In this document: in pieces, positions 1 through 64,000 of the stretch
Layout: each line of letters begins with the position of its first letter
Position numbering within the stretch: position 1 is the first letter of the stretch
NCBI RefSeq assembly: GCF_041320595.1
Contig: NZ_CP166625.1
Location: 1,499,501-1,563,500, forward strand
DNA length: 64,000 bases
Origin: Pleomorphomonas sp. PLEO
GTDB taxonomy: Bacteria > Pseudomonadota > Alphaproteobacteria > Rhizobiales > Pleomorphomonadaceae
Direction: 5' to 3'
Notes under the pieces: generated by a model
Told to the model about the DNA's origin: nothing
Databases searched by the model: none
Seen by the model: only the letters and a program-made list of their open reading frames with translations
Translations under genes and position numbers: made by a program

Positions 1-362
1 CCGGCGTCGATGCGGTTACCGCGCAGCAGCGAGATCACCACGCCGAAGAAGGGAATGCCCCAGGCGAAATTGGTGGTGCCGTCGATCGGGTCGATCAGGA
101 AGCGCGGCGCGTCGGGCGCACCCTCGCGATTGCCGGCTTTCTCCTCGCCATTGATCGACCAGTCCGGATAGGCCTCGGCGAGTTCGGCGGCGATGGCGGC
201 CTCGACCGCCACGTCGGCCGCCGTCACGTAGTCGCGCGCCGCCTTCTCGTCCACCTCTGCCTGACCGCAGGCGGCAAAATGCTTGCGGGCGATACCGCCG
301 CCAAGGTGAGCGGCGGCGATCATGGTGGCAAGCAGCGGCGAAATGGCTTCGATCTCAGGCAT
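1..362 (-). CDS. inositol monophosphatase family protein (partial, 5' part)
   Basis: The first 120 or so codons of a gene that runs off the left edge. The translation from the ATG at 362 carries two signatures of the lithium-sensitive inositol monophosphatase/FBPase fold: INGEE near residue 70, which supplies a metal-ligand glutamate, and IDPIDGTTNF near residue 92, the DPIDGT metal-binding loop. Family members remove phosphate from myo-inositol-1-phosphate, from 3'-phosphoadenosine 5'-phosphate (CysQ) or from histidinol phosphate. The visible half does not separate these, but the PIDGTTNFAWGIPFF context is closest to SuhB-type inositol monophosphatases. It is divergent from the downstream metallopeptidase gene. 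The C-terminal half, with the second metal site, is not in the window. Confidence 0.85.
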   Translation of the reverse strand, partial: MPEIEAISPLLATMIAAAHLGGGIARKHFAACGQAEVDEKAARDYVTAADVAVEAAIAAELAEAYPDWSINGEEKAGNREGAPDAPRFLIDPIDGTTNFAWGIPFFGVVISLLRGNRIDA

Positions 363-487
363 GGTCCGGACTCGGCTCAGGAAAAGACGCCTCTACATGC
401 GCTGCCGAGACGACAGTCCTGTGTCAGCTATGGCGGAACTTGCCGCGCGTTTTGCTGTTATACTCTGAGACAGCGGAGGGGCAGGGC

Positions 488-1378
488 ATGCAGTGGAGAG
501 GGCGTCGCCAGAGCGACAACATCGAGGACGTCAGGGATAGCGGCGGTGGCTTTTCCGGTGGCGGCATGCGCTTTCCAGGTGGTGGCTTCGGCGGCGGTCG
601 CGGCGGTGGCCTTTCCATCGGCGGACTGATCGTTCTCGGCCTGGTGCTGTGGTTCCTCGGCATCAATCCCATGGTGCTGCTCGACGGCAGCATGGACAGC
701 GGCTCGACAAGTGGCAGCTCAACGGCGATCGATCGGCCGCGCGCGGGCCAGCATGACGAGATGCGCGATTTCGTCGCCACCGTGCTCGGCGACACCGAGG
801 ACACCTGGACGGAGATCTTCAAGGCGAACGGCAAGCGCTATACGGCAACGCCGCTGGTGCTGTTCTCTGGCCAGATGCGGTCGGCCTGCGGCTTTGCCAG
901 CGCGGCGAGCGGGCCGTTTTATTGCCCTGAGGACGGCAAGGTCTACATCGACCTCGCCTTCTATGACGAACTGCGCCAGAAGTTCGACGCCCCCGGCGAT
1001 TTTGCCCAGGCCTATGTGATCGCCCACGAGGTCGGCCATCACGTGCAGGACCTCCTGGGCGTGCTGCCGGCCTTCAACAAGAAGCGCCAGAGCCTCGGCG
1101 AGGCCGCCGCCAACGCGCTGTCGGTGAAGGTGGAGTTGCAAGCCGATTGCTACGCCGGTGTCTGGGGCCATTATGCCGAGAAGAAAGGCATTCTCGAACC
1201 CGGCGATCTCGACGAGGCGCTGAACGCCGCCACTCAGATCGGCGACGACGCCATACAGAAGCGGACGCAAGGCTATGTGGTGCCGGAAAGCTTCAACCAC
1301 GGCTCGTCAGCCGACCGCAAACGCTGGTTCAAGGTCGGCTACGACAAGGGCGACGCGGCGGCGTGCAATACGTTTTAG
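488..1378 (+). CDS. ypfJ: neutral zinc metallopeptidase, YpfJ/KPN_02809 family
   Basis: A 296-residue protein of the YpfJ-type putative neutral zinc metallopeptidases. The ATG at 488 is chosen because GGAGGGG lies just before it and the product then starts with the family's typical MxWRGRRxSxNIED. A Gly-rich segment (about residues 18-42) precedes one membrane helix (LSIGGLIVLGLVLWFLG), so the protein is probably anchored in the inner membrane with the peptidase domain outside. The active-site motif HEVGHH begins at residue 180, giving two zinc-ligand histidines and the catalytic glutamate, and is followed by the helix with QADCYAGVWG, the likely third-ligand region. Length is normal for the family. 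The substrate is unknown. A longer in-frame start at 440 would add 16 unconserved residues. Confidence 0.9.
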   Translation: MQWRGRRQSDNIEDVRDSGGGFSGGGMRFPGGGFGGGRGGGLSIGGLIVLGLVLWFLGINPMVLLDGSMDSGSTSGSSTAIDRPRAGQHDEMRDFVATVLGDTEDTWTEIFKANGKRYTATPLVLFSGQMRSACGFASAASGPFYCPEDGKVYIDLAFYDELRQKFDAPGDFAQAYVIAHEVGHHVQDLLGVLPAFNKKRQSLGEAAANALSVKVELQADCYAGVWGHYAEKKGILEPGDLDEALNAATQIGDDAIQKRTQGYVVPESFNHGSSADRKRWFKVGYDKGDAAACNTF

Positions 1379-1433
1379 GACGGCGGCGAATGACTATTGA
1401 TAACTAACGCCGTGCCTCCGCCATCGGCTGAGT

Positions 1434-3143
1434 TCACGCGTTTGCCCTCCGTGCATCCGAGAGGTCAGAACCTGACGAAATGGGGATCACAGGCTCGGGT
1501 GCCCCCTTCGTAGTGACGGCATCGATTTCCCTTTGTCGGTATGCACTTAGTCTATCGAATCCGAGAGCAGACAGTGCGTCGGCCTCTGCCCTGAGGATGC
1601 CGATGTCACTGGGGAACCGGATTCTACCCGCGGCACAAAGAGCGACCGTGGTCGCGAAAGCCCCGGTCCGTATCGTCTCGCCAAGAGCTTGCAGCAAATC
1701 AGACTGGCTATACTCCCGACCAAGCCGGTCAGAGGGTAGCGACGCTTGCAATGCGTTTTCCCGCCAGTTCGCGACATCGTAAAGATGTGCGATCGAACCG
1801 CCCAAGATCGGATGGCGCAGCGTTTCAAGAAACGCCAGATGGAGTGGATGGTTCGGATTGCCGATGTTCTTCTCGGGATAGCTTGCGGCAAGATGACCGC
1901 CGGTATTTTGGATCATGTAGAAGCGTATGGTGTCGGCACCAAGCTGCGCAGCGAAGGCAACCATGTCGGGCAGTTCATGATAGTTATCGGCCTGGACAGT
2001 GGCGTTAAGGTGCATCTCACTGACTGCCCCCGCCGCTCGTCTTGAAGCGATAAAGATGAGATTTTGGTGGAGCGTCGCCCATTTGCCAGGCCGACGTAAA
2101 ATCTCATATACCCATGGCGTACAGCTATCGATTGAGATGTTAACAAGAGGGCGATATTTTTCTAGGCCCGAATATTCCGACCAGCGACTTTCTGTCATGA
2201 GAAGGCCGTTGGTGTGAATGTCAAGATCGATGTTTAGTTCTCGATTTGCAATGTATTTAAGGATAGAGCGATAGTGAGGACTAGACCACGGATCGCCTTG
2301 TCCGGAAACTGAGAGTTTTACCTTGTTTTCCGAATGCAGTATTGGATGTATTACTTGTTCTTCTATTTTCTGAAGGGGCTTTTCGAAAGATTTGTCTAAG
2401 CCTAGCGTCTGGTCGCGGCAAGAGGGACAGGCAAGGTTGCAAGTGAGATCATGGCCCAGAAACAGCCACCGCGGCCTCTCGTCGAGGATGACAAGGCTTT
2501 TGCCGATTACATTCCTGAGCCCTGGGTCCGTGACCTCGTCGGCATCTGGCAGTGCATCTTCCATGATCAGCGTGCACCGCTCTTTGTTGCAGTAGCGGAA
2601 ACTGCCGTCGAGGATGCTGGCACGCATTTCCTGGGCGCTCTGGCTATTCCAGCAGGCCTCCAGCCCGCCGTCGGCGAGTTGGCCGAGACGCTTCTTGGTC
2701 CAGATCGAGCAGCAAGGCGCGACCGAGCCGTCGATCAGGGTCTCGAACTTCGTAAATGGGGCCTCACAGAACTTCCCAATCAGATTCGGTGGGCGGTCGG
2801 GGTTCGAAAGGTTGCGCAGAAAGAATTTGGCACCTGCGATTTCCGTGCAGTTCGGCCAAGAACCTTCCAGTTCTCCGAGTTTGGCTATCCCTGATTGCTC
2901 GTCGACTGCCACGCCGAACGAAACGGCATGAATGAGACGCAGAGCCTTGATAATCCTGAGATCGTCCTGCAGCGGAAGGATTGCCTCGACGAACGCAATG
3001 AAAGCTGGCCCGTGTTCCAACGTGACGTGTTCGCAAAGAACGGCCCATACGTTGGGATGGTCCACACCGTCGCCAAGGATAGATGCTGCCGCATCAATCA
3101 GAGCGCGGAATCGTTCACTCGGATCGATGTCTTGCATGCCCAT
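1434..3143 (-). CDS. radical SAM protein with an N-terminal SPASM-like cysteine domain
   Basis: About 569 residues. The radical SAM cluster motif CNLACPSC (CX3CX2C) lies near the middle, followed by a TIM-barrel-like stretch with SVSGQGDPW and NISIDSC, typical of the SAM-binding core. Upstream of the core is a second Cys-rich block (FCEAPF..., APCCSIW, CNKERC) resembling the auxiliary-cluster SPASM/Twitch modules that normally follow the core. The first 100 residues look helical and the last 120 contain no motif I recognise. GAGGGG precedes ATG codons at 3143 and 3137, so the longer reading from 3224 is unlikely. Base composition dips in the middle (about 2020-2400), which fits horizontal acquisition. 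No precursor peptide or partner enzyme is visible nearby, so the substrate is unknown. Confidence 0.75.
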   Translation of the reverse strand: MGMQDIDPSERFRALIDAAASILGDGVDHPNVWAVLCEHVTLEHGPAFIAFVEAILPLQDDLRIIKALRLIHAVSFGVAVDEQSGIAKLGELEGSWPNCTEIAGAKFFLRNLSNPDRPPNLIGKFCEAPFTKFETLIDGSVAPCCSIWTKKRLGQLADGGLEACWNSQSAQEMRASILDGSFRYCNKERCTLIMEDALPDADEVTDPGLRNVIGKSLVILDERPRWLFLGHDLTCNLACPSCRDQTLGLDKSFEKPLQKIEEQVIHPILHSENKVKLSVSGQGDPWSSPHYRSILKYIANRELNIDLDIHTNGLLMTESRWSEYSGLEKYRPLVNISIDSCTPWVYEILRRPGKWATLHQNLIFIASRRAAGAVSEMHLNATVQADNYHELPDMVAFAAQLGADTIRFYMIQNTGGHLAASYPEKNIGNPNHPLHLAFLETLRHPILGGSIAHLYDVANWRENALQASLPSDRLGREYSQSDLLQALGETIRTGAFATTVALCAAGRIRFPSDIGILRAEADALSALGFDRLSAYRQREIDAVTTKGAPEPVIPISSGSDLSDARRANA

Positions 3144-4033
3144 TCCCCTCAGGCCTGCTACGCGGCGTCGCAACAGTGCTGTCTGTTGAACGTGCGAACG
3201 GCTAGGGGCAGGCACCAGATTCATCCAAGATACGGCGCCAGATAGCCGCTCTCAGCCCCGCGAGCTGAGCCGGATGACCTGATGATCAGCTCCTTGGCCT
3301 CTCTCTGCCCCTTGGGGCTCACCGAATAGGTCAGTCCCACTTCCTGCATCGAGAAGCCCGCGAACCCCTCGCGCACCGCGGGCAAGCAATTCCTGGAAAA
3401 GCGGGGGCCGCCTCTGCCAGTTGATCGCAATTCAGCGAGCCGTGGGGGCGATCGCCGCCGCCAAGGGTCTCACCATGGCGCTGGCGTCCATCCCGATCAC
3501 AGAGCTGTTCGGCACTTTCACAGCGCTGGCCCTCGCCGTGGTCGGCATCAATGGGAGAGCGTCGTCCTGATGAGTTACGGCAAGGGACGGCGGTCTGCAC
3601 TATTCTGTAGTTTAGAGACACGTCGTGGCTGCGGACCTCGCAATCAAGCTTAATTTTCAAATGAAATGAATGGTCTGATTGAAAACAATACGTAGATATA
3701 TGCGTGCGGTGCCCGGATATAGGCCGTCACGGGTCGAACTTTTTATGTCAATAATGCTTATATTTATGAATTTCTACGGCGGTAACCGCTTCGAAAGATG
3801 CTGTCCGCTATGACAGGACGTGTATAAGTCCTGCGATCAAGCCGGCACTACTGGTTGGTGCGGCGATCTGAGATTGTTCTCGTCGAAACTCTGCCCGAAG
3901 CCGGTCTTGTATTCGGCGCCAATGCCTCTCCCAGAAGGCGTTGCCGAAGGGCGAAACGTCTTCACCGTCCACAATTGCATCATCACAGAACCGCGCACCG
4001 AGCAGTCATTGGCGGACGCGCAAGAAGGGCTCT
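3144..4033. other. gene-poor interval, about 890 bp
   Basis: No convincing gene seen. Short open frames on both strands around 3221-3660 have no recognisable domain and overlap one another. About 3640-3830 is clearly AT-richer than its surroundings and probably holds promoter sequence or foreign DNA. The composition break fits with the radical SAM gene on its left and the gene relic on its right. Confidence 0.5.
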
Positions 4034-4540
4034 ATGCAGACGGCCGAAGCCACCGAAGTCGTGCCGACAGCTTCCTTTTTCGTGCGCAATCGCTCGGTGA
4101 TATTCGCCGCGCTCGCCTTAGCCGTGGCCGCGCTATCGTTAATCGCGCGCCGTGCTGCCCTCGGTGTCGGACTGGCGCTTGCCGCTTTTGTCGCCCACCA
4201 ACTGACGCGCCCGCCCAAAGGTTACGCCAAACCGGCCGCGCCGGACGACATTGCTCGCGTCGCCGCCCGCTCCGAATTGGTCGGGAGATTCGTCGAACTT
4301 GTCCGCGAACACCGCGGTCGGGCGGTGTTCTACCAAGTGGCGGCGCGCAAAATCTCCCTCTATGCCGACTTGGGCCTGTCGGCTTTCAAACTTGGTGAAA
4401 ACGCGATCGTCGATCTCTCTGTTTCCGATATCAAAGGCTCGAGGCGCAGCAGCTTGCGCAATGGGCTCAACCCGCTGCTCACCTTGGCCGATCTGACCTT
4501 CGTCATCGGCGGCGGCTTGCGAGGAGTGGTCGCCAAATGA
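4034..4540 (+). CDS. shrunken relic of a lysyl-phosphatidylglycerol synthase (MprF/LpiA), 168 aa
   Basis: MprF/LpiA enzymes are about 850 residues: a multi-helix flippase part followed by a DUF2156 synthase domain. Here only 168 residues remain. Residues 12-50 hold two hydrophobic helices ending in HQLTRPP, like the end of an MprF membrane part. Residues 70-135 (RAVFYQVAARKISLYADLGL, then SAFKLGENAIVDL and SRRSSLRNGLN) closely match the start of the synthase core. The piece that normally joins them and everything after the RNxxN segment are missing, and the last 15 residues look unrelated. The frame is open, with an AAGAAGGG site before ATG 4034. It overlaps acvB by 4 bp (ATGA), keeping the usual lpiA-acvB operon layout. 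A catalytically dead remnant is more likely than an enzyme. Confidence 0.65.
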   Translation: MQTAEATEVVPTASFFVRNRSVIFAALALAVAALSLIARRAALGVGLALAAFVAHQLTRPPKGYAKPAAPDDIARVAARSELVGRFVELVREHRGRAVFYQVAARKISLYADLGLSAFKLGENAIVDLSVSDIKGSRRSSLRNGLNPLLTLADLTFVIGGGLRGVVAK

Positions 4541-6066
4541 AGCGCGCCCTGAGTCTTTTGGCTGGCTGCATCGTCGCGCTTGTCATCGCCGTACCAATCG
4601 CTGCCTATTTCGTTCTGTTTGCTCGCCTCGACCCCGGTGATCCGAAAATGCTCGTGGTCGGCGAGGTGGTTGCGCCGCGCGGCGCGGCAAGCGGCATCGC
4701 CTTTTATTTGTCAGGAGCCGGCGGATACTCTTTATGGGACGGCATTGCCGCGCGACGGCTCGCCGCCGAAGGCAACATCGTTGTCGGCATCGATACGCCG
4801 AAGACCCTCGACAAAGGCGCGGCGGCGGCGAAGGACTGCGCCTATTTCGTCTCCGACCTCGAACAGGTGAGCCATGACCTTCAGCGAATGCTCGCCTCAA
4901 CGCGGTACTATTCGCCGGTGATTGCCGGCGCTGGCCTTGGCGGCACTTTCGCGCTGGCGCTGGCCGCGCAGACGCCGGATGCCACCATTTTACGTACGAT
5001 CGCCGTCGACCCATTGCGCGCGCTGCCCATCGGCAAGGAGCTTTGCTCGGCCGCTCCGTTTGAGAAAAGCGCCGATGGCAAGAGCATGATTTACGGCTTG
5101 CAACCAGGTCCGCTTGCCGATCCGATCGATGTCTATGCCACCGCGGCCGCCGACTCCGACGGCCTTGCCCATGTCGATGCACTGCGCGCTGCCGGTTTCG
5201 ATATCGGCCGACATGACACTCAGCAGGTGGCGGCAGCGGCATTGCGGCTGGCCATTGCCCGCGCCACCGATAACGTCAAGACGGGTGACGATGCCCTCGC
5301 CAAGCTGCCGCTGACGATCCTCGCCACCGAAGCCAAGTACGACACCATGGCGATCATCTTTTCCGGCGATGGTGGCTGGCGCGATATCGATGCCCAGATA
5401 GGAAGCGCCCTCAAGGCCGCCGGCGTGCCGGTCATCGGCGTGGATTCGTTGCGCTATTTCTGGAACGAGGTTCAGCCCGGCGACGCCGCCGTTGACGTCA
5501 ACGCCCTTATCACCGCCTACAGGGCGAAGTGGCATCTCTCCAAGGTAGCGCTCATCGGCTATTCTTTCGGTGCCGACGCGCTGCCGGCGATTTACGATGC
5601 CTTGCCGGATACGTCGAAGCCGAGCGTCTCGCTGCTGTCGCTGCTGGGCTATTCGGGTGCCCGTCAGTTCGAAATTCAGGTTGCCGACTTCATCCCTCTG
5701 GCGGCCACTAGATCCATGTCGACAACCCTGTCAGACCTCAGAAAGGCGCCGGCCTCGATCGTCCAGTGTGTCTACGGCCGTGACGACAAGGAAAGCCTCT
5801 GCGGCAAAATCGGTTTGCCCGGCGCCGAGCTGGTGCAACGTCCTGGGGGCCATCATTTCGATAATCACTACGCCCCCATCGCCGCCGCCATTCTGAAACG
5901 GCTGGTCCCTGTTGCGCCAGATACCAGCTCCTGGCCCCGGAATGATTTTGTCCAAATACCCGGAGACGAAGGGCACGTGGACGGCCGTCCGGTGCTCGAG
6001 TTCGACGCCGAAGCCGGGCGGAAGCGGCCGCCCGTGGGGGACGCCAAACCATCGACGGAGGGGTGA
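4537..6066 (+). CDS. acvB: AcvB/VirJ family lysyl-phosphatidylglycerol hydrolase
   Basis: A 509-residue protein of the AcvB/VirJ family. In Agrobacterium, AcvB is a periplasmic hydrolase that removes lysine from lysyl-phosphatidylglycerol made by LpiA, and its C-terminal half corresponds to VirJ. The N terminus is a hydrophobic signal/anchor (residues 4-28). The N-terminal half is a degenerate alpha/beta-hydrolase-like domain. The C-terminal half starts at IIFSGDGGWRDID and carries the nucleophile elbow GYSFGAD (Ser about 343) and a PGGHHFDNHY segment with the likely catalytic histidine. A tail of about 45 residues after LKRLV extends beyond the usual end. The gene overlaps the MprF relic upstream by 4 bp, so its normal synthase partner appears lost at this locus, unless another mprF exists elsewhere. 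Confidence 0.88.
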   Translation: MKRALSLLAGCIVALVIAVPIAAYFVLFARLDPGDPKMLVVGEVVAPRGAASGIAFYLSGAGGYSLWDGIAARRLAAEGNIVVGIDTPKTLDKGAAAAKDCAYFVSDLEQVSHDLQRMLASTRYYSPVIAGAGLGGTFALALAAQTPDATILRTIAVDPLRALPIGKELCSAAPFEKSADGKSMIYGLQPGPLADPIDVYATAAADSDGLAHVDALRAAGFDIGRHDTQQVAAAALRLAIARATDNVKTGDDALAKLPLTILATEAKYDTMAIIFSGDGGWRDIDAQIGSALKAAGVPVIGVDSLRYFWNEVQPGDAAVDVNALITAYRAKWHLSKVALIGYSFGADALPAIYDALPDTSKPSVSLLSLLGYSGARQFEIQVADFIPLAATRSMSTTLSDLRKAPASIVQCVYGRDDKESLCGKIGLPGAELVQRPGGHHFDNHYAPIAAAILKRLVPVAPDTSSWPRNDFVQIPGDEGHVDGRPVLEFDAEAGRKRPPVGDAKPSTEG

Positions 6067-6382
6067 CGTCGCTTTTGACCAACCGGAGAGGGATCCGTGG
6101 TCGGGCGTCACGCCGGAGGTCGGTTTTTGGCGGAACGGGTTTGAGCGCCGGGCGGAGATTGTCGCGCTCTCTCTTGATCGAGTTGAAAACAGCAATCGTG
6201 CCCCATCGGATGATGTGGCTTTGTCGCGGCACGCGAGCGTTGGCTATTGGTGCCCTGGCGTATGCGGGCCCCGACGCATTGATGGCCTGCGTAAATGCCG
6301 ATGCTTGTCACCGTCAGTGAAATCCGCAACCATCGAAAAGTGCCGATGACCCCAACAAGCCCATTGGCCAAGAGATGGCATC
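6067..6382. other. intergenic interval, 316 bp
   Basis: No supported gene. An open frame of 85 codons starts inside the acvB stop region but lacks a ribosome site and a recognisable domain. The 3' part presumably carries the promoter of the response regulator gene that begins at 6383. Confidence 0.4.
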
Positions 6383-6802
6383 ATGCTCAAGGTCTTGATT
6401 GTTGAAGACGAATTTATGATCGCCGATATGGTCGAAGATGCTCTGGTCAACGGCGGATACGCCGTGTGCGGCATCGCGCGATCCGTCGAAGAGGCGGTTG
6501 CGCTCGGCCGGCTCCACCAACCCGACCTTGCCGTCATCGATCTGCGGCTTGCTGGCGGCGGTTTCGGCAGCGACATCGCGCCCCAGTGGGATGATCCGCA
6601 CCGGATCGGCATTCTCTATGCCACCGGCAATCCGGCCTATCTTACGGCCGACGCGATCGGGCAAGGTTGCCTGACCAAGCCTTATAGCATCCCCGATTTG
6701 CTGCGCAGCCTGGAAATCGTAGCGACCGTCGTCGCCAATGGCGCCGTGGCGCCGCCTTATCCACGCGGGCTCAAGTTGCTGTCGCAAGCGTTGCCCGGCT
6801 GA
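6383..6802 (+). CDS. single-domain response regulator (receiver only)
   Basis: A 139-residue CheY-like receiver with no output domain. Visible landmarks are the acidic pair at residues 8-9 (VEDE), the phospho-accepting Asp53 in VIDLRL, the ATG segment near residues 80-82 and the conserved Lys99 in LTKPY. Stand-alone receivers of this kind often work as phosphate carriers or sinks for HWE/HisKA_2 kinases in alphaproteobacteria, for example in general stress signalling. The gene converges with a GAF-HisKA_2 kinase gene only 7 bp away, so the two are plausible cognate partners, although convergent orientation means they are not co-transcribed. Confidence 0.88.
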   Translation: MLKVLIVEDEFMIADMVEDALVNGGYAVCGIARSVEEAVALGRLHQPDLAVIDLRLAGGGFGSDIAPQWDDPHRIGILYATGNPAYLTADAIGQGCLTKPYSIPDLLRSLEIVATVVANGAVAPPYPRGLKLLSQALPG

Positions 6803-6809
6803 CCGGCTA

Positions 6810-8015
6810 TTACGCTAGAGCGCCGGCCGGAAGAACCGGAAACCGGATGGTCCAAAGCGTGCCGTGATTGTTTTCGACCTCAGTCGTTCCGCCTAGCTGT
6901 TCGGCCAGACGTCGTACCAGACCGAGCCCGTGCCGCTTGCTTTCGGTCCTCATGGTGAAGCCTGGACCGTCGTCGCGGACGGTCATGGTCGCCATATCCG
7001 AGTGATCGCTGGCGCCCCGCACGGCCACCGCGATCTTGCCCACGCCGTCCGGGAAAGCGTGGTCGAAGCTGTTGGCGAGCAGCTCGGTGACGATGAGGCC
7101 CAAGGCCGTGACGGAATTGAGATCGAGGAAGATCGTGTCGCTGGCGCAGGTGAGCGTCACCGCGCCGGACGGTGAGTCCTGGATTTCCGCCAGATTGGCG
7201 CACAGCGACTTCAGGTAGCCGCCAAAATCGGTGGTCCGGCTCATCTCTCGGCCGAGCAGATGGTCGTAAACCTGGGCCAGCGTCGACACGCGGCGGACGA
7301 TGGCCTTGAGCCCGCGTCGGCCATCGAGATCCGGCGTGTCGTTCACCTGCTTGTCGAGCATGCCATAGATGAGCTGCAGATTGTTGCGCACCCGATGCTG
7401 GAGTTCCTCGGCCAGCATCTTCTTTTGGTCCAGCAGCCGGTCCTTTTCCTCGACCGCCGTCGCCATCTGGGCGATGGTCGAGCGCAGGGTCGCCGTGCGT
7501 GTCGATGTGGCTACGGCCTCGGCAAGCACATTGGCAAACCCGGTCAGGAAGTCGATGTCGTGCTGGTCGTAGTCGCACCGGCGGTCATTGTCGATTTCCA
7601 GCACACCATAGGGCTCATCGGTCCCTTTGATGATGACATCGACGGTCGAAACGACGCCGTGTTCGGCATAGAAGGCCGGCAGCACGAACTCGCTGTCCTT
7701 GCGCAGGTCCCTGGAGACCGCCGGCTGGCCCGTGCTGAAGGCTCGGCCTTGCGGCGAGCTGGCGTCGGCGCGCGAGACGACGTTGCCGACGACACCGGGC
7801 TTCCAGCCGTAACCGGCTTCGACGAGCAGATCGTTTTCCTCTGGACGGTAGCGGCAAACCTTTGAGAACGGCACGTCCATGCTCTCGGCGCAAACCCGAG
7901 CGGCTTCCGACAGGACCGCCATCAGATCGCCCTGGCGAAGCGCGAAGCTGCCGAAACTTGCGAGAGCGGCCTGCTGACGCAGCAGCTTGGTGACGGTAGT
8001 CTTGGGCTCGTCCAT
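6810..8015 (-). CDS. GAF-domain sensor histidine kinase (HisKA_2 type)
   Basis: A 401-residue soluble kinase. Residues about 25-172 form a GAF domain (LRQGDLMAVLSEAARV through VLAEAVATS), followed by a short coiled coil and the HisKA_2 dimerisation helix EELQHRVRNNLQLI with the phospho-accepting His207. The ATPase part has the N box (ELLANSFDHAF), a G1 box (DDGPGF) and the G2-like HGLGLVRRLAEQLGG. There is no membrane segment, so the signal is probably cytoplasmic or a small ligand or redox cue sensed by the GAF domain. The small receiver encoded convergently at 6383-6802 is the likely target. Length and architecture are standard for the family. Confidence 0.9.
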   Translation of the reverse strand: MDEPKTTVTKLLRQQAALASFGSFALRQGDLMAVLSEAARVCAESMDVPFSKVCRYRPEENDLLVEAGYGWKPGVVGNVVSRADASSPQGRAFSTGQPAVSRDLRKDSEFVLPAFYAEHGVVSTVDVIIKGTDEPYGVLEIDNDRRCDYDQHDIDFLTGFANVLAEAVATSTRTATLRSTIAQMATAVEEKDRLLDQKKMLAEELQHRVRNNLQLIYGMLDKQVNDTPDLDGRRGLKAIVRRVSTLAQVYDHLLGREMSRTTDFGGYLKSLCANLAEIQDSPSGAVTLTCASDTIFLDLNSVTALGLIVTELLANSFDHAFPDGVGKIAVAVRGASDHSDMATMTVRDDGPGFTMRTESKRHGLGLVRRLAEQLGGTTEVENNHGTLWTIRFPVLPAGALA

Positions 8016-8105
8016 CGATAATCCTCAATCTGGCGCGCTAGTGGAGCGCTCCTGAACCGGCGAAGAGACCGCCGATGGTGCTAATCCGAGGGGTGCTGAT
8101 GATTT

Positions 8106-8152
8106 GACTCCGACATTCGGTCTGGGCGGGAGCGGATACGAATGCCGGAGTC
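8106..8152. repeat. dispersed palindrome, copy 1 (GACTCCGACATT type)
   Basis: Two 14-bp arms, GACTCCGACATTCG at 8106-8119 and CGAATGCCGGAGTC at 8139-8152, pair with one mismatch around a 19-bp loop. A longer version of the same palindrome lies at 26577-26655. The rest of the 478-bp gap between the kinase gene and carA (8016-8493) holds no gene, apart from the carA terminator at 8436-8470. Confidence 0.75.
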
Positions 8153-8435
8153 GAACCATTCGTCCGCCCCGGGGTGGGGATGCCGAAGGCGGTGATGTCG
8201 TCACAGGCATGCCCCCAGAAGCTGGGAAACGGCAGGCCGGCAATTTCGGGCAGCGCTGGCGCATGTCGTCGCGTGCCCTATGACGGCGGCACACGCGGCA
8301 TCGTAAAATCAATGCTGAAAATTGCCAGGGTCGGATTGTACCTAGAGCGGTAAGCAACCAGATGGAAACATCGGGTTATCCGGTGAATGCCCTGGATTGT
8401 TTTGCTGAAGCTGCCACTTTCGGTGAGCCCAAATG

Positions 8436-8470
8436 AAAACCGGCCAGAAAGCGCGAGGCTTCTGGCCGGC
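8436..8470 (-). terminator. Rho-independent terminator of carA
   Basis: Read on the minus strand, a 10-bp perfect stem (CCGGCCAGAA at 8440-8449 paired with TTCTGGCCGG at 8460-8469) is followed by a T-rich run (TTTTCATTT), 24 bp after the carA stop codon. Confidence 0.8.
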
Positions 8471-8493
8471 TTGCCGTCATTTGGCGAAATGGA

Positions 8494-9693
<1,200 letters not shown>

Positions 9694-9829
9694 GGCGGAC
9701 GCTCCTTTGGGCTGAAAAGGCATCACGAACGGCGCGGCGGCGCACCAAAAAGCCGGCGCGGCGGACCGCCCGGCAGATCTGAGGCTACATAGGCGAGGCG
9801 GCCGGCGGCGTCAATGACGGAGGAAAGGT

Positions 9830-10804
9830 TCAGTAGCCCTTCAGCAACGGCCCGATGGTTTCGATCTTGTTGGTCCACACGTAACCATCGAAGCCGGGCG
9901 GAATGCGGGCGGCCAGTTCGGGCGTGTCGATGCCGGCCGCGAAGTCGCTACCGCCATAGGGCCCGACCAGCAACACCTCGCTGTCCGCCTCGCGCATGCG
10001 CTCCATGAAGCGGTAGGGCCAGCCCCAGACATAGGGGGCGATGTCGATCGGCAGGGCGATCATGGTGTCGCGGCAGGCGCTCGGCAGCACGCCGGTCCAG
10101 CCGTAGATTTCATAGGCAATGAGGCAGGCCTTGAGCGATGCCTTGTCGAAACCCTTGAGATCGGAAACCCTCGCCTCGGCCAGCCGCGTCGGCTCCATGC
10201 CGCCGTAGACGCCGAAGGTGGCTTCGCGCGCTTCCGGATCGGCGTTGAGCAGGGCGGCCAGCGCCTCGCCTTCCTCGGGGCGGCGGCTCTTGAAATTGAC
10301 CAGGAAGGAGTGGCCGGGAAAGGCGGCGTAGACCTCGTCGAGGCGCGGCATCAGGCCCACTCCCTTGCCGCGCAACGGAAAGGTTTTGCCGCCGTCGGGG
10401 GTGTAGCCATAACCGACATCGAGCGCCTTCAGTGTCGGCCATGGCGTCTCCTCGGTGACACCATGGCCGTCGGTGCGGCAATCGAGCGTCCAGTCGTGCA
10501 GCACGGCGAACACCTTGTCCGGCGTCAGGTGGACGTCGAGCTCCACCACATCGGCGCCGGCGGCGAAGGCGGCGTGCATCGAGGGGATGGTATTCTCGAT
10601 GAAATCGTGGCTGGGCGGATCGATGCGGCTTGCCGTGCAGGTCTCGGCATCGACGCCTTGGCGCGAATAGGTCTGGTGGACGCCGCGATGGGCGATGATG
10701 CGGGGCGAGCCGATGTCGGACGGCATGACCAGCCAGGAGGCGTTGAGAATATAGACGGTGCCGGCAAAGAGACCGATGCCGCCGAGAATCGTCTTGCCGC
10801 GCAT
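9830..10804 (-). CDS. glycerophosphodiester phosphodiesterase family protein, membrane-anchored
   Basis: A 324-residue GDPD-type TIM-barrel protein. It starts with one hydrophobic helix (ILGGIGLFAGTVYILNASWLV), an uncleaved anchor or signal. The catalytic-type motifs follow: IIAHRG with the catalytic histidine, then FIENTIPSMHAAFAAGADVV and ELDVHLTPDKVFAVLHD, which give the metal-binding Glu/Asp and second histidine. These enzymes split glycerophosphodiesters into glycerol-3-phosphate and an alcohol. The HRG-to-ENT spacing is longer than usual (insert TYSRQGVDAETCTASRIDPP), so the substrate may differ. The ATG at 10804 has AGGAG 8 bp upstream. Confidence 0.85.
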   Translation of the reverse strand: MRGKTILGGIGLFAGTVYILNASWLVMPSDIGSPRIIAHRGVHQTYSRQGVDAETCTASRIDPPSHDFIENTIPSMHAAFAAGADVVELDVHLTPDKVFAVLHDWTLDCRTDGHGVTEETPWPTLKALDVGYGYTPDGGKTFPLRGKGVGLMPRLDEVYAAFPGHSFLVNFKSRRPEEGEALAALLNADPEAREATFGVYGGMEPTRLAEARVSDLKGFDKASLKACLIAYEIYGWTGVLPSACRDTMIALPIDIAPYVWGWPYRFMERMREADSEVLLVGPYGGSDFAAGIDTPELAARIPPGFDGYVWTNKIETIGPLLKGY

Positions 10805-10942
10805 GTCGGTACTCCTGCCGGCCAATATGCACGGATTGGTAGACTGTAAATGCGGCGTCTTGGGGTCGGTGCCGGCAACCGTTGGGACTGATCTCCCCCC
10901 TCATGGGGAGGAGAATGTTCGTTGGATTTGCCGGAAAGCCAA

Positions 10943-11875
10943 TCAGTCGCGGGCGCTCCAGGTGTAAAATGTTTCGGCTTCCTGGTCATCGGCAAGGGAT
11001 TTCAGATAACGGGGCTTCCAAACGTCCCTGATGAAGACTTCCATCGTAGTCGGCAGCGGGCCGCGGCTGCCGTGGAACCGGACACGCCCGTCGTTGAGGG
11101 CGGCGAGGGTCTGGCTGTCGTCGAGCCATGTTTCCGGCGTGCCAAATCGCTTGAGATACTCGGCTTCGATCTCCGGTCGCGTTCTGTCGACGAAGCGATA
11201 GGCCACGGGTCGGCCGATCTCCCGGCCGATGATCGCGGCCACTTCCGGCATGGTGAGGTCTTGCGAACCGACCTCCCGGACAACGCGCCTTTCGCCCGTC
11301 GGATGGGTCAATTCCTTGGCCGCGAGATCGGCGATGTCTTGGGTTGCCACCCACGGCGTCTTCAAATTGGGATCAAGCGACCAGCCGATCCGGCCATGCT
11401 TTGCGACGGCCCCCGTCCAGGCCAGCGTGTTCTCCATGAACCAGCCGGCGCGCAAATGGACCAGGTCGATCTGGCTGAGTTGGTTCAGCTTCTGGTCCAG
11501 TTTGTAGAAGCTCTCAAAATGGCCGGTGCTTCCTGCCACCTCCGACCCTATGGCCGTCAAGCTCACGGCCAGCCTGACGGGCGAATGGACAAGCGCATCG
11601 ACAAAGCGTTGGCCAACCGCCGAATAGTGTCCGTGAATGTTGCTCCAGTCGGTCTTCACCATCAGGAACGCGGCATCGGCATCCTGAAAGAACTTGTCGA
11701 GGTCTCCGGCGCCCGTGTCGAAGCTACCCAGAAACGGCTCGGCGCCGCTGTTGACCAGCGCGTCGAGGGCCGGACCGCCCCTCGACAGGGCTTTGACCTG
11801 GTGCCCGGCGTCCAACAGAGTCCGGGTGAGCTTGGCGCCAATTCTTCCCGTTGCGCCGACGACAGCAATTCGCAT
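10943..11875 (-). CDS. NmrA-like NAD(P)-binding oxidoreductase
   Basis: A 310-residue atypical short-chain dehydrogenase of the NmrA/TMR type. The N-terminal nucleotide-binding loop is VVGATGRIGAKL (GxxGxxG) at residues 5-16. The active-site Tyr-x-x-x-Lys of classical SDRs is not evident, as is normal for this group, whose members bind NAD(P)H and reduce quinones or act as redox sensors. The ATG at 11875 is preceded by AAGGAGG. The gene is divergent from an AraC-type regulator with 73 bp between starts, an arrangement that commonly indicates control by that regulator. A short hairpin (CTCCCC/GGGGAG at 10893-10910) lies in the gap downstream. Confidence 0.82.
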   Translation of the reverse strand: MRIAVVGATGRIGAKLTRTLLDAGHQVKALSRGGPALDALVNSGAEPFLGSFDTGAGDLDKFFQDADAAFLMVKTDWSNIHGHYSAVGQRFVDALVHSPVRLAVSLTAIGSEVAGSTGHFESFYKLDQKLNQLSQIDLVHLRAGWFMENTLAWTGAVAKHGRIGWSLDPNLKTPWVATQDIADLAAKELTHPTGERRVVREVGSQDLTMPEVAAIIGREIGRPVAYRFVDRTRPEIEAEYLKRFGTPETWLDDSQTLAALNDGRVRFHGSRGPLPTTMEVFIRDVWKPRYLKSLADDQEAETFYTWSARD

Positions 11876-11948
11876 GACAGCCTCCTTCAAGGTGTTGATC
11901 ACCACCGGTAGCCGATTGCGCGGCGTGCGAATTTGGAGATAATGCCAT

Positions 11949-12752
11949 ATGATCTCCAAATCGGGCCAATCGGCGCGACCGCTGCGCTCCTGCGACGAAG
12001 ACTTCGATCCGGAGCGGTCGGATCGCCCGGTGGTCGCCTTGCGTCTCGACTTCAGTGACTATGAGGCCGAGGTGCCGCGCCACCAGCACCGGCAGGGGCA
12101 GCTCATCCTGGCCTTGCACGGGGCCGTCACCTGCACGGCGGCCAATGGCCTGTGGATCGTTCCGCCGGACTGCGGGATCTGGATCCCCGGCGGCGTGCCG
12201 CACAGCAACCAGGTTACGCCCAATGCCCGCCTGACCTATCTGTTCGTCGAGCCCGACGCGGCGGCGCTTCCAGGAAAGTGCTGCACGCTATCGGTGTCGC
12301 CGATGCTCCGCGAGATGATCCTGCGTCTGGCGGACGTTTCCGGCAGCTACGCGCCGGACGATCACATCGGCCGCCTCGTGCGCGTCTTGCTGGACGAACT
12401 GGCGCTCATGCCGCAAGAGCGGCTGGAGCTTCCCGTCTCCGGCCACCCCAAGATCGCCATGATCGCCGCGGCTCTGACGGCGGAGCCGGGCGACCGCCGC
12501 ACCCTCGGGGAATGGGCCGCCCACGTTGCCATGAGCGAGCGATCGTTGAAGCGGTTGATGGTTCAGGAAACCGGACTGACCTTCGGCCGGTGGCGGCGGC
12601 AACTGCATCTCACCATCGCGCTGCGCGAACTCGCCAGTGGCGCGACCGTCCAGAGGGTGTCGAGCGAACTCGGCTACGAGTCTCCCACCGCCTTCATCGT
12701 GATGTTCAAGAAGGCGCTCGGGGCTACGCCCACGCGCTACCTTGCAACCTGA
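11949..12752 (+). CDS. AraC family transcriptional regulator (cupin plus HTH_18)
   Basis: A 267-residue regulator. Residues about 25-100 form an AraC-type cupin (HQHRQGQLILALHGAVTC, WIVPPDCGIWIPGGVPHSN), and residues 165-265 form the paired helix-turn-helix with the characteristic end RVSSELGYESPTAFIVMFKKALGATPTRY. This resembles the NimR/YdeO-like one-component regulators that sense a small molecule through the cupin. It is divergently transcribed from the NmrA-type oxidoreductase at 10943-11875, which is its most likely target. The intergenic space is 73 bp and would hold both promoters. Confidence 0.9.
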   Translation: MISKSGQSARPLRSCDEDFDPERSDRPVVALRLDFSDYEAEVPRHQHRQGQLILALHGAVTCTAANGLWIVPPDCGIWIPGGVPHSNQVTPNARLTYLFVEPDAAALPGKCCTLSVSPMLREMILRLADVSGSYAPDDHIGRLVRVLLDELALMPQERLELPVSGHPKIAMIAAALTAEPGDRRTLGEWAAHVAMSERSLKRLMVQETGLTFGRWRRQLHLTIALRELASGATVQRVSSELGYESPTAFIVMFKKALGATPTRYLAT

Positions 12753-12788
12753 CCGGAGCGGGTTGCCAACCTTCGCGGCGTCGTGAGG

Positions 12789-13547
12789 TCAGCGCAGGAT
12801 GCCGTCGAGCAGCGGCAGGCCGACGACCACGGCGAGCGCGATCAGGGCAAGGCAGATGCGGCGGAAGGTCGCTTCGGAGGCAACGCCGAACAGGCGCGTT
12901 CCGCCCCACAGGCCGATGCCGTAGGCCGGCGCCGTCATCAGGCAAAGCGGCACCAGCACGGAGACGAACAGGCCGCCGATCAGGAAGTTGATCAGGGTGA
13001 GCGCCGTCGACACCTCGAAATAGAGGACGATGTTGGCGCGCACGATATTGGCGGGAATGGCGCCGCCCAGCCAATAGGCGATTACTGGTGGTCCGCCCAC
13101 CTGGCTGGCGCCGGAGAACAGGCCGGACAGCGCGCCGACGCCGATGGTCAGCGGCGCCTTGGGACGGCCGTGGTAGCGCCAGCCGGAGAGCAGCAGCGCG
13201 AACAGGGCGGCGCAGATGGCGATGATCGCCCAGCGGATGGTCAGCGGATCGAGGTGGGTGAGGAGATAGACGCCGGAGGGCACGCCAACAATGGCGCCCA
13301 GCGACATCACCGCCACCTCGCGCCGGTCGGCGCGGCGAAAGGCGCCGGGCACCAGACCGATGGTGGTGATGGCATCGATGATCAGGATCACCGGCGCGGC
13401 AAGGCGCGGGCCGATCAGCGCGCTCGCAATCGGCATGAAGATCAGCGCCGCGCCGAAACCTGAGAAGCCACGGGCGAGACCGGCGACGAAGGTGGTGACG
13501 AGGAGCAGCGTCAGCGTGGCGGGCGTCAGATCGGCGGGAAGCAGCAT
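12789..13547 (-). CDS. TauE/SafE family sulfite exporter-like permease
   Basis: A 252-residue integral membrane protein with about eight hydrophobic segments in two similar halves, each beginning with a Gly-rich motif: GLARGFSGFGAALIFMP near the N terminus and GALSGLFSGASQVGGPPVIAYW in the middle. This internal duplication is the hallmark of TauE/SafE (formerly DUF81) permeases, which export sulfite, sulfoacetate or other small anions. No sulfur-metabolism gene is adjacent, so the substrate is open. It ends 36 bp from the stop of the convergent AraC gene. Confidence 0.9.
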   Translation of the reverse strand: MLLPADLTPATLTLLLVTTFVAGLARGFSGFGAALIFMPIASALIGPRLAAPVILIIDAITTIGLVPGAFRRADRREVAVMSLGAIVGVPSGVYLLTHLDPLTIRWAIIAICAALFALLLSGWRYHGRPKAPLTIGVGALSGLFSGASQVGGPPVIAYWLGGAIPANIVRANIVLYFEVSTALTLINFLIGGLFVSVLVPLCLMTAPAYGIGLWGGTRLFGVASEATFRRICLALIALAVVVGLPLLDGILR

Positions 13548-13725
13548 GGACGGCGACTCGGTATGGCGCCAAGCCGGCGTCCGCTTCTCCTAACGCGGTG
13601 AGCGGCGGCGCGTAAACAGCGGACAGGGGACCATGCAAGGAATCTTATGCTGCCGTGTTTTCCAGGCAACTCCTGCTCAACGCGATCCACCAGGGGAATT
13701 TGTGCTAGGTTGCTCCGCTTCGTTC

Positions 13726-15060
13726 TTATTTGCCCGTGACGCGCCATATCACGTTGCCAACGTCGTCGGCGACTAGGAGGCCACCGCGCCCGTCGGGCGT
13801 GACGCCGACCGGCCGACCCTTGGCTTGCCCCTTGGCGTCGACGAAGCCGGTGAGAACGTCGCGTGGCGGACCCGCCGGTTTGCCGCCGGCAAACGGCACG
13901 AAGATCACCTTGTAGCCGCTGAGCGGCTTGCGGTTCCACGAGCCGTGCTGGCCGACGAAGGCGCCGGACTTGTAGGGCGCGGGCAAGCGGCTGTTGGCGG
14001 TAATGGCAAGGCCCAGCGAGGCGGTATGCGCGCCCAGCGCGTAATCGGGGACGATCGCCTTGGCGACGAGATCGGGCCGGGGCGGATTGACGCGGCTGTC
14101 GACGTGCTCGCCGTAATAGCTGTAGGGCCAGCCATAGAAGCCACCGTCCTTTACCGACGTCATGTAATCGGGAACCAGATCACTGCCGAGTTCGTCGCGC
14201 TCGTTGACCGAGGTCCACAGCGTATTGCCGGACAAGCTGAGGCCGTTGGGGTTTCTGAGGCCGGTGGCATAGGTGCGATGTTCGCCGGTGCGGGCGTCCA
14301 CCTGCCAGATTTGCGCCCGGTCACCCTCGACCGCCATGCCGTTTTCGCCGACGTTGCTGTTGGAGCCGATGCTGGCATAAAGGAAGCGGCCATCGGAGCT
14401 GGCGACGATGTTCTTGGTCCAGTGATGGTTGATCGGGCCGCCGGGCAGGGCGGTCAGCCGGGTGCCGGGATCGGAAATGGCGGTCTCGCCCCGCTTGTAG
14501 GGGTAGCGCACGATGGCGTCGGTGTTGGCGACGTAGAGCTGATTGCCGATCAGCGCGATGCCGTAGGGCGAGTTCAATCCGGTCAGGAAGGTGCCGCGGA
14601 CATCGGCGACGCCGTCGCCATTGGTGTCGCGCAACAGGGTCAGGCGATTGGCGCTTGGTCCGCCGGCGCCGGCGCTGGCCATGACGCGGCGCATGACGAA
14701 GCCGAACAGGCCGGGGCTATCCTCGGGCTTGGGTGGCGCGGCGCTCTCGGCCACCAGCACGTCGCCATTGGGCAGCACGTAAACGTTTCGTGGATGATCG
14801 AGGCCAGAGGCAAAGGCGGTGAGCTTCAGCCCTTCCGCCGCTATGGGCGTTTCACCGGCCGGCCAGCCGACAGCCGGTGCGATGTTGACCCTGGGAATGG
14901 CGCTGCCGACCGGTTTGACGATCTGAGGCGTCGGCCCGATATCGGCATTGGGCGGCAGGACGGAATGATCGCCGCAGGCGGTGAGCCCAAGCGCGACAAG
15001 GGGGAGGAGCAGCCAAAGCGTTGGCGCGGTGACGCGCTCAGAAACATCAAAACCGCGCAT
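13726..15060 (-). CDS. PQQ-dependent sugar dehydrogenase-like lipoprotein (sorbosone dehydrogenase family)
   Basis: A 444-residue exported protein. The ATG at 15060 has GGAG 9 bp upstream; a TTG two codons earlier is less likely. The signal sequence WLLLPLVALGLTACGD ends in a lipobox (LTAC), so it should be a lipoprotein. The body is a six-bladed beta-propeller of the soluble glucose/sorbosone dehydrogenase type: LDHPRNVYVLPNGDVLVAES, DTNGDGVADV, LNSPYGIAL, INHHWTKNIV, GLRNPNGLSL, GQHGSWNRKPLSGYKV. Relatives use pyrroloquinoline quinone to oxidise aldoses in the periplasm. Whether this host makes PQQ cannot be told from the window. Confidence 0.87.
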   Translation of the reverse strand: MRGFDVSERVTAPTLWLLLPLVALGLTACGDHSVLPPNADIGPTPQIVKPVGSAIPRVNIAPAVGWPAGETPIAAEGLKLTAFASGLDHPRNVYVLPNGDVLVAESAAPPKPEDSPGLFGFVMRRVMASAGAGGPSANRLTLLRDTNGDGVADVRGTFLTGLNSPYGIALIGNQLYVANTDAIVRYPYKRGETAISDPGTRLTALPGGPINHHWTKNIVASSDGRFLYASIGSNSNVGENGMAVEGDRAQIWQVDARTGEHRTYATGLRNPNGLSLSGNTLWTSVNERDELGSDLVPDYMTSVKDGGFYGWPYSYYGEHVDSRVNPPRPDLVAKAIVPDYALGAHTASLGLAITANSRLPAPYKSGAFVGQHGSWNRKPLSGYKVIFVPFAGGKPAGPPRDVLTGFVDAKGQAKGRPVGVTPDGRGGLLVADDVGNVIWRVTGK

Positions 15061-15186
15061 GCCCAAGTCTCCACCCCAATAAGGGAAATTACGCTGGGCG
15101 CATCGGCTTGGACTGTCAAGCTGGGAGCTTGGGCGAGCCTTGGGCAGGAAGGCGGAGGCTGGGTTGCTTGTCCGCCTCTCTGGCCC

Positions 15187-16221
15187 CTATTTCGCAGGAA
15201 TGGCTTTCGCCAGGAAGGCGATGATCATATCGGCGACCTGACGGTGGATGGTTTCCCGGCCTCTTGCTCCACCATCCTTGCAGACGATGCCGTCGCCGGG
15301 CGTGTCTTGCTCGATCAACTCGGCGGCGCCCGGCTTGCAGAGCTGCATGAAGCTGAAGTGCATCGCGTCGGCAATCTCGACGTAGGTGGTTGTGGCCTTC
15401 GGCAGGTTGGCGGCGAGATAGCCGGACTCAAGCTTGGCCGGCAGGTCGCCGATATCCACGCCCGCGCCGAAGATCAGCGCCGGCACGCGGAAAGCGGCGA
15501 GGCTTTCCGACGTGAAGCCACGGGCAAGCCCGAGATCGAGCGAGACGATGGCGCCCACTCTGGCATCGCTCATATCGGCATCGAGTTGGTTGGCGTTGGT
15601 CGGGTCGATGCCGAGTTCGCCGGCAAGACCGCAGGTGCGCGGGTTCAGCTGCGCCTTGCAGTCATTAAGGAACTGGCTGGGGCTGAAGCGCGCGCCGCCC
15701 AGGGCGGCCACCGTCCATCCGCCGAGAGAATGGCCGATGGCCGCGATGCGGTTCGGCGTGATCGCGCCGGCCAGGACGGGATCGGCTGTCACGGCGTCGA
15801 TCACCCGGCTGAGGTCATGGGGGCGTTCCCACAGCTTGTCTGCCTGCGCGGGGGATTTGTCGAAGGTCGTCGTGCCCGGATGGTCGGGCGCGGCGACGAC
15901 ATAGCCCTGGTGAACCAGCTCTCCCGCCAGCCAGTTGAGGTTTCGCCAACTGCCGCCATAGCCGTGGGACAGGACGACAAGCGGGTGTGCCTCGCCGGCC
16001 GGCTTGGCATCGGTGATGGCGGGGATGCCGTGGAAAACGCGGTTCGCGCCGACCTCTGCGACCGGGCCGGTGTCGGCGGTCGGATACCAGATGCTGACAT
16101 GCAGCGGCCGGTCGCCGCTGGTGTCGGGTAGCGTCGTCTCCTTGAAGCCGATGGCGTCGGCGGCGTGCGCGGCCGATATGGAAAGGGCGATCAGCAGCGC
16201 GGATAGAAAGGTCTTGGGCAT
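15187..16221 (-). CDS. secreted alpha/beta hydrolase (dienelactone hydrolase-like)
   Basis: A 344-residue protein with a clear Sec signal peptide (FLSALLIALSISAAHA, cleavage near residue 20). The hydrolase core shows VVLSHGYGGSWRN (oxyanion region), the nucleophile elbow IGHSLGGW and a late ADAMHFSFMQLC segment with a probable catalytic histidine. The layout resembles periplasmic hydrolases related to platelet-activating-factor acetylhydrolase and dienelactone hydrolase. Several cysteines (NDCKAQLNPRTCG, QLCKPG, IVCKDGG) may form disulfides in the periplasm. The substrate cannot be deduced from neighbours. Confidence 0.85.
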   Translation of the reverse strand: MPKTFLSALLIALSISAAHAADAIGFKETTLPDTSGDRPLHVSIWYPTADTGPVAEVGANRVFHGIPAITDAKPAGEAHPLVVLSHGYGGSWRNLNWLAGELVHQGYVVAAPDHPGTTTFDKSPAQADKLWERPHDLSRVIDAVTADPVLAGAITPNRIAAIGHSLGGWTVAALGGARFSPSQFLNDCKAQLNPRTCGLAGELGIDPTNANQLDADMSDARVGAIVSLDLGLARGFTSESLAAFRVPALIFGAGVDIGDLPAKLESGYLAANLPKATTTYVEIADAMHFSFMQLCKPGAAELIEQDTPGDGIVCKDGGARGRETIHRQVADMIIAFLAKAIPAK

Positions 16222-16330
16222 GGGTAGCTCCGGTCAGGATTTAGCGGATGTGCCTTGCCGGATGTCGAAGCCGCCGGAGACCTCAAACGCGATCTAGGAC
16301 GCGCTCAACTGCTTGAATTGCAGCGCTTGG

Positions 16331-16660
16331 CTACAGAATCGCGTCGATGCCTTTGGTCTTGGCGAGAGCAAGGAGTTTCAGGGACGGGCCGCTGGGCTTC
16401 TTCTCGCCACGTTCCCACTTGCTGACCAGCGATGTTGTGACGTTAAGCGCCAAGGCGAAGGTAGCTTGGCTGAAACCGGATTCCTCGCGGATCGCCTTGA
16501 TGCCTGCCGCGTCAAGTTCCTCGACCGGGGTCAGGCAACCGACGTCGAAATGCCGCATGGTCGCCTTGTCGACAACGCCATGGCGATAGAGGCCAGACAC
16601 GGTCTCGTGCAAGACCTCTAGCGCATCGCTGCGATACTTCGATTTACGGGTAGCCTCCAT
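16331..16660 (-). CDS. type II antitoxin, HTH XRE family (HigA-like)
   Basis: A 109-residue protein whose C-terminal half is an XRE helix-turn-helix (AIREESGFSQATFALALNVT, then SLVSKWERGEKKPSGPSLKLL). The N-terminal part is typical of the HigA-2/NadS type that follows a RelE-fold toxin. It overlaps the upstream toxin gene by 17 bp and so is translated from the same mRNA in toxin-antitoxin order, as in higBA. It should neutralise the toxin and, with it, repress the promoter whose palindrome lies at 17108-17126. Confidence 0.88.
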   Translation of the reverse strand: MEATRKSKYRSDALEVLHETVSGLYRHGVVDKATMRHFDVGCLTPVEELDAAGIKAIREESGFSQATFALALNVTTSLVSKWERGEKKPSGPSLKLLALAKTKGIDAIL

Positions 16661-17012
16661 GGCTGATCTCGATCCAATTCGCTGTCAGGAGTTGCTCGAT
16701 ACGCGCGCCCACCAAAACCTTTGCCAGATCACGGTAAAGGTCCAATTCATGGGCGCCGAGGTTGGCCTTCTCGTTCTTCGGGAAGACGTAGATAAACAAC
16801 GCCCGGTCGCCCACCACATGCACGATAACACTACGATAGCCGCCAGACTTGCCGGCGCCCGGTCGGGCAATGCGCTGCTTGATCAAATGTTTGCCAAGCT
16901 GCGCATCGATCCGGCCGTTTTCTAGTTCTTCGACCGCTTTGAGAAGAATGGCGTCGTCAAGTCCGAGCTTGTGCGCTCGTTTGGCAAATTCGGGCGATTT
17001 CAGAACTCGCAT
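16644..17012 (-). CDS. type II toxin, RelE/HigB-like family
   Basis: A 122-residue small basic protein: MRVLKSPEFAKRAHKLGLDD, then KHLIKQRIARPGAGKSGGYR, ALFIYVFPKNEKANL and a C-terminal helix. This matches the RelE-fold toxins (PF06296 group), which cleave mRNA at the ribosome; K/R-rich strands and the FxFxKNEKAN segment are typical. The start at 17012 (GGAG about 11 bp upstream) gives the family length, whereas a longer frame from 17132 adds unconserved sequence that runs through the promoter. It overlaps the antitoxin gene by 17 bp. Confidence 0.86.
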   Translation of the reverse strand: MRVLKSPEFAKRAHKLGLDDAILLKAVEELENGRIDAQLGKHLIKQRIARPGAGKSGGYRSVIVHVVGDRALFIYVFPKNEKANLGAHELDLYRDLAKVLVGARIEQLLTANWIEISHGGYP

Positions 17013-17103
17013 CAATGCGTGCTCCAATTGGGCGACGAAGCCGCGACATTTCGCTCTCCGTTGGTGTGGTGCCCAACTGGGGCTCACTTTCGCAAGCGGG
17101 CTT

Positions 17104-17132
17104 AATCTATGGCACTCAGTGCTATAAATCAA
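17104..17132 (-). promoter_or_regulatory. toxin-antitoxin promoter with palindromic operator
   Basis: A near-perfect 19-bp palindrome (TATGGCACT-C-AGTGCTATA, 17108-17126, one mismatch pair) lies inside a promoter-like arrangement on the minus strand: TTGATT at 17132-17127, a 17-bp spacer, and TAGATT at 17109-17104. The palindrome fills the spacer. This fits autorepression by the HTH antitoxin; binding is inferred. Confidence 0.65.
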
Positions 17133-17148
17133 GCCCGGCTGAATTGTC

Positions 17149-17694
17149 CTAAAGCGCCTTTTCGACCGCCTCGACGACGATCTCCGCCTCGGGCGTGGTG
17201 TCGGGCGAGAAGCGGTCGATGACGGTGCCGTCGCGGCCGATCAGGAATTTCTCGAAGTTCCAGAGCACTTCCGGCGCCTCGGTGGGCGTGATGCCGTAGC
17301 CGACGAGGGCGGCGCGGAAATCGGTGCCGGGCAGGGTACGGGCTTCGGGCTTTTCGGCAATCAGCGCCTTGTAGAGCGGGTGCTTGTCCGAGCCGGTCAC
17401 CGCGATCTTGGAGAACATCGGGAAGTCGACGCCGAAGGTCGTCGAGCAGAAAGTGGCGATCTCGGCGTCGGTGCCCGGCTCCTGGCCGGCAAAGTCGTTG
17501 GCTGGGAAGCCGAGGACCACGAGGCCGCGATCCTTGTAGTGGTTGTAGAGGCTGACGAGGCCCTCATACTGCGGCGTCAGGCCGCACTTGGAGGCGGTGT
17601 TGACGAGGAGCAGCACCTTGCCGAGCCAGGGCTTCAGCGTGGTGGGCTCGCCGTCGAGCGTGGTGAGCGGCAAGTCGAACAGGGCATTGGTCAT
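17149..17694 (-). CDS. glutathione peroxidase family protein (thiol peroxidase)
   Basis: A 181-residue cytoplasmic GPx-fold protein. The peroxidatic cysteine is Cys37 in NTASKCGLTPQYEGL, followed by the conserved GFPANDFAGQEPG (Gln of the catalytic tetrad) and LWNFEKFLIGRDG (Trp and Asn of the tetrad). Bacterial members usually take electrons from thioredoxin or glutathione to reduce hydroperoxides. A second conserved cysteine in EIATFCSTTFGV is the likely resolving residue. It lies 19 bp from the small membrane-protein gene upstream and is probably co-transcribed with it. Confidence 0.95.
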   Translation of the reverse strand: MTNALFDLPLTTLDGEPTTLKPWLGKVLLLVNTASKCGLTPQYEGLVSLYNHYKDRGLVVLGFPANDFAGQEPGTDAEIATFCSTTFGVDFPMFSKIAVTGSDKHPLYKALIAEKPEARTLPGTDFRAALVGYGITPTEAPEVLWNFEKFLIGRDGTVIDRFSPDTTPEAEIVVEAVEKAL

Positions 17695-17713
17695 TTGGAC
17701 GATCCTTGGCGGG

Positions 17714-18094
17714 TTAGAAGGGTTTGACGGTCATCAGGCCATAGATGGCGATCAGCGTGACGACCTGGACGAGAAGGGCGATGGCAAGCGGGCCGCTGGC
17801 ACCAAGGGCGAGCGCCTTGCGGCCGCGCACACCGGCGAGGCCATGCAGCGCCACGGCGAGCAGGCCCAGCCAGGGGAAGACGAAGGTCAGCCAGTTGCCC
17901 ATCCAGAGAACGACGAGGCCGGTGATGCCCGAAAGGCCGGTGGTGGCCATGGCGGTGATATAGGCCGGCCGCCAAAGGCGGGACGGCGACTGCCTTCGAA
18001 GTGTCGGCAGGAGAGCGAGGGCCGCCCACAGCACGGTGGTGAGGCAGCCGAGCATGGCGAAGCCGCGATGGGCTTCGTAGAATGCAGTGTACAT
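17714..18094 (-). CDS. small four-helix membrane protein of unknown function
   Basis: A 126-residue protein with about four hydrophobic segments (FAMLGCLTTVLWAALALL, ITAMATTGLSGITGLVVLW, WLTFVFPWLGLLAVALHGL, GPLAIALLVQVVTLIAIYGLM). The start at 18094 follows GGGAGCTCC and gives MYTAFYEAHRGFA; a longer frame from 18172 adds an unlikely leader. I do not recognise the family. Its position just before glutathione peroxidase on the same strand suggests one operon. Confidence 0.7.
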   Translation of the reverse strand: MYTAFYEAHRGFAMLGCLTTVLWAALALLPTLRRQSPSRLWRPAYITAMATTGLSGITGLVVLWMGNWLTFVFPWLGLLAVALHGLAGVRGRKALALGASGPLAIALLVQVVTLIAIYGLMTVKPF

Positions 18095-18263
18095 CGGAGC
18101 TCCCGGAACGATGTTGGATTCGCTACGCGCAGTTTGTGACGCTATCTGCTCAGGATGGCGGCGTCTTCGCAAGATGGCGTGAAAATATGGCCGACGGCCA
18201 GGCTGGGGCGTCGGAGTTCGCCGAAGCTTTGCATTCGGCCGTCACGTCTGAGTATATGGCGGC

Positions 18264-20315
18264 ATGCGCTTTGAACCATCCCTTCTCGATCAGATCCGGG
18301 CCCGGCTGCCGATCAGCCAGGTGGTGGGGCGGCGCGTCACCTATGACAAGCGCAAGAGCCAGCCGGCGCGCGGCGATTTCTGGGCCTGCTGCCCGTTCCA
18401 TAAAGAGAAGACGTCGTCCTTCCACTGCGATGACCGGCGCGGCATCTACCACTGCTTCGGCTGCGGGGCGACCGGCGACCACTTCAAGTTCCTGACCGAG
18501 ACCGAGGGGCTGACCTTCCCGGAGGCCGTCGAGCGGCTGGCCGAGGAAGCGGGCGTCACACTGCCCAAGCCCGACCCGCGCGATCGCGAACGCGAGGCGG
18601 TGCGCGTCGATCTGGCCGGCGCCTGCGAGATCGCCGCCAAGTTCTTCGAGCAGAAGCTGCGCTCGCCCGAGGGCAAGCCGGCCCGCGACTACATGCTGAA
18701 GCGCGGCATCCTCGAGAGGACGTCGATCGAGTTCCGTTTCGGCTACGCGCCGGACGACCGCGACGGCCTGAAGCGCCACCTGATCCAGAACGACGTCAAG
18801 GAAGAGACGGCCGTCGCCGCTGGCCTCTTGATCAAGCCGGAGGACGGCCGCCCCGCCTACGATCGCTTCCGCGGCCGGCTGATGATCCCGATCCACGACG
18901 AGCGCGGCCGCGTCGTCGCCTTTGGCGGTCGCACGCTCGATCCGGAGGGACAGCCGAAATACCTCAATTCGCCGGAGACGCCGCTCTTTCACAAGGGGAC
19001 GATGCTGTTCAACGTCCACCGGGCGCGCGAGGCGGCGCACAAATCGGGGACGATCATCGTCACCGAGGGCTATATGGACGCCATCTCGGTCTATCAGGCC
19101 GGCATCCGCAACGTCACCGCCGCTTTGGGCACCGCGTTCACCGAGGACCACATCGCCCGCCTGTGGCGGTTCGCCGCCGAGCCGGTGATCTGCTTTGATG
19201 GCGACAAGGCCGGCGTGTCGGCCGCCCACCGGGCGATCGATCGCATATTGCCGGCGCTCCGCAGCGGCTATTCCTTCAACTTCTGCTTCCTGCCGGGTGG
19301 CCAGGACCCCGATGACATCGTGCGCGCCGGTGGCGCCGACGCCTTCCTCGCCGAGGTGGCCAAGGCCCGGCCCCTGTCGGAAGTGCTGTGGGACCGCGAG
19401 GCGGCCGACGCCCGCGTCGACACGCCCGAGCGGAAGGCGGCGCTGGAAGCGCGCATCGACGAGCTGGTCCGGCTGATCAAGGACGAGCGGGTGGCGCGCC
19501 GCTATCGGCTGGCGTTGCGCGTCAACATGTCGGAGCTGTTCTGGAGCCACGACCGGCGCGCCAGGGGCGGCGAGGGGCGCGGCGATTTTCGAGGTGAGGG
19601 TCGGGGCGAGTTCCGAAGCGAAGGCCGGGGCGAGGGAAGAGGCGACTTCCGGGGTGGCGATCGGCGCGATGGGCGACGGGAAGGGCAGGGTCTTGCCGTC
19701 TCGGCCGAGATGCGGCCGCCCACCGAGCCGGATCTTGCCAATATCGAACGGGTGCTGCTCGGCCTCGCGGTCGAATATCCCGACCTCTATGAAACCAACA
19801 TGGAGCGGCTGGCCCGGCTGGATTTCCACGTGGCGCCGCTCGAGGACTTCAAGCGGGCGCTCTATCGGATCGCCGTCGACTTCGACGCCAACTCGGTGTC
19901 GGATTTCTATGAGGGGCTCGATGCCCGCTTCTACTTCGTGCTCAACGAGGTGCACGGCGACGAGATGAAGCGCGAGGACGGCGTCAGCATCGGCCGTGGT
20001 CACAAGCTCAGGGAGCGGCTGCCGATCCTGCGCTTTCATCCGCCGGAGAGCTTTGTCGAGACCTGCTTCGACCTGCTGCTCGAGCGGTTATGCCTGAGGG
20101 CGCTGACCGCCGACATCGAACGCGACATGAAAACGGTGACGGCCGAGACCGACGAGAGCTTCACCGCCTATATTTACGAGCTGACTCGCGACCTCAATCG
20201 TCGCCGCGAGGAGCTGATCCGCCGCGAACAGGAATTGGCCGAGGAGGCGAAAGCCATCCGCGACGCCACCACGGGTGGGCCTTCGTCGCAGCCGGCCTTG
20301 TGGAAATCGACCTGA
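18264..20315 (+). CDS. dnaG: DNA primase
   Basis: A 683-residue DnaG, which makes RNA primers for replication with DnaB helicase. The CHC2 zinc finger (ACCPFHKEKTSSFHC, then HCFGCGATGDHF) is at residues 38-68. The catalytic core and TOPRIM domain follow, with TEGYMDAISVY and CFDGDKAG as the metal-binding acidic motifs. The C-terminal part (about 490-683) should bind DnaB. Between TOPRIM and the C-terminal domain (residues about 432-475) there is a striking low-complexity linker of GEGRGDFR-like repeats, rich in Gly, Arg and Glu, longer and more repetitive than in most primases. It sits directly before rpoD, as in the conserved macromolecular synthesis operon. Confidence 0.97.
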   Translation: MRFEPSLLDQIRARLPISQVVGRRVTYDKRKSQPARGDFWACCPFHKEKTSSFHCDDRRGIYHCFGCGATGDHFKFLTETEGLTFPEAVERLAEEAGVTLPKPDPRDREREAVRVDLAGACEIAAKFFEQKLRSPEGKPARDYMLKRGILERTSIEFRFGYAPDDRDGLKRHLIQNDVKEETAVAAGLLIKPEDGRPAYDRFRGRLMIPIHDERGRVVAFGGRTLDPEGQPKYLNSPETPLFHKGTMLFNVHRAREAAHKSGTIIVTEGYMDAISVYQAGIRNVTAALGTAFTEDHIARLWRFAAEPVICFDGDKAGVSAAHRAIDRILPALRSGYSFNFCFLPGGQDPDDIVRAGGADAFLAEVAKARPLSEVLWDREAADARVDTPERKAALEARIDELVRLIKDERVARRYRLALRVNMSELFWSHDRRARGGEGRGDFRGEGRGEFRSEGRGEGRGDFRGGDRRDGRREGQGLAVSAEMRPPTEPDLANIERVLLGLAVEYPDLYETNMERLARLDFHVAPLEDFKRALYRIAVDFDANSVSDFYEGLDARFYFVLNEVHGDEMKREDGVSIGRGHKLRERLPILRFHPPESFVETCFDLLLERLCLRALTADIERDMKTVTAETDESFTAYIYELTRDLNRRREELIRREQELAEEAKAIRDATTGGPSSQPALWKST

Positions 20316-20606
20316 TTCGCCGAATCAATCTTGATTCTAAAGATTCTCGATCGAATCACCCTTGCGGAATCTGTTTGCGCCGCTAAATACACCTCTCCGG
20401 GGATTTTCGGCGGGTCGGCAGCGGCCCGCCTATTCGGCTATGGCCTCAACGATGCCGTGCGTTTTCAGAAACGTCAGGGTTAAGTTGGGCTTAAGGCCTC
20501 GCCCGTATTGGTAGCGCGAGCCGCGCATCGGGACCTTTTGGCCTCGTGGCGAGTTGAGCGAGCAAAGACGCAAGGCGTAATGGCCCGGCGGACGGCGGAG
20601 ATGACT

Positions 20607-22643
<2,037 letters not shown>

Positions 22644-22668
22644 GAAAGCCGAGAGACAGACAACACGA

Positions 22669-22695
22669 CGGCGGGCCGAAAGGTCCGCCGTTTTT
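22669..22695 (+). terminator. Rho-independent terminator of rpoD
   Basis: A 9-bp GC-rich stem with one G-T pair (CGGCGGGCC at 22669-22677 with GGTCCGCCG at 22682-22690), a GAAA tetraloop and five T residues, starting 26 bp after the rpoD stop codon. Confidence 0.9.
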
Positions 22696-22902
22696 CATTG
22701 TAAAGCCGAGTGTTCAGGATCGGATCAGTACGGTTATTGCGATCATTAGGCTGGAAACAATTTGTTACTCTCGCAGTTTTCGGCGCATTCATGCGCCGCG
22801 TGCTATGCAGAGCGTGGATCGACTGAACCGCTCGGTTTCGACTAGCCTAGGCATATTTGGCGCTTTTTCTCACGATTTTGCAGTTTACTGTGTATTCACG
22901 CA

Positions 22903-25494
22903 ATGAGCATACTGTTGACCTCTCCTAAGCCGAGGGTTGAGGACAACGTGAAATTCATCGCTGATGAACGTTCCAGCCTAGATGGATTATCGTCCGATTT
23001 TGACGGATGGCTTCATGACCCGGCGTTTCCCGCGGTTTGCCTGGATGAAGCCGGCCTGATCCTCGACGTTAACGGCCTGTTCCTGAAGACCTTTGACGTG
23101 GTCGCGGCAACGGTGGTCGGCTGTCGTCTCGATAGCCTCGCGCCCGTCGAAACACATGCCCCGCTTGCCGCCTGTTTTGCCGCCCTCAAGGCCAATCCTC
23201 AGAAGACACGGCAGATGGACCTCTGCCTGCGCCTGCTCGGGGGCCGCCCGCGCTGGTTCCGCGCTGCCTTCTATGTTCCTCGCCGGATCGGTACGCCATC
23301 GGATCGGTTGCACCTGGTTGCTCAGCTGTGCGAAATCGACGATCTGACGACACGCGCCCAGGGGTTGGCAGACCTTGCCCAAGGCTGGAGCGAAGCGATG
23401 GGCGCGGCAAAGATCGGCATCTGGGACGCCGATCTTGTTTCGCGCGTCAACACCTTCTCGGACATGTGGTACCAGATCCGTGGGTTGCGGCCGGGCGATC
23501 CGACCCCGACCAAACACGATGATATCCTCAAGTTGATCCATCCGAGCGACCGTGCGCATGTGATGGAACAGTACGCTCTCCAGCAACTCGCCGATTTCCG
23601 GGAATGTCGGTACGAGTATCGCTGGAAGCATAGCGACGGCCGCTGGATCTGGATCGAGTGTCGCGGCTCGTGCGCGCAGAGGGTCGACGGCAAAGTCGTC
23701 CGCATTATCGGCTCGGATATCGACATCACCGAACGCAAGTTGGCCGAGGAGCGGCTATCACTCGCGACGAGCCGCCTGCAACTGGCCATGGAAGCGTCGC
23801 GAATTGGCGTCTTCGATGCCGATTTCAGTACCGGATACACCAACTGGGACGCACCGACGCGGGCGATCTATGGCGTTACCAACGACCAGCGGATCAAGTT
23901 TGGCGACCTATGGGAGAGCATGCTGCACCCCGAGGATCGCGATCGCGTTCTCAAGGCCATCGATGACCACATCGCAAGGCTCACACCTTACGGCAACCAG
24001 TTTCGGATCATCCGGCCCGATGGCAGCGTTCGCCATATCCGGACGCGCACGCTGCCCTTCATCGATGTCGACGGCAGCAAGCGAATGATCGGCGTCAACT
24101 GGGACGAGACCGACGACATCCTGCTGCGCCTCGATCTCGAGCGAGCCAAGACATTGGCCGAGGCCCGCAACCGCGAACTCGAAATTGCGAAGGCGGAGAT
24201 CGAGCGCATTGCCATGCTCGACCCGCTCACGGAATTGCCGAACCGCCGCTTTCTCGATCAGCGCATGTCGGTACTGGCTGCCCAAGGTTTCGACTGTGAA
24301 CACGGCCTCGCCATCCTGCATATCGATCTCGACCGCTTCAAGCAGATCAACGACACCTTCGGCCACAGCGTCGGCGATGCAGTGCTGCAACATGTCGGTC
24401 GACTGTTGCAAGACGAGGCGGGGGGCGACGGCCAGATCTTCCGCATCGGCGGCGACGAGTTCGTGATGGTCCGCCTGTTCGACGGCGATTTCCCCTCGCT
24501 CGAAGCCATGGCAACGCGGCTCGTCGAGGTTCTGCGCCGGCCGGTGACCGTGCATGGCTACGACTGCCGTTTCGGCGCCAGCATCGGCGTCGCCGTTGGC
24601 GTCGGCAAGGACATCGATCCGCAGCAGCTGCTGCTCAATGCCGACATCGGCCTCTACTGCGCCAAGAGCGAGGGCAAGAACCGCTGGGCGTATTTCCGGC
24701 GCGAATCGCACGACCGCATGATTCTGACCAAGCAGATCTCCGACGACATCCTACGCGGCCTCGAACGCGACGAGTTCAAGCCGTACTACCAGCTGCAGTT
24801 TCGGGCCGGGTCACTGGAGATCACCGGCATTGAGGCTCTGGCGCGCTGGCAGCACCCCGAACGCGGCATCCTGACGCCCGACAATTTCATCGTCATCGCC
24901 GACGAACTCGGCATTCTGAGCGAGATCGACGGCATCATCCTCGAAAAGGCGATCGCCGATTGCCAGCGGCTCGAACTGTCCGGCATCCACATCCCCAAGT
25001 GCTCGGTCAATGTCTCGGCCGGCCGGCTGCGCGATCCGCACTTGGCGGAACTGCTAAGTACCTTGCCGGCCCAGCGGTGCTCGTTGTCGTTCGAACTTCT
25101 CGAGTCGATCTTCCTCGACGAGTTGGAGGAGCAGGTCGCCATCAACATCGCGCATATTCGAGAGGCTGGCATCGGGATTGAGATCGACGACTTCGGCAGC
25201 GGTCACGCGTCGATCACCAGCTTGCTGCATTTGAGGCCGGACGTCATCAAGATCGATCGCCAGCTCATCAGCACCATTCCGACCTCCGCCGAGCGCCGCT
25301 CGCTGATCGGCGCCATCATCGAGATGGGGCATTCGCTGGGGGTGACGGTGGTCGGCGAAGGGGTCGAAACCAAGGATCACGCCTATTGGTTGCACATGCT
25401 GAAGTGCGACCTGTTGCAAGGCTTCGGACTGGCGCTTCCCATGCCCGCCGACCAACTCGCCGGCTTCATCCAGTCTGAGTCCTGGCGCCAGTAA
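22903..25494 (+). CDS. PAS-containing GGDEF-EAL cyclic-di-GMP protein
   Basis: An 863-residue cytoplasmic protein. A degenerate PAS-like N terminus (about 30-150) is followed by two PAS/PAC units (about 165-285, ending in GSDIDITERKLAEERL, and 295-410), a coiled coil, a GGDEF domain (DPLTELPNRRFLDQRM, then active-site RIGGDEFV) and an EAL domain (ITGIEALARWQHPERG, DDFGSGHASITSLLHL, VVGEGVET). Both catalytic signatures look intact, so the protein may make or degrade cyclic-di-GMP depending on the PAS input. There is no membrane segment. It stands alone between rpoD and the convergent MotB-like gene. Confidence 0.93.
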   Translation: MSILLTSPKPRVEDNVKFIADERSSLDGLSSDFDGWLHDPAFPAVCLDEAGLILDVNGLFLKTFDVVAATVVGCRLDSLAPVETHAPLAACFAALKANPQKTRQMDLCLRLLGGRPRWFRAAFYVPRRIGTPSDRLHLVAQLCEIDDLTTRAQGLADLAQGWSEAMGAAKIGIWDADLVSRVNTFSDMWYQIRGLRPGDPTPTKHDDILKLIHPSDRAHVMEQYALQQLADFRECRYEYRWKHSDGRWIWIECRGSCAQRVDGKVVRIIGSDIDITERKLAEERLSLATSRLQLAMEASRIGVFDADFSTGYTNWDAPTRAIYGVTNDQRIKFGDLWESMLHPEDRDRVLKAIDDHIARLTPYGNQFRIIRPDGSVRHIRTRTLPFIDVDGSKRMIGVNWDETDDILLRLDLERAKTLAEARNRELEIAKAEIERIAMLDPLTELPNRRFLDQRMSVLAAQGFDCEHGLAILHIDLDRFKQINDTFGHSVGDAVLQHVGRLLQDEAGGDGQIFRIGGDEFVMVRLFDGDFPSLEAMATRLVEVLRRPVTVHGYDCRFGASIGVAVGVGKDIDPQQLLLNADIGLYCAKSEGKNRWAYFRRESHDRMILTKQISDDILRGLERDEFKPYYQLQFRAGSLEITGIEALARWQHPERGILTPDNFIVIADELGILSEIDGIILEKAIADCQRLELSGIHIPKCSVNVSAGRLRDPHLAELLSTLPAQRCSLSFELLESIFLDELEEQVAINIAHIREAGIGIEIDDFGSGHASITSLLHLRPDVIKIDRQLISTIPTSAERRSLIGAIIEMGHSLGVTVVGEGVETKDHAYWLHMLKCDLLQGFGLALPMPADQLAGFIQSESWRQ

Positions 25495-25521
25495 CCACCG
25501 TTTTGCTTTCTGCGTCGGGCG

Positions 25522-26406
25522 TCATTGGATGTTCGGCGGAAACGCTTCCTGCGCGCTCGGCAACGCGGGCACTTGCTTGAGCACCACAAGCTCGATGCGG
25601 CGATTGCCTGACAGGAAGGGGTCGTCGGCAAACAACGGGTCCTTGTCGGCGACGCCGGTGACTTCGGCCAGGCTGCCGGGCCCAAGGCCGAAACTGCCGA
25701 GGATGCCGGCGGCCGATATGGCCCGGTCGGCCGACAGTTGCCATGCCGCTCCGCCGGCGATCGACAGGCCTCCGGCGGATTCCGTGTGCCCGACCACCCG
25801 CAGTCGTCCCGGCATCTGCTGGATGACCGGCGCGATGCGCGACAACAGGATCTTCATGCGATCGGTCGGTTCGCGCGACTGGGCGGCGAACATCGGCCGG
25901 CCATCCTGATCGATGATCGAGATATGCAGGCCGTCGTTGGCGATGGCGAGGATGACCTGCTTGGACAGTTCGGCGTAGTCCGGCAGGTCTTGTAGCACCT
26001 GGCGCAGCGATTCCGAAGCGGTGAGATAGTCGCGCGGCTTGCTTTCGGCGGCCTTCTCGAACCGGTTGGTATTCACCTCCGGCCCCTGCTTTTCATACTG
26101 GTCGTTGAAGTCGCTGGCGAACTCCACCGCGTCGGACAACGACATCGGCTGAACGTTGCGCAGGTGCTTCCGCTCGGGCAGGCCGTTCTGCTCGATCATG
26201 CCGGCCGGGCGCTGTACCGATTGGTAGCCGAAGGCGTCGCGCATCGAGCCGGCGGCTTCCTTCAGCTTCTGCTCGTCCTGGTTGGAGAAGGAAACGATCA
26301 TCACGAACAGCGCCATCAAAAGGCTGCTGAGATCGGCAAATGTGATGACCCATGGCGCGCCGCCATGGCCCCCTCCGCCTCCGCCACGCTTCTTCACAGC
26401 CCCCAT
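25522..26406 (-). CDS. MotB/OmpA-like stator protein (orphan)
   Basis: A 294-residue protein with a Gly-rich basic N terminus, one transmembrane helix in the MotB context (APWVITFADLSSLLMALFVM, with the conserved ion-channel Asp in FADL), a linker, and a C-terminal OmpA-like peptidoglycan-binding domain (RLRVVGHTESAGG, LSADRAISAAGILGSFGL, NRRIELVVL). MotB pairs with MotA as the ion channel of the flagellar motor. Here no motA or other flagellar gene is visible nearby, so it may serve a second stator or another envelope machine. The ATG at 26406 follows GGTGGATGAG; a frame from 26496 adds an unconserved leader. Confidence 0.85.
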   Translation of the reverse strand: MGAVKKRGGGGGGHGGAPWVITFADLSSLLMALFVMIVSFSNQDEQKLKEAAGSMRDAFGYQSVQRPAGMIEQNGLPERKHLRNVQPMSLSDAVEFASDFNDQYEKQGPEVNTNRFEKAAESKPRDYLTASESLRQVLQDLPDYAELSKQVILAIANDGLHISIIDQDGRPMFAAQSREPTDRMKILLSRIAPVIQQMPGRLRVVGHTESAGGLSIAGGAAWQLSADRAISAAGILGSFGLGPGSLAEVTGVADKDPLFADDPFLSGNRRIELVVLKQVPALPSAQEAFPPNIQ

Positions 26407-26576
26407 CTCATCCACCTTCTTTGCGGATTTCACTGTCTGGAAGGGTGTCGCCGGAGCGGCGACGCCTGGGGCAGGATAGGGTCGATCGTTTAACAAACTA
26501 TACTGTACGGTGTAGTCCTGTTTTTGGTGCAGTGAGAAGGTTCCAGGTTGGCGCGGGGCTGGATGCGCGTTCGATC

Positions 26577-26655
26577 GCTAGTGGTTCGACTCCGACATTT
26601 GCATCCGCCTGATATCGGCCTCGGAGCAAATGTCGGAGTCATAAGAACCACTAGC
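26577..26655. repeat. dispersed palindrome, copy 2 (long form)
   Basis: A large hairpin-forming sequence: outer arms GCTAGTGGTTC (26577-26587) and GAACCACTAGC (26645-26655), inner arms GACTCCGACATTTGC (26588-26602) and its exact complement (26626-26640). The inner arm matches the copy at 8106-8152. It lies in the 445-bp gene-free gap between the MotB-like and LysR genes. Confidence 0.85.
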
Positions 26656-26688
26656 AAGTTATTGTTTCTAGTTGAATTTTTGAATTTT

Positions 26689-26750
26689 ACATTTGACCGC
26701 GAGCGTTATGTCAGGCGGGACTCAAATGTCAAATTCGCTCCACTAGAGTA
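26689..26750. repeat. dispersed element B, copy 1
   Basis: A segment of about 60 bp starting at TACATTTGA and containing GTTATGTC, GGGACTCAAATG and CTCCACTAGAG. It is largely identical to 61251-61313. The ends CATTTGA and TCAAATG form an inverted repeat. The strand of the ancestral unit is not known. Confidence 0.75.
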
Positions 26751-26849
26751 TGTCCGGCGAACTTTGGTTCGCCAACATGCTCTAGCCTTTTGTTTTTACG
26801 CAACTCCGAACGCAAAACCGGTTCCCACTTTTGCTGGAGTGGCTCTAGG
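26743..26849. repeat. mosaic intergenic palindrome of Hyphomicrobiales type
   Basis: First part, 26743-26785: a palindrome bounded by CTAGAG/CTCTAG with inner arms GGCGAAC and GTTCGCC. Second part, 26786-26849: a segment starting CCTTTTGTTTTTACGCAACT and ending in GGCTCTAGG. Both parts resemble highly repeated intergenic modules that I recall from Rhizobiales genomes. No coding role is seen. Confidence 0.65.
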
Positions 26850-26851
26850 CT

Positions 26852-27742
26852 TCAGCGCCGCGCCAGCACTGTCAGCTCAGTCACCAGAACATCGAACACC
26901 GCCCGGCAGCGGAGGCTGCCGCTGAGGTCTTCGTGCATCACCACCCAGGTCTCCAGATCGAGGCTGAAGGCGTCGGGCAGCACGCGCCGAAGGTTGGGGT
27001 CGGCCTCGGCGATGGTGGTCTGGCAGATGCCGATGCCGAAGCCGGCGCGGATGGCGGCGAGCTGGGCGACGTCGCTGTCGACGCGCAGGGCAAAGTTGCC
27101 GCGGCCGAGCGCCGGATAGCGCTGGGCAACGGCCCGGATCGCCGGCGTTTCCGTGTCATAGCCGATCAGGTCGTGGCGTCCGAGATCGTCGAGGCTCGTC
27201 GGCACGCCACGCTGGGTGAGATAGTCCTGGTGGGCGTGCAAGCCCACCGGAAAGACGCCGACGCGCTTGGCCAAGAGCGCCTGTTGCTCGGGGCGGACCA
27301 TGCGGATGGCGATATCGGCCTTGCGCTTCAGAAGGTCGTCGACGGCGTTGGACAGCGTGAGTTCGATGGTCAACGCCCGATAGCGCCGGCGCAGCCTCGT
27401 CAGGATGGCCGGTAGGTGAACGATGCCGACCACCTCGCTGGCGCTGATCCTCACCGTGCCGTCCACCTGGCCGATCCGGCCCTCGGCGGTGCGCCGCAGC
27501 GCGGCGCTGGTGGAGGCCATCAGGTCGGCGAAGGGTTTTAGCTCCATCGCCGCGTCGGTGGGGGAGAGGCCGCGCGCGGTGCGCAGGAACAGCGGGGTGC
27601 CGACCGCTTCTTCCAGCGCGTCGATGTGGCGGGCAATGCTCGGCTGCGTCAGGCCAAGCGCCCGCGCCGCGCCGGACAGCGATCCCTCGCTGAGCACGGC
27701 GTTGAAGGTGCGGTAGAGATCCCAGCTCGGTTCTTGCTTCAT
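26852..27742 (-). CDS. LysR family transcriptional regulator
   Basis: A 296-residue regulator with an N-terminal winged helix-turn-helix (SLSGAARALGLTQPSIARHI, DALEEAVGTPLFLRT) and a C-terminal substrate-binding-like effector domain (about 90-296). It is divergent from the epimerase-like gene that starts at 27833. The 90-bp space between them holds both promoters and AT-rich T-N11-A-like sequence typical of LysR targets. It most likely controls that neighbour, activating it when an unidentified ligand binds. Confidence 0.93.
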   Translation of the reverse strand: MKQEPSWDLYRTFNAVLSEGSLSGAARALGLTQPSIARHIDALEEAVGTPLFLRTARGLSPTDAAMELKPFADLMASTSAALRRTAEGRIGQVDGTVRISASEVVGIVHLPAILTRLRRRYRALTIELTLSNAVDDLLKRKADIAIRMVRPEQQALLAKRVGVFPVGLHAHQDYLTQRGVPTSLDDLGRHDLIGYDTETPAIRAVAQRYPALGRGNFALRVDSDVAQLAAIRAGFGIGICQTTIAEADPNLRRVLPDAFSLDLETWVVMHEDLSGSLRCRAVFDVLVTELTVLARR

Positions 27743-27832
27743 CTATTTCCGTATAGCATATGAACTTTTATAGGCAATTTCGTTTATATCTAGGAAAGCC
27801 CATCTTCACGTCATCAACCGATGGAGACGGAC

Positions 27833-28834
27833 ATGAATAGCAAGATCGCACTGGTTCTCGGCGCTACCGGCGGTATCGGTGGCGAGGTTGCTTCCCGGCT
27901 GGTCTCAAGTGGCTGGCAGGTGCGGGCGCTCAACCGCAACCCGGAGCGTGCCGGCAAGGACGGCCGCGTCACCTGGATCAAGGGCGACGCGATGGCGGCG
28001 GCCGACGTCATGGCAGCGGCCGAGGGCGTGTCGCTGATCGTCCACGCCGTCAACCCGCCCGGCTATCGCGACTGGGACAAGCTGGTGCTGCCGATGCTGG
28101 ACAACACCATTGCCGCCGCCAAGGCCAATGGCGCCCGCATCATCCTGCCCGGCACCGTCTACAACTACGGCCCCGACGCCTTTCCGGTGATTGCTGAGAC
28201 CGCGCCGCAGAACGCCCTGACCCGCAAGGGCAAGATCCGCGTCGAAATGGAGCGGCGGCTGAGACAGGCCACAGAGAGCGGCGAGGCCAAGGTGCTGATC
28301 GTCCGGGCCGGCGATTTCTTCGGCCCCAAGGCGGCCAACAACTGGTTCAGCCAGGGTCTGGTGAAGCCCGGCAGCCGCCCCCGGTCGATCAGCTATCCCG
28401 GCAAGCGCGGCACCGGTCATCAATGGGCCTATCTGCCGGACGTGGCGGACATCATGGTTCGCCTCGCCGAGCACGACGGCCTCGACGCTTTCGCCACCTT
28501 CCACATGGAAGGGCATTGGGATGCCACGGGCACGGCGATGACCGAGGCGATCCGTCGCGCGCTCGATGACCCGTTCATGGCCGTCAAGCCCATGCCCTGG
28601 TGGCTGTTGCGCCTTGCTTCGCCCTTCGTGACGACCCTGAGGGAGCTGATGGAGATGAAGTACCTCTGGGAACAGCCGGTCCGGCTAGACAACGCCAAAC
28701 TGGTGGCGACCCTCGGTGGCGAACCGCGCACGCCGCTCGACGAGGCCGTGAGGGCGACCTTGGCCGGGGTCGGATGCCTTCAAGAGAAGGCTCCAGCTCG
28801 GGCCGAGAGCAAGCCCAGCTTGTCCGGGATTTGA
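27833..28834 (+). CDS. NAD-dependent epimerase/dehydratase-like protein
   Basis: A 333-residue Rossmann-fold protein of the extended/atypical SDR type: nucleotide loop LVLGATGGIGGEVA at the N terminus, then an ILPGTVYNYGP segment in which Tyr could act in the active site, and RAGDFFGPKAANNWF. The ATG at 27833 has GGAG 6 bp upstream; a start four codons earlier is possible. It is divergent from a LysR gene. The family usually oxidises or epimerises nucleotide sugars or other small alcohols; the true substrate is not evident. Confidence 0.85.
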   Translation: MNSKIALVLGATGGIGGEVASRLVSSGWQVRALNRNPERAGKDGRVTWIKGDAMAAADVMAAAEGVSLIVHAVNPPGYRDWDKLVLPMLDNTIAAAKANGARIILPGTVYNYGPDAFPVIAETAPQNALTRKGKIRVEMERRLRQATESGEAKVLIVRAGDFFGPKAANNWFSQGLVKPGSRPRSISYPGKRGTGHQWAYLPDVADIMVRLAEHDGLDAFATFHMEGHWDATGTAMTEAIRRALDDPFMAVKPMPWWLLRLASPFVTTLRELMEMKYLWEQPVRLDNAKLVATLGGEPRTPLDEAVRATLAGVGCLQEKAPARAESKPSLSGI

Positions 28835-29076
28835 AAGCGCCCCCGGGGCAGCCGGGCGATGCTCCAAGAGCGCGCGGCGTCTATCGGATCGGCCGCCAAG
28901 CCGGACTTAGGCCATCGCAAGAACGATGGCTTCGGCTGGACAAACAAAACGCCATGACGGAAGAATGAGGTTGCGATGGACGGAGGCCGCCGTCCTGGGA
29001 GGGACGGAAGCGGCGGCCGTGACCGGCATTTTCGATTGCCGTGTCGTTTGTGCTGCCGCCAAGGGTGGGGTTGGTC

Positions 29077-30966
29077 ATGGTGAAGCGCTCGAGCGATGTC
29101 GGCGTGGCACGCGAGGAGGTCATTGCCTCCTTGCCGAAGCGGCTGGCTCAGGAGCGTCCGCTGATCGGTTCCTCCGGACGGTTTGCCATGGGGGCGGCGA
29201 TCGGAGCGGGACTGGTGGCGCGCTCGGCCGTGCGCGGTGGCGCCGATTTCATCCTGGCGCTGAGTGCCGGGCGGGTTCGGGTCATGGGCGCGCCGTCGGT
29301 CATCTCGATGCTTCCCATCCACGAAAGCAATGCCTTCGTGGCGGACTTCGCTAGGGCCGAGATACTGGGGCGCGTCGACGTCCCGGTGCTGTTTGGCGCG
29401 TCGACCATCGATCCGCGCACCGATATTCCGGCCCTCGTCCGACAAGTCGCGTCATGGGGGTTCGATGGGGTCATCAACTTCCCCAGCGTCATTCTGCTCG
29501 ACGATGAAGCGCGGGCCCGGATGGCCCGGGCCGGCCTTGGCTGGCAGCGCGAGATCGAGTTGATCTCAGCGGCGAAGGACGCCGGTCTCATCGCCGCCGC
29601 CTACGTTCGCACGGCCCAGCAGGCGACCGAGATGGCGGCCGCCGGCAGTCGGCTCGTTTGCGTCAATTTCGGCTGGACGGCCGGCGGTTTTGCCGGAGAG
29701 CCGGCGAAGCAGGACACGGCCGGCGCGGCCGCCGAGGCGAAGGCGGTGTTCCGGCAGGTCCGAAAGCTCAATCCCAAGACGCTGTGTTTTGTTGAAGGGG
29801 GGCCGATCGTCACGCCACAGGCGGCGGCGGAGGTTTGCCAGGCCAGCAACGCCGACGGCTATATCGCCAGCTCCACGCTCGATCGCATTCCGCTGGAAAC
29901 GGCGGTCTTCGATGCCGCCGTGGCATTCAAGGCGGTCGCCGGCCTGACGCGCAAGGTCGAGGCGCTGAAAAACGAGATGCTGGGCGATGGCCGCCGGTTC
30001 GGCCTGTTCGGGCGATCGGCGGCGATGACCCAACTGGTGCGCATGATCGAACGCCTCGCCGACAGCGATCTGACGGTGATGATCCAAGGGGCCAGCGGCA
30101 CCGGCAAGGAACTGGTGGCGCAGGCGCTTCACCGGGGCAGTCGTCGGCGCGACTGCCCGTTCGTCGCCGTCAACTGCGCCGCCATCCCCCGCGATCTCAT
30201 GGAAAGCGAGTTGTTCGGGTTCGAGCGCGGCGCCTTTACCGGCGCCAACCGGTCGCGCATCGGACGCTTCGAGGAAGCCAATGACGGAACGTTGTTCCTC
30301 GATGAGATCGGCGATCTCGATCTGTCGCTGCAGGGCAAGCTGTTGCGCGTTCTCGAAAGCGGCGTCATCGAACGGCTCGGCAGCAACCAGCCGCATCGCC
30401 TGAACGTCCGGGTGCTGTGCGCCACGCATCGCGACCTCAGGGCCATGAGCGCCGACGGTCGCTTCCGCGAGGATCTGTTCTTTCGCCTGAGCCAGCTGGA
30501 CGTCCGCGTTCCCGCCCTCGCCGAGCGGATCGATGACATTCCGCTGTTGGCCCAGAAATTCCTGTCGGACTTCGCCTCTCGCCATGACGCAAATCCCAAG
30601 GTCATCGACAACATCGCCTATCAGTTGCTGATCGGTCATTCCTGGCCCGGCAATGTCCGCGAGCTGCGCAATGTGGTGCAACAGGCGGCGATCCTTACGG
30701 ACGGCGAAGTAATCGGCGCCTCCGACCTGGTGCCTTTGCTCGGCAAAAAGGCCGATGGTCTCGTGGTGGCCCGGCTTCATGCCCCGGCGTTCGCCAACGA
30801 GGGGCTGGGAAAGGACAAATCCTCCCCCGTCACTGCCGAAAACGAGCGGGACTGGATCCTGGAAGCGCTCCGCCGCAATCGCTTCCGGCGTGGCGCCGCG
30901 GCGCAAGATCTCGGCCTGTCGCGCAAGACCCTTTACAACAAGATCCGCCAATACGGGATCGAGTGA
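29077..30966 (+). CDS. sigma-54-dependent activator with a PEP-hydrolase/TIM-barrel sensor domain
   Basis: A 629-residue protein. Residues about 15-270 form a PEP_hydrolase (PF09370, formerly TIM-br_sig_trns) barrel with GADFILALSAGR, GFDGVINFPSV and CFVEGGPIVTP, paralogous to the enzyme encoded at 33104-33937. Residues about 305-540 are the AAA+ sigma-54 interaction domain: Walker A QGASGTGKELVA, the intact GAFTGA loop that contacts sigma-54, Walker B LFLDEIGDLD, and the arginine-finger region. The C terminus is a Fis-type DNA-binding helix (GAAAQDLGLSRKTLYNKIRQ). There is no receiver, so the barrel probably senses a metabolite. A consensus -24/-12 promoter lies before the operon at 31873. 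The start at 29077 follows GGTGGGG; GTG 29041 is an alternative. Confidence 0.9.
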   Translation: MVKRSSDVGVAREEVIASLPKRLAQERPLIGSSGRFAMGAAIGAGLVARSAVRGGADFILALSAGRVRVMGAPSVISMLPIHESNAFVADFARAEILGRVDVPVLFGASTIDPRTDIPALVRQVASWGFDGVINFPSVILLDDEARARMARAGLGWQREIELISAAKDAGLIAAAYVRTAQQATEMAAAGSRLVCVNFGWTAGGFAGEPAKQDTAGAAAEAKAVFRQVRKLNPKTLCFVEGGPIVTPQAAAEVCQASNADGYIASSTLDRIPLETAVFDAAVAFKAVAGLTRKVEALKNEMLGDGRRFGLFGRSAAMTQLVRMIERLADSDLTVMIQGASGTGKELVAQALHRGSRRRDCPFVAVNCAAIPRDLMESELFGFERGAFTGANRSRIGRFEEANDGTLFLDEIGDLDLSLQGKLLRVLESGVIERLGSNQPHRLNVRVLCATHRDLRAMSADGRFREDLFFRLSQLDVRVPALAERIDDIPLLAQKFLSDFASRHDANPKVIDNIAYQLLIGHSWPGNVRELRNVVQQAAILTDGEVIGASDLVPLLGKKADGLVVARLHAPAFANEGLGKDKSSPVTAENERDWILEALRRNRFRRGAAAQDLGLSRKTLYNKIRQYGIE

Positions 30967-30972
30967 GCGATT

Positions 30973-31650
30973 TCAGCCGGTGGGCTTCTTCGCCTCGCGC
31001 CCGCTGACCGCCCACTCGACGGCGCCGTCGCTGGCGGCGATCAGTGGGGCCAGGATGGGGCCATAGTCCGGATGGCGGAACGCCAGAACGGTGGCGCCCG
31101 GCGCGGTTTGGCGGATGGTCCGGACCACGTCCTCTGCCATAGCGGCGGCGTCGCTCCTGTTCGACGAAGCACCGTCGATCACGGCCGGATAGACGAGCAT
31201 CTGACGGATGCCCGTCGCCGCCGCCAGGCGAGCCTGCTCGGCCGTCACCACCACGGCCATGACGTTCAGGCCCTGCTCGGCCGCCTGCGCCAGGGTTGCC
31301 AACTCCGCCGCATAGCCGGCGCCGGCATGGCTCAGGGCCTGGGCGATGCCGTGGGTGATCCCGGCCACCGTCGGAAGGTTGATCACCGCGCGGACGCCCG
31401 CCTCCCGAAGCAGGCCGATGAGCATCGGGGCCGGTCGAAATGGGTCGGCGGCAAGGATGCCGGCATAGACCTCGTCGTCATCGCCGAGCGAGCCGGCCGC
31501 CGCCAGCATGGCGCCATTGGCATCGCCGATCGGCAGGCAGCCGACCAGGTCGGCCTCTTCGGCGCTGAGGCCGGCGAAGTGAGGGCAGACGATCTGAAAT
31601 CCGCTGGAACGCCGGGTGACCCGATCGACGATTTCCCCGCTTTTCAACAT
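30973..31650 (-). CDS. short PEP-hydrolase family (TIM-barrel) protein
   Basis: A 225-residue protein. It shares the barrel pattern of its two neighbours (GVRAVINLPTVAGITHGIAQ, AAELATLAQAAEQGLNVMAV) but is about 50 residues shorter than the enzyme at 33104 and lacks the N-terminal GGGAGTGLS loop and the C-terminal CHGGPISEP loop. It is therefore probably a non-catalytic or altered relative. The ATG at 31650 follows GAGGGAGAGG. It converges on the sigma-54 activator (6-bp gap) and is divergent from the UPF0261 gene, so it sits between regulator and operon. Its role is unknown; it could modulate the enzyme or the sensor. Confidence 0.68.
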   Translation of the reverse strand: MLKSGEIVDRVTRRSSGFQIVCPHFAGLSAEEADLVGCLPIGDANGAMLAAAGSLGDDDEVYAGILAADPFRPAPMLIGLLREAGVRAVINLPTVAGITHGIAQALSHAGAGYAAELATLAQAAEQGLNVMAVVVTAEQARLAAATGIRQMLVYPAVIDGASSNRSDAAAMAEDVVRTIRQTAPGATVLAFRHPDYGPILAPLIAASDGAVEWAVSGREAKKPTG

Positions 31651-31713
31651 GCCTCTCCCTCATGGTTTCCGGTTTGCCAGCGCTCGGTCGGCTCGTGGCG
31701 CGCGCATTAACGA

Positions 31714-31760
31714 ATGGGTAAAAACGGGTACATTTGAGTAGCTTTCTCCTCTTTACCCAT
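31714..31760. promoter_or_regulatory. inverted repeat, candidate upstream activating sequence
   Basis: A perfect 9-bp inverted repeat, ATGGGTAAA (31714-31722) and TTTACCCAT (31752-31760), with a partial GGGTAC half-site between. Its centre is about 66 bp upstream of the -24 element, a usual place for a Fis-type sigma-54 activator dimer. Binding is inferred from position and symmetry only. Confidence 0.6.
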
Positions 31761-31801
31761 CGGCCGTGGCTGAAACGCCTGATTTTTGCTGGTTTGCCTC
31801 A

Positions 31802-31816
31802 TGGCACGGCACTTGC
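31802..31816 (+). promoter_or_regulatory. sigma-54 (-24/-12) promoter
   Basis: TGGCAC-N5-TTGC is an exact match to the core sigma-54 consensus with correct spacing (GG at 31803-31804, GC at 31815-31816). It lies 57 bp before the start of the UPF0261 gene, and the neighbouring gene encodes a sigma-54 activator. Confidence 0.85.
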
Positions 31817-31872
31817 GTTCTTTTTAATCAGGGCGGTGAGGAAAGTCCGCCTCTTTTCGGGAGGAAATCTAG

Positions 31873-33087
31873 ATGCCATCGTCATCCGATGCTGGCCCGG
31901 GCGTAGCTTACGTCGCGGGGACCTTTGACACCAAGGGGCCGGAGCTCACTTTCATCGCCGATTGCTTGCGGGCGGCCGGCGTTCGCGCCGTCACCGTGGA
32001 TCTCGGCACCACGGATACCGCGTCTTCGGCGGACATTTCGGCGGCGACCGTTGCCGGACATCATCCCGAGGGGGCCGGAGCCGTCTTCACCGGCGATCGT
32101 GGATCGGCCATCGCGGCGATGACGCTGGCGTTTCGTCGCTTCGTCACCTCGCGCACCGACCTCGGCGGTCTGATCTCGGCCGGCGGGTCCGGTGGCACGG
32201 CGCTGGTGACGCCGGCCATGCGCGATCTCGCCGTCGGCGTTCCCAAGGTGATGGTATCCACCATGGCGTCGGGCGATGTCCGTCCGTATGTCGGCCCGTC
32301 CGACATCTGCATGATGTATTCGGTGACCGACGTTTCCGGCATCAACCGCATCTCCGAGCAGGTTCTTTCCAACGCCGCCAACGCGCTTGCCGGCATGATC
32401 GTTCACCATCGTCGGCCGAGCGCCGCCGGCAAGCCGGCCATCGGCCTGACGATGTTCGGCGTCACCACGCCCTGTGTCCAGGGCGTTACCGCCGCCTTGG
32501 CCGACCGCTACGATTGTCTGGTGTTCCACGCCACCGGCACCGGCGGTCAATCGATGGAAAAGCTGGCCGACTCCAGGATGTTCGCCGGCGTGATCGACAT
32601 TTCGACCACTGAGGTCTGCGACCTGTTGATGGGCGGCGTTCTCGCCTGCACCGAGGATCGCTTCGGCTCGATCATTCGCACCAAGCTGCCCTACGTGGTG
32701 TCGTGCGGCGCCTTGGACATGGTGAACTTCGGCGCGCCGGAAACGATCCCCGCCTACTACAAAAGCCGCCGCTTCTACCCGCACAACCCGCAAGTGACGC
32801 TGATGCGCACGACGGCCGAGGAAAACGCCCGCATGGGTGTCTGGATCGGCGAGCGGCTGAACCGGATGGAAGGTCCGGTGCGTCTGCTGATCCCGGAGGG
32901 TGGAGTCTCGATGATCGACCAGCCCGGACAGCCCTTCTACGACCCCGAGGCGGACAAGGCGCTGTTCGATGCGCTGGAGCGGACCGTCGTCCAGACGGCG
33001 AAGCGCCGCCTCATCCGCCGGCCCGAGCACATCAACGATGCCGGTTTCATTCAGGCGCTGGTCGCCAACTTCCTCGAAATAGTCTGA
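31873..33087 (+). CDS. Tm-1-like ATP-binding domain protein (UPF0261)
   Basis: A 404-residue UPF0261 protein: [20 protein letters not shown] at the N terminus, [63 protein letters not shown] and [17 protein letters not shown], all typical for the family. It is homologous to the N-terminal, ATP-binding half of the tomato Tm-1 protein, which inhibits tomato mosaic virus RNA replication; the ancestral metabolic role is not established. It starts the sigma-54 operon (GGAGG before ATG) and is followed after 16 bp by the homologue of the Tm-1 C-terminal half, so the two products probably act together. Confidence 0.9.
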
Positions 33088-33103
33088 TCAAGGAGCGTTT
33101 ATC

Positions 33104-33937
33104 ATGCCTAAATTCACCCGTGCGGCCCTGCTCGAAAAGTACCGCAAGATGATCGCCGCTCGCGATCCGATCGTCGGCGGTGGCGCGGGAACGGGGTTGT
33201 CGGCCAAATGCGAGGAGGCCGGCGGCATCGATCTGATCGTCATCTACAATTCCGGCCGCTATCGCATGGCCGGGCGGGGATCGCTGGCCGGCTTGATGGC
33301 CTATGGCAACGCCAACGACATCGTCGTCGAGATGGCGTCCGAAGTGTTGCCGGTGGTCAAGCACACGCCGGTGCTGGCCGGTGTCAACGGCACTGATCCC
33401 TTCATGCTGCTGGAGCCCTTCCTGCGCAAGCTCGACGCCCTCGGCTTCTCGGGCGTGCAGAACTTCCCGACGGTCGGCCTGATCGACGGCATCTTCCGGG
33501 CCAATCTCGAAGAGACCGGCATGGGATACGGCCTTGAGGTCGACATGATCGCCAAGGCGCACGAACTCGACATGCTGACCACGCCGTATGTGTTCGATCC
33601 CGATCAGGCTCAGGCGATGGCCAAGGCCGGTGCCGACATCATCGTCTGCCATATGGGCCTGACGACCGGTGGCGCCATCGGCTCCCAGACGTCGCGCAAG
33701 CTCGAGGACTGCCCCAAGCTGATCAACGAGTGGGCGGAAGCGGCGCTCAAGGTCCGTAAGGACGTGATCGTCCTCTGCCATGGCGGGCCGATTTCCGAGC
33801 CGGATGACGCCAACTACATCCTGAAGAACTGCCCGAACTGCCACGGCTTCTATGGCGCTTCCAGCATGGAGCGCCTGCCGACCGAACGGGCGCTTACCGA
33901 ACAGACCAAGCGCTTCAAGACGATCCGTCGCAGCTGA
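33104..33937 (+). CDS. phosphoenolpyruvate hydrolase family (TIM-barrel) protein
   Basis: A 277-residue TIM-barrel protein of the PF09370 family. Landmarks are [50 protein letters not shown], a likely general-acid region [12 protein letters not shown], and [11 protein letters not shown], followed by [12 protein letters not shown]. The family is named for predicted PEP hydrolysis, but the reaction has little direct proof that I know of. It corresponds to the C-terminal half of plant Tm-1. The upstream UPF0261 gene is 16 bp away, with AAGGAG before this ATG, so the two are co-translated from one mRNA. Confidence 0.9.
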
Positions 33938-33970
33938 CGCCGGATCGTCCGCCGCGGGATCTACCTGCTT

Positions 33971-33995
33971 CCGTCTGGCCGTTTAGGCCGGACGG
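33971..33995. other. intercistronic hairpin
   Basis: A 10-bp GC-rich stem (CCGTCTGGCC with GGCCGGACGG, one G-T pair) with a five-base loop lies between the PEP-hydrolase gene and the DUF1097 gene. There is no T run, so it may stabilise the upstream mRNA or cut down read-through rather than end transcription. Confidence 0.55.
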
Positions 33996-34082
33996 GAGGA
34001 GCCGGTCGCATGGCCGGTGGAAGCAGGCGGCGTGCCCGCGACAGGAGGTCTTCAGCACACGTTAAAAACGGGAGGAAACATC

Positions 34083-34649
34083 ATGAGCAACAACGCAGCA
34101 GCCGTCGAGACACCTGGGCCGGTGGTGATCAACCGGGTTCCGCTCTGGCTGGCCGTGGCCCTCACGGTCGTCATATCGCTGCCATTCGGCCTGTGGTTTG
34201 GAAAATACAACTTCACGCTCTGGTGCGCGTTCATCGCCTGGGCGGAGTATTTCGCGCTCGGCGCCAAGCCGAGGGCCATCCCGACGATCCTCATCAGCTT
34301 CGGCTACGCGGCGGTGCTGACCGGTCTTTCGCTGGCCATCATCCCGGTGTTCGGCTTCCTGCCGAACATGGTGACGCCGGGCGATATTCCCACGGCGGCT
34401 TCGCTGTTCGTCGTCGTGGCCTTCATGGTCTATTCGATGAAATGGTCGCATCACTTCATCGATGGCAGCCTGCCGTTCTTCAACGGCATCTCGATGGGGC
34501 TGGCCGTCTATTTCACCAGTTCCTACCCGCAATTGGGGCCGGCGGCCCTGATGCCGATCACCGCCGCCATCTGGGCGACCGCGATGGCCGCCTTCGGCAT
34601 CTTGCTCGGCGTCATCACCGTCGCTTTGCAGTTTCCCGCAAAGCGCTAG
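34083..34649 (+). CDS. DUF1097 family membrane protein
   Basis: A 188-residue protein with about five to six hydrophobic segments (LWLAVALTVVISLPFGLWF, IPTILISFGYAAVLTGLSLA, AASLFVVVAFMVYS, ISMGLAVYFTSSY, AAIWATAMAAFGILLGVI). It matches the DUF1097 pattern (E. coli YcdZ-like). The ATG at 34083 follows GGGAGGAAAC. It ends the sigma-54 operon, 146 bp after the TIM-barrel gene, and could carry a substrate or product of the two soluble enzymes across the inner membrane. The function is unknown. Confidence 0.8.
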   Translation: MSNNAAAVETPGPVVINRVPLWLAVALTVVISLPFGLWFGKYNFTLWCAFIAWAEYFALGAKPRAIPTILISFGYAAVLTGLSLAIIPVFGFLPNMVTPGDIPTAASLFVVVAFMVYSMKWSHHFIDGSLPFFNGISMGLAVYFTSSYPQLGPAALMPITAAIWATAMAAFGILLGVITVALQFPAKR

Positions 34650-34707
34650 ACGCCCACAACGTTGAGCCAGCAACCTCGTCTAACCAGAACGAGGCATGAA
34701 GCAAGTC

Positions 34708-34756
34708 GACCGCCCGTGGCCGTATGCACCAACATAGGGGCCGGTCACGGGCGGTC
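34708..34756. terminator. possible bidirectional terminator hairpin
   Basis: An 11-bp perfect stem (GACCGCCCGTG at 34708-34718, complement at 34746-34756) stands between the convergent DUF1097 and RND genes. No long T run follows on either strand, so the call rests on the stem and its location. Confidence 0.5.
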
Positions 34757-34838
34757 GAAATCGTTCAGGACATGAACGCGAGAGTCGCCTCGAACCATGC
34801 TCCGAAAGCGCGCACTTCGGGTCGGGGCATCCTTGCAA

Positions 34839-37800
34839 TCACTCCGCCGGTGACGCTTCCGCCGCCGGGGCTTGCTTTTTGGCGAACAACGAACGGAGCT
34901 TCTCGCAGCCGACGAAGATCACCGGCGTGATGTAGAGCGTCAGCAACTGGCTGACCAGGAGGCCGCCGACCACCGCCACGCCGAGCGGCTGGCGCAGCTC
35001 GGCGCTGGCACCGTGGCCCATGGCGATCGGCAGAGTGCCGAGCAGGGCGCAGAAGGTGGTCATCATGATCGGCCGGAAGCGGCGCGTCGCCGCCTCGTGG
35101 ATGGCCTCCATCGGTTTGGCGCCGTCCTCACGCATCAGCTGCAGGGCGACGTCGACCATCATGATGGCGTTCTTCTTGACGATGCCGATCAGCATCAGGA
35201 TGCCGATCAGGGCGATGATGGACAGGTCCATGCCGGTGAGCTTCAGGGCGAGCAGCGCGCCAAGCGCCGCCGAGGGCAGGCCCGACAGGATGGTCAGCGG
35301 ATGGATGAAGCTCTCGTAGAGCACGCCGAGCACCACGTAGATGGTGAGGATGGCGGCGATGATCAAAAGCGGCGTGTTGGACGTCGACTGGGCGAACACC
35401 TGCGCCGTACCGGCGAAGGCGGTGAACACGGTGGTCGGCAGGCCGATGTCCTGCTTGATGGCGTCGATGCGGCTGGTGGCGGCACCGAGCGACACGCCTT
35501 GCGGCAGGTTGAAGGAGACGGTGATCGAGGTGAGCTGTCCCGTCTGGTTGACGGTGACCGGGCCGGACTGCCGCTCGACGGTGGCAAACGCGGTCAGCGG
35601 CACCAGCGTTCCGGTGGTGCTGGAGCGGACGCGCAGCTCGGACAGCCGGTCGTTGCTCCAGTCGAGCGTCGAGGCGTATTCGAGGATCACCGAATAACTG
35701 TCGCCGGTCGATTGGATGTCGGCGACCGATTGCTCGCCGAAGCCGTCGCCCAGCGTCTTGCGCAGGGTGGCGGCGTTGATGCCGAAGCTTTCGGCCCGGT
35801 CGCGGTCGATGATGATGCGGGCCTGCAAAGCGTTGTTCTGAAGGTCGGTGGCGACGTCGGTGAAGGTGGCGGTGTCCTGGGCCATGGCCAGGCGCAGCCG
35901 TTCGGCCCAGTCGGTGAGCTGGCTGGCGTCGAGCGATTGCACGACGAGCTGATACTGGCTCTGGCTGGAGCGACCGCCGAGGCGCAGGCTCTGAACCGGG
36001 GTGACGAAGCTCTGTAGGCCGACGATGTGGCCGAGCGACTGGCGCAGCCGGCCGACCACCACGTCGAGCGACTCACGCTGAGCCGCTGGTTTCAGCTGCA
36101 CGTTCATACTGGCCGAATTAATCTGCGAGCTATCGACCCGAGCATTGACGTGGTCGACGGCCGGATCGCGGCCGACCACGTCGGCGGCCTGCTTCTGGAG
36201 GAGCGCCATGGCGTCGTAGGAAATGTCCTGGCGCGCCTGGGTGGAGATGGAGAGCTGGCCGATGTCCTCCTGCGGCAGGAAGCTCTTGGGCAGGTCGGCG
36301 AACAGCCAAGCGGAGCCGGCGAAGGTACCCAGGAACACCAGCACCATGGGCAGCGGATGGCGCAGCGTCCAACCGACGCTTTTCGAATAGCCCTTGAGCA
36401 CCTTGGAGAAGCCGATATCGAACAGGCCGGCGGGGCTGTAACGGGACGGCGGCGTGCCGATGTTGGCGGGCAGGCGGGCGGCCAACATCGGCGTCACGGT
36501 GAGCGACACCAGCGCCGAGGCGGTGATGGCCAGCGACACCACCATGCCGAACTCGGTGAACAGCCGGCCGACCACGCCGCCCATCAACAGGATGGGCATG
36601 AAAACGGCGATCAGCGACAGCGACATCGAGATGATGGTGGAGGTGACCTCGCCCGAGCCCTTGAAGGCGGCCTCCATCGGGCTCTCGCCCTGTTCGATGT
36701 GGTGGACGATGTTCTCCAGCATGACGATGGCGTCGTCGACGACGAGGCCGACCGATAGCGTCAGCGCCAGGAGCGACATGTTGTCGATGGAATAGCCGAG
36801 CACATACATCGCCCCGAAGGCGATCAGGATCGACAAGGGCACGGCGATGGCCGGAATGGCGGTGGTGTAGAGTTTGCCGAGGAACAGGTAGATGACGAGG
36901 ATGACGAGGCCGATGGTGAGAAACAGCGTGAATTTGACGTCGGCGACGGCGGCGCGGATCGCCACCGAGTTGTCGTTCATCAGCGACACGTTCACCCCGG
37001 CCGGCAACTGGCTGGTGATGGCTGGCAGCGCCGCCTTGATGGCGTCCACCACCTCGACGGTGTTGGCGTCCGGCTGGCGTTGAACGGCCAGTGTGATGGC
37101 GCGCGTGCCGTCATACCAGCTTGCCTGATCGCGGTTCTCGACGCTGTCGATCACGTTGGCGACGTCGCCCAGGCGGACAGGACCGGCCTTGGTGGTGGAG
37201 ACGATCAGCGGACGGAAGCCGGCGGCCGAAGTGAATTGGGTTGGCGCGTCGAGTGTGATGGTCTGGGCCGCATTGTCCATGCTGCCGACCGGCGACTGGT
37301 TGTTGGCATTGGCGATGGCGGTGGAGAGCTGGTCGAGGCCGATGCCGCGGGCGGCGAGGCGGTCGGGGTCGGCCTCGACGCGGACGGCGTATTTCTGCGA
37401 GCCGAAGATCTGCGCCTGGGCGACGCCGTTGATGGTGGAGATGGCCGGCGACAGTACGTTCTGAGCCAGCGAGTCGAGCTCGGTGAGTGGCACCGTCGGC
37501 GAGGTGACCGAGAGCAGCAGGATCGGCGTATCGGCCGCGTTGACCTTCCGGTAGCTCGGGTCGGAGGTCATGTTGTCGGGCAGCTTGCGGCGGGCGACGT
37601 CGATGGCCGACTGTACGTCGGCGGCGGCGCTGTCGATGCTGCGGGAGAGCTCGAATTGCAAAGTGATGGATGTGGAGCCGAGCGAGGAGCGGGCCGAGAT
37701 GGTGTCGATGCCGCCGATGGTCTGGAATTGCTTGATCAGCGGCGTCGCCACCGCCGTGGCCATGGTCTCGGGCGAGGCGCCGGACAGTTGGGCCGACACG

Positions 37801-37937
37801 GTGATGGTGGGGAAGTCGACGCGCGGCAGGGCAGCCACCGGCAACAGGCGATAGGCGAAGAAGCCGGCGAGCGACAGGCCGATCGCCAGGAGAATGGCGG
37901 CGACCGGCCGCCGGATGAACAGGGCGGGAAGGTTCAT
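34839..37937 (-). CDS. RND efflux permease (MdtB/MdtC/AcrB-like)
   Basis: A 1032-residue inner-membrane transporter of the hydrophobe/amphiphile efflux family. Twelve transmembrane helices and two large periplasmic loops are in the usual order: N-terminal FIRRPVAAILLAIGLSLAG, PVAALPRVDFPTITVSAQLS, helix 4 region TLSVGLVVDDAIVMLENI with the proton-relay Asp pair, and the late GIVKKNAIMMVDVALQLMRE. The style (short N terminus, MNLPALFIRRPV) is closest to MdtB/MdtC, exporters of drugs and bile salts. It follows the adaptor gene with a 4-bp overlap (ATGA). No outer-membrane channel gene is adjacent, so a TolC-like partner must be encoded elsewhere. Confidence 0.96.
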   Translation of the reverse strand: MNLPALFIRRPVAAILLAIGLSLAGFFAYRLLPVAALPRVDFPTITVSAQLSGASPETMATAVATPLIKQFQTIGGIDTISARSSLGSTSITLQFELSRSIDSAAADVQSAIDVARRKLPDNMTSDPSYRKVNAADTPILLLSVTSPTVPLTELDSLAQNVLSPAISTINGVAQAQIFGSQKYAVRVEADPDRLAARGIGLDQLSTAIANANNQSPVGSMDNAAQTITLDAPTQFTSAAGFRPLIVSTTKAGPVRLGDVANVIDSVENRDQASWYDGTRAITLAVQRQPDANTVEVVDAIKAALPAITSQLPAGVNVSLMNDNSVAIRAAVADVKFTLFLTIGLVILVIYLFLGKLYTTAIPAIAVPLSILIAFGAMYVLGYSIDNMSLLALTLSVGLVVDDAIVMLENIVHHIEQGESPMEAAFKGSGEVTSTIISMSLSLIAVFMPILLMGGVVGRLFTEFGMVVSLAITASALVSLTVTPMLAARLPANIGTPPSRYSPAGLFDIGFSKVLKGYSKSVGWTLRHPLPMVLVFLGTFAGSAWLFADLPKSFLPQEDIGQLSISTQARQDISYDAMALLQKQAADVVGRDPAVDHVNARVDSSQINSASMNVQLKPAAQRESLDVVVGRLRQSLGHIVGLQSFVTPVQSLRLGGRSSQSQYQLVVQSLDASQLTDWAERLRLAMAQDTATFTDVATDLQNNALQARIIIDRDRAESFGINAATLRKTLGDGFGEQSVADIQSTGDSYSVILEYASTLDWSNDRLSELRVRSSTTGTLVPLTAFATVERQSGPVTVNQTGQLTSITVSFNLPQGVSLGAATSRIDAIKQDIGLPTTVFTAFAGTAQVFAQSTSNTPLLIIAAILTIYVVLGVLYESFIHPLTILSGLPSAALGALLALKLTGMDLSIIALIGILMLIGIVKKNAIMMVDVALQLMREDGAKPMEAIHEAATRRFRPIMMTTFCALLGTLPIAMGHGASAELRQPLGVAVVGGLLVSQLLTLYITPVIFVGCEKLRSLFAKKQAPAAEASPAE

Positions 37938-39343
37938 GGCTGCGCCTCCGCCGTGCTCGTCGGCTTGCCGGCCTTGTCGCCATGCGTCTTGTGTTTGCCG
38001 GTAGCCGGCTGGCCAGTGCCTGGGTTGGTCGCGTCCGGCTTGGTCGCGTCGGGATTGCCTGCGTCGGGATTGCTAGCCGCCTGAGCCGAAGCGTCGATCA
38101 CCTTCATGCCCTCGGCAAGGCGCACCTGTCCTTCGACCACCACCCGCTCGCCGGCCGTGATGCCGGCGGTGAGGCCGGACCGGTCGCCGGCCGACAGCGC
38201 GACGGTCACCGGGCGGACGGTCACCGTGTTGTCGTCGCCGACGACATAGACGACATTGCCCTGCTGCGTTGCCTGCAAGGCGACGGTGGGCACCGCCACC
38301 ACCGGCGTCGACCCAATGGCGGCCATAACGGCGATCGACTGACCGGGTACCAGTTTGTCGGCGACACCATGCAAGGTTGCCCGGGCGGTGAAGGTGCCCG
38401 AGGTGGTGTCGACGGCGGCATCGATGAAATCGACGGTACCGGTAAAGGTGTCGGTGGTGCCGAGCGGCGAGACGTCGACCTTGATCGGCTTGCCGGCGGC
38501 GCGCGCCGCCCGCACCAGCGAGGTGTCGCTTTCGGACAGGGCAAAGCTGGCATAGAGCGGGTCGGTGCGGGTCAGGCGGACGATGGCCGTCGCCGGCTGC
38601 ACAAAGCTGCCGATCACCACTTCGACGGCGCCGAGGCGACCGTCGAAGGGGGCGCGGATGGTCTTCTGATCGAGCGTCACGAGGTCCGATTTCAGCGTCG
38701 CCTGGTCGACGGCGACCGTCGCCTCGGCGGTCTTGACGGTGGCGTTGGCGTCTTCCAGCGACTGTTGCGATACCGCTTCGTTGCTGAGGAGCCTCTGCTG
38801 GCGGGCGGCCGTCTCCTTGGCGTGGTCGAACGTCGCCTGATCACGGGCGAGCGCTGCCTGGTCCTTCTCGACGGTGGCCTCGGCGATGCGGCTGTCGAGG
38901 CGGATCAGCACGTCGCCCTCGTGCACGTCGGCACCGTCGGCCACCAGGATTTCCGTGACGAGGCCGGAGGTCTCGGTGGTCACCGTCAGATTGGCCGGCG
39001 AGGTGATGGTGCCGATGGTGCGGCGCTCGATCGGCATGTCCTCGGCGCTGGCCGCCACGGTGGAAACGCGCGTCGGGCCGCCGGAGCCGCGGCGACCGCC
39101 GCCGCCCTGGCCCGATGCCTTGCCCGCGGTCTGTCCGGCGCCATCTCCAGCGGCATGCTGGCGGTGACCGCCGCCGGTGGTGCTCGGATCTTTGATATCG
39201 GGTGGCGCGGTCGGTGCCGCGCTCGGCGATACGGCGGCGAACGCCTGGGAAACATAGGGCGCGGTGACGGACACAATGTCATCGCGCCAGTAAAGGCCGG
39301 CCGCAATCGCGGCGACCAGAATGATTCCGAGCGTCTTCTTCAT
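37934..39343 (-). CDS. RND efflux periplasmic adaptor (MdtA-like membrane fusion protein)
   Basis: A 469-residue HlyD/MdtA-type adaptor linking the permease to an outer-membrane channel. The start at 39343 (MKKTLGIILVAAIAAGLYW) gives a normal N-terminal membrane anchor; a longer frame from 39538 adds a basic leader unlikely to be real. A Gly/Ala-rich spacer (residues 45-85) is followed by the barrel-sandwich domain (VTTETSGLVTEILVADGADV), an alpha-hairpin (about 135-185) and the beta-barrel parts (IRAPFDGRLGAVEVVIGSFV). The C-terminal tail contains repeats of NPDAGNPDATKPDATNPG type, an unusual low-complexity extension. It overlaps the permease gene by 4 bp and lies upstream of it. Confidence 0.94.
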   Translation of the reverse strand: MKKTLGIILVAAIAAGLYWRDDIVSVTAPYVSQAFAAVSPSAAPTAPPDIKDPSTTGGGHRQHAAGDGAGQTAGKASGQGGGGRRGSGGPTRVSTVAASAEDMPIERRTIGTITSPANLTVTTETSGLVTEILVADGADVHEGDVLIRLDSRIAEATVEKDQAALARDQATFDHAKETAARQQRLLSNEAVSQQSLEDANATVKTAEATVAVDQATLKSDLVTLDQKTIRAPFDGRLGAVEVVIGSFVQPATAIVRLTRTDPLYASFALSESDTSLVRAARAAGKPIKVDVSPLGTTDTFTGTVDFIDAAVDTTSGTFTARATLHGVADKLVPGQSIAVMAAIGSTPVVAVPTVALQATQQGNVVYVVGDDNTVTVRPVTVALSAGDRSGLTAGITAGERVVVEGQVRLAEGMKVIDASAQAASNPDAGNPDATKPDATNPGTGQPATGKHKTHGDKAGKPTSTAEAQP

Positions 39344-40063
39344 CGCCGATAGTCCGTTTCGTTCTCTGAACGGTCCGCGCGCGCCCTCGTTGGGAGGCCA
39401 AAAGCGTTTGCGTATCCGTCCTGCCCGCCGCCGAGGCATCTTGGGAGGTGATGCCAGCCTAAGCGGCTTCATGTTGCGAATGTGAGAACAACTGTGGCAA
39501 ATCCTGGAAATCCAAGCCGCTGATACAGATTGATGCACTTTTGTCGGCGATGGCCGATGTGATCCGATGCGTAAGCAGGGCCCAGATACGGAGGTGGCGC
39601 GCTTTGAGGACGCTCACAGGGCTGCCGGCTGCTGAGCTTGCTGAAGCAGAGCGAACACGGTTCGCACCTGATCGATACCGATCAATTGAGGTATCGGATC
39701 GAAGGCTGGCGACCAAGATGTCGAAAAACCTCTACGACCGAAGGTGGACCGCGCCCCTTCAAAGCGGATGGTTCCGCTCCCATTGGCTCCCTCAATGAGG
39801 TTGACCACGCCGAGCTCGTTGAGCGGCACCGCCGTGACCTTTGGGAACGGGCGCGTTCTTGCAACGAGTACGCGTTTATTGGTGATCGCATAGACGGTAT
39901 TCCTGCGCGCCCAAGCATCGGCAAAAAAGCGGCCGGCGATGAGATAGAGGCCGATGACGACGAACGGTATTCCCCACAGTTTCAAGAGGACCGGCGAGGA
40001 CGTCGTCAGGACGGACACTTCCCAGAAAATGGCAAAGCCACCCCAGACAAGCCCGAAGGGGAG

Positions 40064-41433
40064 ATGCCGTCCATAGTCGTTGTGTAGGTCCTGAGTGAGG
40101 TGGTCACCGGCAATGTTCGGTAGGGTCTGGTTGCTAACTCCAACTCCAGACCGAAGAGACCACCGATGACCAAGGACATGATGAACTTCCGCGACCTCGT
40201 GGAACAAGCCCCTGACGCCGACATTCTGCGCGAGATGATAGGCTTTGCCGCCGAACGGCTGATGGAGTTGGAGGTCGGCACCGTGACGGGCGCCGGCTAT
40301 GGAGAGAAGGATCCGTCACGCCGCGTCCAGCGCAACGGCTACCGCGAGCGTGATTGGGAGACGAGGGCTGGCACGGTCGAGCTCCGTATCCCCAAGCTGC
40401 GCAAAGGCAGCTATTTCCCAGGCTTTCTCGAACCTCGCCGCATGGCTGAGAAGGCGCTGACGGCCGTCATCCAGGAAGCCTACATTCAGGGGATCTCTAC
40501 ACGCTCGGTCGATGATCTGGTCAAGGCCATGGGCATGTCCGGCATCTCCAAGAGCCAGGTGTCGAGATTGTGCGAAGAGATCGACGACAAGGTGAAGGCC
40601 TTCCTCGATCGACCGATTGAAGGCGACTGGCCTTACCTGTGGATCGACGCCACCTACCTCAAGGTTCGCCGAGGTGGGCGTATCGTCTCGGTGGCCGTCA
40701 TCATCGCCATCGGCGTTAACACCGATGGCCGGCGCGAGGTTCTGGGGCTGGAGATCGGCACTTCCGAGGCAGAACCGATCTGGACCGAGTTCCTGCGCAA
40801 GCTGACCCGACGTGGATTGCGGGGCGTCAAGCTGGTCATCTCCGACGCCCACGAAGGCATCAAGGCGGCCGTCTCCAAGGTGCTCAGCGCCACCTGGCAA
40901 CGCTGCCGAGTCCACTTCATGCGCAACGTGCTGGCCCATGCCGGCAGGAGCGGTCGCCGCGTCGTCTCTGCCTTCATCGCCACGGCCTTTGCTCAGGAGA
41001 CCGCCGAGGCCGCCAGTACCCAATGGCGTGCCGTTGCCGACCAGATCCGTCCCAAAGTCCCGAAACTGGCCACGATCATGGATGACGCCGAAGAGGATGT
41101 GCTGGCCTACATGACCTTTCCGAAAGAACACCGGGCGAAGCTGCATAGCACCAACCCGATCGAGCGGCTAAACGGCGAGATCAAGCGACGCACCGAAGTG
41201 GTTGGCATCTTCCCAAATGACGAAGCGATCGTTCGTCTCGTCGGGGCCTTGCTGCTGGAACAAAACGACGAATGGGCCGTCCTACGCGCTAGATACATGA
41301 CGCTGGAAACCATCGCGCAGATGGGCAATGATCCCTTCGTCAGCTTGCCGGCAGTGACAAACTGATCAAGCAGGCCCGAGCCGAACTTAACGGTGACCAG
41401 CAGCGCCAGCTACACCACGCCAAGGGACACGAT
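40064..41433 (+). mobile_element. IS256-family insertion sequence
   Basis: About 1370 bp, with one transposase gene. The target duplication CCGAAGGGGA is seen at 40053-40062 and 41434-41443. IS256 elements typically make 8-9 bp duplications, so one or two of these ten bases may be chance. The terminal inverted repeats are imperfect: over the first 26 bp the left end (ATGCCGTCC...) and the complement of the right end (ATCGTGTCC...) agree at 19 positions, and both contain GGTCACCG further in. Confidence 0.9.
40166..41365 (+). CDS. IS256 family transposase
   Basis: A 399-residue Mutator-like transposase. The catalytic DDE triad is visible as [10 protein letters not shown] (first Asp), [13 protein letters not shown] (second Asp) and [15 protein letters not shown] (Glu). 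The region [12 protein letters not shown] between the second Asp and the Glu is the family's C/H signature. The N-terminal helix-turn-helix region is at about 60-130 ([20 protein letters not shown]). Length is normal, with no frameshift, so the element may be active. It lies inside the element at 40064-41433 and opposite to the split host gene. Confidence 0.97.
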
Positions 41434-41717
41434 CCGAAGGGGATGAGAAACCAGTCCTGCGAACTGACGCGAAGTCCGGGATCTGGTCTGGCCGACCACA
41501 GAGTTTTCTCATTCGGAAGAAGCAGTGAGTCAATCTGAGATGCGACCATGGGCGGGTCTCCTATCTCTGGTCGGACAGGACCAAGCTCATCGCCAATAAA
41601 TCACGTGGGCTAGTGGCTGCATAGGCTATGGGCCATATTCAGGCGATGGAAGCCCGGTGAAGAAACCGGCTTGATTGCGCACCGACGGGTTGGTGTGTGT
41701 TATTGCGAGGAGGTGAC

Positions 41718-41959
41718 GTGCCGGATCTCGTGACATGCCTTTGGTTGGACCATGCGAAGCCAGGAAAGCGGCGGAGTTTTACGCCGCAACCTTTCCCGAC
41801 AGTCATGTCGGCCGCGCCTGGTGACTTCCCCGGTGACAAGGGCGGCGTTGAACTGACCGTGGAATTCACGGTGCTGGGGCGGCGGTTCGTCGGCCTGAAC
41901 GGCGGGTCTTCGCTGCCCAATTGGCCGTGTTCGACACCTGGGGCGGCCCACGCAAGTAA
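41718..41959 (+). pseudogene. broken PhnB-like (VOC superfamily) gene
   Basis: A GTG at 41718 after AGGAGG starts PDLVTCLWLDHAKP, the usual start of PhnB/3-demethylubiquinone-type VOC proteins. The next part (EARKAAEFYAATFPDSHVGR) reads in another frame, and APGDFPGDKGGVELTVEFTV then FVGLNGG return to the first. The two frameshifts, plus the loss of the C-terminal half, make the gene non-functional. VFDTWGGPRK in another frame then ends at the stop at 41959. Full relatives have about 150 residues. It lies about 280 bp from the IS256 element. Confidence 0.65.
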
Positions 41960-42065
41960 AGCCCTAGTCTTTCCGGCTCTGGTCACTGCCTAATGCAAAA
42001 CATCGCTGAGATGGTGGGTGTCGGCCTCGACCAGCTCGACGCGCATTGAAGGCATTTTGCTATCC

Positions 42066-42341
42066 CTAGCGATACCAGGCGGTGCCAGACGTCAGTTTGT
42101 AAACAGAAAAAAGGATGATTGCGAATAAGGCAAACGACACAAATAAAAATGTAACTATGCTGTTGACCAGAAAAATGAAAATTACCTCCAAAATAATCGG
42201 CGCCAAAATGCCCCAAGCAACGAGATATAACGCTCCCCGGACTCTAGAAAATATAGATATATATCCTTTTTCTGCTCCACAATTGAGGCAGATATTGGAG
42301 TTTTTCTCAACCGCAGAGAGGCAATAGGGGCATGTGGCCAT
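42066..42341 (-). CDS. small zinc-ribbon membrane protein
   Basis: A 91-residue protein with an N-terminal zinc-ribbon pair (CPYC at residues 4-7 and CLNC at 18-21) and two or three hydrophobic helices (LYLVAWGILAPIILEVIFIFLV, IVTFLFVSFALFAIILFSVY). Base composition is AT-richer than that of neighbouring genes, as is the whole stretch to about 43.5 kb, which points to horizontal transfer. Ribosome-site support is weak. I do not recognise a named family; zinc ribbon plus membrane helix proteins are often uncharacterised. Confidence 0.6.
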   Translation of the reverse strand: MATCPYCLSAVEKNSNICLNCGAEKGYISIFSRVRGALYLVAWGILAPIILEVIFIFLVNSIVTFLFVSFALFAIILFSVYKLTSGTAWYR

Positions 42342-42415
42342 ATCATCTAACCATTAAGAAATTTTCAGGAAGCAGGTGGAATGAGTTTTTTCATAAAACG
42401 TATCGAATATTTGTC

Positions 42416-42772
42416 TTATGAATAAGTATGAGATGATCTTCGATGTCTATTTGTGCTCCTTTCGTAATTTTCATTTGTTGTCTCTGTGGTTGGTATATAT
42501 TCCGCATACATATTTATTCTATTTAATCTCTGAAGCAAATATTTCCTCATGACGATTCCGGGAGTGGAGGCTGCCGGAACTGACATGACTTTTTCTATTT
42601 CAAATTCTATTTTACTTTCAATGTCTTTCGATTCGGCTTCACTCATAATGAGAGAGCTGTATATTACTATATTTTTCAATATTAATGACGAAACAATTCG
42701 TATTTCTTTGTCGATTTTTGTGCATTGCTCAAGTATGATTGATACTCGACGTTCCTGAATTTTTGGATGCAA
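42416..42772 (-). CDS. hypothetical alpha-helical protein in the AT-rich island
   Basis: A 118-residue predicted protein, mainly helical and charged (RRVSIILEQCTKIDKEIRIV, SEAESKDIESKIEFEIEKV). It has no signal peptide or membrane helix and no family I recognise. The composition (long, low-GC frame with few rare features) and the amphipathic pattern favour a real gene of foreign origin, but no strong ribosome site is seen. It points in the same direction as the zinc-ribbon gene 74 bp downstream. Confidence 0.45.
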   Translation of the reverse strand: MHPKIQERRVSIILEQCTKIDKEIRIVSSLILKNIVIYSSLIMSEAESKDIESKIEFEIEKVMSVPAASTPGIVMRKYLLQRLNRINMYAEYIPTTETTNENYERSTNRHRRSSHTYS

Positions 42773-44092
42773 TCTGACGTCTCCATCTATTTTATTTCTT
42801 ACGTCAAAATATGTTTATTATTAATTGAATTGGTAGTATTATGAAAATTTCAGAATATATCTCAGATATATATTCTGTGTAATATACGCTAATATTTCTG
42901 AGTACAGTACCTAAAGAAAGTATTCCTCTCAGGTCTAACTGTGTCGCCTGTTGGATTGGCTGTCCCTGTTGCGTATCAACGAGGCATGTTGGTGAGAGGG
43001 TGCGGCGACGCGGCCAAAGCCGAGCCGCCACACCAGGGGGCGCCGACGTCAAGGCAAAATGGGGGCGTTTCGGCGCTGAAAAAATCTTGCAACATCAGAT
43101 TTAATACACCTATAGCATTCTATGACGCTTCCGAATCGATATTCTCGATGCGGAAAGTCCAATTCCCATTTTGCGAGTCTAGTAGGCAAAAACTACCCAC
43201 CAACCGTCTAGATATATGATATATCTCGGCGATAAGTCTTATTATTACGCTGAAAATTGCATTTCAAGTGAAAAATAAACTTATCCAGATAGTACCTATG
43301 TCTTTCGTTGACATTGCAAAATTATAGATATGTAATAAAATATGCGTTTCTAAAATTTACAATATATATAGCCTCCGCTTTTGGCGAGGCAACATTGTTA
43401 ATTTGCGATTTATTGCCGCTAAAAATTAATATTAACGCGTTATCTATCGAAATGGCCACATCTAATCAGATATCTTTACTTCCTTTTTGTTGGCGGGAGT
43501 GCCTTCAAGCCGATGCGCAAAAAGGAGGATCTGCCATTTACTTGCGCACTCGCAATGCTAAACGGCAGATGTGCTCGGTAGCACGCCCCGGGCCGCCATG
43601 TTGCGAATTGCAAAAAATATCATTGTCTTAAGTGCGGATGATGGCTTCGGCCTTTGTGTATGCCCGATATCGGCTGCCGACCATCCGTCTCCGGGGGGGG
43701 GGTATCGACGTCGAATTCGAGGTTTGACGAGAATCGGTCTCTATTTGTCTTCGCCATTCCGGCGCGCCGCCCACCACCGATGATCCGAACGAATACCTAT
43801 GCGAATGCGATGCATTTGCAAAAATGACTATGCTGCCCTACAGGACCTAGAGCGCTATTCGATCTGATTGAATCAGATCGGCTCTCTAGGTTCTTGTTTT
43901 GAAAGCATCATCTTGTCGATCCTCGTTTCACTCCGGTCGGATGATGCGCCAGCGGTCACGGCGAGCCCAGCAAACATCCATCCGATTGCTTGGTGTCGTT
44001 CCTCGCACGGGGGGGCGTCAGCGCCGGTCCAAGATCTATGTGCCGTGCCAAGCGCGGGTGAAGGCCGTGGCGACCCTCACAGGCTTTTAAAC
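42773..44092. other. AT-rich, gene-poor interval, about 1.3 kb
   Basis: No supported gene. The first 130 bp and 43070-43500 are strongly AT-rich; 42940-43070 and 43500-44090 return to high GC and look like fragments of different origin. Open frames here are short, lack ribosome sites and match nothing I know. A run of ten G residues occurs near 43695. This mosaic pattern fits a decayed mobile insertion next to the iron-uptake operon. Confidence 0.5.
43847..43889. repeat. dispersed element D, copy 1
   Basis: CTAGAGCG at the left and CTCTCTAG at the right enclose the palindrome GATCTGATT-G-AATCAGATC (43861-43879). A diverged copy lies at 61023-61067. The CTAGAG-bounded form resembles frequent intergenic repeats of Hyphomicrobiales. 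Confidence 0.7.
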
Positions 44093-44109
44093 TTGACTTA
44101 TAATCTCAA
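44093..44109 (+). promoter_or_regulatory. candidate RirA-type iron-responsive operator
   Basis: TTGA-N9-TCAA (44093-44109) extends the TGA-N9-TCA core of the iron-responsive operator bound by RirA in rhizobia. It overlaps a second, perfect palindrome AATCTCAA-CT-TTGAGATT (44102-44119). The position, about 80 bp before fhuC, fits repression of the operon when iron is sufficient. The regulator itself is inferred. Confidence 0.6.
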
Positions 44110-44189
44110 CTTTGAGATTTGCGAAGGATCGGCCCGCCGCGTCGGGGCGATCGAGTTCCGGCATTGATGGGGCCCCTTCGGCCTTGATC

Positions 44190-44999
44190 ATGGATAGCGC
44201 CACGACCTGTTCATCGAGGGGTAAGCCCAGCGTGTTCTCCATCTCCAATCTCGGCGTCTCCATTGGGGAAACCCCGCTTCTCAAATCCATTTCCGCCGCG
44301 TTCACGCCGGGCGAGATGGTCGGGCTGATCGGTCACAACGGGTCGGGCAAGTCGACGCTGCTCAAGGTGCTCGCCCGCCAGATCGAGCGATACGTGGGAT
44401 CGGTGACCTACGACGGCAAGCCGATCGCCGCCATCGAGCCGCGCGCCTTCGCGCGGCAGATCGCCTATCTACCGCAGCACAACGGCGACACCGGCCAGAT
44501 GACGGTGCGCGAGCTGGTGGCTTGCGGCCGCTATCCCTGGCATGGCGCTCTCGGCCGCTTCGGCGAGGAGGACGCCGGCAAGGTGGAGGAAGCCATGGTC
44601 CGAACCCACATCGACAGGCTCGCCGACCGGGTGGTGGCGACCATGTCGGGCGGCGAGCGCCAGCGCGCCTGGCTGGCCATGCTGGTGGCGCAGAACAGCG
44701 GCTTCCTGCTGCTCGACGAGCCGACCTCGGCGCTCGACATCGCCCATCAGGTCGAGGTGCTCTCGCTGATCCGAGGGCTCGCCCACGACAATGGCCTCGG
44801 CGTGGTCATCGTGCTGCACGACGTCAACATGGCCGCTCGCTTCTGCGACCGGATCCTGGCGCTGAAGGGCGGTCGGCTGCTGATCGACGCACCGTCGGAG
44901 GCCATCATGGACAGCCGGCTGCTGGGCGAGATCTACGGTTTGAACATGGGCATCACCCGCCATCCCGAGCTCGGCCTGCCGCTCGCCTACGTCAGTTGA
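44190..44999 (+). CDS. fhuC: ferric hydroxamate ABC transporter ATP-binding protein
   Basis: A 269-residue ATPase. Walker A is GHNGSGKST, the Q loop lies in LPQHNGD, the ABC signature is MSGGERQRA and Walker B is FLLLDEPTSALDI, with the switch His in VLHDVNMA. The order and spacing are those of FhuC/FepC importers. ATG 44190 has no clear ribosome site; GTG 44232, with GAGGGG upstream, would give 255 residues and fits the family start VFSISNLGVSIG better. It heads the fhuC-fhuD-fhuB operon and lies downstream of a RirA-type operator. It powers uptake of iron(III)-hydroxamate siderophores. Confidence 0.92.
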   Translation: MDSATTCSSRGKPSVFSISNLGVSIGETPLLKSISAAFTPGEMVGLIGHNGSGKSTLLKVLARQIERYVGSVTYDGKPIAAIEPRAFARQIAYLPQHNGDTGQMTVRELVACGRYPWHGALGRFGEEDAGKVEEAMVRTHIDRLADRVVATMSGGERQRAWLAMLVAQNSGFLLLDEPTSALDIAHQVEVLSLIRGLAHDNGLGVVIVLHDVNMAARFCDRILALKGGRLLIDAPSEAIMDSRLLGEIYGLNMGITRHPELGLPLAYVS

Positions 45000-45010
45000 G
45001 TGGTCCGATC

Positions 45011-45904
45011 ATGGTGGAACATATATCGCTTCTTTCCAGACGGGCCTTTCTGGCGGCGGCCGGCATCGGCCTATGGTCGCTGCCGGCCCGCGCCGGCGCC
45101 GAACGGCAGCCGCGCGTCGTCAGTCTCGATTACGGCCTGGCGTCCACGCTGTTGTCGCTGGGGCTGACGCCGGTCGGTATCGCTGGCGTCGCCGATTGGG
45201 GCAAGTGGGTGGTCGAGCCACCGCTGCCGCCCGAGGTCGCCGATGTCGGCGACGCGGTGATGGTCAATCTGGAAGCGCTGACGGCGCTGTCGCCGACGCT
45301 CATCCTGTCGACGCCCTATCTCGACGGCCTCACGCCGGTGCTGGAGAAAATCGCGCCGGTCTTGCGGCTGTCCGTCTATGACGCCAGCGGCGGCGCCGTT
45401 CTACCCAAGGCCGAGGAAGCCACCCGCGTGCTGGGCGATCACCTCGGGCGGCGCGCCGAGGCCGATGCCTTTCTTCTTGGCGCCGACAGGCATTTCCAGC
45501 GATGCCGCGATACGGTGCGGGCGGCTGGTGCGCCGTCGGTGGCGCTGATCAGCTTTCTCGATGCGCGGCACGCCCGCGTCTACACGGCGCCCGGCTTGTT
45601 CGACGACACGCTCGCCCGCATCGGCATGCGCAATGCCTGGCCTCGCCCCGGTCAATACTGGGGCTTTGAGACGATCAGTATCGAGGCGCTTGCCGAGATC
45701 GACGCGCCGGACGCGCATCTGATCGCGTTCGAGCCGTTGCCGCGCGAGGTGCTGCCGACTTTGCGGCAAAGCCCGATCTGGACCAGCCTGTCCTTCGTGC
45801 GCGACGGCCGCTTCGCCGTGCTGCCGGAGACGCTGATGTTCGGCATGGTCAACGAGGCGATGCGCTTTGCCGGCCAGATGGCCGATTATGTGGGGCGGGT
45901 GTGA
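45011..45904 (+). CDS. fhuD: iron-hydroxamate periplasmic binding protein
   Basis: A 297-residue periplasmic binding protein. The N terminus LLSRRAFLAAAGIGLWSLPA carries a twin-arginine (SRRAFL) export motif. The body has the two-lobed helical-backbone fold of FhuD-type proteins: PRVVSLDYGLASTLLSLGLT and PVGIAGVADWG in lobe 1, ISIEALAEIDAPDAHLI and a C-terminal lobe ending MRFAGQMADYVG. It delivers ferric hydroxamates such as ferrichrome to FhuB. It starts 11 bp after fhuC, and its stop overlaps the next start (TGATG), suggesting coupled translation. Confidence 0.93.
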   Translation: MVEHISLLSRRAFLAAAGIGLWSLPARAGAERQPRVVSLDYGLASTLLSLGLTPVGIAGVADWGKWVVEPPLPPEVADVGDAVMVNLEALTALSPTLILSTPYLDGLTPVLEKIAPVLRLSVYDASGGAVLPKAEEATRVLGDHLGRRAEADAFLLGADRHFQRCRDTVRAAGAPSVALISFLDARHARVYTAPGLFDDTLARIGMRNAWPRPGQYWGFETISIEALAEIDAPDAHLIAFEPLPREVLPTLRQSPIWTSLSFVRDGRFAVLPETLMFGMVNEAMRFAGQMADYVGRV

Positions 45905-47901
45905 TGAGGGATTCAGTTCCGATGTCGCCATCGCGTTGGTTCCGGCATCCCGCGCCGTTCGCGGTGGCTCTTCTGGCGCTGGCGGGATGGTTCTCCTGGC
46001 TGGAGATCGGTCCGCTTCTCACCGTCTGGCAGGACGGCCAATCGCCCATATCGGGCCTGATGCTGATGAACTCGACCTTGCCCCGGCTGGCGGTCGCGCT
46101 TCTCTGCGGCATCGCGCTGGGGCTGTCCGGCGCCCTGTTCCAGTTCGTCCTGAAAAATCCGCTGGCCTCGCCGGCCACGCTCGGCGTTTCGGCCGGCGCC
46201 AATCTGGCGCTGGTGGTGAGCATGCTGTTCGCGCCCGCCCTGATGGGCTTTGGCCGCGATGTGGTCGCGCTGGTCGGCAGCGGCGTGGCGGCCGGCGTCG
46301 TGCTGCGCCTCGGCGCCCGGCGGGATTTCTCGCCCTTCGTGCTGATCCTCGCCGGCCTCATCGTGTCGCTGTGGTGCGGCGCGCTGGCCGCTATCCTGAT
46401 CCTGATGAACGACCGCTATCTCGCCGGCCTGTTCATATGGGGCGCCGGATCGCTGTCGCAGCAGAGCTGGCAACCGGCGCTGTCGCTCGCCCCGAAGCTG
46501 CTGATCGCCGCCGTTCTGGCCGGCTTGATGATCCGGCCGTTGTCGCTGCTCGAAGCCGGCGACGTGACGGCGGCGGCGCTGGGCGCCCGCGTGCCACGCT
46601 TGCGCTTCCTGGCCATTGCCATTGCCGTGGCGCTCGCCGCCTTCGTGACCAGCACGGTCGGGGTGATCAGCTTCGTCGGTCTGGTGGCGCCGGCCCTTGC
46701 CCGGCTGACCGGTGCGCGCCGGCCGGCCGCCGTCCTCCTCTGGTCGAGCGTGTTCGGAGCGGGCCTTTTGTCCGCCACCGACGGTCTAGTGCAATGGATG
46801 ACCGGGGCGATGAAGGACTTCGTGCCGACCGGCGCGGTGACCGCCGTCATCGGCGCGCCGCTGTTGCTGGCGCTGCTCGGCGGGCTGAAGGCGCGTCACC
46901 GGCCGCTGCCGGCGGCCGGCGGCCATCAGGCGGCGCGGAGCATCGAACGGCGTGGCAGCGGGCGCTGGGTCGTCCTTGCCCTGGGCTTTGTCCTGCTGCT
47001 GGCGCTGGCGATTTTCATCGGCCGCGCGCCTCTCACCGGCGGATGGAGCTTGCCGCCGGCAACCGTCCTCAGCGATATTGTCGCGCTGCGCCTGCCACGC
47101 GTCCTCGCCGCCCTGGCGGCCGGCGCCATGCTGGCGGTGGCCGGCGTCATTCTGCAGCGGCTGACGGGTAACGAGCTCGCCAGCCCGGAAGTCCTGGGCA
47201 TCAGCGCCGGCGCGACCGTCGGCGTCACCCTGTTGCTGTTCGTCGCCGCCGTGCCGACGCTGCCCTTGCAACTCGTCTTTGCCTCGGTCGGCTCGCTCGC
47301 CGTTCTCGCCGCCATCTTCGCGCTCGGCCTCGGCACGCGTTTCGAGCCGGAGCGCCTGCTGATGGCCGGCGTGGCGCTGAGCGCGCTGGTCGACGCGGTG
47401 TGCGGCGTCATCGCCGTCAATGGCGATCCACGGGCCATGGTGCTGTTGCGCTGGATGAGCGGCTCGACCTATTCGGCCAGCCTAGAGCTTTCCATCACCG
47501 TGCTGGCGGTCGGCGCTCTTCTCACCGTCGCCGCTCTGGCCATGCGGCGCTGGCTCGATATCCTGCCGCTCGGAGCCGAGACGGCCTCGGGTGTCGGCAT
47601 CGATCTCGGCCGCGCCCGCTTCCTGCTGTTCCTGGTGGCCGGCATCCTGAGCGGCGCGGCGACGCTAGCCGCCGGTCCGCTCAGCTTTGCCGGATTGATG
47701 GGGCCGCATATCGCCAGGGAACTCGGCTTCAAGCGGGCCGGCGGGCAGATCGTCGGCGGAGCGCTGGCCGGCGCCGGCATCCTGGTGCTCGCCGACTGGG
47801 CCGGGCGTACCCTCGCTTTTCCCTATGAAATGCCGGCCGGTCTGGTGGCGGCGCTGATCGGCACGCCGCTGCTGCTGGCGCTGATCCGGGGGCGAGGGTG
47901 A
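45904..47901 (+). CDS. fhuB: iron-hydroxamate permease, fused two-domain FhuB
   Basis: A 665-residue permease made of two homologous FecCD-type halves of about 330 residues, as in E. coli FhuB. Each half repeats the family motifs: LPRLAVALLCGIALGLSGALFQ and NPLASPATLGVSAGANLALV in the first, LPRVLAALAAGAMLAVAGVI and NELASPEVLGISAGATVGVT in the second, and FVGLVAPALAR or FAGLMGPHIAR near the end of each. About 20 membrane helices are expected. The fusion replaces the usual homodimer. Start ATG 45904 overlaps the fhuD stop. Confidence 0.96.
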   Translation: MRDSVPMSPSRWFRHPAPFAVALLALAGWFSWLEIGPLLTVWQDGQSPISGLMLMNSTLPRLAVALLCGIALGLSGALFQFVLKNPLASPATLGVSAGANLALVVSMLFAPALMGFGRDVVALVGSGVAAGVVLRLGARRDFSPFVLILAGLIVSLWCGALAAILILMNDRYLAGLFIWGAGSLSQQSWQPALSLAPKLLIAAVLAGLMIRPLSLLEAGDVTAAALGARVPRLRFLAIAIAVALAAFVTSTVGVISFVGLVAPALARLTGARRPAAVLLWSSVFGAGLLSATDGLVQWMTGAMKDFVPTGAVTAVIGAPLLLALLGGLKARHRPLPAAGGHQAARSIERRGSGRWVVLALGFVLLLALAIFIGRAPLTGGWSLPPATVLSDIVALRLPRVLAALAAGAMLAVAGVILQRLTGNELASPEVLGISAGATVGVTLLLFVAAVPTLPLQLVFASVGSLAVLAAIFALGLGTRFEPERLLMAGVALSALVDAVCGVIAVNGDPRAMVLLRWMSGSTYSASLELSITVLAVGALLTVAALAMRRWLDILPLGAETASGVGIDLGRARFLLFLVAGILSGAATLAAGPLSFAGLMGPHIARELGFKRAGGQIVGGALAGAGILVLADWAGRTLAFPYEMPAGLVAALIGTPLLLALIRGRG

Positions 47902-47913
47902 AAAGCTATCGGA

Positions 47914-49167
47914 TCAGAACGTCGACATAAGCTCCGATCCAAGCAGGCTCTGGCTTTTGCCATTGCGGGCCGCCCAGTTTTTGAGGCGCAGCCCGTTGAG
48001 TTTGATGAAGCCTTCGGCGTCGTGATGGTCGTATGTGCCCGAACCCTCTTCGAACGTGACAAGGTCCAGCGAATAGAGCGAATGGGCTGAGACGCGGGCG
48101 ATCACATTGGCCGATCCCTTGTAGAGCTTCACCGTGACCTCGCCGCTGACGTAAGTCTGGCTGTGATCGATCAGGGCCTGCAGCATTTCCCGCTCGGGGG
48201 AGTACCAGAAGCCGTTGTAGATCAACGCGGCGTAACGCGGCATGATCTCGTCCTTCAAGTGAGCGGCGGCCCGATCCAGGGTTATGGATTCGATGCCGCG
48301 ATGAGCGGCCAGCAGGATCGTGCCGCCCGGCGTCTCGTAGACCCCGCGCGACTTGATGCCGACAAAGCGGTTTTCAACGAGGTCGACCCGTCCAATGCCG
48401 TGCTTGCCGCCCAACTTATTGAGCGCTGTGAGGAGGGCGGCGGGTGTCATCGCCTCGCCGTTCAGGGAGATCGCATCTCCCTTCTCAAAGCCGACGACCA
48501 CGATTTCCGGCTCATTGGGCGCATCCACGGGATCGACCGTGCGCTGATAGATATAGGCGGGCGCGATCTCGGCCGGATTTTCCAGAACCTTGCCCTCCGT
48601 CGACGTATGCAGGAGATTGGCGTCGATGGAGAACGGAGCCTCTCCCCGCTTATCCTTGGGCACCGGAATCTGATGCATCCGGGCGTATTCGATGAGTTCC
48701 GTGCGCGACTGGATGCTCCACTCGCGCCAGGGGGCAATGATCCTGAGCGACGGATCGAGCGCATTGGTCGCCAATTCAAAGCGAACCTGGTCGTTGCCCT
48801 TGCCGGTGGCGCCATGGGCGATGGCATCGGCGCCAACCTCTCTGGCTATGCCGACGAGATGTTTGGCGATCAGCGGGCGAGCGATGGACGAGCCAAGCAG
48901 ATATTGCCCCTCATAGAGCGCGTTCGCCCGGAACATCGGGAAGACAAAGTCCCGGACGAACTCTTCACGGACATCGACGATGCGAATGTCTTTAACGCCA
49001 AGCGTCTCGGCCTTTTGACGCGCTTGTTCCAACTCATCGCTCTGTCCGAGATCGGCCGTGAAGGTCACGACCTCGCATTGATAGGTTTGCTGCAACCATT
49101 TGAGGATGATGGAGGTGTCCAGACCTCCCGAATAGGACAGCACGATTTTCTCTATCTTTTGGGGCAT
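47914..49167 (-). CDS. argG: argininosuccinate synthase
   Basis: A 417-residue enzyme that joins citrulline and aspartate with ATP to make argininosuccinate in arginine synthesis. Motifs are the PP-loop [16 protein letters not shown], the [15 protein letters not shown] aspartate/citrulline site and [20 protein letters not shown]. The start at 49167 follows GGAGACGAAGG. The C terminus ([17 protein letters not shown]) is slightly longer than in typical alphaproteobacterial ArgG. It converges on fhuB (12-bp gap) and is divergent from an Lrp-type regulator gene. The placement between the halves of an iron locus is unusual. Confidence 0.97.
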
Positions 49168-49295
49168 CGACCTTCGTCTCCGGATTGAATGCCTGAAACG
49201 ATAGGCCAACCTATGCGCAATGAGCTTGCAAAGAATTCAATAATGTGAGTTAAATTGGAATATTATGCCAAGCTACGGCATTATGGAGCTATATT

Positions 49296-49766
49296 GTGTC
49301 TGTGATTTTGGATGGGATTGATCGACATATCCTGAGGGTCCTTCAGCGGGAAGGGCGCATTTCCAATATCGATTTGGCGAAAGAAGTGGGGCTCTCTGCT
49401 TCACCGTGCCTACGCCGTGTCCGGCTGCTGGAAGAGGCGGGTATCATTGACCGCTACGTTGCCGTTCTCGATCCGACAAAGGTGGGCGCGGGGCTGACGG
49501 TATTTGCCCGCGTCTGGTTCAAGACGCAGGATGCCGAGGTTACTCTGCAATTCGCCGAAGCCATCAGGCGGTTCCCGGAAGTCATGGAGTGCTACCTGAC
49601 GACAGGAGAGTGTGATGCCGTGCTGCGCATCGTCACCGCCGATCTTCATAGCTATTGGCGCTTTCAGGCCGACCACCTGACGCGGATTCCGAGCGTGCTG
49701 AACGTCAAGACGGATGTTCCCATGGAAACGCTGAAGCGCAGTTTCGAGTTGCCTTTGGCGCCGTAG
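49296..49766 (+). CDS. Lrp/AsnC family transcriptional regulator
   Basis: A 156-residue regulator with an N-terminal helix-turn-helix (RISNIDLAKEVGLSASPCLR) and a C-terminal RAM ligand-binding domain (FPEVMECYLTTGECDAVLRI). It starts at GTG 49296 with GGAG about 8 bp upstream. It lies opposite argG across a 128-bp AT-rich region, a placement typical of local regulators, and may control argG in response to an amino acid such as arginine. That link is inferred. Confidence 0.93.
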   Translation: MSVILDGIDRHILRVLQREGRISNIDLAKEVGLSASPCLRRVRLLEEAGIIDRYVAVLDPTKVGAGLTVFARVWFKTQDAEVTLQFAEAIRRFPEVMECYLTTGECDAVLRIVTADLHSYWRFQADHLTRIPSVLNVKTDVPMETLKRSFELPLAP

Positions 49767-49820
49767 TCCTCACGGCGCTGATGGGGCCAGTGTTCTGGCG
49801 ACCTCAAAATCGCCTTTGAG

Positions 49821-50594
49821 CTATTGCCGGCCCAGCGGTAGCGGGCAGGCCTCGCCACAGCCGCCGACGCCCGGCACCATGTAACGCAGGCAGCAGACCT
49901 TGCGCTGCGTCAGCACGGCGTTGCCGTCGGCGTTCGGCAGGGGCTTGATCAGCCCGTGCAAGGGATTGTCCGAACCGTCGGGAAGCGTTTTGGCAAACAG
50001 CGCCAGGCCCTCGGCCTCGTCGTTGCCGGGGTCGAGTTCGCGGACGATCCAATTGAGGTAGCCGGCGGCGTTGCACCATAGGAGGCGCGGCGACAGGCGG
50101 CAGTGTCCGCTCAGGAAGTCGATGGCCGGTCGGAGGTGACCCTCGATCATCGGGGCGAGCGCCGCGGTGATCGGAAGCCCCGGGACGATGTTGCCGGTGC
50201 CGGCAAGGACAAAGGCCTTGGCCATCCCCGACTCCGGGGTGGCGACCAGCGACGTCTCCTCAAGCGCCAGCGGCAGGACAAGACCGAGCCGCCGCCACAG
50301 GACTACGGGGGCGATGGTGAGGGTAGAGAAATAATAGAGCGACCATAGCGACACCACGGCACGGCGATCGGTGTCGGGATATCGGGCGGCCAGACGGGCG
50401 ATGGTGCTGTCAAAGCCGCTGGTGGTGAAGAGGTCCCGGCAGTCCATCACCTCGTCGCCCGGTGGGGCGTCAAGGCGCAGCTTGCCCGTGAGGTAGCCGG
50501 CCAGCGCCGGTTCGGCGCGGGCCAACAGGTCATCCATCCGGCGCGGATCCGAGGGATCCGCGCCGGATGAGTTTCCATTCAACGCGGCCGTCAT
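49821..50594 (-). CDS. fhuF: siderophore-iron reductase FhuF
   Basis: A 257-residue FhuF-like ferric-siderophore reductase, releasing iron from hydroxamates in the cytoplasm. The C terminus holds the [2Fe-2S] cysteines in CCLRYMVPGVGGCGEACPL. The usual motif is CC-x10-C-x2-C, but here the last spacing is C-x3-C. It follows the receptor gene by 1 bp on the same strand, so both form an operon. The N-terminal part (LWSLYYFSTLTIAPVVLWRR) fits the family's substrate region. Confidence 0.9.
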   Translation of the reverse strand: MTAALNGNSSGADPSDPRRMDDLLARAEPALAGYLTGKLRLDAPPGDEVMDCRDLFTTSGFDSTIARLAARYPDTDRRAVVSLWSLYYFSTLTIAPVVLWRRLGLVLPLALEETSLVATPESGMAKAFVLAGTGNIVPGLPITAALAPMIEGHLRPAIDFLSGHCRLSPRLLWCNAAGYLNWIVRELDPGNDEAEGLALFAKTLPDGSDNPLHGLIKPLPNADGNAVLTQRKVCCLRYMVPGVGGCGEACPLPLGRQ

Positions 50595-50595
50595 C

Positions 50596-52749
50596 TCACC
50601 AGGTGTATTTCAGGGTGCCGAAAACGGCGCGTCCATCGCCGTAATAGTCGGTACCGTAGTAGCTGGTGGACACGTACTGCTCGTCGAAGATGTTGGTGGC
50701 GTTGACCTGGAGCGTGACGTTGTCGGTCACCTTGTAGGCGGCCATGGCATCGAAGACGATATGCGAGGCCACCTTCACCGTGTTGGCGGCGTCGCCATAG
50801 GTCGATCCGACATAGCGAGCGCCGGCGCCGAGCGTCAGATCGCCGAAGGTGCCGTTGCCGGGGATCGTATAGTCGAGCCAGGCCGAGGCGATGTGATGCG
50901 GCACGCGCTCGGGCGTGTTGCCGATCAGGCTGCCGTCGCCGTCGCCGGTGATCTCGCCATCCCAATAGGAATAGGCCAACGTGGCGTTGAGCCGATCGAG
51001 AAGCTCGAACTTGCCTTCCAGCTCGACACCGCGCACGCGGACCTCGCCGATCTGCTTCTGCACCGTGCGGTCGCCGTTCCATGAGGGCACATTGGTCTGG
51101 GTGAGGTCGAAGTAGGCCAGCGTGAACAGGCCCTTGAAATCCTCCGGCTTGAACTTCAGGCCAACCTCGTACTGGGTGCCTTCCTGGGCCTTCAGCGATC
51201 CGCCCACTGCGTAGCCGTTGGCGCTTGGGGCGACGAGCGGCTGGAAAGATTCCGAATAGTTGGCGTAGGCCGACAGTTCAGGCGTGAGCAGGTAGCTGGC
51301 GCCGAGCCGCTTGGTCAGGGCATTTTCGGTGCTGTGGTCGCTGGTGCCCTTGTCGAGATAGTCGGCAGTGCTGTCGACATAGTCGTAGCGCAGGCCGCCG
51401 GTCAGCGTCAGCTTGTCGAACAGCGTCAGCTCGTCCTGGAGATAAACGCCGGCCGCGCTCTGCTTGACGTGCCAGTTCACGTAAGGGGCCGGGTTGACGC
51501 AGGAGAGGCCGCAATAGGTCGGGTTGTAGATATCGATCGGGCCGGCCGTGCCGTAGACGACGTTTTCCCTGGTGTTGTCATAAGTGAAATCGGTGCCGAC
51601 GAGCAGCTTGTTCTGGGCGCTGCCGATGGTGTGGTCGTATTGTAGCTGGTTGTCGATGGCGAAGCGGTTGGAATTGCCGTCGACGCCGAAGGACGTGCGG
51701 TCGGCGGTGGGGTCGGTGGCGGATGCGCCGTAGACCTCCTTGTAGTCCAGACCGATGTGCGAATAGCGGGCGTTCTGGCGGAAGGTCAGGCCATTGTCGA
51801 AGCGGTGCATGAACTCGTAGCCGACATCGGCCTGGGTGGTGTCGAACTTGTTGTAATCAGGCTCGCCCAGGAAAGTGTCGATGTCGATGTTGGCGCCATG
51901 GGGAATGCCGCGTGCCGGTGAGCCGTCGCGCTTGGAATAATTGGTGAGGAGGGTGAGGCTAGTGGTGGCATCCGGGCTGTAGGTCAGGGCCGGCGCGATA
52001 TAGAGGCGATCGTCCTTGGAGTAATCGTAGCTGCCGTCGGCCTTCTGGCCCTTGGCGGTGATGCGGTAGGCCCAGGGACTGTCGGGCGAAAGCGCTCCGC
52101 CGAAATCGACGCCGGTTTCATAGTGGCCGTCGGTTCCGATGGTGGTGTAGACCTCGCCGAACGGCGTCTTGGTCGGCTTCTTGGTGACGGCGTTGATCAG
52201 GCCGCCGGGGCCGTTCAAGCCAAACAGCGTCGAGGTCGAGCCTTTCAGCACTTCGACCTTCTCAAGCCCGTAAGGTTCGAGCCGCGCGGCGGTGAACCAG
52301 GCGGGAACGCGCGCCGCCAGACCGTCGCGGTAGGTGCCGAGCGAGGTCTGGTCGAAGCCGCGAATGCGGTAGTAGTCGTAGCGATCGTCGGAGCCGAATT
52401 CGTCGACCGACACGCCCGACGTATAGGAGACGATCGCCTGCACCGACTGCGCCTTGCGCGTCTCGATCTCCTTTTGCGTGACGACGGACACCGAGTTGGA
52501 GCTCTTCAGGATAGGCGTGTCGCTCTTGGTCGTGCTCTGGGACGAGTTGGAGACGATTGACGTTGCCGGATTGTCTCCCGTTCCCGTTTGCACAACGATC
52601 GGTTCCAGGTCGGTCGAAGACTGATTACCGGAAGACTGGGCGATCGCCGGCGTCGCGGCCAACGTGGCGATCACGACGAGACTCGCTCCGGAAAGCAGGA
52701 TGGCGAGGCCACGGTCAGGCCCAACTGATCGTGGCTTGTTGTTTCTCAT
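50596..52749 (-). CDS. TonB-dependent siderophore receptor (FhuA/FhuE-like)
   Basis: About 717 residues with the start at 52749 (earlier in-frame starts up to 52824 exist). The signal peptide ends at ATPAIAQ. A plug domain (SVSVVTQKEIETRKAQSVQA, VEVLKGSTSTLFGLNGPGG) precedes the beta-barrel, whose last strand is GDGRAVFGTLKYTW, ending in an aromatic residue as required for BAM insertion. The closest class is hydroxamate receptors such as FhuA, FoxA and FhuE. It takes siderophore-iron across the outer membrane, feeding FhuD-FhuB-FhuC, and is followed by fhuF. Confidence 0.93.
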   Translation of the reverse strand: MRNNKPRSVGPDRGLAILLSGASLVVIATLAATPAIAQSSGNQSSTDLEPIVVQTGTGDNPATSIVSNSSQSTTKSDTPILKSSNSVSVVTQKEIETRKAQSVQAIVSYTSGVSVDEFGSDDRYDYYRIRGFDQTSLGTYRDGLAARVPAWFTAARLEPYGLEKVEVLKGSTSTLFGLNGPGGLINAVTKKPTKTPFGEVYTTIGTDGHYETGVDFGGALSPDSPWAYRITAKGQKADGSYDYSKDDRLYIAPALTYSPDATTSLTLLTNYSKRDGSPARGIPHGANIDIDTFLGEPDYNKFDTTQADVGYEFMHRFDNGLTFRQNARYSHIGLDYKEVYGASATDPTADRTSFGVDGNSNRFAIDNQLQYDHTIGSAQNKLLVGTDFTYDNTRENVVYGTAGPIDIYNPTYCGLSCVNPAPYVNWHVKQSAAGVYLQDELTLFDKLTLTGGLRYDYVDSTADYLDKGTSDHSTENALTKRLGASYLLTPELSAYANYSESFQPLVAPSANGYAVGGSLKAQEGTQYEVGLKFKPEDFKGLFTLAYFDLTQTNVPSWNGDRTVQKQIGEVRVRGVELEGKFELLDRLNATLAYSYWDGEITGDGDGSLIGNTPERVPHHIASAWLDYTIPGNGTFGDLTLGAGARYVGSTYGDAANTVKVASHIVFDAMAAYKVTDNVTLQVNATNIFDEQYVSTSYYGTDYYGDGRAVFGTLKYTW

Positions 52750-53193
52750 GGCTCTAGGCACGGAGCCCCCCATTAAAATCCAGACATTGTGATTTTCGGA
52801 CATCCGGGTTAATCCGGATACCAAGAGTCAACTTTTGCCGGAATGGGGGATCCAGTCAACGATAAAACTGCATTTTAGAAGCGTTTTAATTCAATCGTTC
52901 TTGTAGATACAAAGTTTTACATTAGAATAAATCGAATGTTGGTCGGATTACCGTCGTATGTCGTCGAGTGATCTCTGGGAAAATGCGTATAGATCGCTGG
53001 GCTGCTTACTCATTTTGCTGGCCGGTTGGCCATAAAAGCTTTCGACTATGCGATCCATCCGTGCCGATGGCGCGATATGGCAGGCGAAGACTTCGCTTGT
53101 CGGTCCAGCTAGGCCGGCGGCGCGCACTGCCCGCGTTGGCGATGGGCACCGTGTGCCGCCCTTGAAACGGTCGCAAGATAGGGAGGAGAGCGG
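52750..53193. other. promoter region of the TonB receptor, gene-free
   Basis: A 444-bp gap. The stretch about 52860-52960 is AT-rich and has two TTAGAA-like segments (CATTTTAGAAGCG and ACATTAGAATAAAT), each resembling half of an Irr-type iron control element, but a full palindrome is not seen. The remainder holds only short frames without support. Confidence 0.4.
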
Positions 53194-55164
53194 TTATGCG
53201 CGAAGGCTTAGGACGGGCCTGGCGTCCGTCACCGCGCGCAGGGCCGCCTCGATCTGATCGGTGGGCATAGGCTTGCCGAACAGGTAGCCCTGCAATTCAT
53301 GGCAGCCGTTGCGGGAGGCCCAGTCGGCGGCCTCTTCGGTCTCCAGACCTTCGGCGACAATGGTCACCTGCATCAGGCGGCACATGGCGATGACCATTTT
53401 GACCAGCGGCTCGTTTTTCGGCAGGCCTGAAATCAGACTGCGGTCGATCTTGATGCAATCGACCCGGATTTCGGCGAGCCGGGCGAGGTTGGAATAGCCG
53501 GTGCCAAAATCGTCGATCGCAATGCGCACGCCGAGCGATCGGGCGATGGCGAGATTGGCGGCGACCTGGGGGTTATGTTCGAGCAGCAGTGTCTCGGTAA
53601 TCTCAAGTTCGAGCTGCCCTTGGGAACAGCCATAGTCTTCAACGAGCTGCGCCAGAATCGTGCCGAACTCCGCTTCGCCCAGCTGACGCAGCGACACGTT
53701 GACCGATACGTTGATAGGAAGGCCGGCCTTGGCCCACGCGCGCTGGCACGACAGGGATTGCTTGAGGATCGACAGGCCCAGCGCTCCGATCAAGCCGGCT
53801 GTCTCGGCGAGCGGAATGAACTGCGCGGGCATCAGGAGGCCACGCTCGGGATGCCTCCAGCGGGCCAGGGCCTCCACGCAGACGATCTTGTGGCTTTGCG
53901 CGCAGACGCGCGGCTGGAAGAAGGCTTCGAATTCGTCTCGTTCCAGACCGCCACGGATATCGCCGAGAAGGTTCAGTTCTTCGTCGCGCGTCGTCTGGAT
54001 GCTTTCGTCGAACAGGCAATATTGGTTCCGGCCGGCCGCCTTGGCGGCATACATGGCGAGGTCTGCTCGCTGCATCAGCGTTTGCGCGTCCTGGCCATGC
54101 TCGGGGAAATAGGCGATGCCGATGCTCGGCGTAACGGTCAGTCTTCTCCGCTCAAGATGGGCCGGGACCGACAGTTGCCGGAGGATATCATCGGCAAGCC
54201 GCGCTATGCGATCCGGCTCGTCATCCTTGGCGAGCGCGATCACGAGGAACTCGTCGCCCCCCAGGCGGAAAGCGCAATCGTCGGGATCGCAAAGCGAGGA
54301 CAGCCGCCGCGCCACTTCCGTCAGAATGGCGTCGCCCTGCTCATGCCCCAGCGTGTCGTTGACCTCCTTGAACTGGTCGAGATCGATGAACAGCACGCCG
54401 ATCCTTGCCCCCAGCCGCCGCGCCTTGCGGACCAAGCGCTCGAACCGCCCCGGCAGCGCCATGCGGTTTGGCAGCAAGGTCAGCGAGTCGTGATCGGCGC
54501 GCATGCGGGCCAGCGCTTCCGCTTCCTTGAGGCCGCTGACATCCGTCTCGCTGACCAGCAGGGACGGCAGGCCGGATGCCGGGTCGTGACAGGACCGGGC
54601 CGTCAGCTCGTGCCAGCGGATACCCCGGGTCGTATGGACTTCGGTGATCAGGCTGGTCTCGCCATCGCGCTCCACCGCCGCCACCAGCCGATTGAAATCG
54701 TCGGCGTCGACAAAGCGCGCTCGAAGGTTGCGGTGATTGGTTTCGAACGCCGTGCGGGCGGCCGGATTGCTGTAGAGCGTCTGCCCGTTGCTGGCATGCA
54801 GCGAAATCATCAGCTGCGTATGCAGGAGCGCATCGGCACTGCGAACGGCTTCCGGCTGCCGAGCCGTTTCCTCATTGCCCTCGCACAACATGCCGATGCG
54901 GCCATCGCCAAGGGTTACCCGGCGAAACCGCACGTGCATGGGGCGCGGCACGCCCTTGGGATAGAGCGTCCACATCTCGGTGAACACCACATCGCGCTCG
55001 ACAAAGTCGGTCCGGTATTGGCGAAGCCGCCGGGCAACGGCCGGTGACATGTCGGTCTTGAGATCGCGGGCGCGCAGTTCCTCGACCGTCTCCGCCGACC
55101 AGACCTGCAGGGCCGGCGGGTTGGCCCAGACAACCCGGCAGGAATCAAAATCGAAAATCCACAC
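53194..55164 (-). CDS. PAS-GGDEF-EAL cyclic-di-GMP protein
   Basis: At least 656 residues. Two PAS-like segments (about 1-95 and 110-215) are followed by GGDEF (DSLTLLPNRMALPGRF, then active-site RLGGDEFL) and EAL (VCVEALARWRHPERG, DDFGTGYSNLARL, VAEGLETEEA). Both signatures are intact. The first canonical start in frame is GTG 55164, but this begins in mid-PAS. The frame stays open upstream, with coherent PAS-like sequence, to a CTG at 55239 that has AGGAG 6 bp before it, so the real start may be that CTG and translation is probably coupled to the GST gene that ends at 55241. Confidence 0.9.
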   Translation of the reverse strand: MWIFDFDSCRVVWANPPALQVWSAETVEELRARDLKTDMSPAVARRLRQYRTDFVERDVVFTEMWTLYPKGVPRPMHVRFRRVTLGDGRIGMLCEGNEETARQPEAVRSADALLHTQLMISLHASNGQTLYSNPAARTAFETNHRNLRARFVDADDFNRLVAAVERDGETSLITEVHTTRGIRWHELTARSCHDPASGLPSLLVSETDVSGLKEAEALARMRADHDSLTLLPNRMALPGRFERLVRKARRLGARIGVLFIDLDQFKEVNDTLGHEQGDAILTEVARRLSSLCDPDDCAFRLGGDEFLVIALAKDDEPDRIARLADDILRQLSVPAHLERRRLTVTPSIGIAYFPEHGQDAQTLMQRADLAMYAAKAAGRNQYCLFDESIQTTRDEELNLLGDIRGGLERDEFEAFFQPRVCAQSHKIVCVEALARWRHPERGLLMPAQFIPLAETAGLIGALGLSILKQSLSCQRAWAKAGLPINVSVNVSLRQLGEAEFGTILAQLVEDYGCSQGQLELEITETLLLEHNPQVAANLAIARSLGVRIAIDDFGTGYSNLARLAEIRVDCIKIDRSLISGLPKNEPLVKMVIAMCRLMQVTIVAEGLETEEAADWASRNGCHELQGYLFGKPMPTDQIEAALRAVTDARPVLSLRA

Positions 55165-55240
55165 GGCCGCCTGCAGCCGGTCGACGATACCGGAGACAGC
55201 GAGCGTCCATACGTTGGGATCTAGGGCGTCGGAGTCCAGC

Positions 55241-55903
55241 TCACTCTCCTGGGGTCGAGAGGGGCAAGCCAGCCGAAAACGGCGCGGCCTTGAGGTGCAA
55301 GGCGGAAAGCGGCGCGAAGTTCGGCGTCGTCCCGACCCGCTCGATCCAGGCCGAGATGGCGGGAAACGCCGCCATGTCGATGCCCGCCTCGTGGGCGATA
55401 TGGACGTAGCCGAACAGGGCGATGTCGGTGATGCCGTAGCGCGGACCCAGCATGAAGTCGCGGTCCGCCAGATGCCCGTTCAGGATGGCGAGGCCTTCGC
55501 GCGCTTTGCGGCGCCAGCCCTCGATATCGGCTTCACGCCCAACGCCACGATCCGGGGCGATGAAGGTCAGAAAACGGGCGGGCGAGATGAAGGGCTCGAG
55601 CCGCGCTTGCTCGAAGAACATCCATTGCAGGCTGAGGGCACGCTCCAGCGCCGTCTCTGGCATCAGCGCCGATCCGTCGCAGATCAGCCAGAGCATGGCG
55701 TTGGATTCTCGGACACCGCCGCCATCGTCGGAGACCAGATAAGGGACGACGCCAAGCGGATTGAGAGCCCGAAAGGCTTCGCTTTTCGTCGCGCCACTCA
55801 GAACATCGACTTCGATGAGGCGGACCGGTGTCTTCATCTGGCTGAAGGCAAGAAACGGCTTTTGGCAGTTTCCCGACCCCCTGGTGACATACAGTGTATT
55901 CAT
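55241..55903 (-). CDS. glutathione S-transferase family protein
   Basis: A 220-residue GST. The N-terminal thioredoxin-like domain carries TRGSGNCQKPFLAF, in which Ser or Cys would act on glutathione, and the substrate-binding segment NPLGVVPYLV with the cis-proline, followed by ESNAMLWLICD. The C-terminal helical domain includes DFMLGPRYGITDIALFGYV, the N-capping box motif. The gene precedes the GGDEF-EAL gene on the same strand, with overlapping stop and start regions. Confidence 0.93.
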   Translation of the reverse strand: MNTLYVTRGSGNCQKPFLAFSQMKTPVRLIEVDVLSGATKSEAFRALNPLGVVPYLVSDDGGGVRESNAMLWLICDGSALMPETALERALSLQWMFFEQARLEPFISPARFLTFIAPDRGVGREADIEGWRRKAREGLAILNGHLADRDFMLGPRYGITDIALFGYVHIAHEAGIDMAAFPAISAWIERVGTTPNFAPLSALHLKAAPFSAGLPLSTPGE

Positions 55904-56290
55904 GGCGCGTGTTCCTCACTGTACTTTGTTGTTTAAAGAGAATTATTTAAGAATCCCTTCTCAATCGGATGTGTGCAATTGCTGGTGTAAATTCACAGGT
56001 CTGATCATCGATCAAACTTGCCGAAAACTTTAGACAATATCTGGCCTTAGCCAGCCAGCCCGGCGCGAATGTCCGACCGCTGCGCCTGGCAGGGCCGGCT
56101 TTCCTGCGGATCGGGACCGATCCATCGAATGAGAGGGGGCGGCCTTCCGGCGTTCGGAACTCCAGATCACAGGGCGAGAAGGCTCCGGTGGAATGCACCT
56201 TTTAGGTGTAGGTGGGGCGTCTGGACTGTCCGCGCGCTGCCCGGCCTCGGCAACTGCCGAATATGTCCGGCGTGCGAATACCTTAACCGC
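55904..56290. other. intergenic interval without a gene
   Basis: The first 130 bp are AT-rich and probably contain the GST promoter. A short palindrome CACCT-TTT-AGGTG is found at about 56196-56208. No open frame is supported. Confidence 0.4.
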
Positions 56291-56292
56291 TG

Positions 56293-56486
56293 AGAGCCTG
56301 ACCCGAAACTCTACTGGGCCGGGCATCCTGGGCATCCGCTTGGCCCGAAAAGTCTGCAACTTTTCGGGCGGATGCCTGAGCTTCGATTTCTGCGCTTCCG
56401 ATGCTCACGGGCCTTAAGCCCGCTCCGCTTCGGTTCTCGAAACCATCGCCATCTGCCTCAGCCCAGCGAATTTCGAGTCAGGCTCT
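56293..56486 (+). repeat. structured repeat E, copy 1
   Basis: A branched palindromic element. The outer stem pairs 56293-56319 with 56461-56486 (AGAGCCTGAC with GTCAGGCTCT, CGAAA with TTTCG, TGGGC with GCCCA). Hairpin 1 pairs 56331-56338 with 56369-56376 and CCCGAAAAGT with ACTTTTCGGG. Hairpin 2 is nested: TTCGA/TCGAA, CCGA/TCGG and CGGGC/GCCCG. Copy 2 is at 56855-57093 and a partial inverted copy at 61066-61140. Confidence 0.8.
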
Positions 56487-56567
56487 GAAAGGTGAGTGGC
56501 GCCGTTTGCCTTGCCCTCGCTCCTTGCCGGCTTTAATGCTGGGGCATGTCAACAAGGAGGTAAGTCC

Positions 56568-56852
56568 ATGTCGTTCCTGAAAAAGCTGTTCGGCCTCGGT
56601 GATAGCGCGCCGGCGGCGGAAAAGCCGGCCGAGACACAGGACTACAAGGGCTTCAAGATCGCCGCGACGCCGTTCAAGGCTGATGGACAGTGGCAGCTGT
56701 GCGGTGTGGTAAGCCTGGAAGAGAACGGCGTCACGCGCGAGCATCGCTTCATTCGTGCCGACAAGTTCTCCGACGCCGACCAGGCCAAGGACGTGGCCTT
56801 CGAAAAAGGCCGGCTGATCGTCGATCAGTTGGGCAAGTCCATCTTCGACTGA
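56568..56852 (+). CDS. HlyU family protein
   Basis: A 94-residue acidic protein of the HlyU family (PF10115). The body shows DYKGFKIAATPFKADGQWQL, GVVSLEENGVTREHRFIRAD and FEKGRLIVDQLG, close to the whole-family consensus. In Vibrio an unrelated protein of the same name activates haemolysin expression; the role of this family is unclear. An AAGGAGG site precedes the ATG at 56568. The gene is flanked on both sides by copies of structured repeat E in the same orientation. Confidence 0.88.
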   Translation: MSFLKKLFGLGDSAPAAEKPAETQDYKGFKIAATPFKADGQWQLCGVVSLEENGVTREHRFIRADKFSDADQAKDVAFEKGRLIVDQLGKSIFD

Positions 56853-56854
56853 GA

Positions 56855-57093
56855 GACTGCCTGGGAATTCTACTCCGGTGGCCGTCGGGCATCCGCCGAT
56901 CAGGTTGATTCAGCCTGATCGATAAGCGGCTGCCCCAGCTAAAAACTCTGGAGCATTCGACGGCCAGAAACTGGCCGGCGAATGCTACGGGCTCGACTTT
57001 CTGCGCTTCCGGTGCTCACGGACTTTAGTGTCCGCTCTGCTCCGGTTCTCGAAAGCCGTGCCAGCCGCTCCTGGATACGAATTCCGAGCAGTC
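56855..57093 (+). repeat. structured repeat E, copy 2
   Basis: It begins 3 bp after the HlyU stop codon. The outer stem pairs GACTGC (56855-56860) with GCAGTC (57088-57093) and GGAATTC with GAATTCC. A hairpin at 56887-56935 (GGGCA/TGCCC, CCGC/GCGG, CGATCAGG/CCTGATCG) and one at 56953-56985 (GCATTCG/CGAATGC) are followed by hairpin 2 with CCGG/CCGG and CGGAC/GTCCG. Relative to copy 1, both stems show paired changes that keep base pairing. Confidence 0.8.
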
Positions 57094-57094
57094 C

Positions 57095-57769
57095 CTAGCC
57101 TTTGCTCTTCGGAGGCTCGACCGCTTCCGCCTTCATGCGGAGGCGATGGCGCTGCGCCTTGACGCGGTTGCCGCAGGAATCCATGGCGCACCAGCGCCGT
57201 TTCTGCGACCGGCTAGTGTCGAGGAAGACACCGCCGCAGGGATCGGCTTCGCACATGCGTAGCGTGCCAGCGTGCGGCAGGGCCAGGAAGGCGCCGATGG
57301 CCAGCGCGGCCCGCGCGAGCGGCAGGGCCATTTCGGCGCCGCTCAGCGCATCCGTCGGCAAGCCGGCGATCGCCAGCCCCGGGCTGCCGAGCGCCTTGGT
57401 CACCATCCGGCGCAAGGCTTCGAGCGGCTGATCGAGCGGCGCGCTCGGCAGTTCCGTGCGCGTTGCCTCGGCGAGATAGATCTTCCAGATGTCCCGGAGA
57501 CGGATGGCGGCCGAGAACACGTCGGCCGCCCGCAGCGGCATGTCGCCTTCCGCTGCCTTCAGGCGGTCGTGCTCGTCTTGAGACAGCAGCCGGGCGACAA
57601 CGGCCCACCCGAGCAGCGCCGGATATCCGGTGAGGAAGTCGATCTCGCGGCCGTCGCGCCAGTGGCGGGTGTTGGCAAAATCCAGCGCGGCGTCGTCCCC
57701 CAGCATCCTGAGTCGCCCCAGCTCGGAGAAATAGGCCGGTACCTCGTCCATTGATCGTCGTTGCTGCAT
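57095..57769 (-). CDS. CGNR zinc finger domain protein (ABATE domain)
   Basis: A 224-residue protein of the group with an N-terminal ABATE domain (ALDFANTRHWRDGREIDFL, then the helical part) and a C-terminal CGNR zinc finger (LRMCEADPCGGVFLD, SQKRRWCAMDSCGNRVKAQR), which is the usual DNA-binding module. Such proteins are predicted stress-linked transcription regulators. The start at 57769 is preceded by AGAGG and the operator-like palindrome 57773-57792; Met7 at 57751 is an alternative. It is divergent from the DUF2066 gene. Confidence 0.88.
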   Translation of the reverse strand: MQQRRSMDEVPAYFSELGRLRMLGDDAALDFANTRHWRDGREIDFLTGYPALLGWAVVARLLSQDEHDRLKAAEGDMPLRAADVFSAAIRLRDIWKIYLAEATRTELPSAPLDQPLEALRRMVTKALGSPGLAIAGLPTDALSGAEMALPLARAALAIGAFLALPHAGTLRMCEADPCGGVFLDTSRSQKRRWCAMDSCGNRVKAQRHRLRMKAEAVEPPKSKG

Positions 57770-57772
57770 TGT

Positions 57773-57792
57773 GTAACCTCTTATGGGGTTAC
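57773..57792. promoter_or_regulatory. palindrome near the CGNR gene start, candidate operator
   Basis: GTAACC-N8-GGTTAC, just upstream of the CGNR-protein start codon and between two divergent genes. It may be the protein's own binding site; this is inferred only from position and symmetry. Confidence 0.45.
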
Positions 57793-57847
57793 TTAATACC
57801 CCAGCCGTGTTTTTGCACTGCATAGGCCGACCATAACGAGGGGAACC

Positions 57848-58660
57848 ATGCGACGCATTCATTTCCCGCCAATGGCTCTGGCGCTTTGGGGTGTGGTTGC
57901 CAGCCCCGCCGCCGCCTTCGAGCCGAGCGATATCTATACCTCCCAGGTGGTGGTGAGCGGCCAGGGCGACGCCAACCGCCTGACCGGTTTCGGCATCTGC
58001 CTCGAACGGGTACTGACGCGCGTCACCGGCGATGTCGAGCTTGCCGGCAAGCCGGACGCCAAGGCGGCGATGGCCAGGGCGGCGGATTATGTGGCCGCCT
58101 ATTCCTACCGCGACCGGCTGGAAGGGCGGCCCGTTCACGACGAACAGGGCACCTACGACCGGCCGCACAATCTCACCTGCCGCTTCAAGACGGCGCCGCT
58201 CGACAAGCTGATCGGCGACCTCGGCGGCCATCCCTGGCTGATGCGCCGGCCGGTGATCGCCGTGTTCCTGGATGTCGAGAAGCCGGCTGCCCGCTACACG
58301 GTGGCGGCCAACAACCAGCGCGATCTCGCCATGCGCCAATCGTTCGGCAACGCGTCCAACCTGATCGCCCTCGACGCGGTGTTCCCGCCGGAGACGGCGG
58401 CGCTCAACCTCGGCGCGACCGATCTCGATCCGGCCTCGCCTGAGCTGAAGGTGGCGGCCGAGGCGGCGGGCGGCGATCTGCCGCTGGTCGGCCGGCTCAT
58501 CTGGAGCGATGCCGATCACGGCTGGATCGCGAACTGGGCGCTGGAACAGGGCGGGGCGGTGCACCGCTGGTCGGTGCGCGGCGTCAGCTTCGACGATGCC
58601 TTCCGGACGGCGCTGTGGGGCGCGGCGCGGCTTCTATCGGAGAGCGGCGAGGCGCAATGA
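57848..58660 (+). CDS. DUF2066 family exported protein
   Basis: A 270-residue protein with a signal peptide (PPMALALWGVVASPAAAF). The start of the mature chain (IYTSQVVVSGQGDANRLTGF, then GICLERVLTRVTGD) is typical of DUF2066, whose members are thought to reside in the periplasm. The remaining motifs, such as PVIAVFLDVEKPAARYTV, look like a cleft domain but no active site is evident. The function is unknown. It stands divergent from the CGNR gene and is followed by the thioesterase 89 bp downstream. Confidence 0.7.
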   Translation: MRRIHFPPMALALWGVVASPAAAFEPSDIYTSQVVVSGQGDANRLTGFGICLERVLTRVTGDVELAGKPDAKAAMARAADYVAAYSYRDRLEGRPVHDEQGTYDRPHNLTCRFKTAPLDKLIGDLGGHPWLMRRPVIAVFLDVEKPAARYTVAANNQRDLAMRQSFGNASNLIALDAVFPPETAALNLGATDLDPASPELKVAAEAAGGDLPLVGRLIWSDADHGWIANWALEQGGAVHRWSVRGVSFDDAFRTALWGAARLLSESGEAQ

Positions 58661-58749
58661 GCCGGCGTGAGCGCTGGTTGCATAGCACAGGCGCTTTGGC
58701 TTAAGACCTTGGCACTTGCCAACTGTCACAGGTCGGGATCCACCGCATC

Positions 58750-59139
58750 ATGTCGGAAGAGCCGCACGGCGAACTCACCATCCGCACCATCGCCATGCCG
58801 GCCGACACCAACGCCAACGGCGATATTTTCGGTGGCTGGCTGATGAGCCAGATGGATTCGGCCGGCGGCATGGCGGCGGTGCAGCGCTGCGGCGGCCGGG
58901 TGGTGACGGTGGCCGTCAACGCCATGGTGTTCCACCGGCCGGTGAAGGTGGGCGACATCCTCTGCGCCTACACCGATATCGTCCGCGTCGGCCGCACCTC
59001 CATGCACATCCGCATCGAGGCCTGGGTGCGCCGCTTCGTCACAGGCCAGCACGAGAAGGTGACCGAGGGCGAATTCACCTATGTGGCGATCGACGAAAGC
59101 GGTCGCCCCCGACCGGTCGATCCGGTGAAGGTTGAATAG
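58750..59139 (+). CDS. acyl-CoA thioesterase, YciA-like
   Basis: A 129-residue hotdog-fold thioesterase. Sequence features are MPADTNANGDIFGGWLMSQM with the conserved Asn/Asp-Gly-His-like catalytic region (Asp in NGDIFGGWLM), then VDAMVFHRPVKVGD-like AVNAMVFHRPVKVGDIL and TEGEFTYVAID. YciA-type enzymes hydrolyse a broad range of acyl-CoAs in the cytoplasm. The length is normal. Confidence 0.93.
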   Translation: MSEEPHGELTIRTIAMPADTNANGDIFGGWLMSQMDSAGGMAAVQRCGGRVVTVAVNAMVFHRPVKVGDILCAYTDIVRVGRTSMHIRIEAWVRRFVTGQHEKVTEGEFTYVAIDESGRPRPVDPVKVE

Positions 59140-59233
59140 GGCGGCTTATATTTGTTCCGCCATGCCCTGACGCCATCATTGGATTCACGCTCGGATTGTC
59201 CGTCGTGAATGAATGCGTCGTTGTCACTGCACT

Positions 59234-59845
59234 CTAAATTCGCTTCGGTCCCTTTAGCGCTGGAAGTATAAGATCGATAACTTCGCCTAAAGCGGCCAGC
59301 TGCTCATGAGCTTCGCCTCCAGTCGCGACCAGATTGGGGTGGTGAAAGCGAAACGTCGCATTGAGGACGGCTGTGGCTGTCGCGGTTGGTTCGCCAACAC
59401 CGGGCAATGTCTGGTCCGCCAGTCCATCGGCAAGGATCTTCGCGAGTTGCGCTGTCAACTGCGCTGAATGGTCGTCCAGGACATCAGGCGATTCCTCCAC
59501 GACCTTGACCGCGGCGGCCAGCATCTCAACGTCTTCGGCGACCTTGCGCTGTTTGATGACGGCAAGCTCGGTCAACCATTCTCTGAAACGGGCGTCCGCC
59601 GGACCGTTCTTTGTCGCGATTGCGTCGGTCTGATCAGCGACGCGATGAAGCCAGCGCTGAATGACCTCGCTCCGCAGCGCCGACTTGCTCGGAACATGCC
59701 GATAGACGTTGCCGTGGCTCATATTCAGAACACGCGCGACGTCCACGACGGTGAGCTTTTCAAGCCCGTGCCGTCGTAGTAACGCCTCGGCGGTGTCGAG
59801 GATGCGGGCGCGCATCTCGACAGCATTCAAGCTGGTCTGTTCCAT
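59234..59845 (-). CDS. TetR family transcriptional regulator
   Basis: A 203-residue regulator. The N-terminal helix-turn-helix is ILDTAEALLRRHGLEKLTVV followed by DVARVLNMSHGNVYRHVPSK. The C-terminal domain (about 85-203) is the ligand pocket. It lies 45 bp downstream of the aldo/keto reductase gene on the same strand and is probably co-transcribed, so it likely represses its own operon at the palindrome 60884-60935. A GTG at 59848 is an alternative start. Confidence 0.92.
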   Translation of the reverse strand: MEQTSLNAVEMRARILDTAEALLRRHGLEKLTVVDVARVLNMSHGNVYRHVPSKSALRSEVIQRWLHRVADQTDAIATKNGPADARFREWLTELAVIKQRKVAEDVEMLAAAVKVVEESPDVLDDHSAQLTAQLAKILADGLADQTLPGVGEPTATATAVLNATFRFHHPNLVATGGEAHEQLAALGEVIDLILPALKGPKRI

Positions 59846-59890
59846 CACTCTGCTATGACGCAGACGACCGCATGGTGTCGAGTGCTGTCA

Positions 59891-60847
59891 TCAGTGCGCC
59901 ATGAAGCGATCGCCCTGAACCGCGTCTTCAGGAACAGCTTTCTCAATCGCCGCCAAGGCCGCCGGTGAAAGGCGCAAAGGCGCTCGCACGGCTTCCATCA
60001 GCCGTTCGACCGTGCGTGCGCCGACCAGCGGGATGATATCCGGTCCCTGACTTGCGACCCATCCGATCGCTGCCTGGGCCGCCGTGATCCCTTCGCCCTC
60101 GGCCACTGTTGCAAGCGCATTGGCAAGCCTCTGGTTGTGCGACAGGTTCTCGTCCTTGAAGCGCGGATAATAGGTCTTGCGGAGATCGCCTTCGCCGCTT
60201 CCCTTGCTGCCCGTCAGCAAACCTCGGCCTAGGACACCGTAGGCGGTAATCCCGATACCAAGCGCGCGGCAAAGCGGCAGGACCTCTTGTTCCATATCGC
60301 GGGACATAACGCTGTATTCGAATTGCAGCGCGGTGATCGGATGCGTGTCATGCGCGCGGCGGATGGTGTCGACATCGGCGTTGGTGATGCCCACGTGTCG
60401 GACATAACCTTGCTGGACCAGCTCTCCGATCGCCCCGATCGTGTCTTCGATCGGCACAGCAGGGTCCAAGCCAGTCTGATAGAGATCGACGTAGTCGGTT
60501 CCCAGGCGCTTGAGGGAGTAGGCTAAAGAGGTTTTCACCGCTACGGGTCGAGCGTCCATGCCGATGAACGCGCCATCCGGACCGCGTTGCGGGCCGAATT
60601 TGACCTGAACGAACGCCTTATCGCGCTGGCCGCGCAGCCCTTCGGCCAGCAGCATCTCGTTGTGGCCCATGCCGTAGAAGTCGCCGGTATCAAACAAGGT
60701 GATGCCCGATTCGAGCGCCGCGGCGATCGTGGCGAGCGATGCCTTGCGATCGGCGTGCCCGTAGAACTCGGACATACCCATGCAGCCGAGCCCCAGCGCC
60801 GAGACGGCGGGGCCGTCCTTTCCGAGCGAACGTGTTTCAATAGCCAT
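59891..60847 (-). CDS. aldo/keto reductase without the usual catalytic histidine
   Basis: A 318-residue (beta/alpha)8 NADPH-dependent reductase. N-terminal VSALGLGCMGMSEFYG, the catalytic Asp and Tyr in LFDTGDFYGMGHNE and the Lys in AFVQVKFG are present. In place of the usual QHRxD strand the sequence reads DLYQTGLDPAVPIED, so the third tetrad residue (His) is missing; a subgroup of relatives shares this. The cofactor segment is ITAYGVLGRGLLTG and PLVGARTVERL. The ATG at 60847 has AGGAG 6 bp upstream. It heads an operon with a TetR gene. Confidence 0.93.
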   Translation of the reverse strand: MAIETRSLGKDGPAVSALGLGCMGMSEFYGHADRKASLATIAAALESGITLFDTGDFYGMGHNEMLLAEGLRGQRDKAFVQVKFGPQRGPDGAFIGMDARPVAVKTSLAYSLKRLGTDYVDLYQTGLDPAVPIEDTIGAIGELVQQGYVRHVGITNADVDTIRRAHDTHPITALQFEYSVMSRDMEQEVLPLCRALGIGITAYGVLGRGLLTGSKGSGEGDLRKTYYPRFKDENLSHNQRLANALATVAEGEGITAAQAAIGWVASQGPDIIPLVGARTVERLMEAVRAPLRLSPAALAAIEKAVPEDAVQGDRFMAH

Positions 60848-60883
60848 TGCCAACTCCTGATGGACTGAACCACCCTAACATAG

Positions 60884-60935
60884 TCATCCGCTGACGAATG
60901 ACAATATCATGATTTTGTCATTCGTCAGCGGATGA
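60884..60935. promoter_or_regulatory. large perfect palindrome, likely TetR operator pair
   Basis: Two perfect 21-bp arms (60884-60904 and 60915-60935) around a 10-bp centre. Each arm is itself an imperfect palindrome of TCATCCGCTGACGAATGA type. On the minus strand the end of one arm gives TTGTCA as a -35 box, followed after 16 bp by TATGTT as a -10. This promoter would drive the reductase-TetR operon. Confidence 0.8.
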
Positions 60936-61022
60936 TTTGATATTTGAGCCGTTTGCCCACTCTGAGTGGTGAGGCGCTTTTAGGATCGCGTGAGTGGTCC
61001 CGAGACGGCGTAGCTTGGGTCG

Positions 61023-61140
61023 CTAGAGCGCGGCGTGATCTGATTGAATGAGATCGGCTCACTGAGCCTGGCCTGAAACTCGCCGGTGGCTAAGCAGATG
61101 GCGATGGAGTCGAGAGCCGGAGTGGAGCGATCTTGAGGTC
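61023..61140 (-). repeat. element D copy 2 joined to a partial, inverted copy of repeat E
   Basis: 61023-61067 is a diverged copy of the palindrome at 43847-43889 (CTAGAGCG, GATCTGATTGAAT). It is followed by about 75 bp that, on the minus strand, match the end of repeat E copy 1 (CTCCACTCCGGCTCTCGA and CATCGCCATCTGC). The junction shows that these intergenic modules combine. Confidence 0.65.
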
Positions 61141-61190
61141 TTGTTTAGGCTGCATCATCCTTGTGTTATAAATATCTGTGCCGATGACGC

Positions 61191-61232
61191 AAAAAAGAAC
61201 CGCTGAGAGAGGATAATAGCCTCTCGTCAGCG
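61191..61232 (-). terminator. Rho-independent terminator of the SIMPL-domain gene
   Basis: On the minus strand, a stem of 12 bp with one bulge (CGCTGA/TCAGCG and GAGAGG/CCTCTC, 61201-61232) is followed by GTTC and six T residues. It lies about 90 bp after the stop codon at 61321. Confidence 0.85.
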
Positions 61233-61250
61233 GCATGAGCTTTTGAGTAT

Positions 61251-61313
61251 TACATTTGAGCTGACGCGTTATGTCCGCCGGGACTCAAATGCCAAATTTT
61301 CTCCACCAGTGGA
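61251..61313. repeat. dispersed element B, copy 2
   Basis: Matches 26689-26750: TACATTTGAG, GCGTTATGTC, GGGACTCAAATGCCAAATT and a closing CTCCACCAGTGGAG palindrome. It lies between the terminator and the 3' end of the SIMPL gene. Confidence 0.75.
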
Positions 61314-61320
61314 GCGGAAT

Positions 61321-62049
61321 TTACTTCGCGGTCGGCTCGATTTCCCAGGTGACGTTGACCGTGGCGCGGATCTCCTGCTCACCGGCGGCCAGCGGGACGC
61401 TGTCGCTCTGCGGCGCCGCCTTGGCCATCATCATCGGCATCGGCGGACGATCCTGGGTGCCCTCGGAGACGGAGAGGATGCGCTTCAGCGTGAAGCCGGC
61501 GGTCTGGGCATAAAGCGCGGCGCGGGTTTCCACCGCCTTCAGGGCAGCGACGCGCGCTTCGTCCATCAGGGTATCCTGGTTGTCGACGGTGAAGCCGACG
61601 CCGCGCACGTCGTTGGCGCCGACGCGGATCACCTTGTCGAGCAGGCCTCCCGCCTTGGCGATGTCGCGCAGCTTGACGGTGACGGCGTTGGACACGCGGT
61701 AGCCGGTGATCTTCGGCGATTCCTGGGTGCCATCGGACTTCTGCGGCGGATAGACGATCACCGGATCGATGGTGAAGCCGGAGGTGGCGATATCCTTGTC
61801 GGCGACGCCGGCTTCCTTCAGGGCGGCCAGCATCTTGTTCATCGCCGCGTTGTTGGCGGTGAGCGCCGCGTCGGCGGTGTCGGCTTCCTGAACCGCGCCG
61901 AGCGAGACGATGGCCGTATCGGGGGCGGCGCTAACGATGCCATCGGCCGACAGTGTCAGCGTGGAGGGGGCGGGCTCGGCGGCGAAGGCGGCGGCGGGCA
62001 GCAGTATCAAGCCGGCGGCAACAAGAAGCGGGCGGGCAATGGCGATCAT
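61321..62049 (-). CDS. SIMPL domain (DUF541) periplasmic protein
   Basis: A 242-residue exported protein with a signal peptide (PLLVAAGLILLPAAAFA) and a SIMPL/DUF541 domain: TLTLSADGIVSAAPDTAIVS, DKDIATSGFTIDPVIVYPPQ, GYRVSNAVTVKLRDIAK. The family occurs in bacteria and animals, including oxidative-stress protein YggE, but its biochemistry is unclear. A terminator lies downstream and tandem hairpins upstream at 62073-62116. Confidence 0.9.
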   Translation of the reverse strand: MIAIARPLLVAAGLILLPAAAFAAEPAPSTLTLSADGIVSAAPDTAIVSLGAVQEADTADAALTANNAAMNKMLAALKEAGVADKDIATSGFTIDPVIVYPPQKSDGTQESPKITGYRVSNAVTVKLRDIAKAGGLLDKVIRVGANDVRGVGFTVDNQDTLMDEARVAALKAVETRAALYAQTAGFTLKRILSVSEGTQDRPPMPMMMAKAAPQSDSVPLAAGEQEIRATVNVTWEIEPTAK

Positions 62050-62072
62050 CGTCGGTCTCCGTCGGTGTCTTT

Positions 62073-62116
62073 CGGGGCCAAGCCCCGAGGGCGGTTTCTT
62101 CCGGGGCGAAGCCCCG
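62073..62116. repeat. tandem small hairpins before the SIMPL gene
   Basis: Two almost equal palindromes, CGGGGCCAAGCCCCG at 62073-62087 and CGGGGCGAAGCCCCG at 62102-62116, 14 bp apart and within 70 bp upstream of the SIMPL start codon, so within the likely mRNA leader. Confidence 0.7.
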
Positions 62117-62322
62117 AGAGATTTCGGCGCCGACCATCGCCCGACATTGGGGCGGTTTCGTGGGGCGTACCGGCAGCCGAAAGTCTGAGACCGGTCGGGG
62201 CGTGCGGCGCCGCGGCGTCGGCAAGCCTGCTTATCGGCCGTCGATCAGACGGAGGATTTCCGGCTGGGCGATGGGGTGGCCCCGCTCGATGTGCAGCGGG
62301 GAGCTGCTTTTCGATTTTGTTG

Positions 62323-63102
62323 TCATCGCAGCCCTGGTATCGCAAATCCGCCGTCGACCAGAATGCTCTGTCCGGTGACGAAAGCGGCTTGATCGGAAGC
62401 GAGCCACAGCGCGGCTTCGGCAATGTCGTCCGGCCGCCCCAGCCGCTTCAGGGCGGCATGGTTGGCGAGCGCCTGCCGGAACGCCTCCGGCACGCCCGAT
62501 CCGTTGAACATCTCGGTTTCGATGACGCCCGGCGCAATGTTGTTGACGCGGATGCCATTGCCGCCCACTTCCAGCGCCAGCGCACGCATCATGGCATCGA
62601 CCCCCGCCTTGCTGGCCGCATAAGCGGTCGTTCCGGCGCTGGAGGCGCGAGCTACGAAGGACGATGTATTGATGATGGAACCACGAGTGGAAGAGGCCAA
62701 CATCGCCCTGACTTCCGCGCGCGCCATCAACCATACGCCGCGCAGATTGGTGCCGATCACCGCGTCGAACTCTGAAGACTGCATCTCCGCCAGCGGCGCC
62801 ATGGATCCCAGCATACCGGCATTGTTGAAGGCGATATCGAGCCTGCCCAAGGTGGCGATGGCCTCATCAACCGCCGCTTCGACCGCGCTCTCATCGGAGA
62901 CATCCACCGCAATTGATATCGCTTTGCCGCCGGCCCGCCGGATCTCTTCCGCCACACCGTCCAGTTTGGCGGCGGTGCGGCCTATCAGTGCCAGCGCGGC
63001 TCCCTCGCTGGCGAACTTGAGGGCCGTTGCTTTACCGATGCCGCTGCCAGCACCGGTTATCAGCGCGACTTTTCCACTTAGCCGTCCGTGACCTTGCGTC
63101 AT
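62323..63102 (-). CDS. short-chain dehydrogenase/reductase
   Basis: A 259-residue classical SDR. The cofactor loop is ALITGAGSGIGKATALKF, the structural motif is FNNAGMLG (NNAG), and the active site is INTSSF (Ser) and AYAASKAG (Tyr-x-x-x-Lys). The C-terminal region GQSILVDGGFAIPG is typical. The start at 63102 follows GGATGGGACC; a frame from 63231 adds a leader not conserved. It is divergent from the LysR gene at 63198, which probably controls it. Confidence 0.93.
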   Translation of the reverse strand: MTQGHGRLSGKVALITGAGSGIGKATALKFASEGAALALIGRTAAKLDGVAEEIRRAGGKAISIAVDVSDESAVEAAVDEAIATLGRLDIAFNNAGMLGSMAPLAEMQSSEFDAVIGTNLRGVWLMARAEVRAMLASSTRGSIINTSSFVARASSAGTTAYAASKAGVDAMMRALALEVGGNGIRVNNIAPGVIETEMFNGSGVPEAFRQALANHAALKRLGRPDDIAEAALWLASDQAAFVTGQSILVDGGFAIPGLR

Positions 63103-63197
63103 GGTCCCATCCTTTCTGCTGCCAACAGGTAGATCATTGATCGCGCGGCATATACAATGCGCCGATATCTCAGCTGTCTGATGAACAGGGTGCATCA

Positions 63198-64000
63198 ATG
63201 CGAGGTGTCGAATATGCAGAACTTGAGGCATTCCTTGCCGTTGCTCGGCTAGGAAGCTTTCGACGGGCAGCCGAGGAGTTGACCATATCTCCTTCGGCCA
63301 TCAGCCATACCATCCGGGCGCTCGAGGAACGGCTTGGCACCCGCCTGTTTCACCGCACGACGCGAAGTCTGTCGATGACGGATGATGGGGCCAAGTTGCG
63401 CGACCGGATCGCTCCCGCATTCGCAACCATCGCCTTTTCGATGGCGGAGGTGGCAAAAGAGGCAGGCACATTGTCGGGCACGGTGCGACTGACGGTTCCG
63501 CGCGTGGCGTCGCAGATGATCCTGGCGCCTCACCTGCCGTCGTTTCTGCGGCGCTATCCGGAAATCTGCGTCGAAGTGGACATCAACGATCAGCTCATCG
63601 ACAGCGTGGCAGAAGGTTTCGATGCGGGAATCCGACTGGGAGAGGCTTTGCGTAGTGACATGGAGAGCCTGCCTATCTCTCCGCCTCTTCGCGGTCTGCT
63701 CGTCGCCTCGCCCGGTTATCTTTCTCGCCACGAGCGGCCACGGGAGCCGGCGGATCTGCATGGCCATCAATGGCTCAATTTTCGCTTGGGGTCGGGAAGG
63801 GTGCTTCCCTGGGATTTTCGGCGCGGCAATGCAAGCACGGTGCTCAGCAAGACCGGGGTGCTTTCCACCAATGATGCCGATCTGCTGATCGCCGCCGCTC
63901 TTGAAGGGTGTGGCATCGCCTGCGTGACGGAGGGCACCGTTGAGGCTTATCTGCGGTCCGGACAGTTGGTGATGGTGCTGGAGGATTGGTCGCAGCCATA
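63198..64000 (+). CDS. LysR family transcriptional regulator (partial, 3' end missing)
   Basis: The first 267 codons of a LysR regulator that runs off the right edge. The helix-turn-helix is ARLGSFRRAAEELTISPSAI, then SHTIRALEERLGTRLFHRTT. The effector domain begins GTVRLTVPRVASQMILAPHL and contains GFDAGIRLGEAL. It starts at ATG 63198 and is divergent from the SDR gene, with 95 bp between starts. The end of the effector domain is outside the window. Confidence 0.92.
   Translation, partial: MRGVEYAELEAFLAVARLGSFRRAAEELTISPSAISHTIRALEERLGTRLFHRTTRSLSMTDDGAKLRDRIAPAFATIAFSMAEVAKEAGTLSGTVRLTVPRVASQMILAPHLPSFLRRYPEICVEVDINDQLIDSVAEGFDAGIRLGEALRSDMESLPISPPLRGLLVASPGYLSRHERPREPADLHGHQWLNFRLGSGRVLPWDFRRGNASTVLSKTGVLSTNDADLLIAAALEGCGIACVTEGTVEAYLRSGQLVMVLEDWSQP

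Follow-up and report, generated by a model that had tools for sequence, protein, structure and literature searches.

Activators of the DmpR/XylR type combine a ligand-binding N-terminal domain with an AAA+ domain and a Fis helix-turn-helix (HTH), and switch on catabolic operons at -24/-12 promoters. In the NifL-NifA and PspA-PspF pairs, a dedicated partner protein controls the sigma-54 activator; to our knowledge, neither NifL nor PspA is a paralogue of the sensor domain of its own activator. The activity of DhaR is set by subunits of the very enzyme that it controls. In the accessible parts of the cited papers, E. coli DhaR is described as resembling sigma-54 activators, with a defective GAFTGA motif and sigma-70 dependence (PMC3162934), and NtrC of Caulobacter and Rhodobacter capsulatus, TyrR, HupR and VpsR are reported or proposed to have lost GAFTGA and to act at sigma-70 promoters (PMC10274813, PMC3162934). 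UPF0261 and PF09370 proteins span bacteria to plants (tomato Tm-1). Related systems are the plant Tm-1-like proteins and the microbial pairs of UPF0261 and PF09370 (called TBST), which are described as separate, co-evolving genes (PMC5028733); the accessible text of that paper does not contain the terms "sigma" or "transcription" and has "operon" in its reference list only.

The locus described here occupies positions 29077-34649 of a 64,000-nucleotide stretch of Pleomorphomonas DNA (the window) and holds an activator gene, a stand-alone small barrel gene that we call SHORT, a UPF0261-PF09370-DUF1097 operon and a -24/-12 site. An earlier note made from the sequence had outlined this anatomy, and Pfam profile matches, motif reading and a promoter scan bore it out:

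29077-30966, + strand: activator, 629 aa, with a PF09370 barrel, a sigma-54 AAA+ domain and a Fis-type HTH (Pfam; homologues at 26 further distinct loci)
29173-29934, + strand: sensor barrel of the activator, aa 33-286, without equivalents of the enzyme-invariant Tyr48, His183 and His226 (Pfam, alignment)
30229-30246, + strand: GAFTGA loop of the AAA+ domain, intact in the window protein and at 6 of the 26 other loci (sequence, alignment)
30841-30954, + strand: Fis-type HTH (HTH_8, 39.4 bits, cut-off 22), its recognition-helix motif RKTLYN invariant in 27/27 activators
30973-31650, - strand: SHORT, a small PF09370-like barrel of 225 aa, predicted to be an eight-stranded TIM barrel (Pfam, structure prediction)
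31716-31731, - strand: candidate operator, direct repeat GTACCCGTTTTTACCC, consensus TTACCC-N4-TTACCC (comparison with relatives)
31752-31758, + strand: third, inverted half-site TTTACCC, in the right arm of an inverted repeat and seen only in near relatives
31802-31817, + strand: -24/-12 promoter TGGCACGGCACTTGCG, 55 bp upstream of the start of UPF0261 (consensus scan)
31873-33087, + strand: UPF0261 protein (like the Tm-1 N-terminal domain), 404 aa (Pfam; NF002673, 649.5 bits, cut-off 520)
33104-33937, + strand: PF09370 enzyme, 277 aa (full-length match, 440.9 bits over profile positions 3-267)
34083-34649, + strand: DUF1097 membrane protein, 188 aa (Pfam, 29.9 bits, cut-off 24.6)
34706-34757, + strand: strong predicted hairpin 3' of DUF1097, a possible operon end (structure prediction)

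A genome-wide profile search returned three PF09370 matches, all inside this locus, and no Rfam match at E <= 0.1 was found in 28800-35200. In the activator, PF09370 scored 240.8 bits (aa 33-286) and Sigma54_activat 229.7 bits, with further matches to the AAA lid and HTH_8; the Walker A (GxxGxGK, here QGASGTGKE) and Walker B (DE, here LFLDEIGD) motifs are intact. With GAFTGA, the Fis-type HTH, the -24/-12 promoter and rpoN in the genome, the protein has the sequence hallmarks of a bEBP, and its domains and motifs indicate a sigma-54-dependent activator. An alternative GTG start lies at 29041. The three-part layout, with a small-molecule sensor domain over an AAA+ domain, is that of DmpR/XylR, but here the sensor and the operon's own enzyme are paralogues, a stand-alone small barrel is a constant companion and a direct repeat forms the operator. 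The promoter TGGCACGGCACTTGCG is the only site in the 64 kb that scores at least 11/12 with GG and GC cores. In the 5.48-Mb genome the exact 15-mer TGGCACGNNNNTTGC was counted 6 times and a reversed control 3 times, so such a site is not rare by itself; what is telling is its position and conservation.

Both domains of UPF0261 were matched (N, 204.2 bits; C, 300 bits) along with the NCBIfam equivalog cut-off, and the protein aligned to the Tm-1 structures 3wry (E 1.3e-96) and 3wrw (E 2.3e-96). The closest solved relative of the PF09370 enzyme is 2p10 (Mll9387; E 2.5e-133). The two are encoded by separate genes 16 bp apart rather than by a plant-like fusion and, in a departure from the described Tm-1-like/TBST pairs, stand under a dedicated regulator. 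Our literature search found no assigned reaction for UPF0261 or PF09370 proteins and, in titles and abstracts, no PEP or phosphonopyruvate hydrolase assay for PF09370, whose family name is an annotation.

Activator and SHORT occur together at 27 distinct alphaproteobacterial loci, 25 of which also carry UPF0261 and the enzyme; at the other two (L043 and L063) the contig edge was reached before these genes. Five named-genome loci repeating order genomes were dropped from this count (L047, L049, L050, L053 and L057, equal to L034, L033, L039, L037 and L038), and the phylum-sample locus of G310 is L062, counted once. Among the 297 genomes of the order, SHORT was found in all 15 with the activator and in none of the 81 with PF09370 and no activator (scoring covered the top 8 to 10 candidates of each genome). 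A PF09370 match was absent from 4 of the 7 genus members searched. The search of other genomes that the earlier note had proposed thus recovered the same neighbourhood, which rejects a unit specific to this genome; together with the absence of the operator from 20 activator-less loci, this upholds the proposal of a dedicated unit. The activator barrel, the enzyme and the short barrel that the note had listed are all real, but it missed the constant pairing of SHORT with the activator: the unit has three barrels, not two. The pair is convergent, with 6 bp between the genes in the window, and this arrangement recurs at 23/27 loci with -37 to +108 bp between them.

GAFTGA is kept in 7/27 activators, and the same 7 loci carry a strong sigma-54 site, which was found at none of the other 20 within the stretches scanned. 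We rejected reading this as 27 independent points, since the 20 GAFTGA-less proteins group together in the AAA+ tree (support 99/100; 7 of 10 outgroup activators were alignable and the other 3 left out; the placement of the long branches L040, L044 and L062 is uncertain). This clustering suggests that GAFTGA and the strong site were probably lost in one evolutionary switch. The Walker A lysine is kept in 3 of these 20 proteins and the DE pair in none, and no sigma-54 site of at least 11/12 lies within 1.5 kb before SHORT at their loci (the scan covered the whole locus for those among L033-L046 and the 1.5 kb before SHORT for L052-L063). At five loci from Stappia/Aurantimonas, TGGCACG is retained but the -12 GC is not. 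No convincing sigma-70 promoter could be pinned down at the GAFTGA-less loci. Loss of rpoN was rejected as the cause, rpoN being present in all 27 host genomes. The label "sigma-54 locus" in the earlier note is therefore apt for the window, with its GAFTGA and strong site, but not for the 20 relatives lacking both, and fits one clade only. The loss is the same as in the GAFTGA-less activators cited above; here, however, it can be traced within one conserved operon, the window retaining GAFTGA. The family catches a sigma-54 regulator shedding its motor, with sensor, DNA-binding helix and operator retained.

Before the operon, the inverted repeat seen earlier does exist as a perfect 9-bp pair with arms ATGGGTAAA (31714-31722) and TTTACCCAT (31752-31760), but what relatives widely conserve is the direct repeat GGGTAAAAACGGGTA that it contains. 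TTACCC-N4-TTACCC was found near SHORT at 23/27 loci, where 100 Markov shuffles gave 0.01 loci on average, and at 0/20 activator-less UPF0261-PF09370 control loci, hand-picked from the 81 activator-less PF09370 genomes. It was also absent from 25 shorter control loci, which partly overlap the 20 and include L023, whose genome carries the activator at another place. With hand-chosen start codons, the operator lies at -2 to +15 bp of the SHORT start codon at 15/20 GAFTGA-less loci and 32-81 bp before it at 6/7 GAFTGA loci.

Compared with the enzyme, the sensor barrel has lost residues that are invariant in the 25 enzymes and does not qualify as a catalytic PF09370 member: His183 and His226, present in 25/25 enzymes, are replaced in 27/27 sensors (alignment). 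Their invariance suggests that these histidines may be catalytic. D43, R54, E145, Y162, GG227-228, S253, R257 and E261 are retained in all 27 sensors. There are 61 strictly invariant enzyme columns, of which 37 are kept in at least 20 of the 27 sensors and 20 in every one; because the other 24 fall below the 20-sensor mark, the pocket specificity of the sensor may have changed relative to the enzyme. In the barrel tree, which has long branches for L044, L062 and L040, one split with support 100/100 parts the 27 sensors from the 25 enzymes. The common descent put forward earlier thus stands as homology, but this split marks the two as old paralogues; that they share one ligand is plausible from the alignment.

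SHORT matched the PF09370 profile at positions 52-201 only (64.1 bits, cut-off 33.8), and the enzyme motifs GGPI and GASS were not found in the sequence of the window's SHORT, so it too falls outside the catalytic PF09370 members. Its predicted structure is a complete eight-stranded barrel (pLDDT 90.7; TM 0.74 to 2p10); the last strands are apparently missing from the L040, L041 and L044 members. D69, N91, P93 and E116 are invariant in 27/27 SHORT proteins and N45 in 26/27, with by-eye enzyme equivalents D98, N120, P122, E145 and N71, and 14/27 have a His at the probable His183 column. Because such enzyme-like residues are conserved, SHORT may have a catalytic or ligand-binding role. A sensor HMM outscored an enzyme HMM for 24/27 SHORT proteins, by a median margin of only 6.8 bits. 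When SHORT distances were correlated with those of sensor, AAA+ domain, enzyme and UPF0261, the gap between sensor and enzyme vanished without L044-L046 (bootstrap interval -0.06 to 0.15), which leaves no robust sign that SHORT co-evolves with the sensor in preference to the enzyme. No SHORT relatives were found in viral contigs with the window sequence as query.

Anatomy, conservation, co-occurrence, promoter, operator and residue losses, all read at the sequence level, lead us to favour, with some reserve, a self-contained catabolic control unit in which a disarmed enzyme paralogue senses the pathway ligand and SHORT is the regulatory partner of the activator. A small molecule would enter through DUF1097, or at sister loci through a Liv/Urt-type ABC transporter, and be processed by UPF0261 and the PF09370 enzyme. 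The ligand of the activator barrel would be the substrate or an intermediate of the pathway, bound without turnover, since both invariant histidines are lost and many other invariant positions kept. The activator would occupy the TTACCC-N4-TTACCC operator, and its liganded barrel would permit ATP-powered remodelling of the sigma-54 polymerase and operon transcription from the -24/-12 promoter. SHORT, presumably expressed divergently from the same intergenic region, would most likely dock on the sensor barrel and keep the sensor off without ligand. More tentatively, and on balance doubtfully, the locus may be a closed metabolite switch of three barrels of one fold, namely the enzyme, a dead sensor copy fused to the regulator, and a cut-down SHORT that acts as an anti-activator paired with the sensor. 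Because the operator touches, abuts or precedes the SHORT start codon, the bound regulator could shut off SHORT, closing a double-negative loop with a sharp, possibly bistable response. In the lineages with a decayed AAA+ motor, which are the majority, this switch would operate independently of sigma-54, its logic having outlasted the promoter class on which it arose.

We consider it unlikely that SHORT is instead a small enzyme or ligand carrier of the pathway, whose link with the activator reflects no more than a need for it in the regulated form of the operon. The complete predicted barrel close to 2p10, the invariant D69, N91 and E116, the His in 14/27 members and the failure of the distance correlations to separate SHORT from the enzymes would all suit such a protein. 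Yet UPF0261-PF09370 operons do exist without SHORT, which is missing from the 81 activator-less genomes (among the best 8 to 10 candidates of each) and the 20 control loci; three members apparently lack the last strands, and the window's SHORT has neither GGPI nor GASS.

The assignment of the operator to the activator has its own competitor, which we hold to be improbable: the repeat might be bound by another regulator, such as a global OmpR-type protein, with the activator using a different site. OmpR-type sites typically consist of direct repeats in tandem that recur about every 10 bp, and known sites of Fis-type HTH activators are mostly inverted repeats, among which a direct-repeat operator is unusual. 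The operator nevertheless accompanies the activator at 23/27 loci, in families with differing neighbours, and none of the 20 activator-less loci has it; only 2 exact TACCCRNNNTTACCC sites occur in the window's own genome, one of them at this locus; and the activator, with its invariant recognition-helix motif, was the sole regulator gene noticed at all loci on non-systematic reading. Least probable in our view is that the sensor barrel is a structural relic that senses no pathway ligand, leaving SHORT or expression level alone to set activity. Several long sensor branches and AAA+ decay in 20/27 relatives show that the family tolerates decay, but the 20 enzyme-invariant positions persist in every sensor, those beside a decayed AAA+ domain included, which suggests that the barrel remains under selection.

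In the DhaR system, DhaK and DhaL are themselves the working enzyme. Here, by contrast, SHORT has a gene of its own next to the enzyme pair, and the regulator additionally carries a fused enzyme-like domain; the likeness of the SHORT-activator pair to NifL-NifA and PspA-PspF would be an analogy in role only. The disarmed-looking sensor, its cut-down twin and the operator open the way to direct tests of an uncharacterised nutrient-uptake pathway and of how it is controlled. The sensor domain, expected to bind the right metabolite without consuming it, offers a ready ligand screen, the short operator can be used for a reporter, and the transporter partner (Liv/Urt-type ABC or DUF1097) bounds the pathway chemistry.

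The window's DUF1097 protein (predicted structure pLDDT 55.5) belongs to a divergent subfamily tied to UPF0261-PF09370 and is 18-23% identical to five other class members. In the accessible part of its source, E. coli YcdZ/NupT, also a DUF1097 protein, is a predicted inner-membrane transporter of the CytR regulon (PMC3454398). The shared Pfam family fits a transport role, although the divergence of the window's subfamily means that nucleosides are not implied. DUF1097 occurs where the complete Liv-type ABC system of sister loci is missing; this apparent replacement, an independent clue from gene context, is in line with the role suggested for YcdZ. The solute-binding proteins of three Liv-type systems were nearest to 4zpj, then to a second binder group, which we take to be the Rhodopseudomonas proteins that bind aromatic acids; similarity to urea binders was weaker. 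For the permeases and ATPases of L061, Urt models beat Liv models, but with scores below the cut-offs.

Each gene that the earlier note had called at this locus was confirmed by Pfam:

29077-30966: activator, with a PF09370 barrel, a sigma-54 AAA+ domain and a Fis-type helix-turn-helix
30973-31650, minus strand: SHORT, a stand-alone small barrel with a partial PF09370 match
31873-33087: UPF0261 gene
33104-33937: PF09370 enzyme gene
34083-34649: DUF1097 gene

The activator and SHORT are spaced 6 bp apart, and the gaps within the operon measure 16 bp (UPF0261 to enzyme) and 145 bp (enzyme to DUF1097). A strong hairpin is predicted in the latter gap (33938-34082), possibly an attenuation or mRNA processing site. 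Only three PF09370 matches occur in the genome, all at this locus. The consensus -24/-12 site reported before the operon is indeed present: TGGCACGGCACTTGCG, which begins at 31802, is the sole site scoring at least 11/12 in 64 kb. We class the unit as a sigma-54-type metabolite-sensing activator system, whose unusual parts are an enzyme-derived sensor (the N-terminal barrel of the activator) and a constant truncated companion. Domain databases already record that PF09370 occurs in sigma-54 activators; a search of open-licence publications found none that describes this regulator, SHORT or its operator in the title or abstract. The 2016 paper on the origin of Tm-1 reports that UPF0261 and PF09370 proteins co-evolve, and the words "sigma" and "transcription" do not occur in it (PMC5028733).

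Searching other genomes for the same neighbourhood, as had been suggested, recovered a conserved unit across 27 distinct loci. PF09370 is present in 96 of 297 genomes of the order, and in 15 of those 96 the barrel is fused to the activator. We built a SHORT profile from 12 rows, leaving 3 of the 15 activator genomes outside it, and ran it on the same 297 genomes. Matches of at least 97 bits fall in exactly the 15 activator genomes, and the remaining matches (at most 95.3 bits) comprise PF09370 enzymes, barrels of the activators themselves, fragments in genome G171 and a weak match of 21.4 bits in genome G265. Because the high-scoring matches fall exactly in those 15 genomes, SHORT is counted as present in 15/15 genomes of the order with the activator and was found in 0/81 PF09370 genomes without it, both searches scoring only the best 8 to 10 candidates per genome. 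The locus also occurs in G292, a genome of the same genus, and one further locus, from outside the order, came from a phylum-wide sample of 398 genomes. We also searched named genomes with SHORT alone as the query and one conserved stretch as the pattern; this returned 17 loci, all with an activator nearby, at 108 bp or less in 16 and at 1.3 kb in locus L058. With five repeats taken out and the window included, the 27 loci belong to host families that include Pleomorphomonadaceae, Ancalomicrobiaceae, Azospirillaceae, Stappiaceae, Aurantimonadaceae, Acetobacteraceae/Roseomonadaceae and Rhodospirillaceae. Activator and SHORT are found together in all 27 and are convergent, -37 to +108 bp apart, in 23 (exceptions L040, L041, L044 and L058); UPF0261 and the enzyme are found in 25, the other two loci stopping at contig edges. 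Loci L045 and L046 carry a divergent UPF0261-PF09370 subfamily, with an enzyme about 38% identical to that of the window and, as companions, an FAD_binding_2 oxidoreductase, a MalK-type ABC system and either a PfkB kinase (L045) or a HAD hydrolase (L046). This subfamily likely acts on a different substrate under the same type of regulator.

Aligning the intergenic regions revealed two blocks that were kept while the sequence around them diverged, TGGCACGNNNNTTGC and a TACCC/GGGTA repeat. The element common across loci is the direct repeat TTACCC-N4-TTACCC, with a 10-bp period, a candidate operator that we refer to as the operator. Allowing one mismatch, we find it between -120 and +160 bp relative to the SHORT start in 23/27 loci; 100 Markov shuffles gave 0.01 loci on average. 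In L039 the operator carries two mismatches; L062 has an exact copy directly before its operon; in L046 there are copies at 0.4 and 6.8 kb from SHORT; and in L041 a one-mismatch copy lies 10 kb off, with only two-mismatch copies before UPF0261. The inverted repeat described in the earlier note is real (31714-31722 / 31752-31760), but its right arm, an inverted third half-site, is common to near relatives only, whereas the direct repeat is shared across loci. Operator, SHORT and activator are all missing from 20 control loci of about 19 kb, UPF0261-PF09370 loci taken from 20 of the 81 genomes without the activator, and the operator is also missing from 25 shorter control loci that partly overlap these 20. 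Since exact TACCCRNNNTTACCC occurs at only 2 sites in the window's own genome and relaxed matches are no commoner there than in a reversed control (12 vs 27), the TTACCC repeat looks like a one-target operator. The second exact site lies at C1:250271-250285.

The GAFTGA loop is intact in 7/27 activators (window, L033, L034, L035, L039, L048 and L051) and deleted or scrambled in the other 20, among which 17 have lost the Walker A lysine and none has the Walker B DE pair. A -24/-12 site scoring at least 11/12 occurs within 1.5 kb before SHORT in exactly the 7 GAFTGA loci, and rpoN is present in all 27 host genomes. In a tree of the AAA+ domains, for which seven further activators from the window's genome served as the outgroup, the 20 GAFTGA-less proteins group together (99/100), so that loss of GAFTGA was probably one switch, not many. 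The recognition-helix motif, the operator and the sensor persist across this loss. Measured against the SHORT start codons chosen in this analysis, the operator reaches or adjoins the start (-2 to +15 bp) in 15/20 GAFTGA-less loci; in 6/7 GAFTGA loci it is found 32-81 bp upstream of the start. Judged from these sequences, sigma-54 use appears to be the exception within the 27 loci. Precedents for GAFTGA-less activators that act at sigma-70 promoters have been published (PMC10274813, PMC3162934). The intergenic regions of L036, L037, L038, L055 and L059, whose activators lack GAFTGA, keep TGGCACG from the -24 element (5/5) and have lost the -12 GC, which looks like a decaying sigma-54 promoter.

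To compare sensor and enzyme, we aligned the barrels of 25 enzymes and 27 sensors, numbering residues by the window enzyme. Tyr48, His183 and His226 are invariant in the 25 enzymes and missing from all 27 sensors; the invariance of His183 and His226 leads us to infer that they are catalytic. All sensors keep Asp43, Arg54, Glu145, Tyr162, Gly227-228, Ser253, Arg257 and Glu261, and most keep Asn71 (25/27), Asp98 (23/27) and Asn120 (26/27). Overall, 61 columns are strictly invariant among the enzymes; at least 20 sensors retain the enzyme residue at 37 of these, all 27 retain it at 20, and no sensor does at 6. This pattern suggests a barrel retained for binding from which catalysis has been removed. 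The earlier note derived sensor and enzyme from one protein. They are indeed homologous, but one 100/100 branch of the barrel tree, which also contains long branches, parts all sensors from all enzymes, thus placing the split before the loci diverged; the two travel together.

SHORT is confidently predicted to fold as an eight-stranded barrel (AlphaFold2 with 27 sequences, pLDDT 90.7), with 2p10 as the best solved match of the model (TM 0.74). The SHORT protein of the window lacks the N-terminal GTG motif, the HGGPI motif and the GASS motif. Asp69, Asn91, Pro93 and Glu116 are kept in all 27 SHORT proteins and, by eye, correspond to conserved enzyme and sensor positions. The sensor profile outscores the enzyme profile in 24/27, by a weak median of only 6.8 bits, and a distance-matrix correlation with the regulator that we had first seen was gone once three divergent loci were removed. 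The firm evidence for a role in regulation is that SHORT always accompanies the activator and is missing from enzyme operons that are complete in other respects. Among known systems, the closest parallel, in which subunits of an enzyme control a regulator of this kind, is DhaR with DhaK/DhaL.

In 14 loci, all five genes of a Liv-type ABC system lie between operator and UPF0261; L043 and L063 show part of such a system at a contig end. Six GAFTGA loci (window, L033, L034, L039, L048 and L051) have DUF1097 after the enzyme, and Liv-type genes were not found there. MalK-type ABC genes lie nearby in L040, L044, L045 and L046, the last two with a Liv-type binding protein as well, and L041 gave zero matches to the transport queries. 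Among the 20 activator-less controls, 12 have Liv-type genes and none has DUF1097, a rare family (9/289 genomes of the class). The simplest reading of these gene contents is that DUF1097 took over the import of one and the same substrate from the ABC system; L035, which combines GAFTGA, a sigma-54 site and Liv genes, would then be an intermediate state. The E. coli DUF1097 member YcdZ has been proposed as a transporter on other grounds (PMC3454398).

Upstream of the activator, a LysR-type regulator gene (26852-27742, minus strand) is divergent from an SDR-family reductase gene (27821-28834, plus strand). The only relatives with close homologues next to the unit are those from Pleomorphomonas (L033, L034 and L048), so these genes are probably a separate pair. 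An RND efflux pump gene (34839-37937, minus strand; ACR_tran, 967.7 bits) directly follows the operon and is kept in L033 and L034. By eye only, the large protein encoded at 22903-25494 (plus strand) has the appearance of a PAS-GGDEF-EAL cyclic-di-GMP enzyme.
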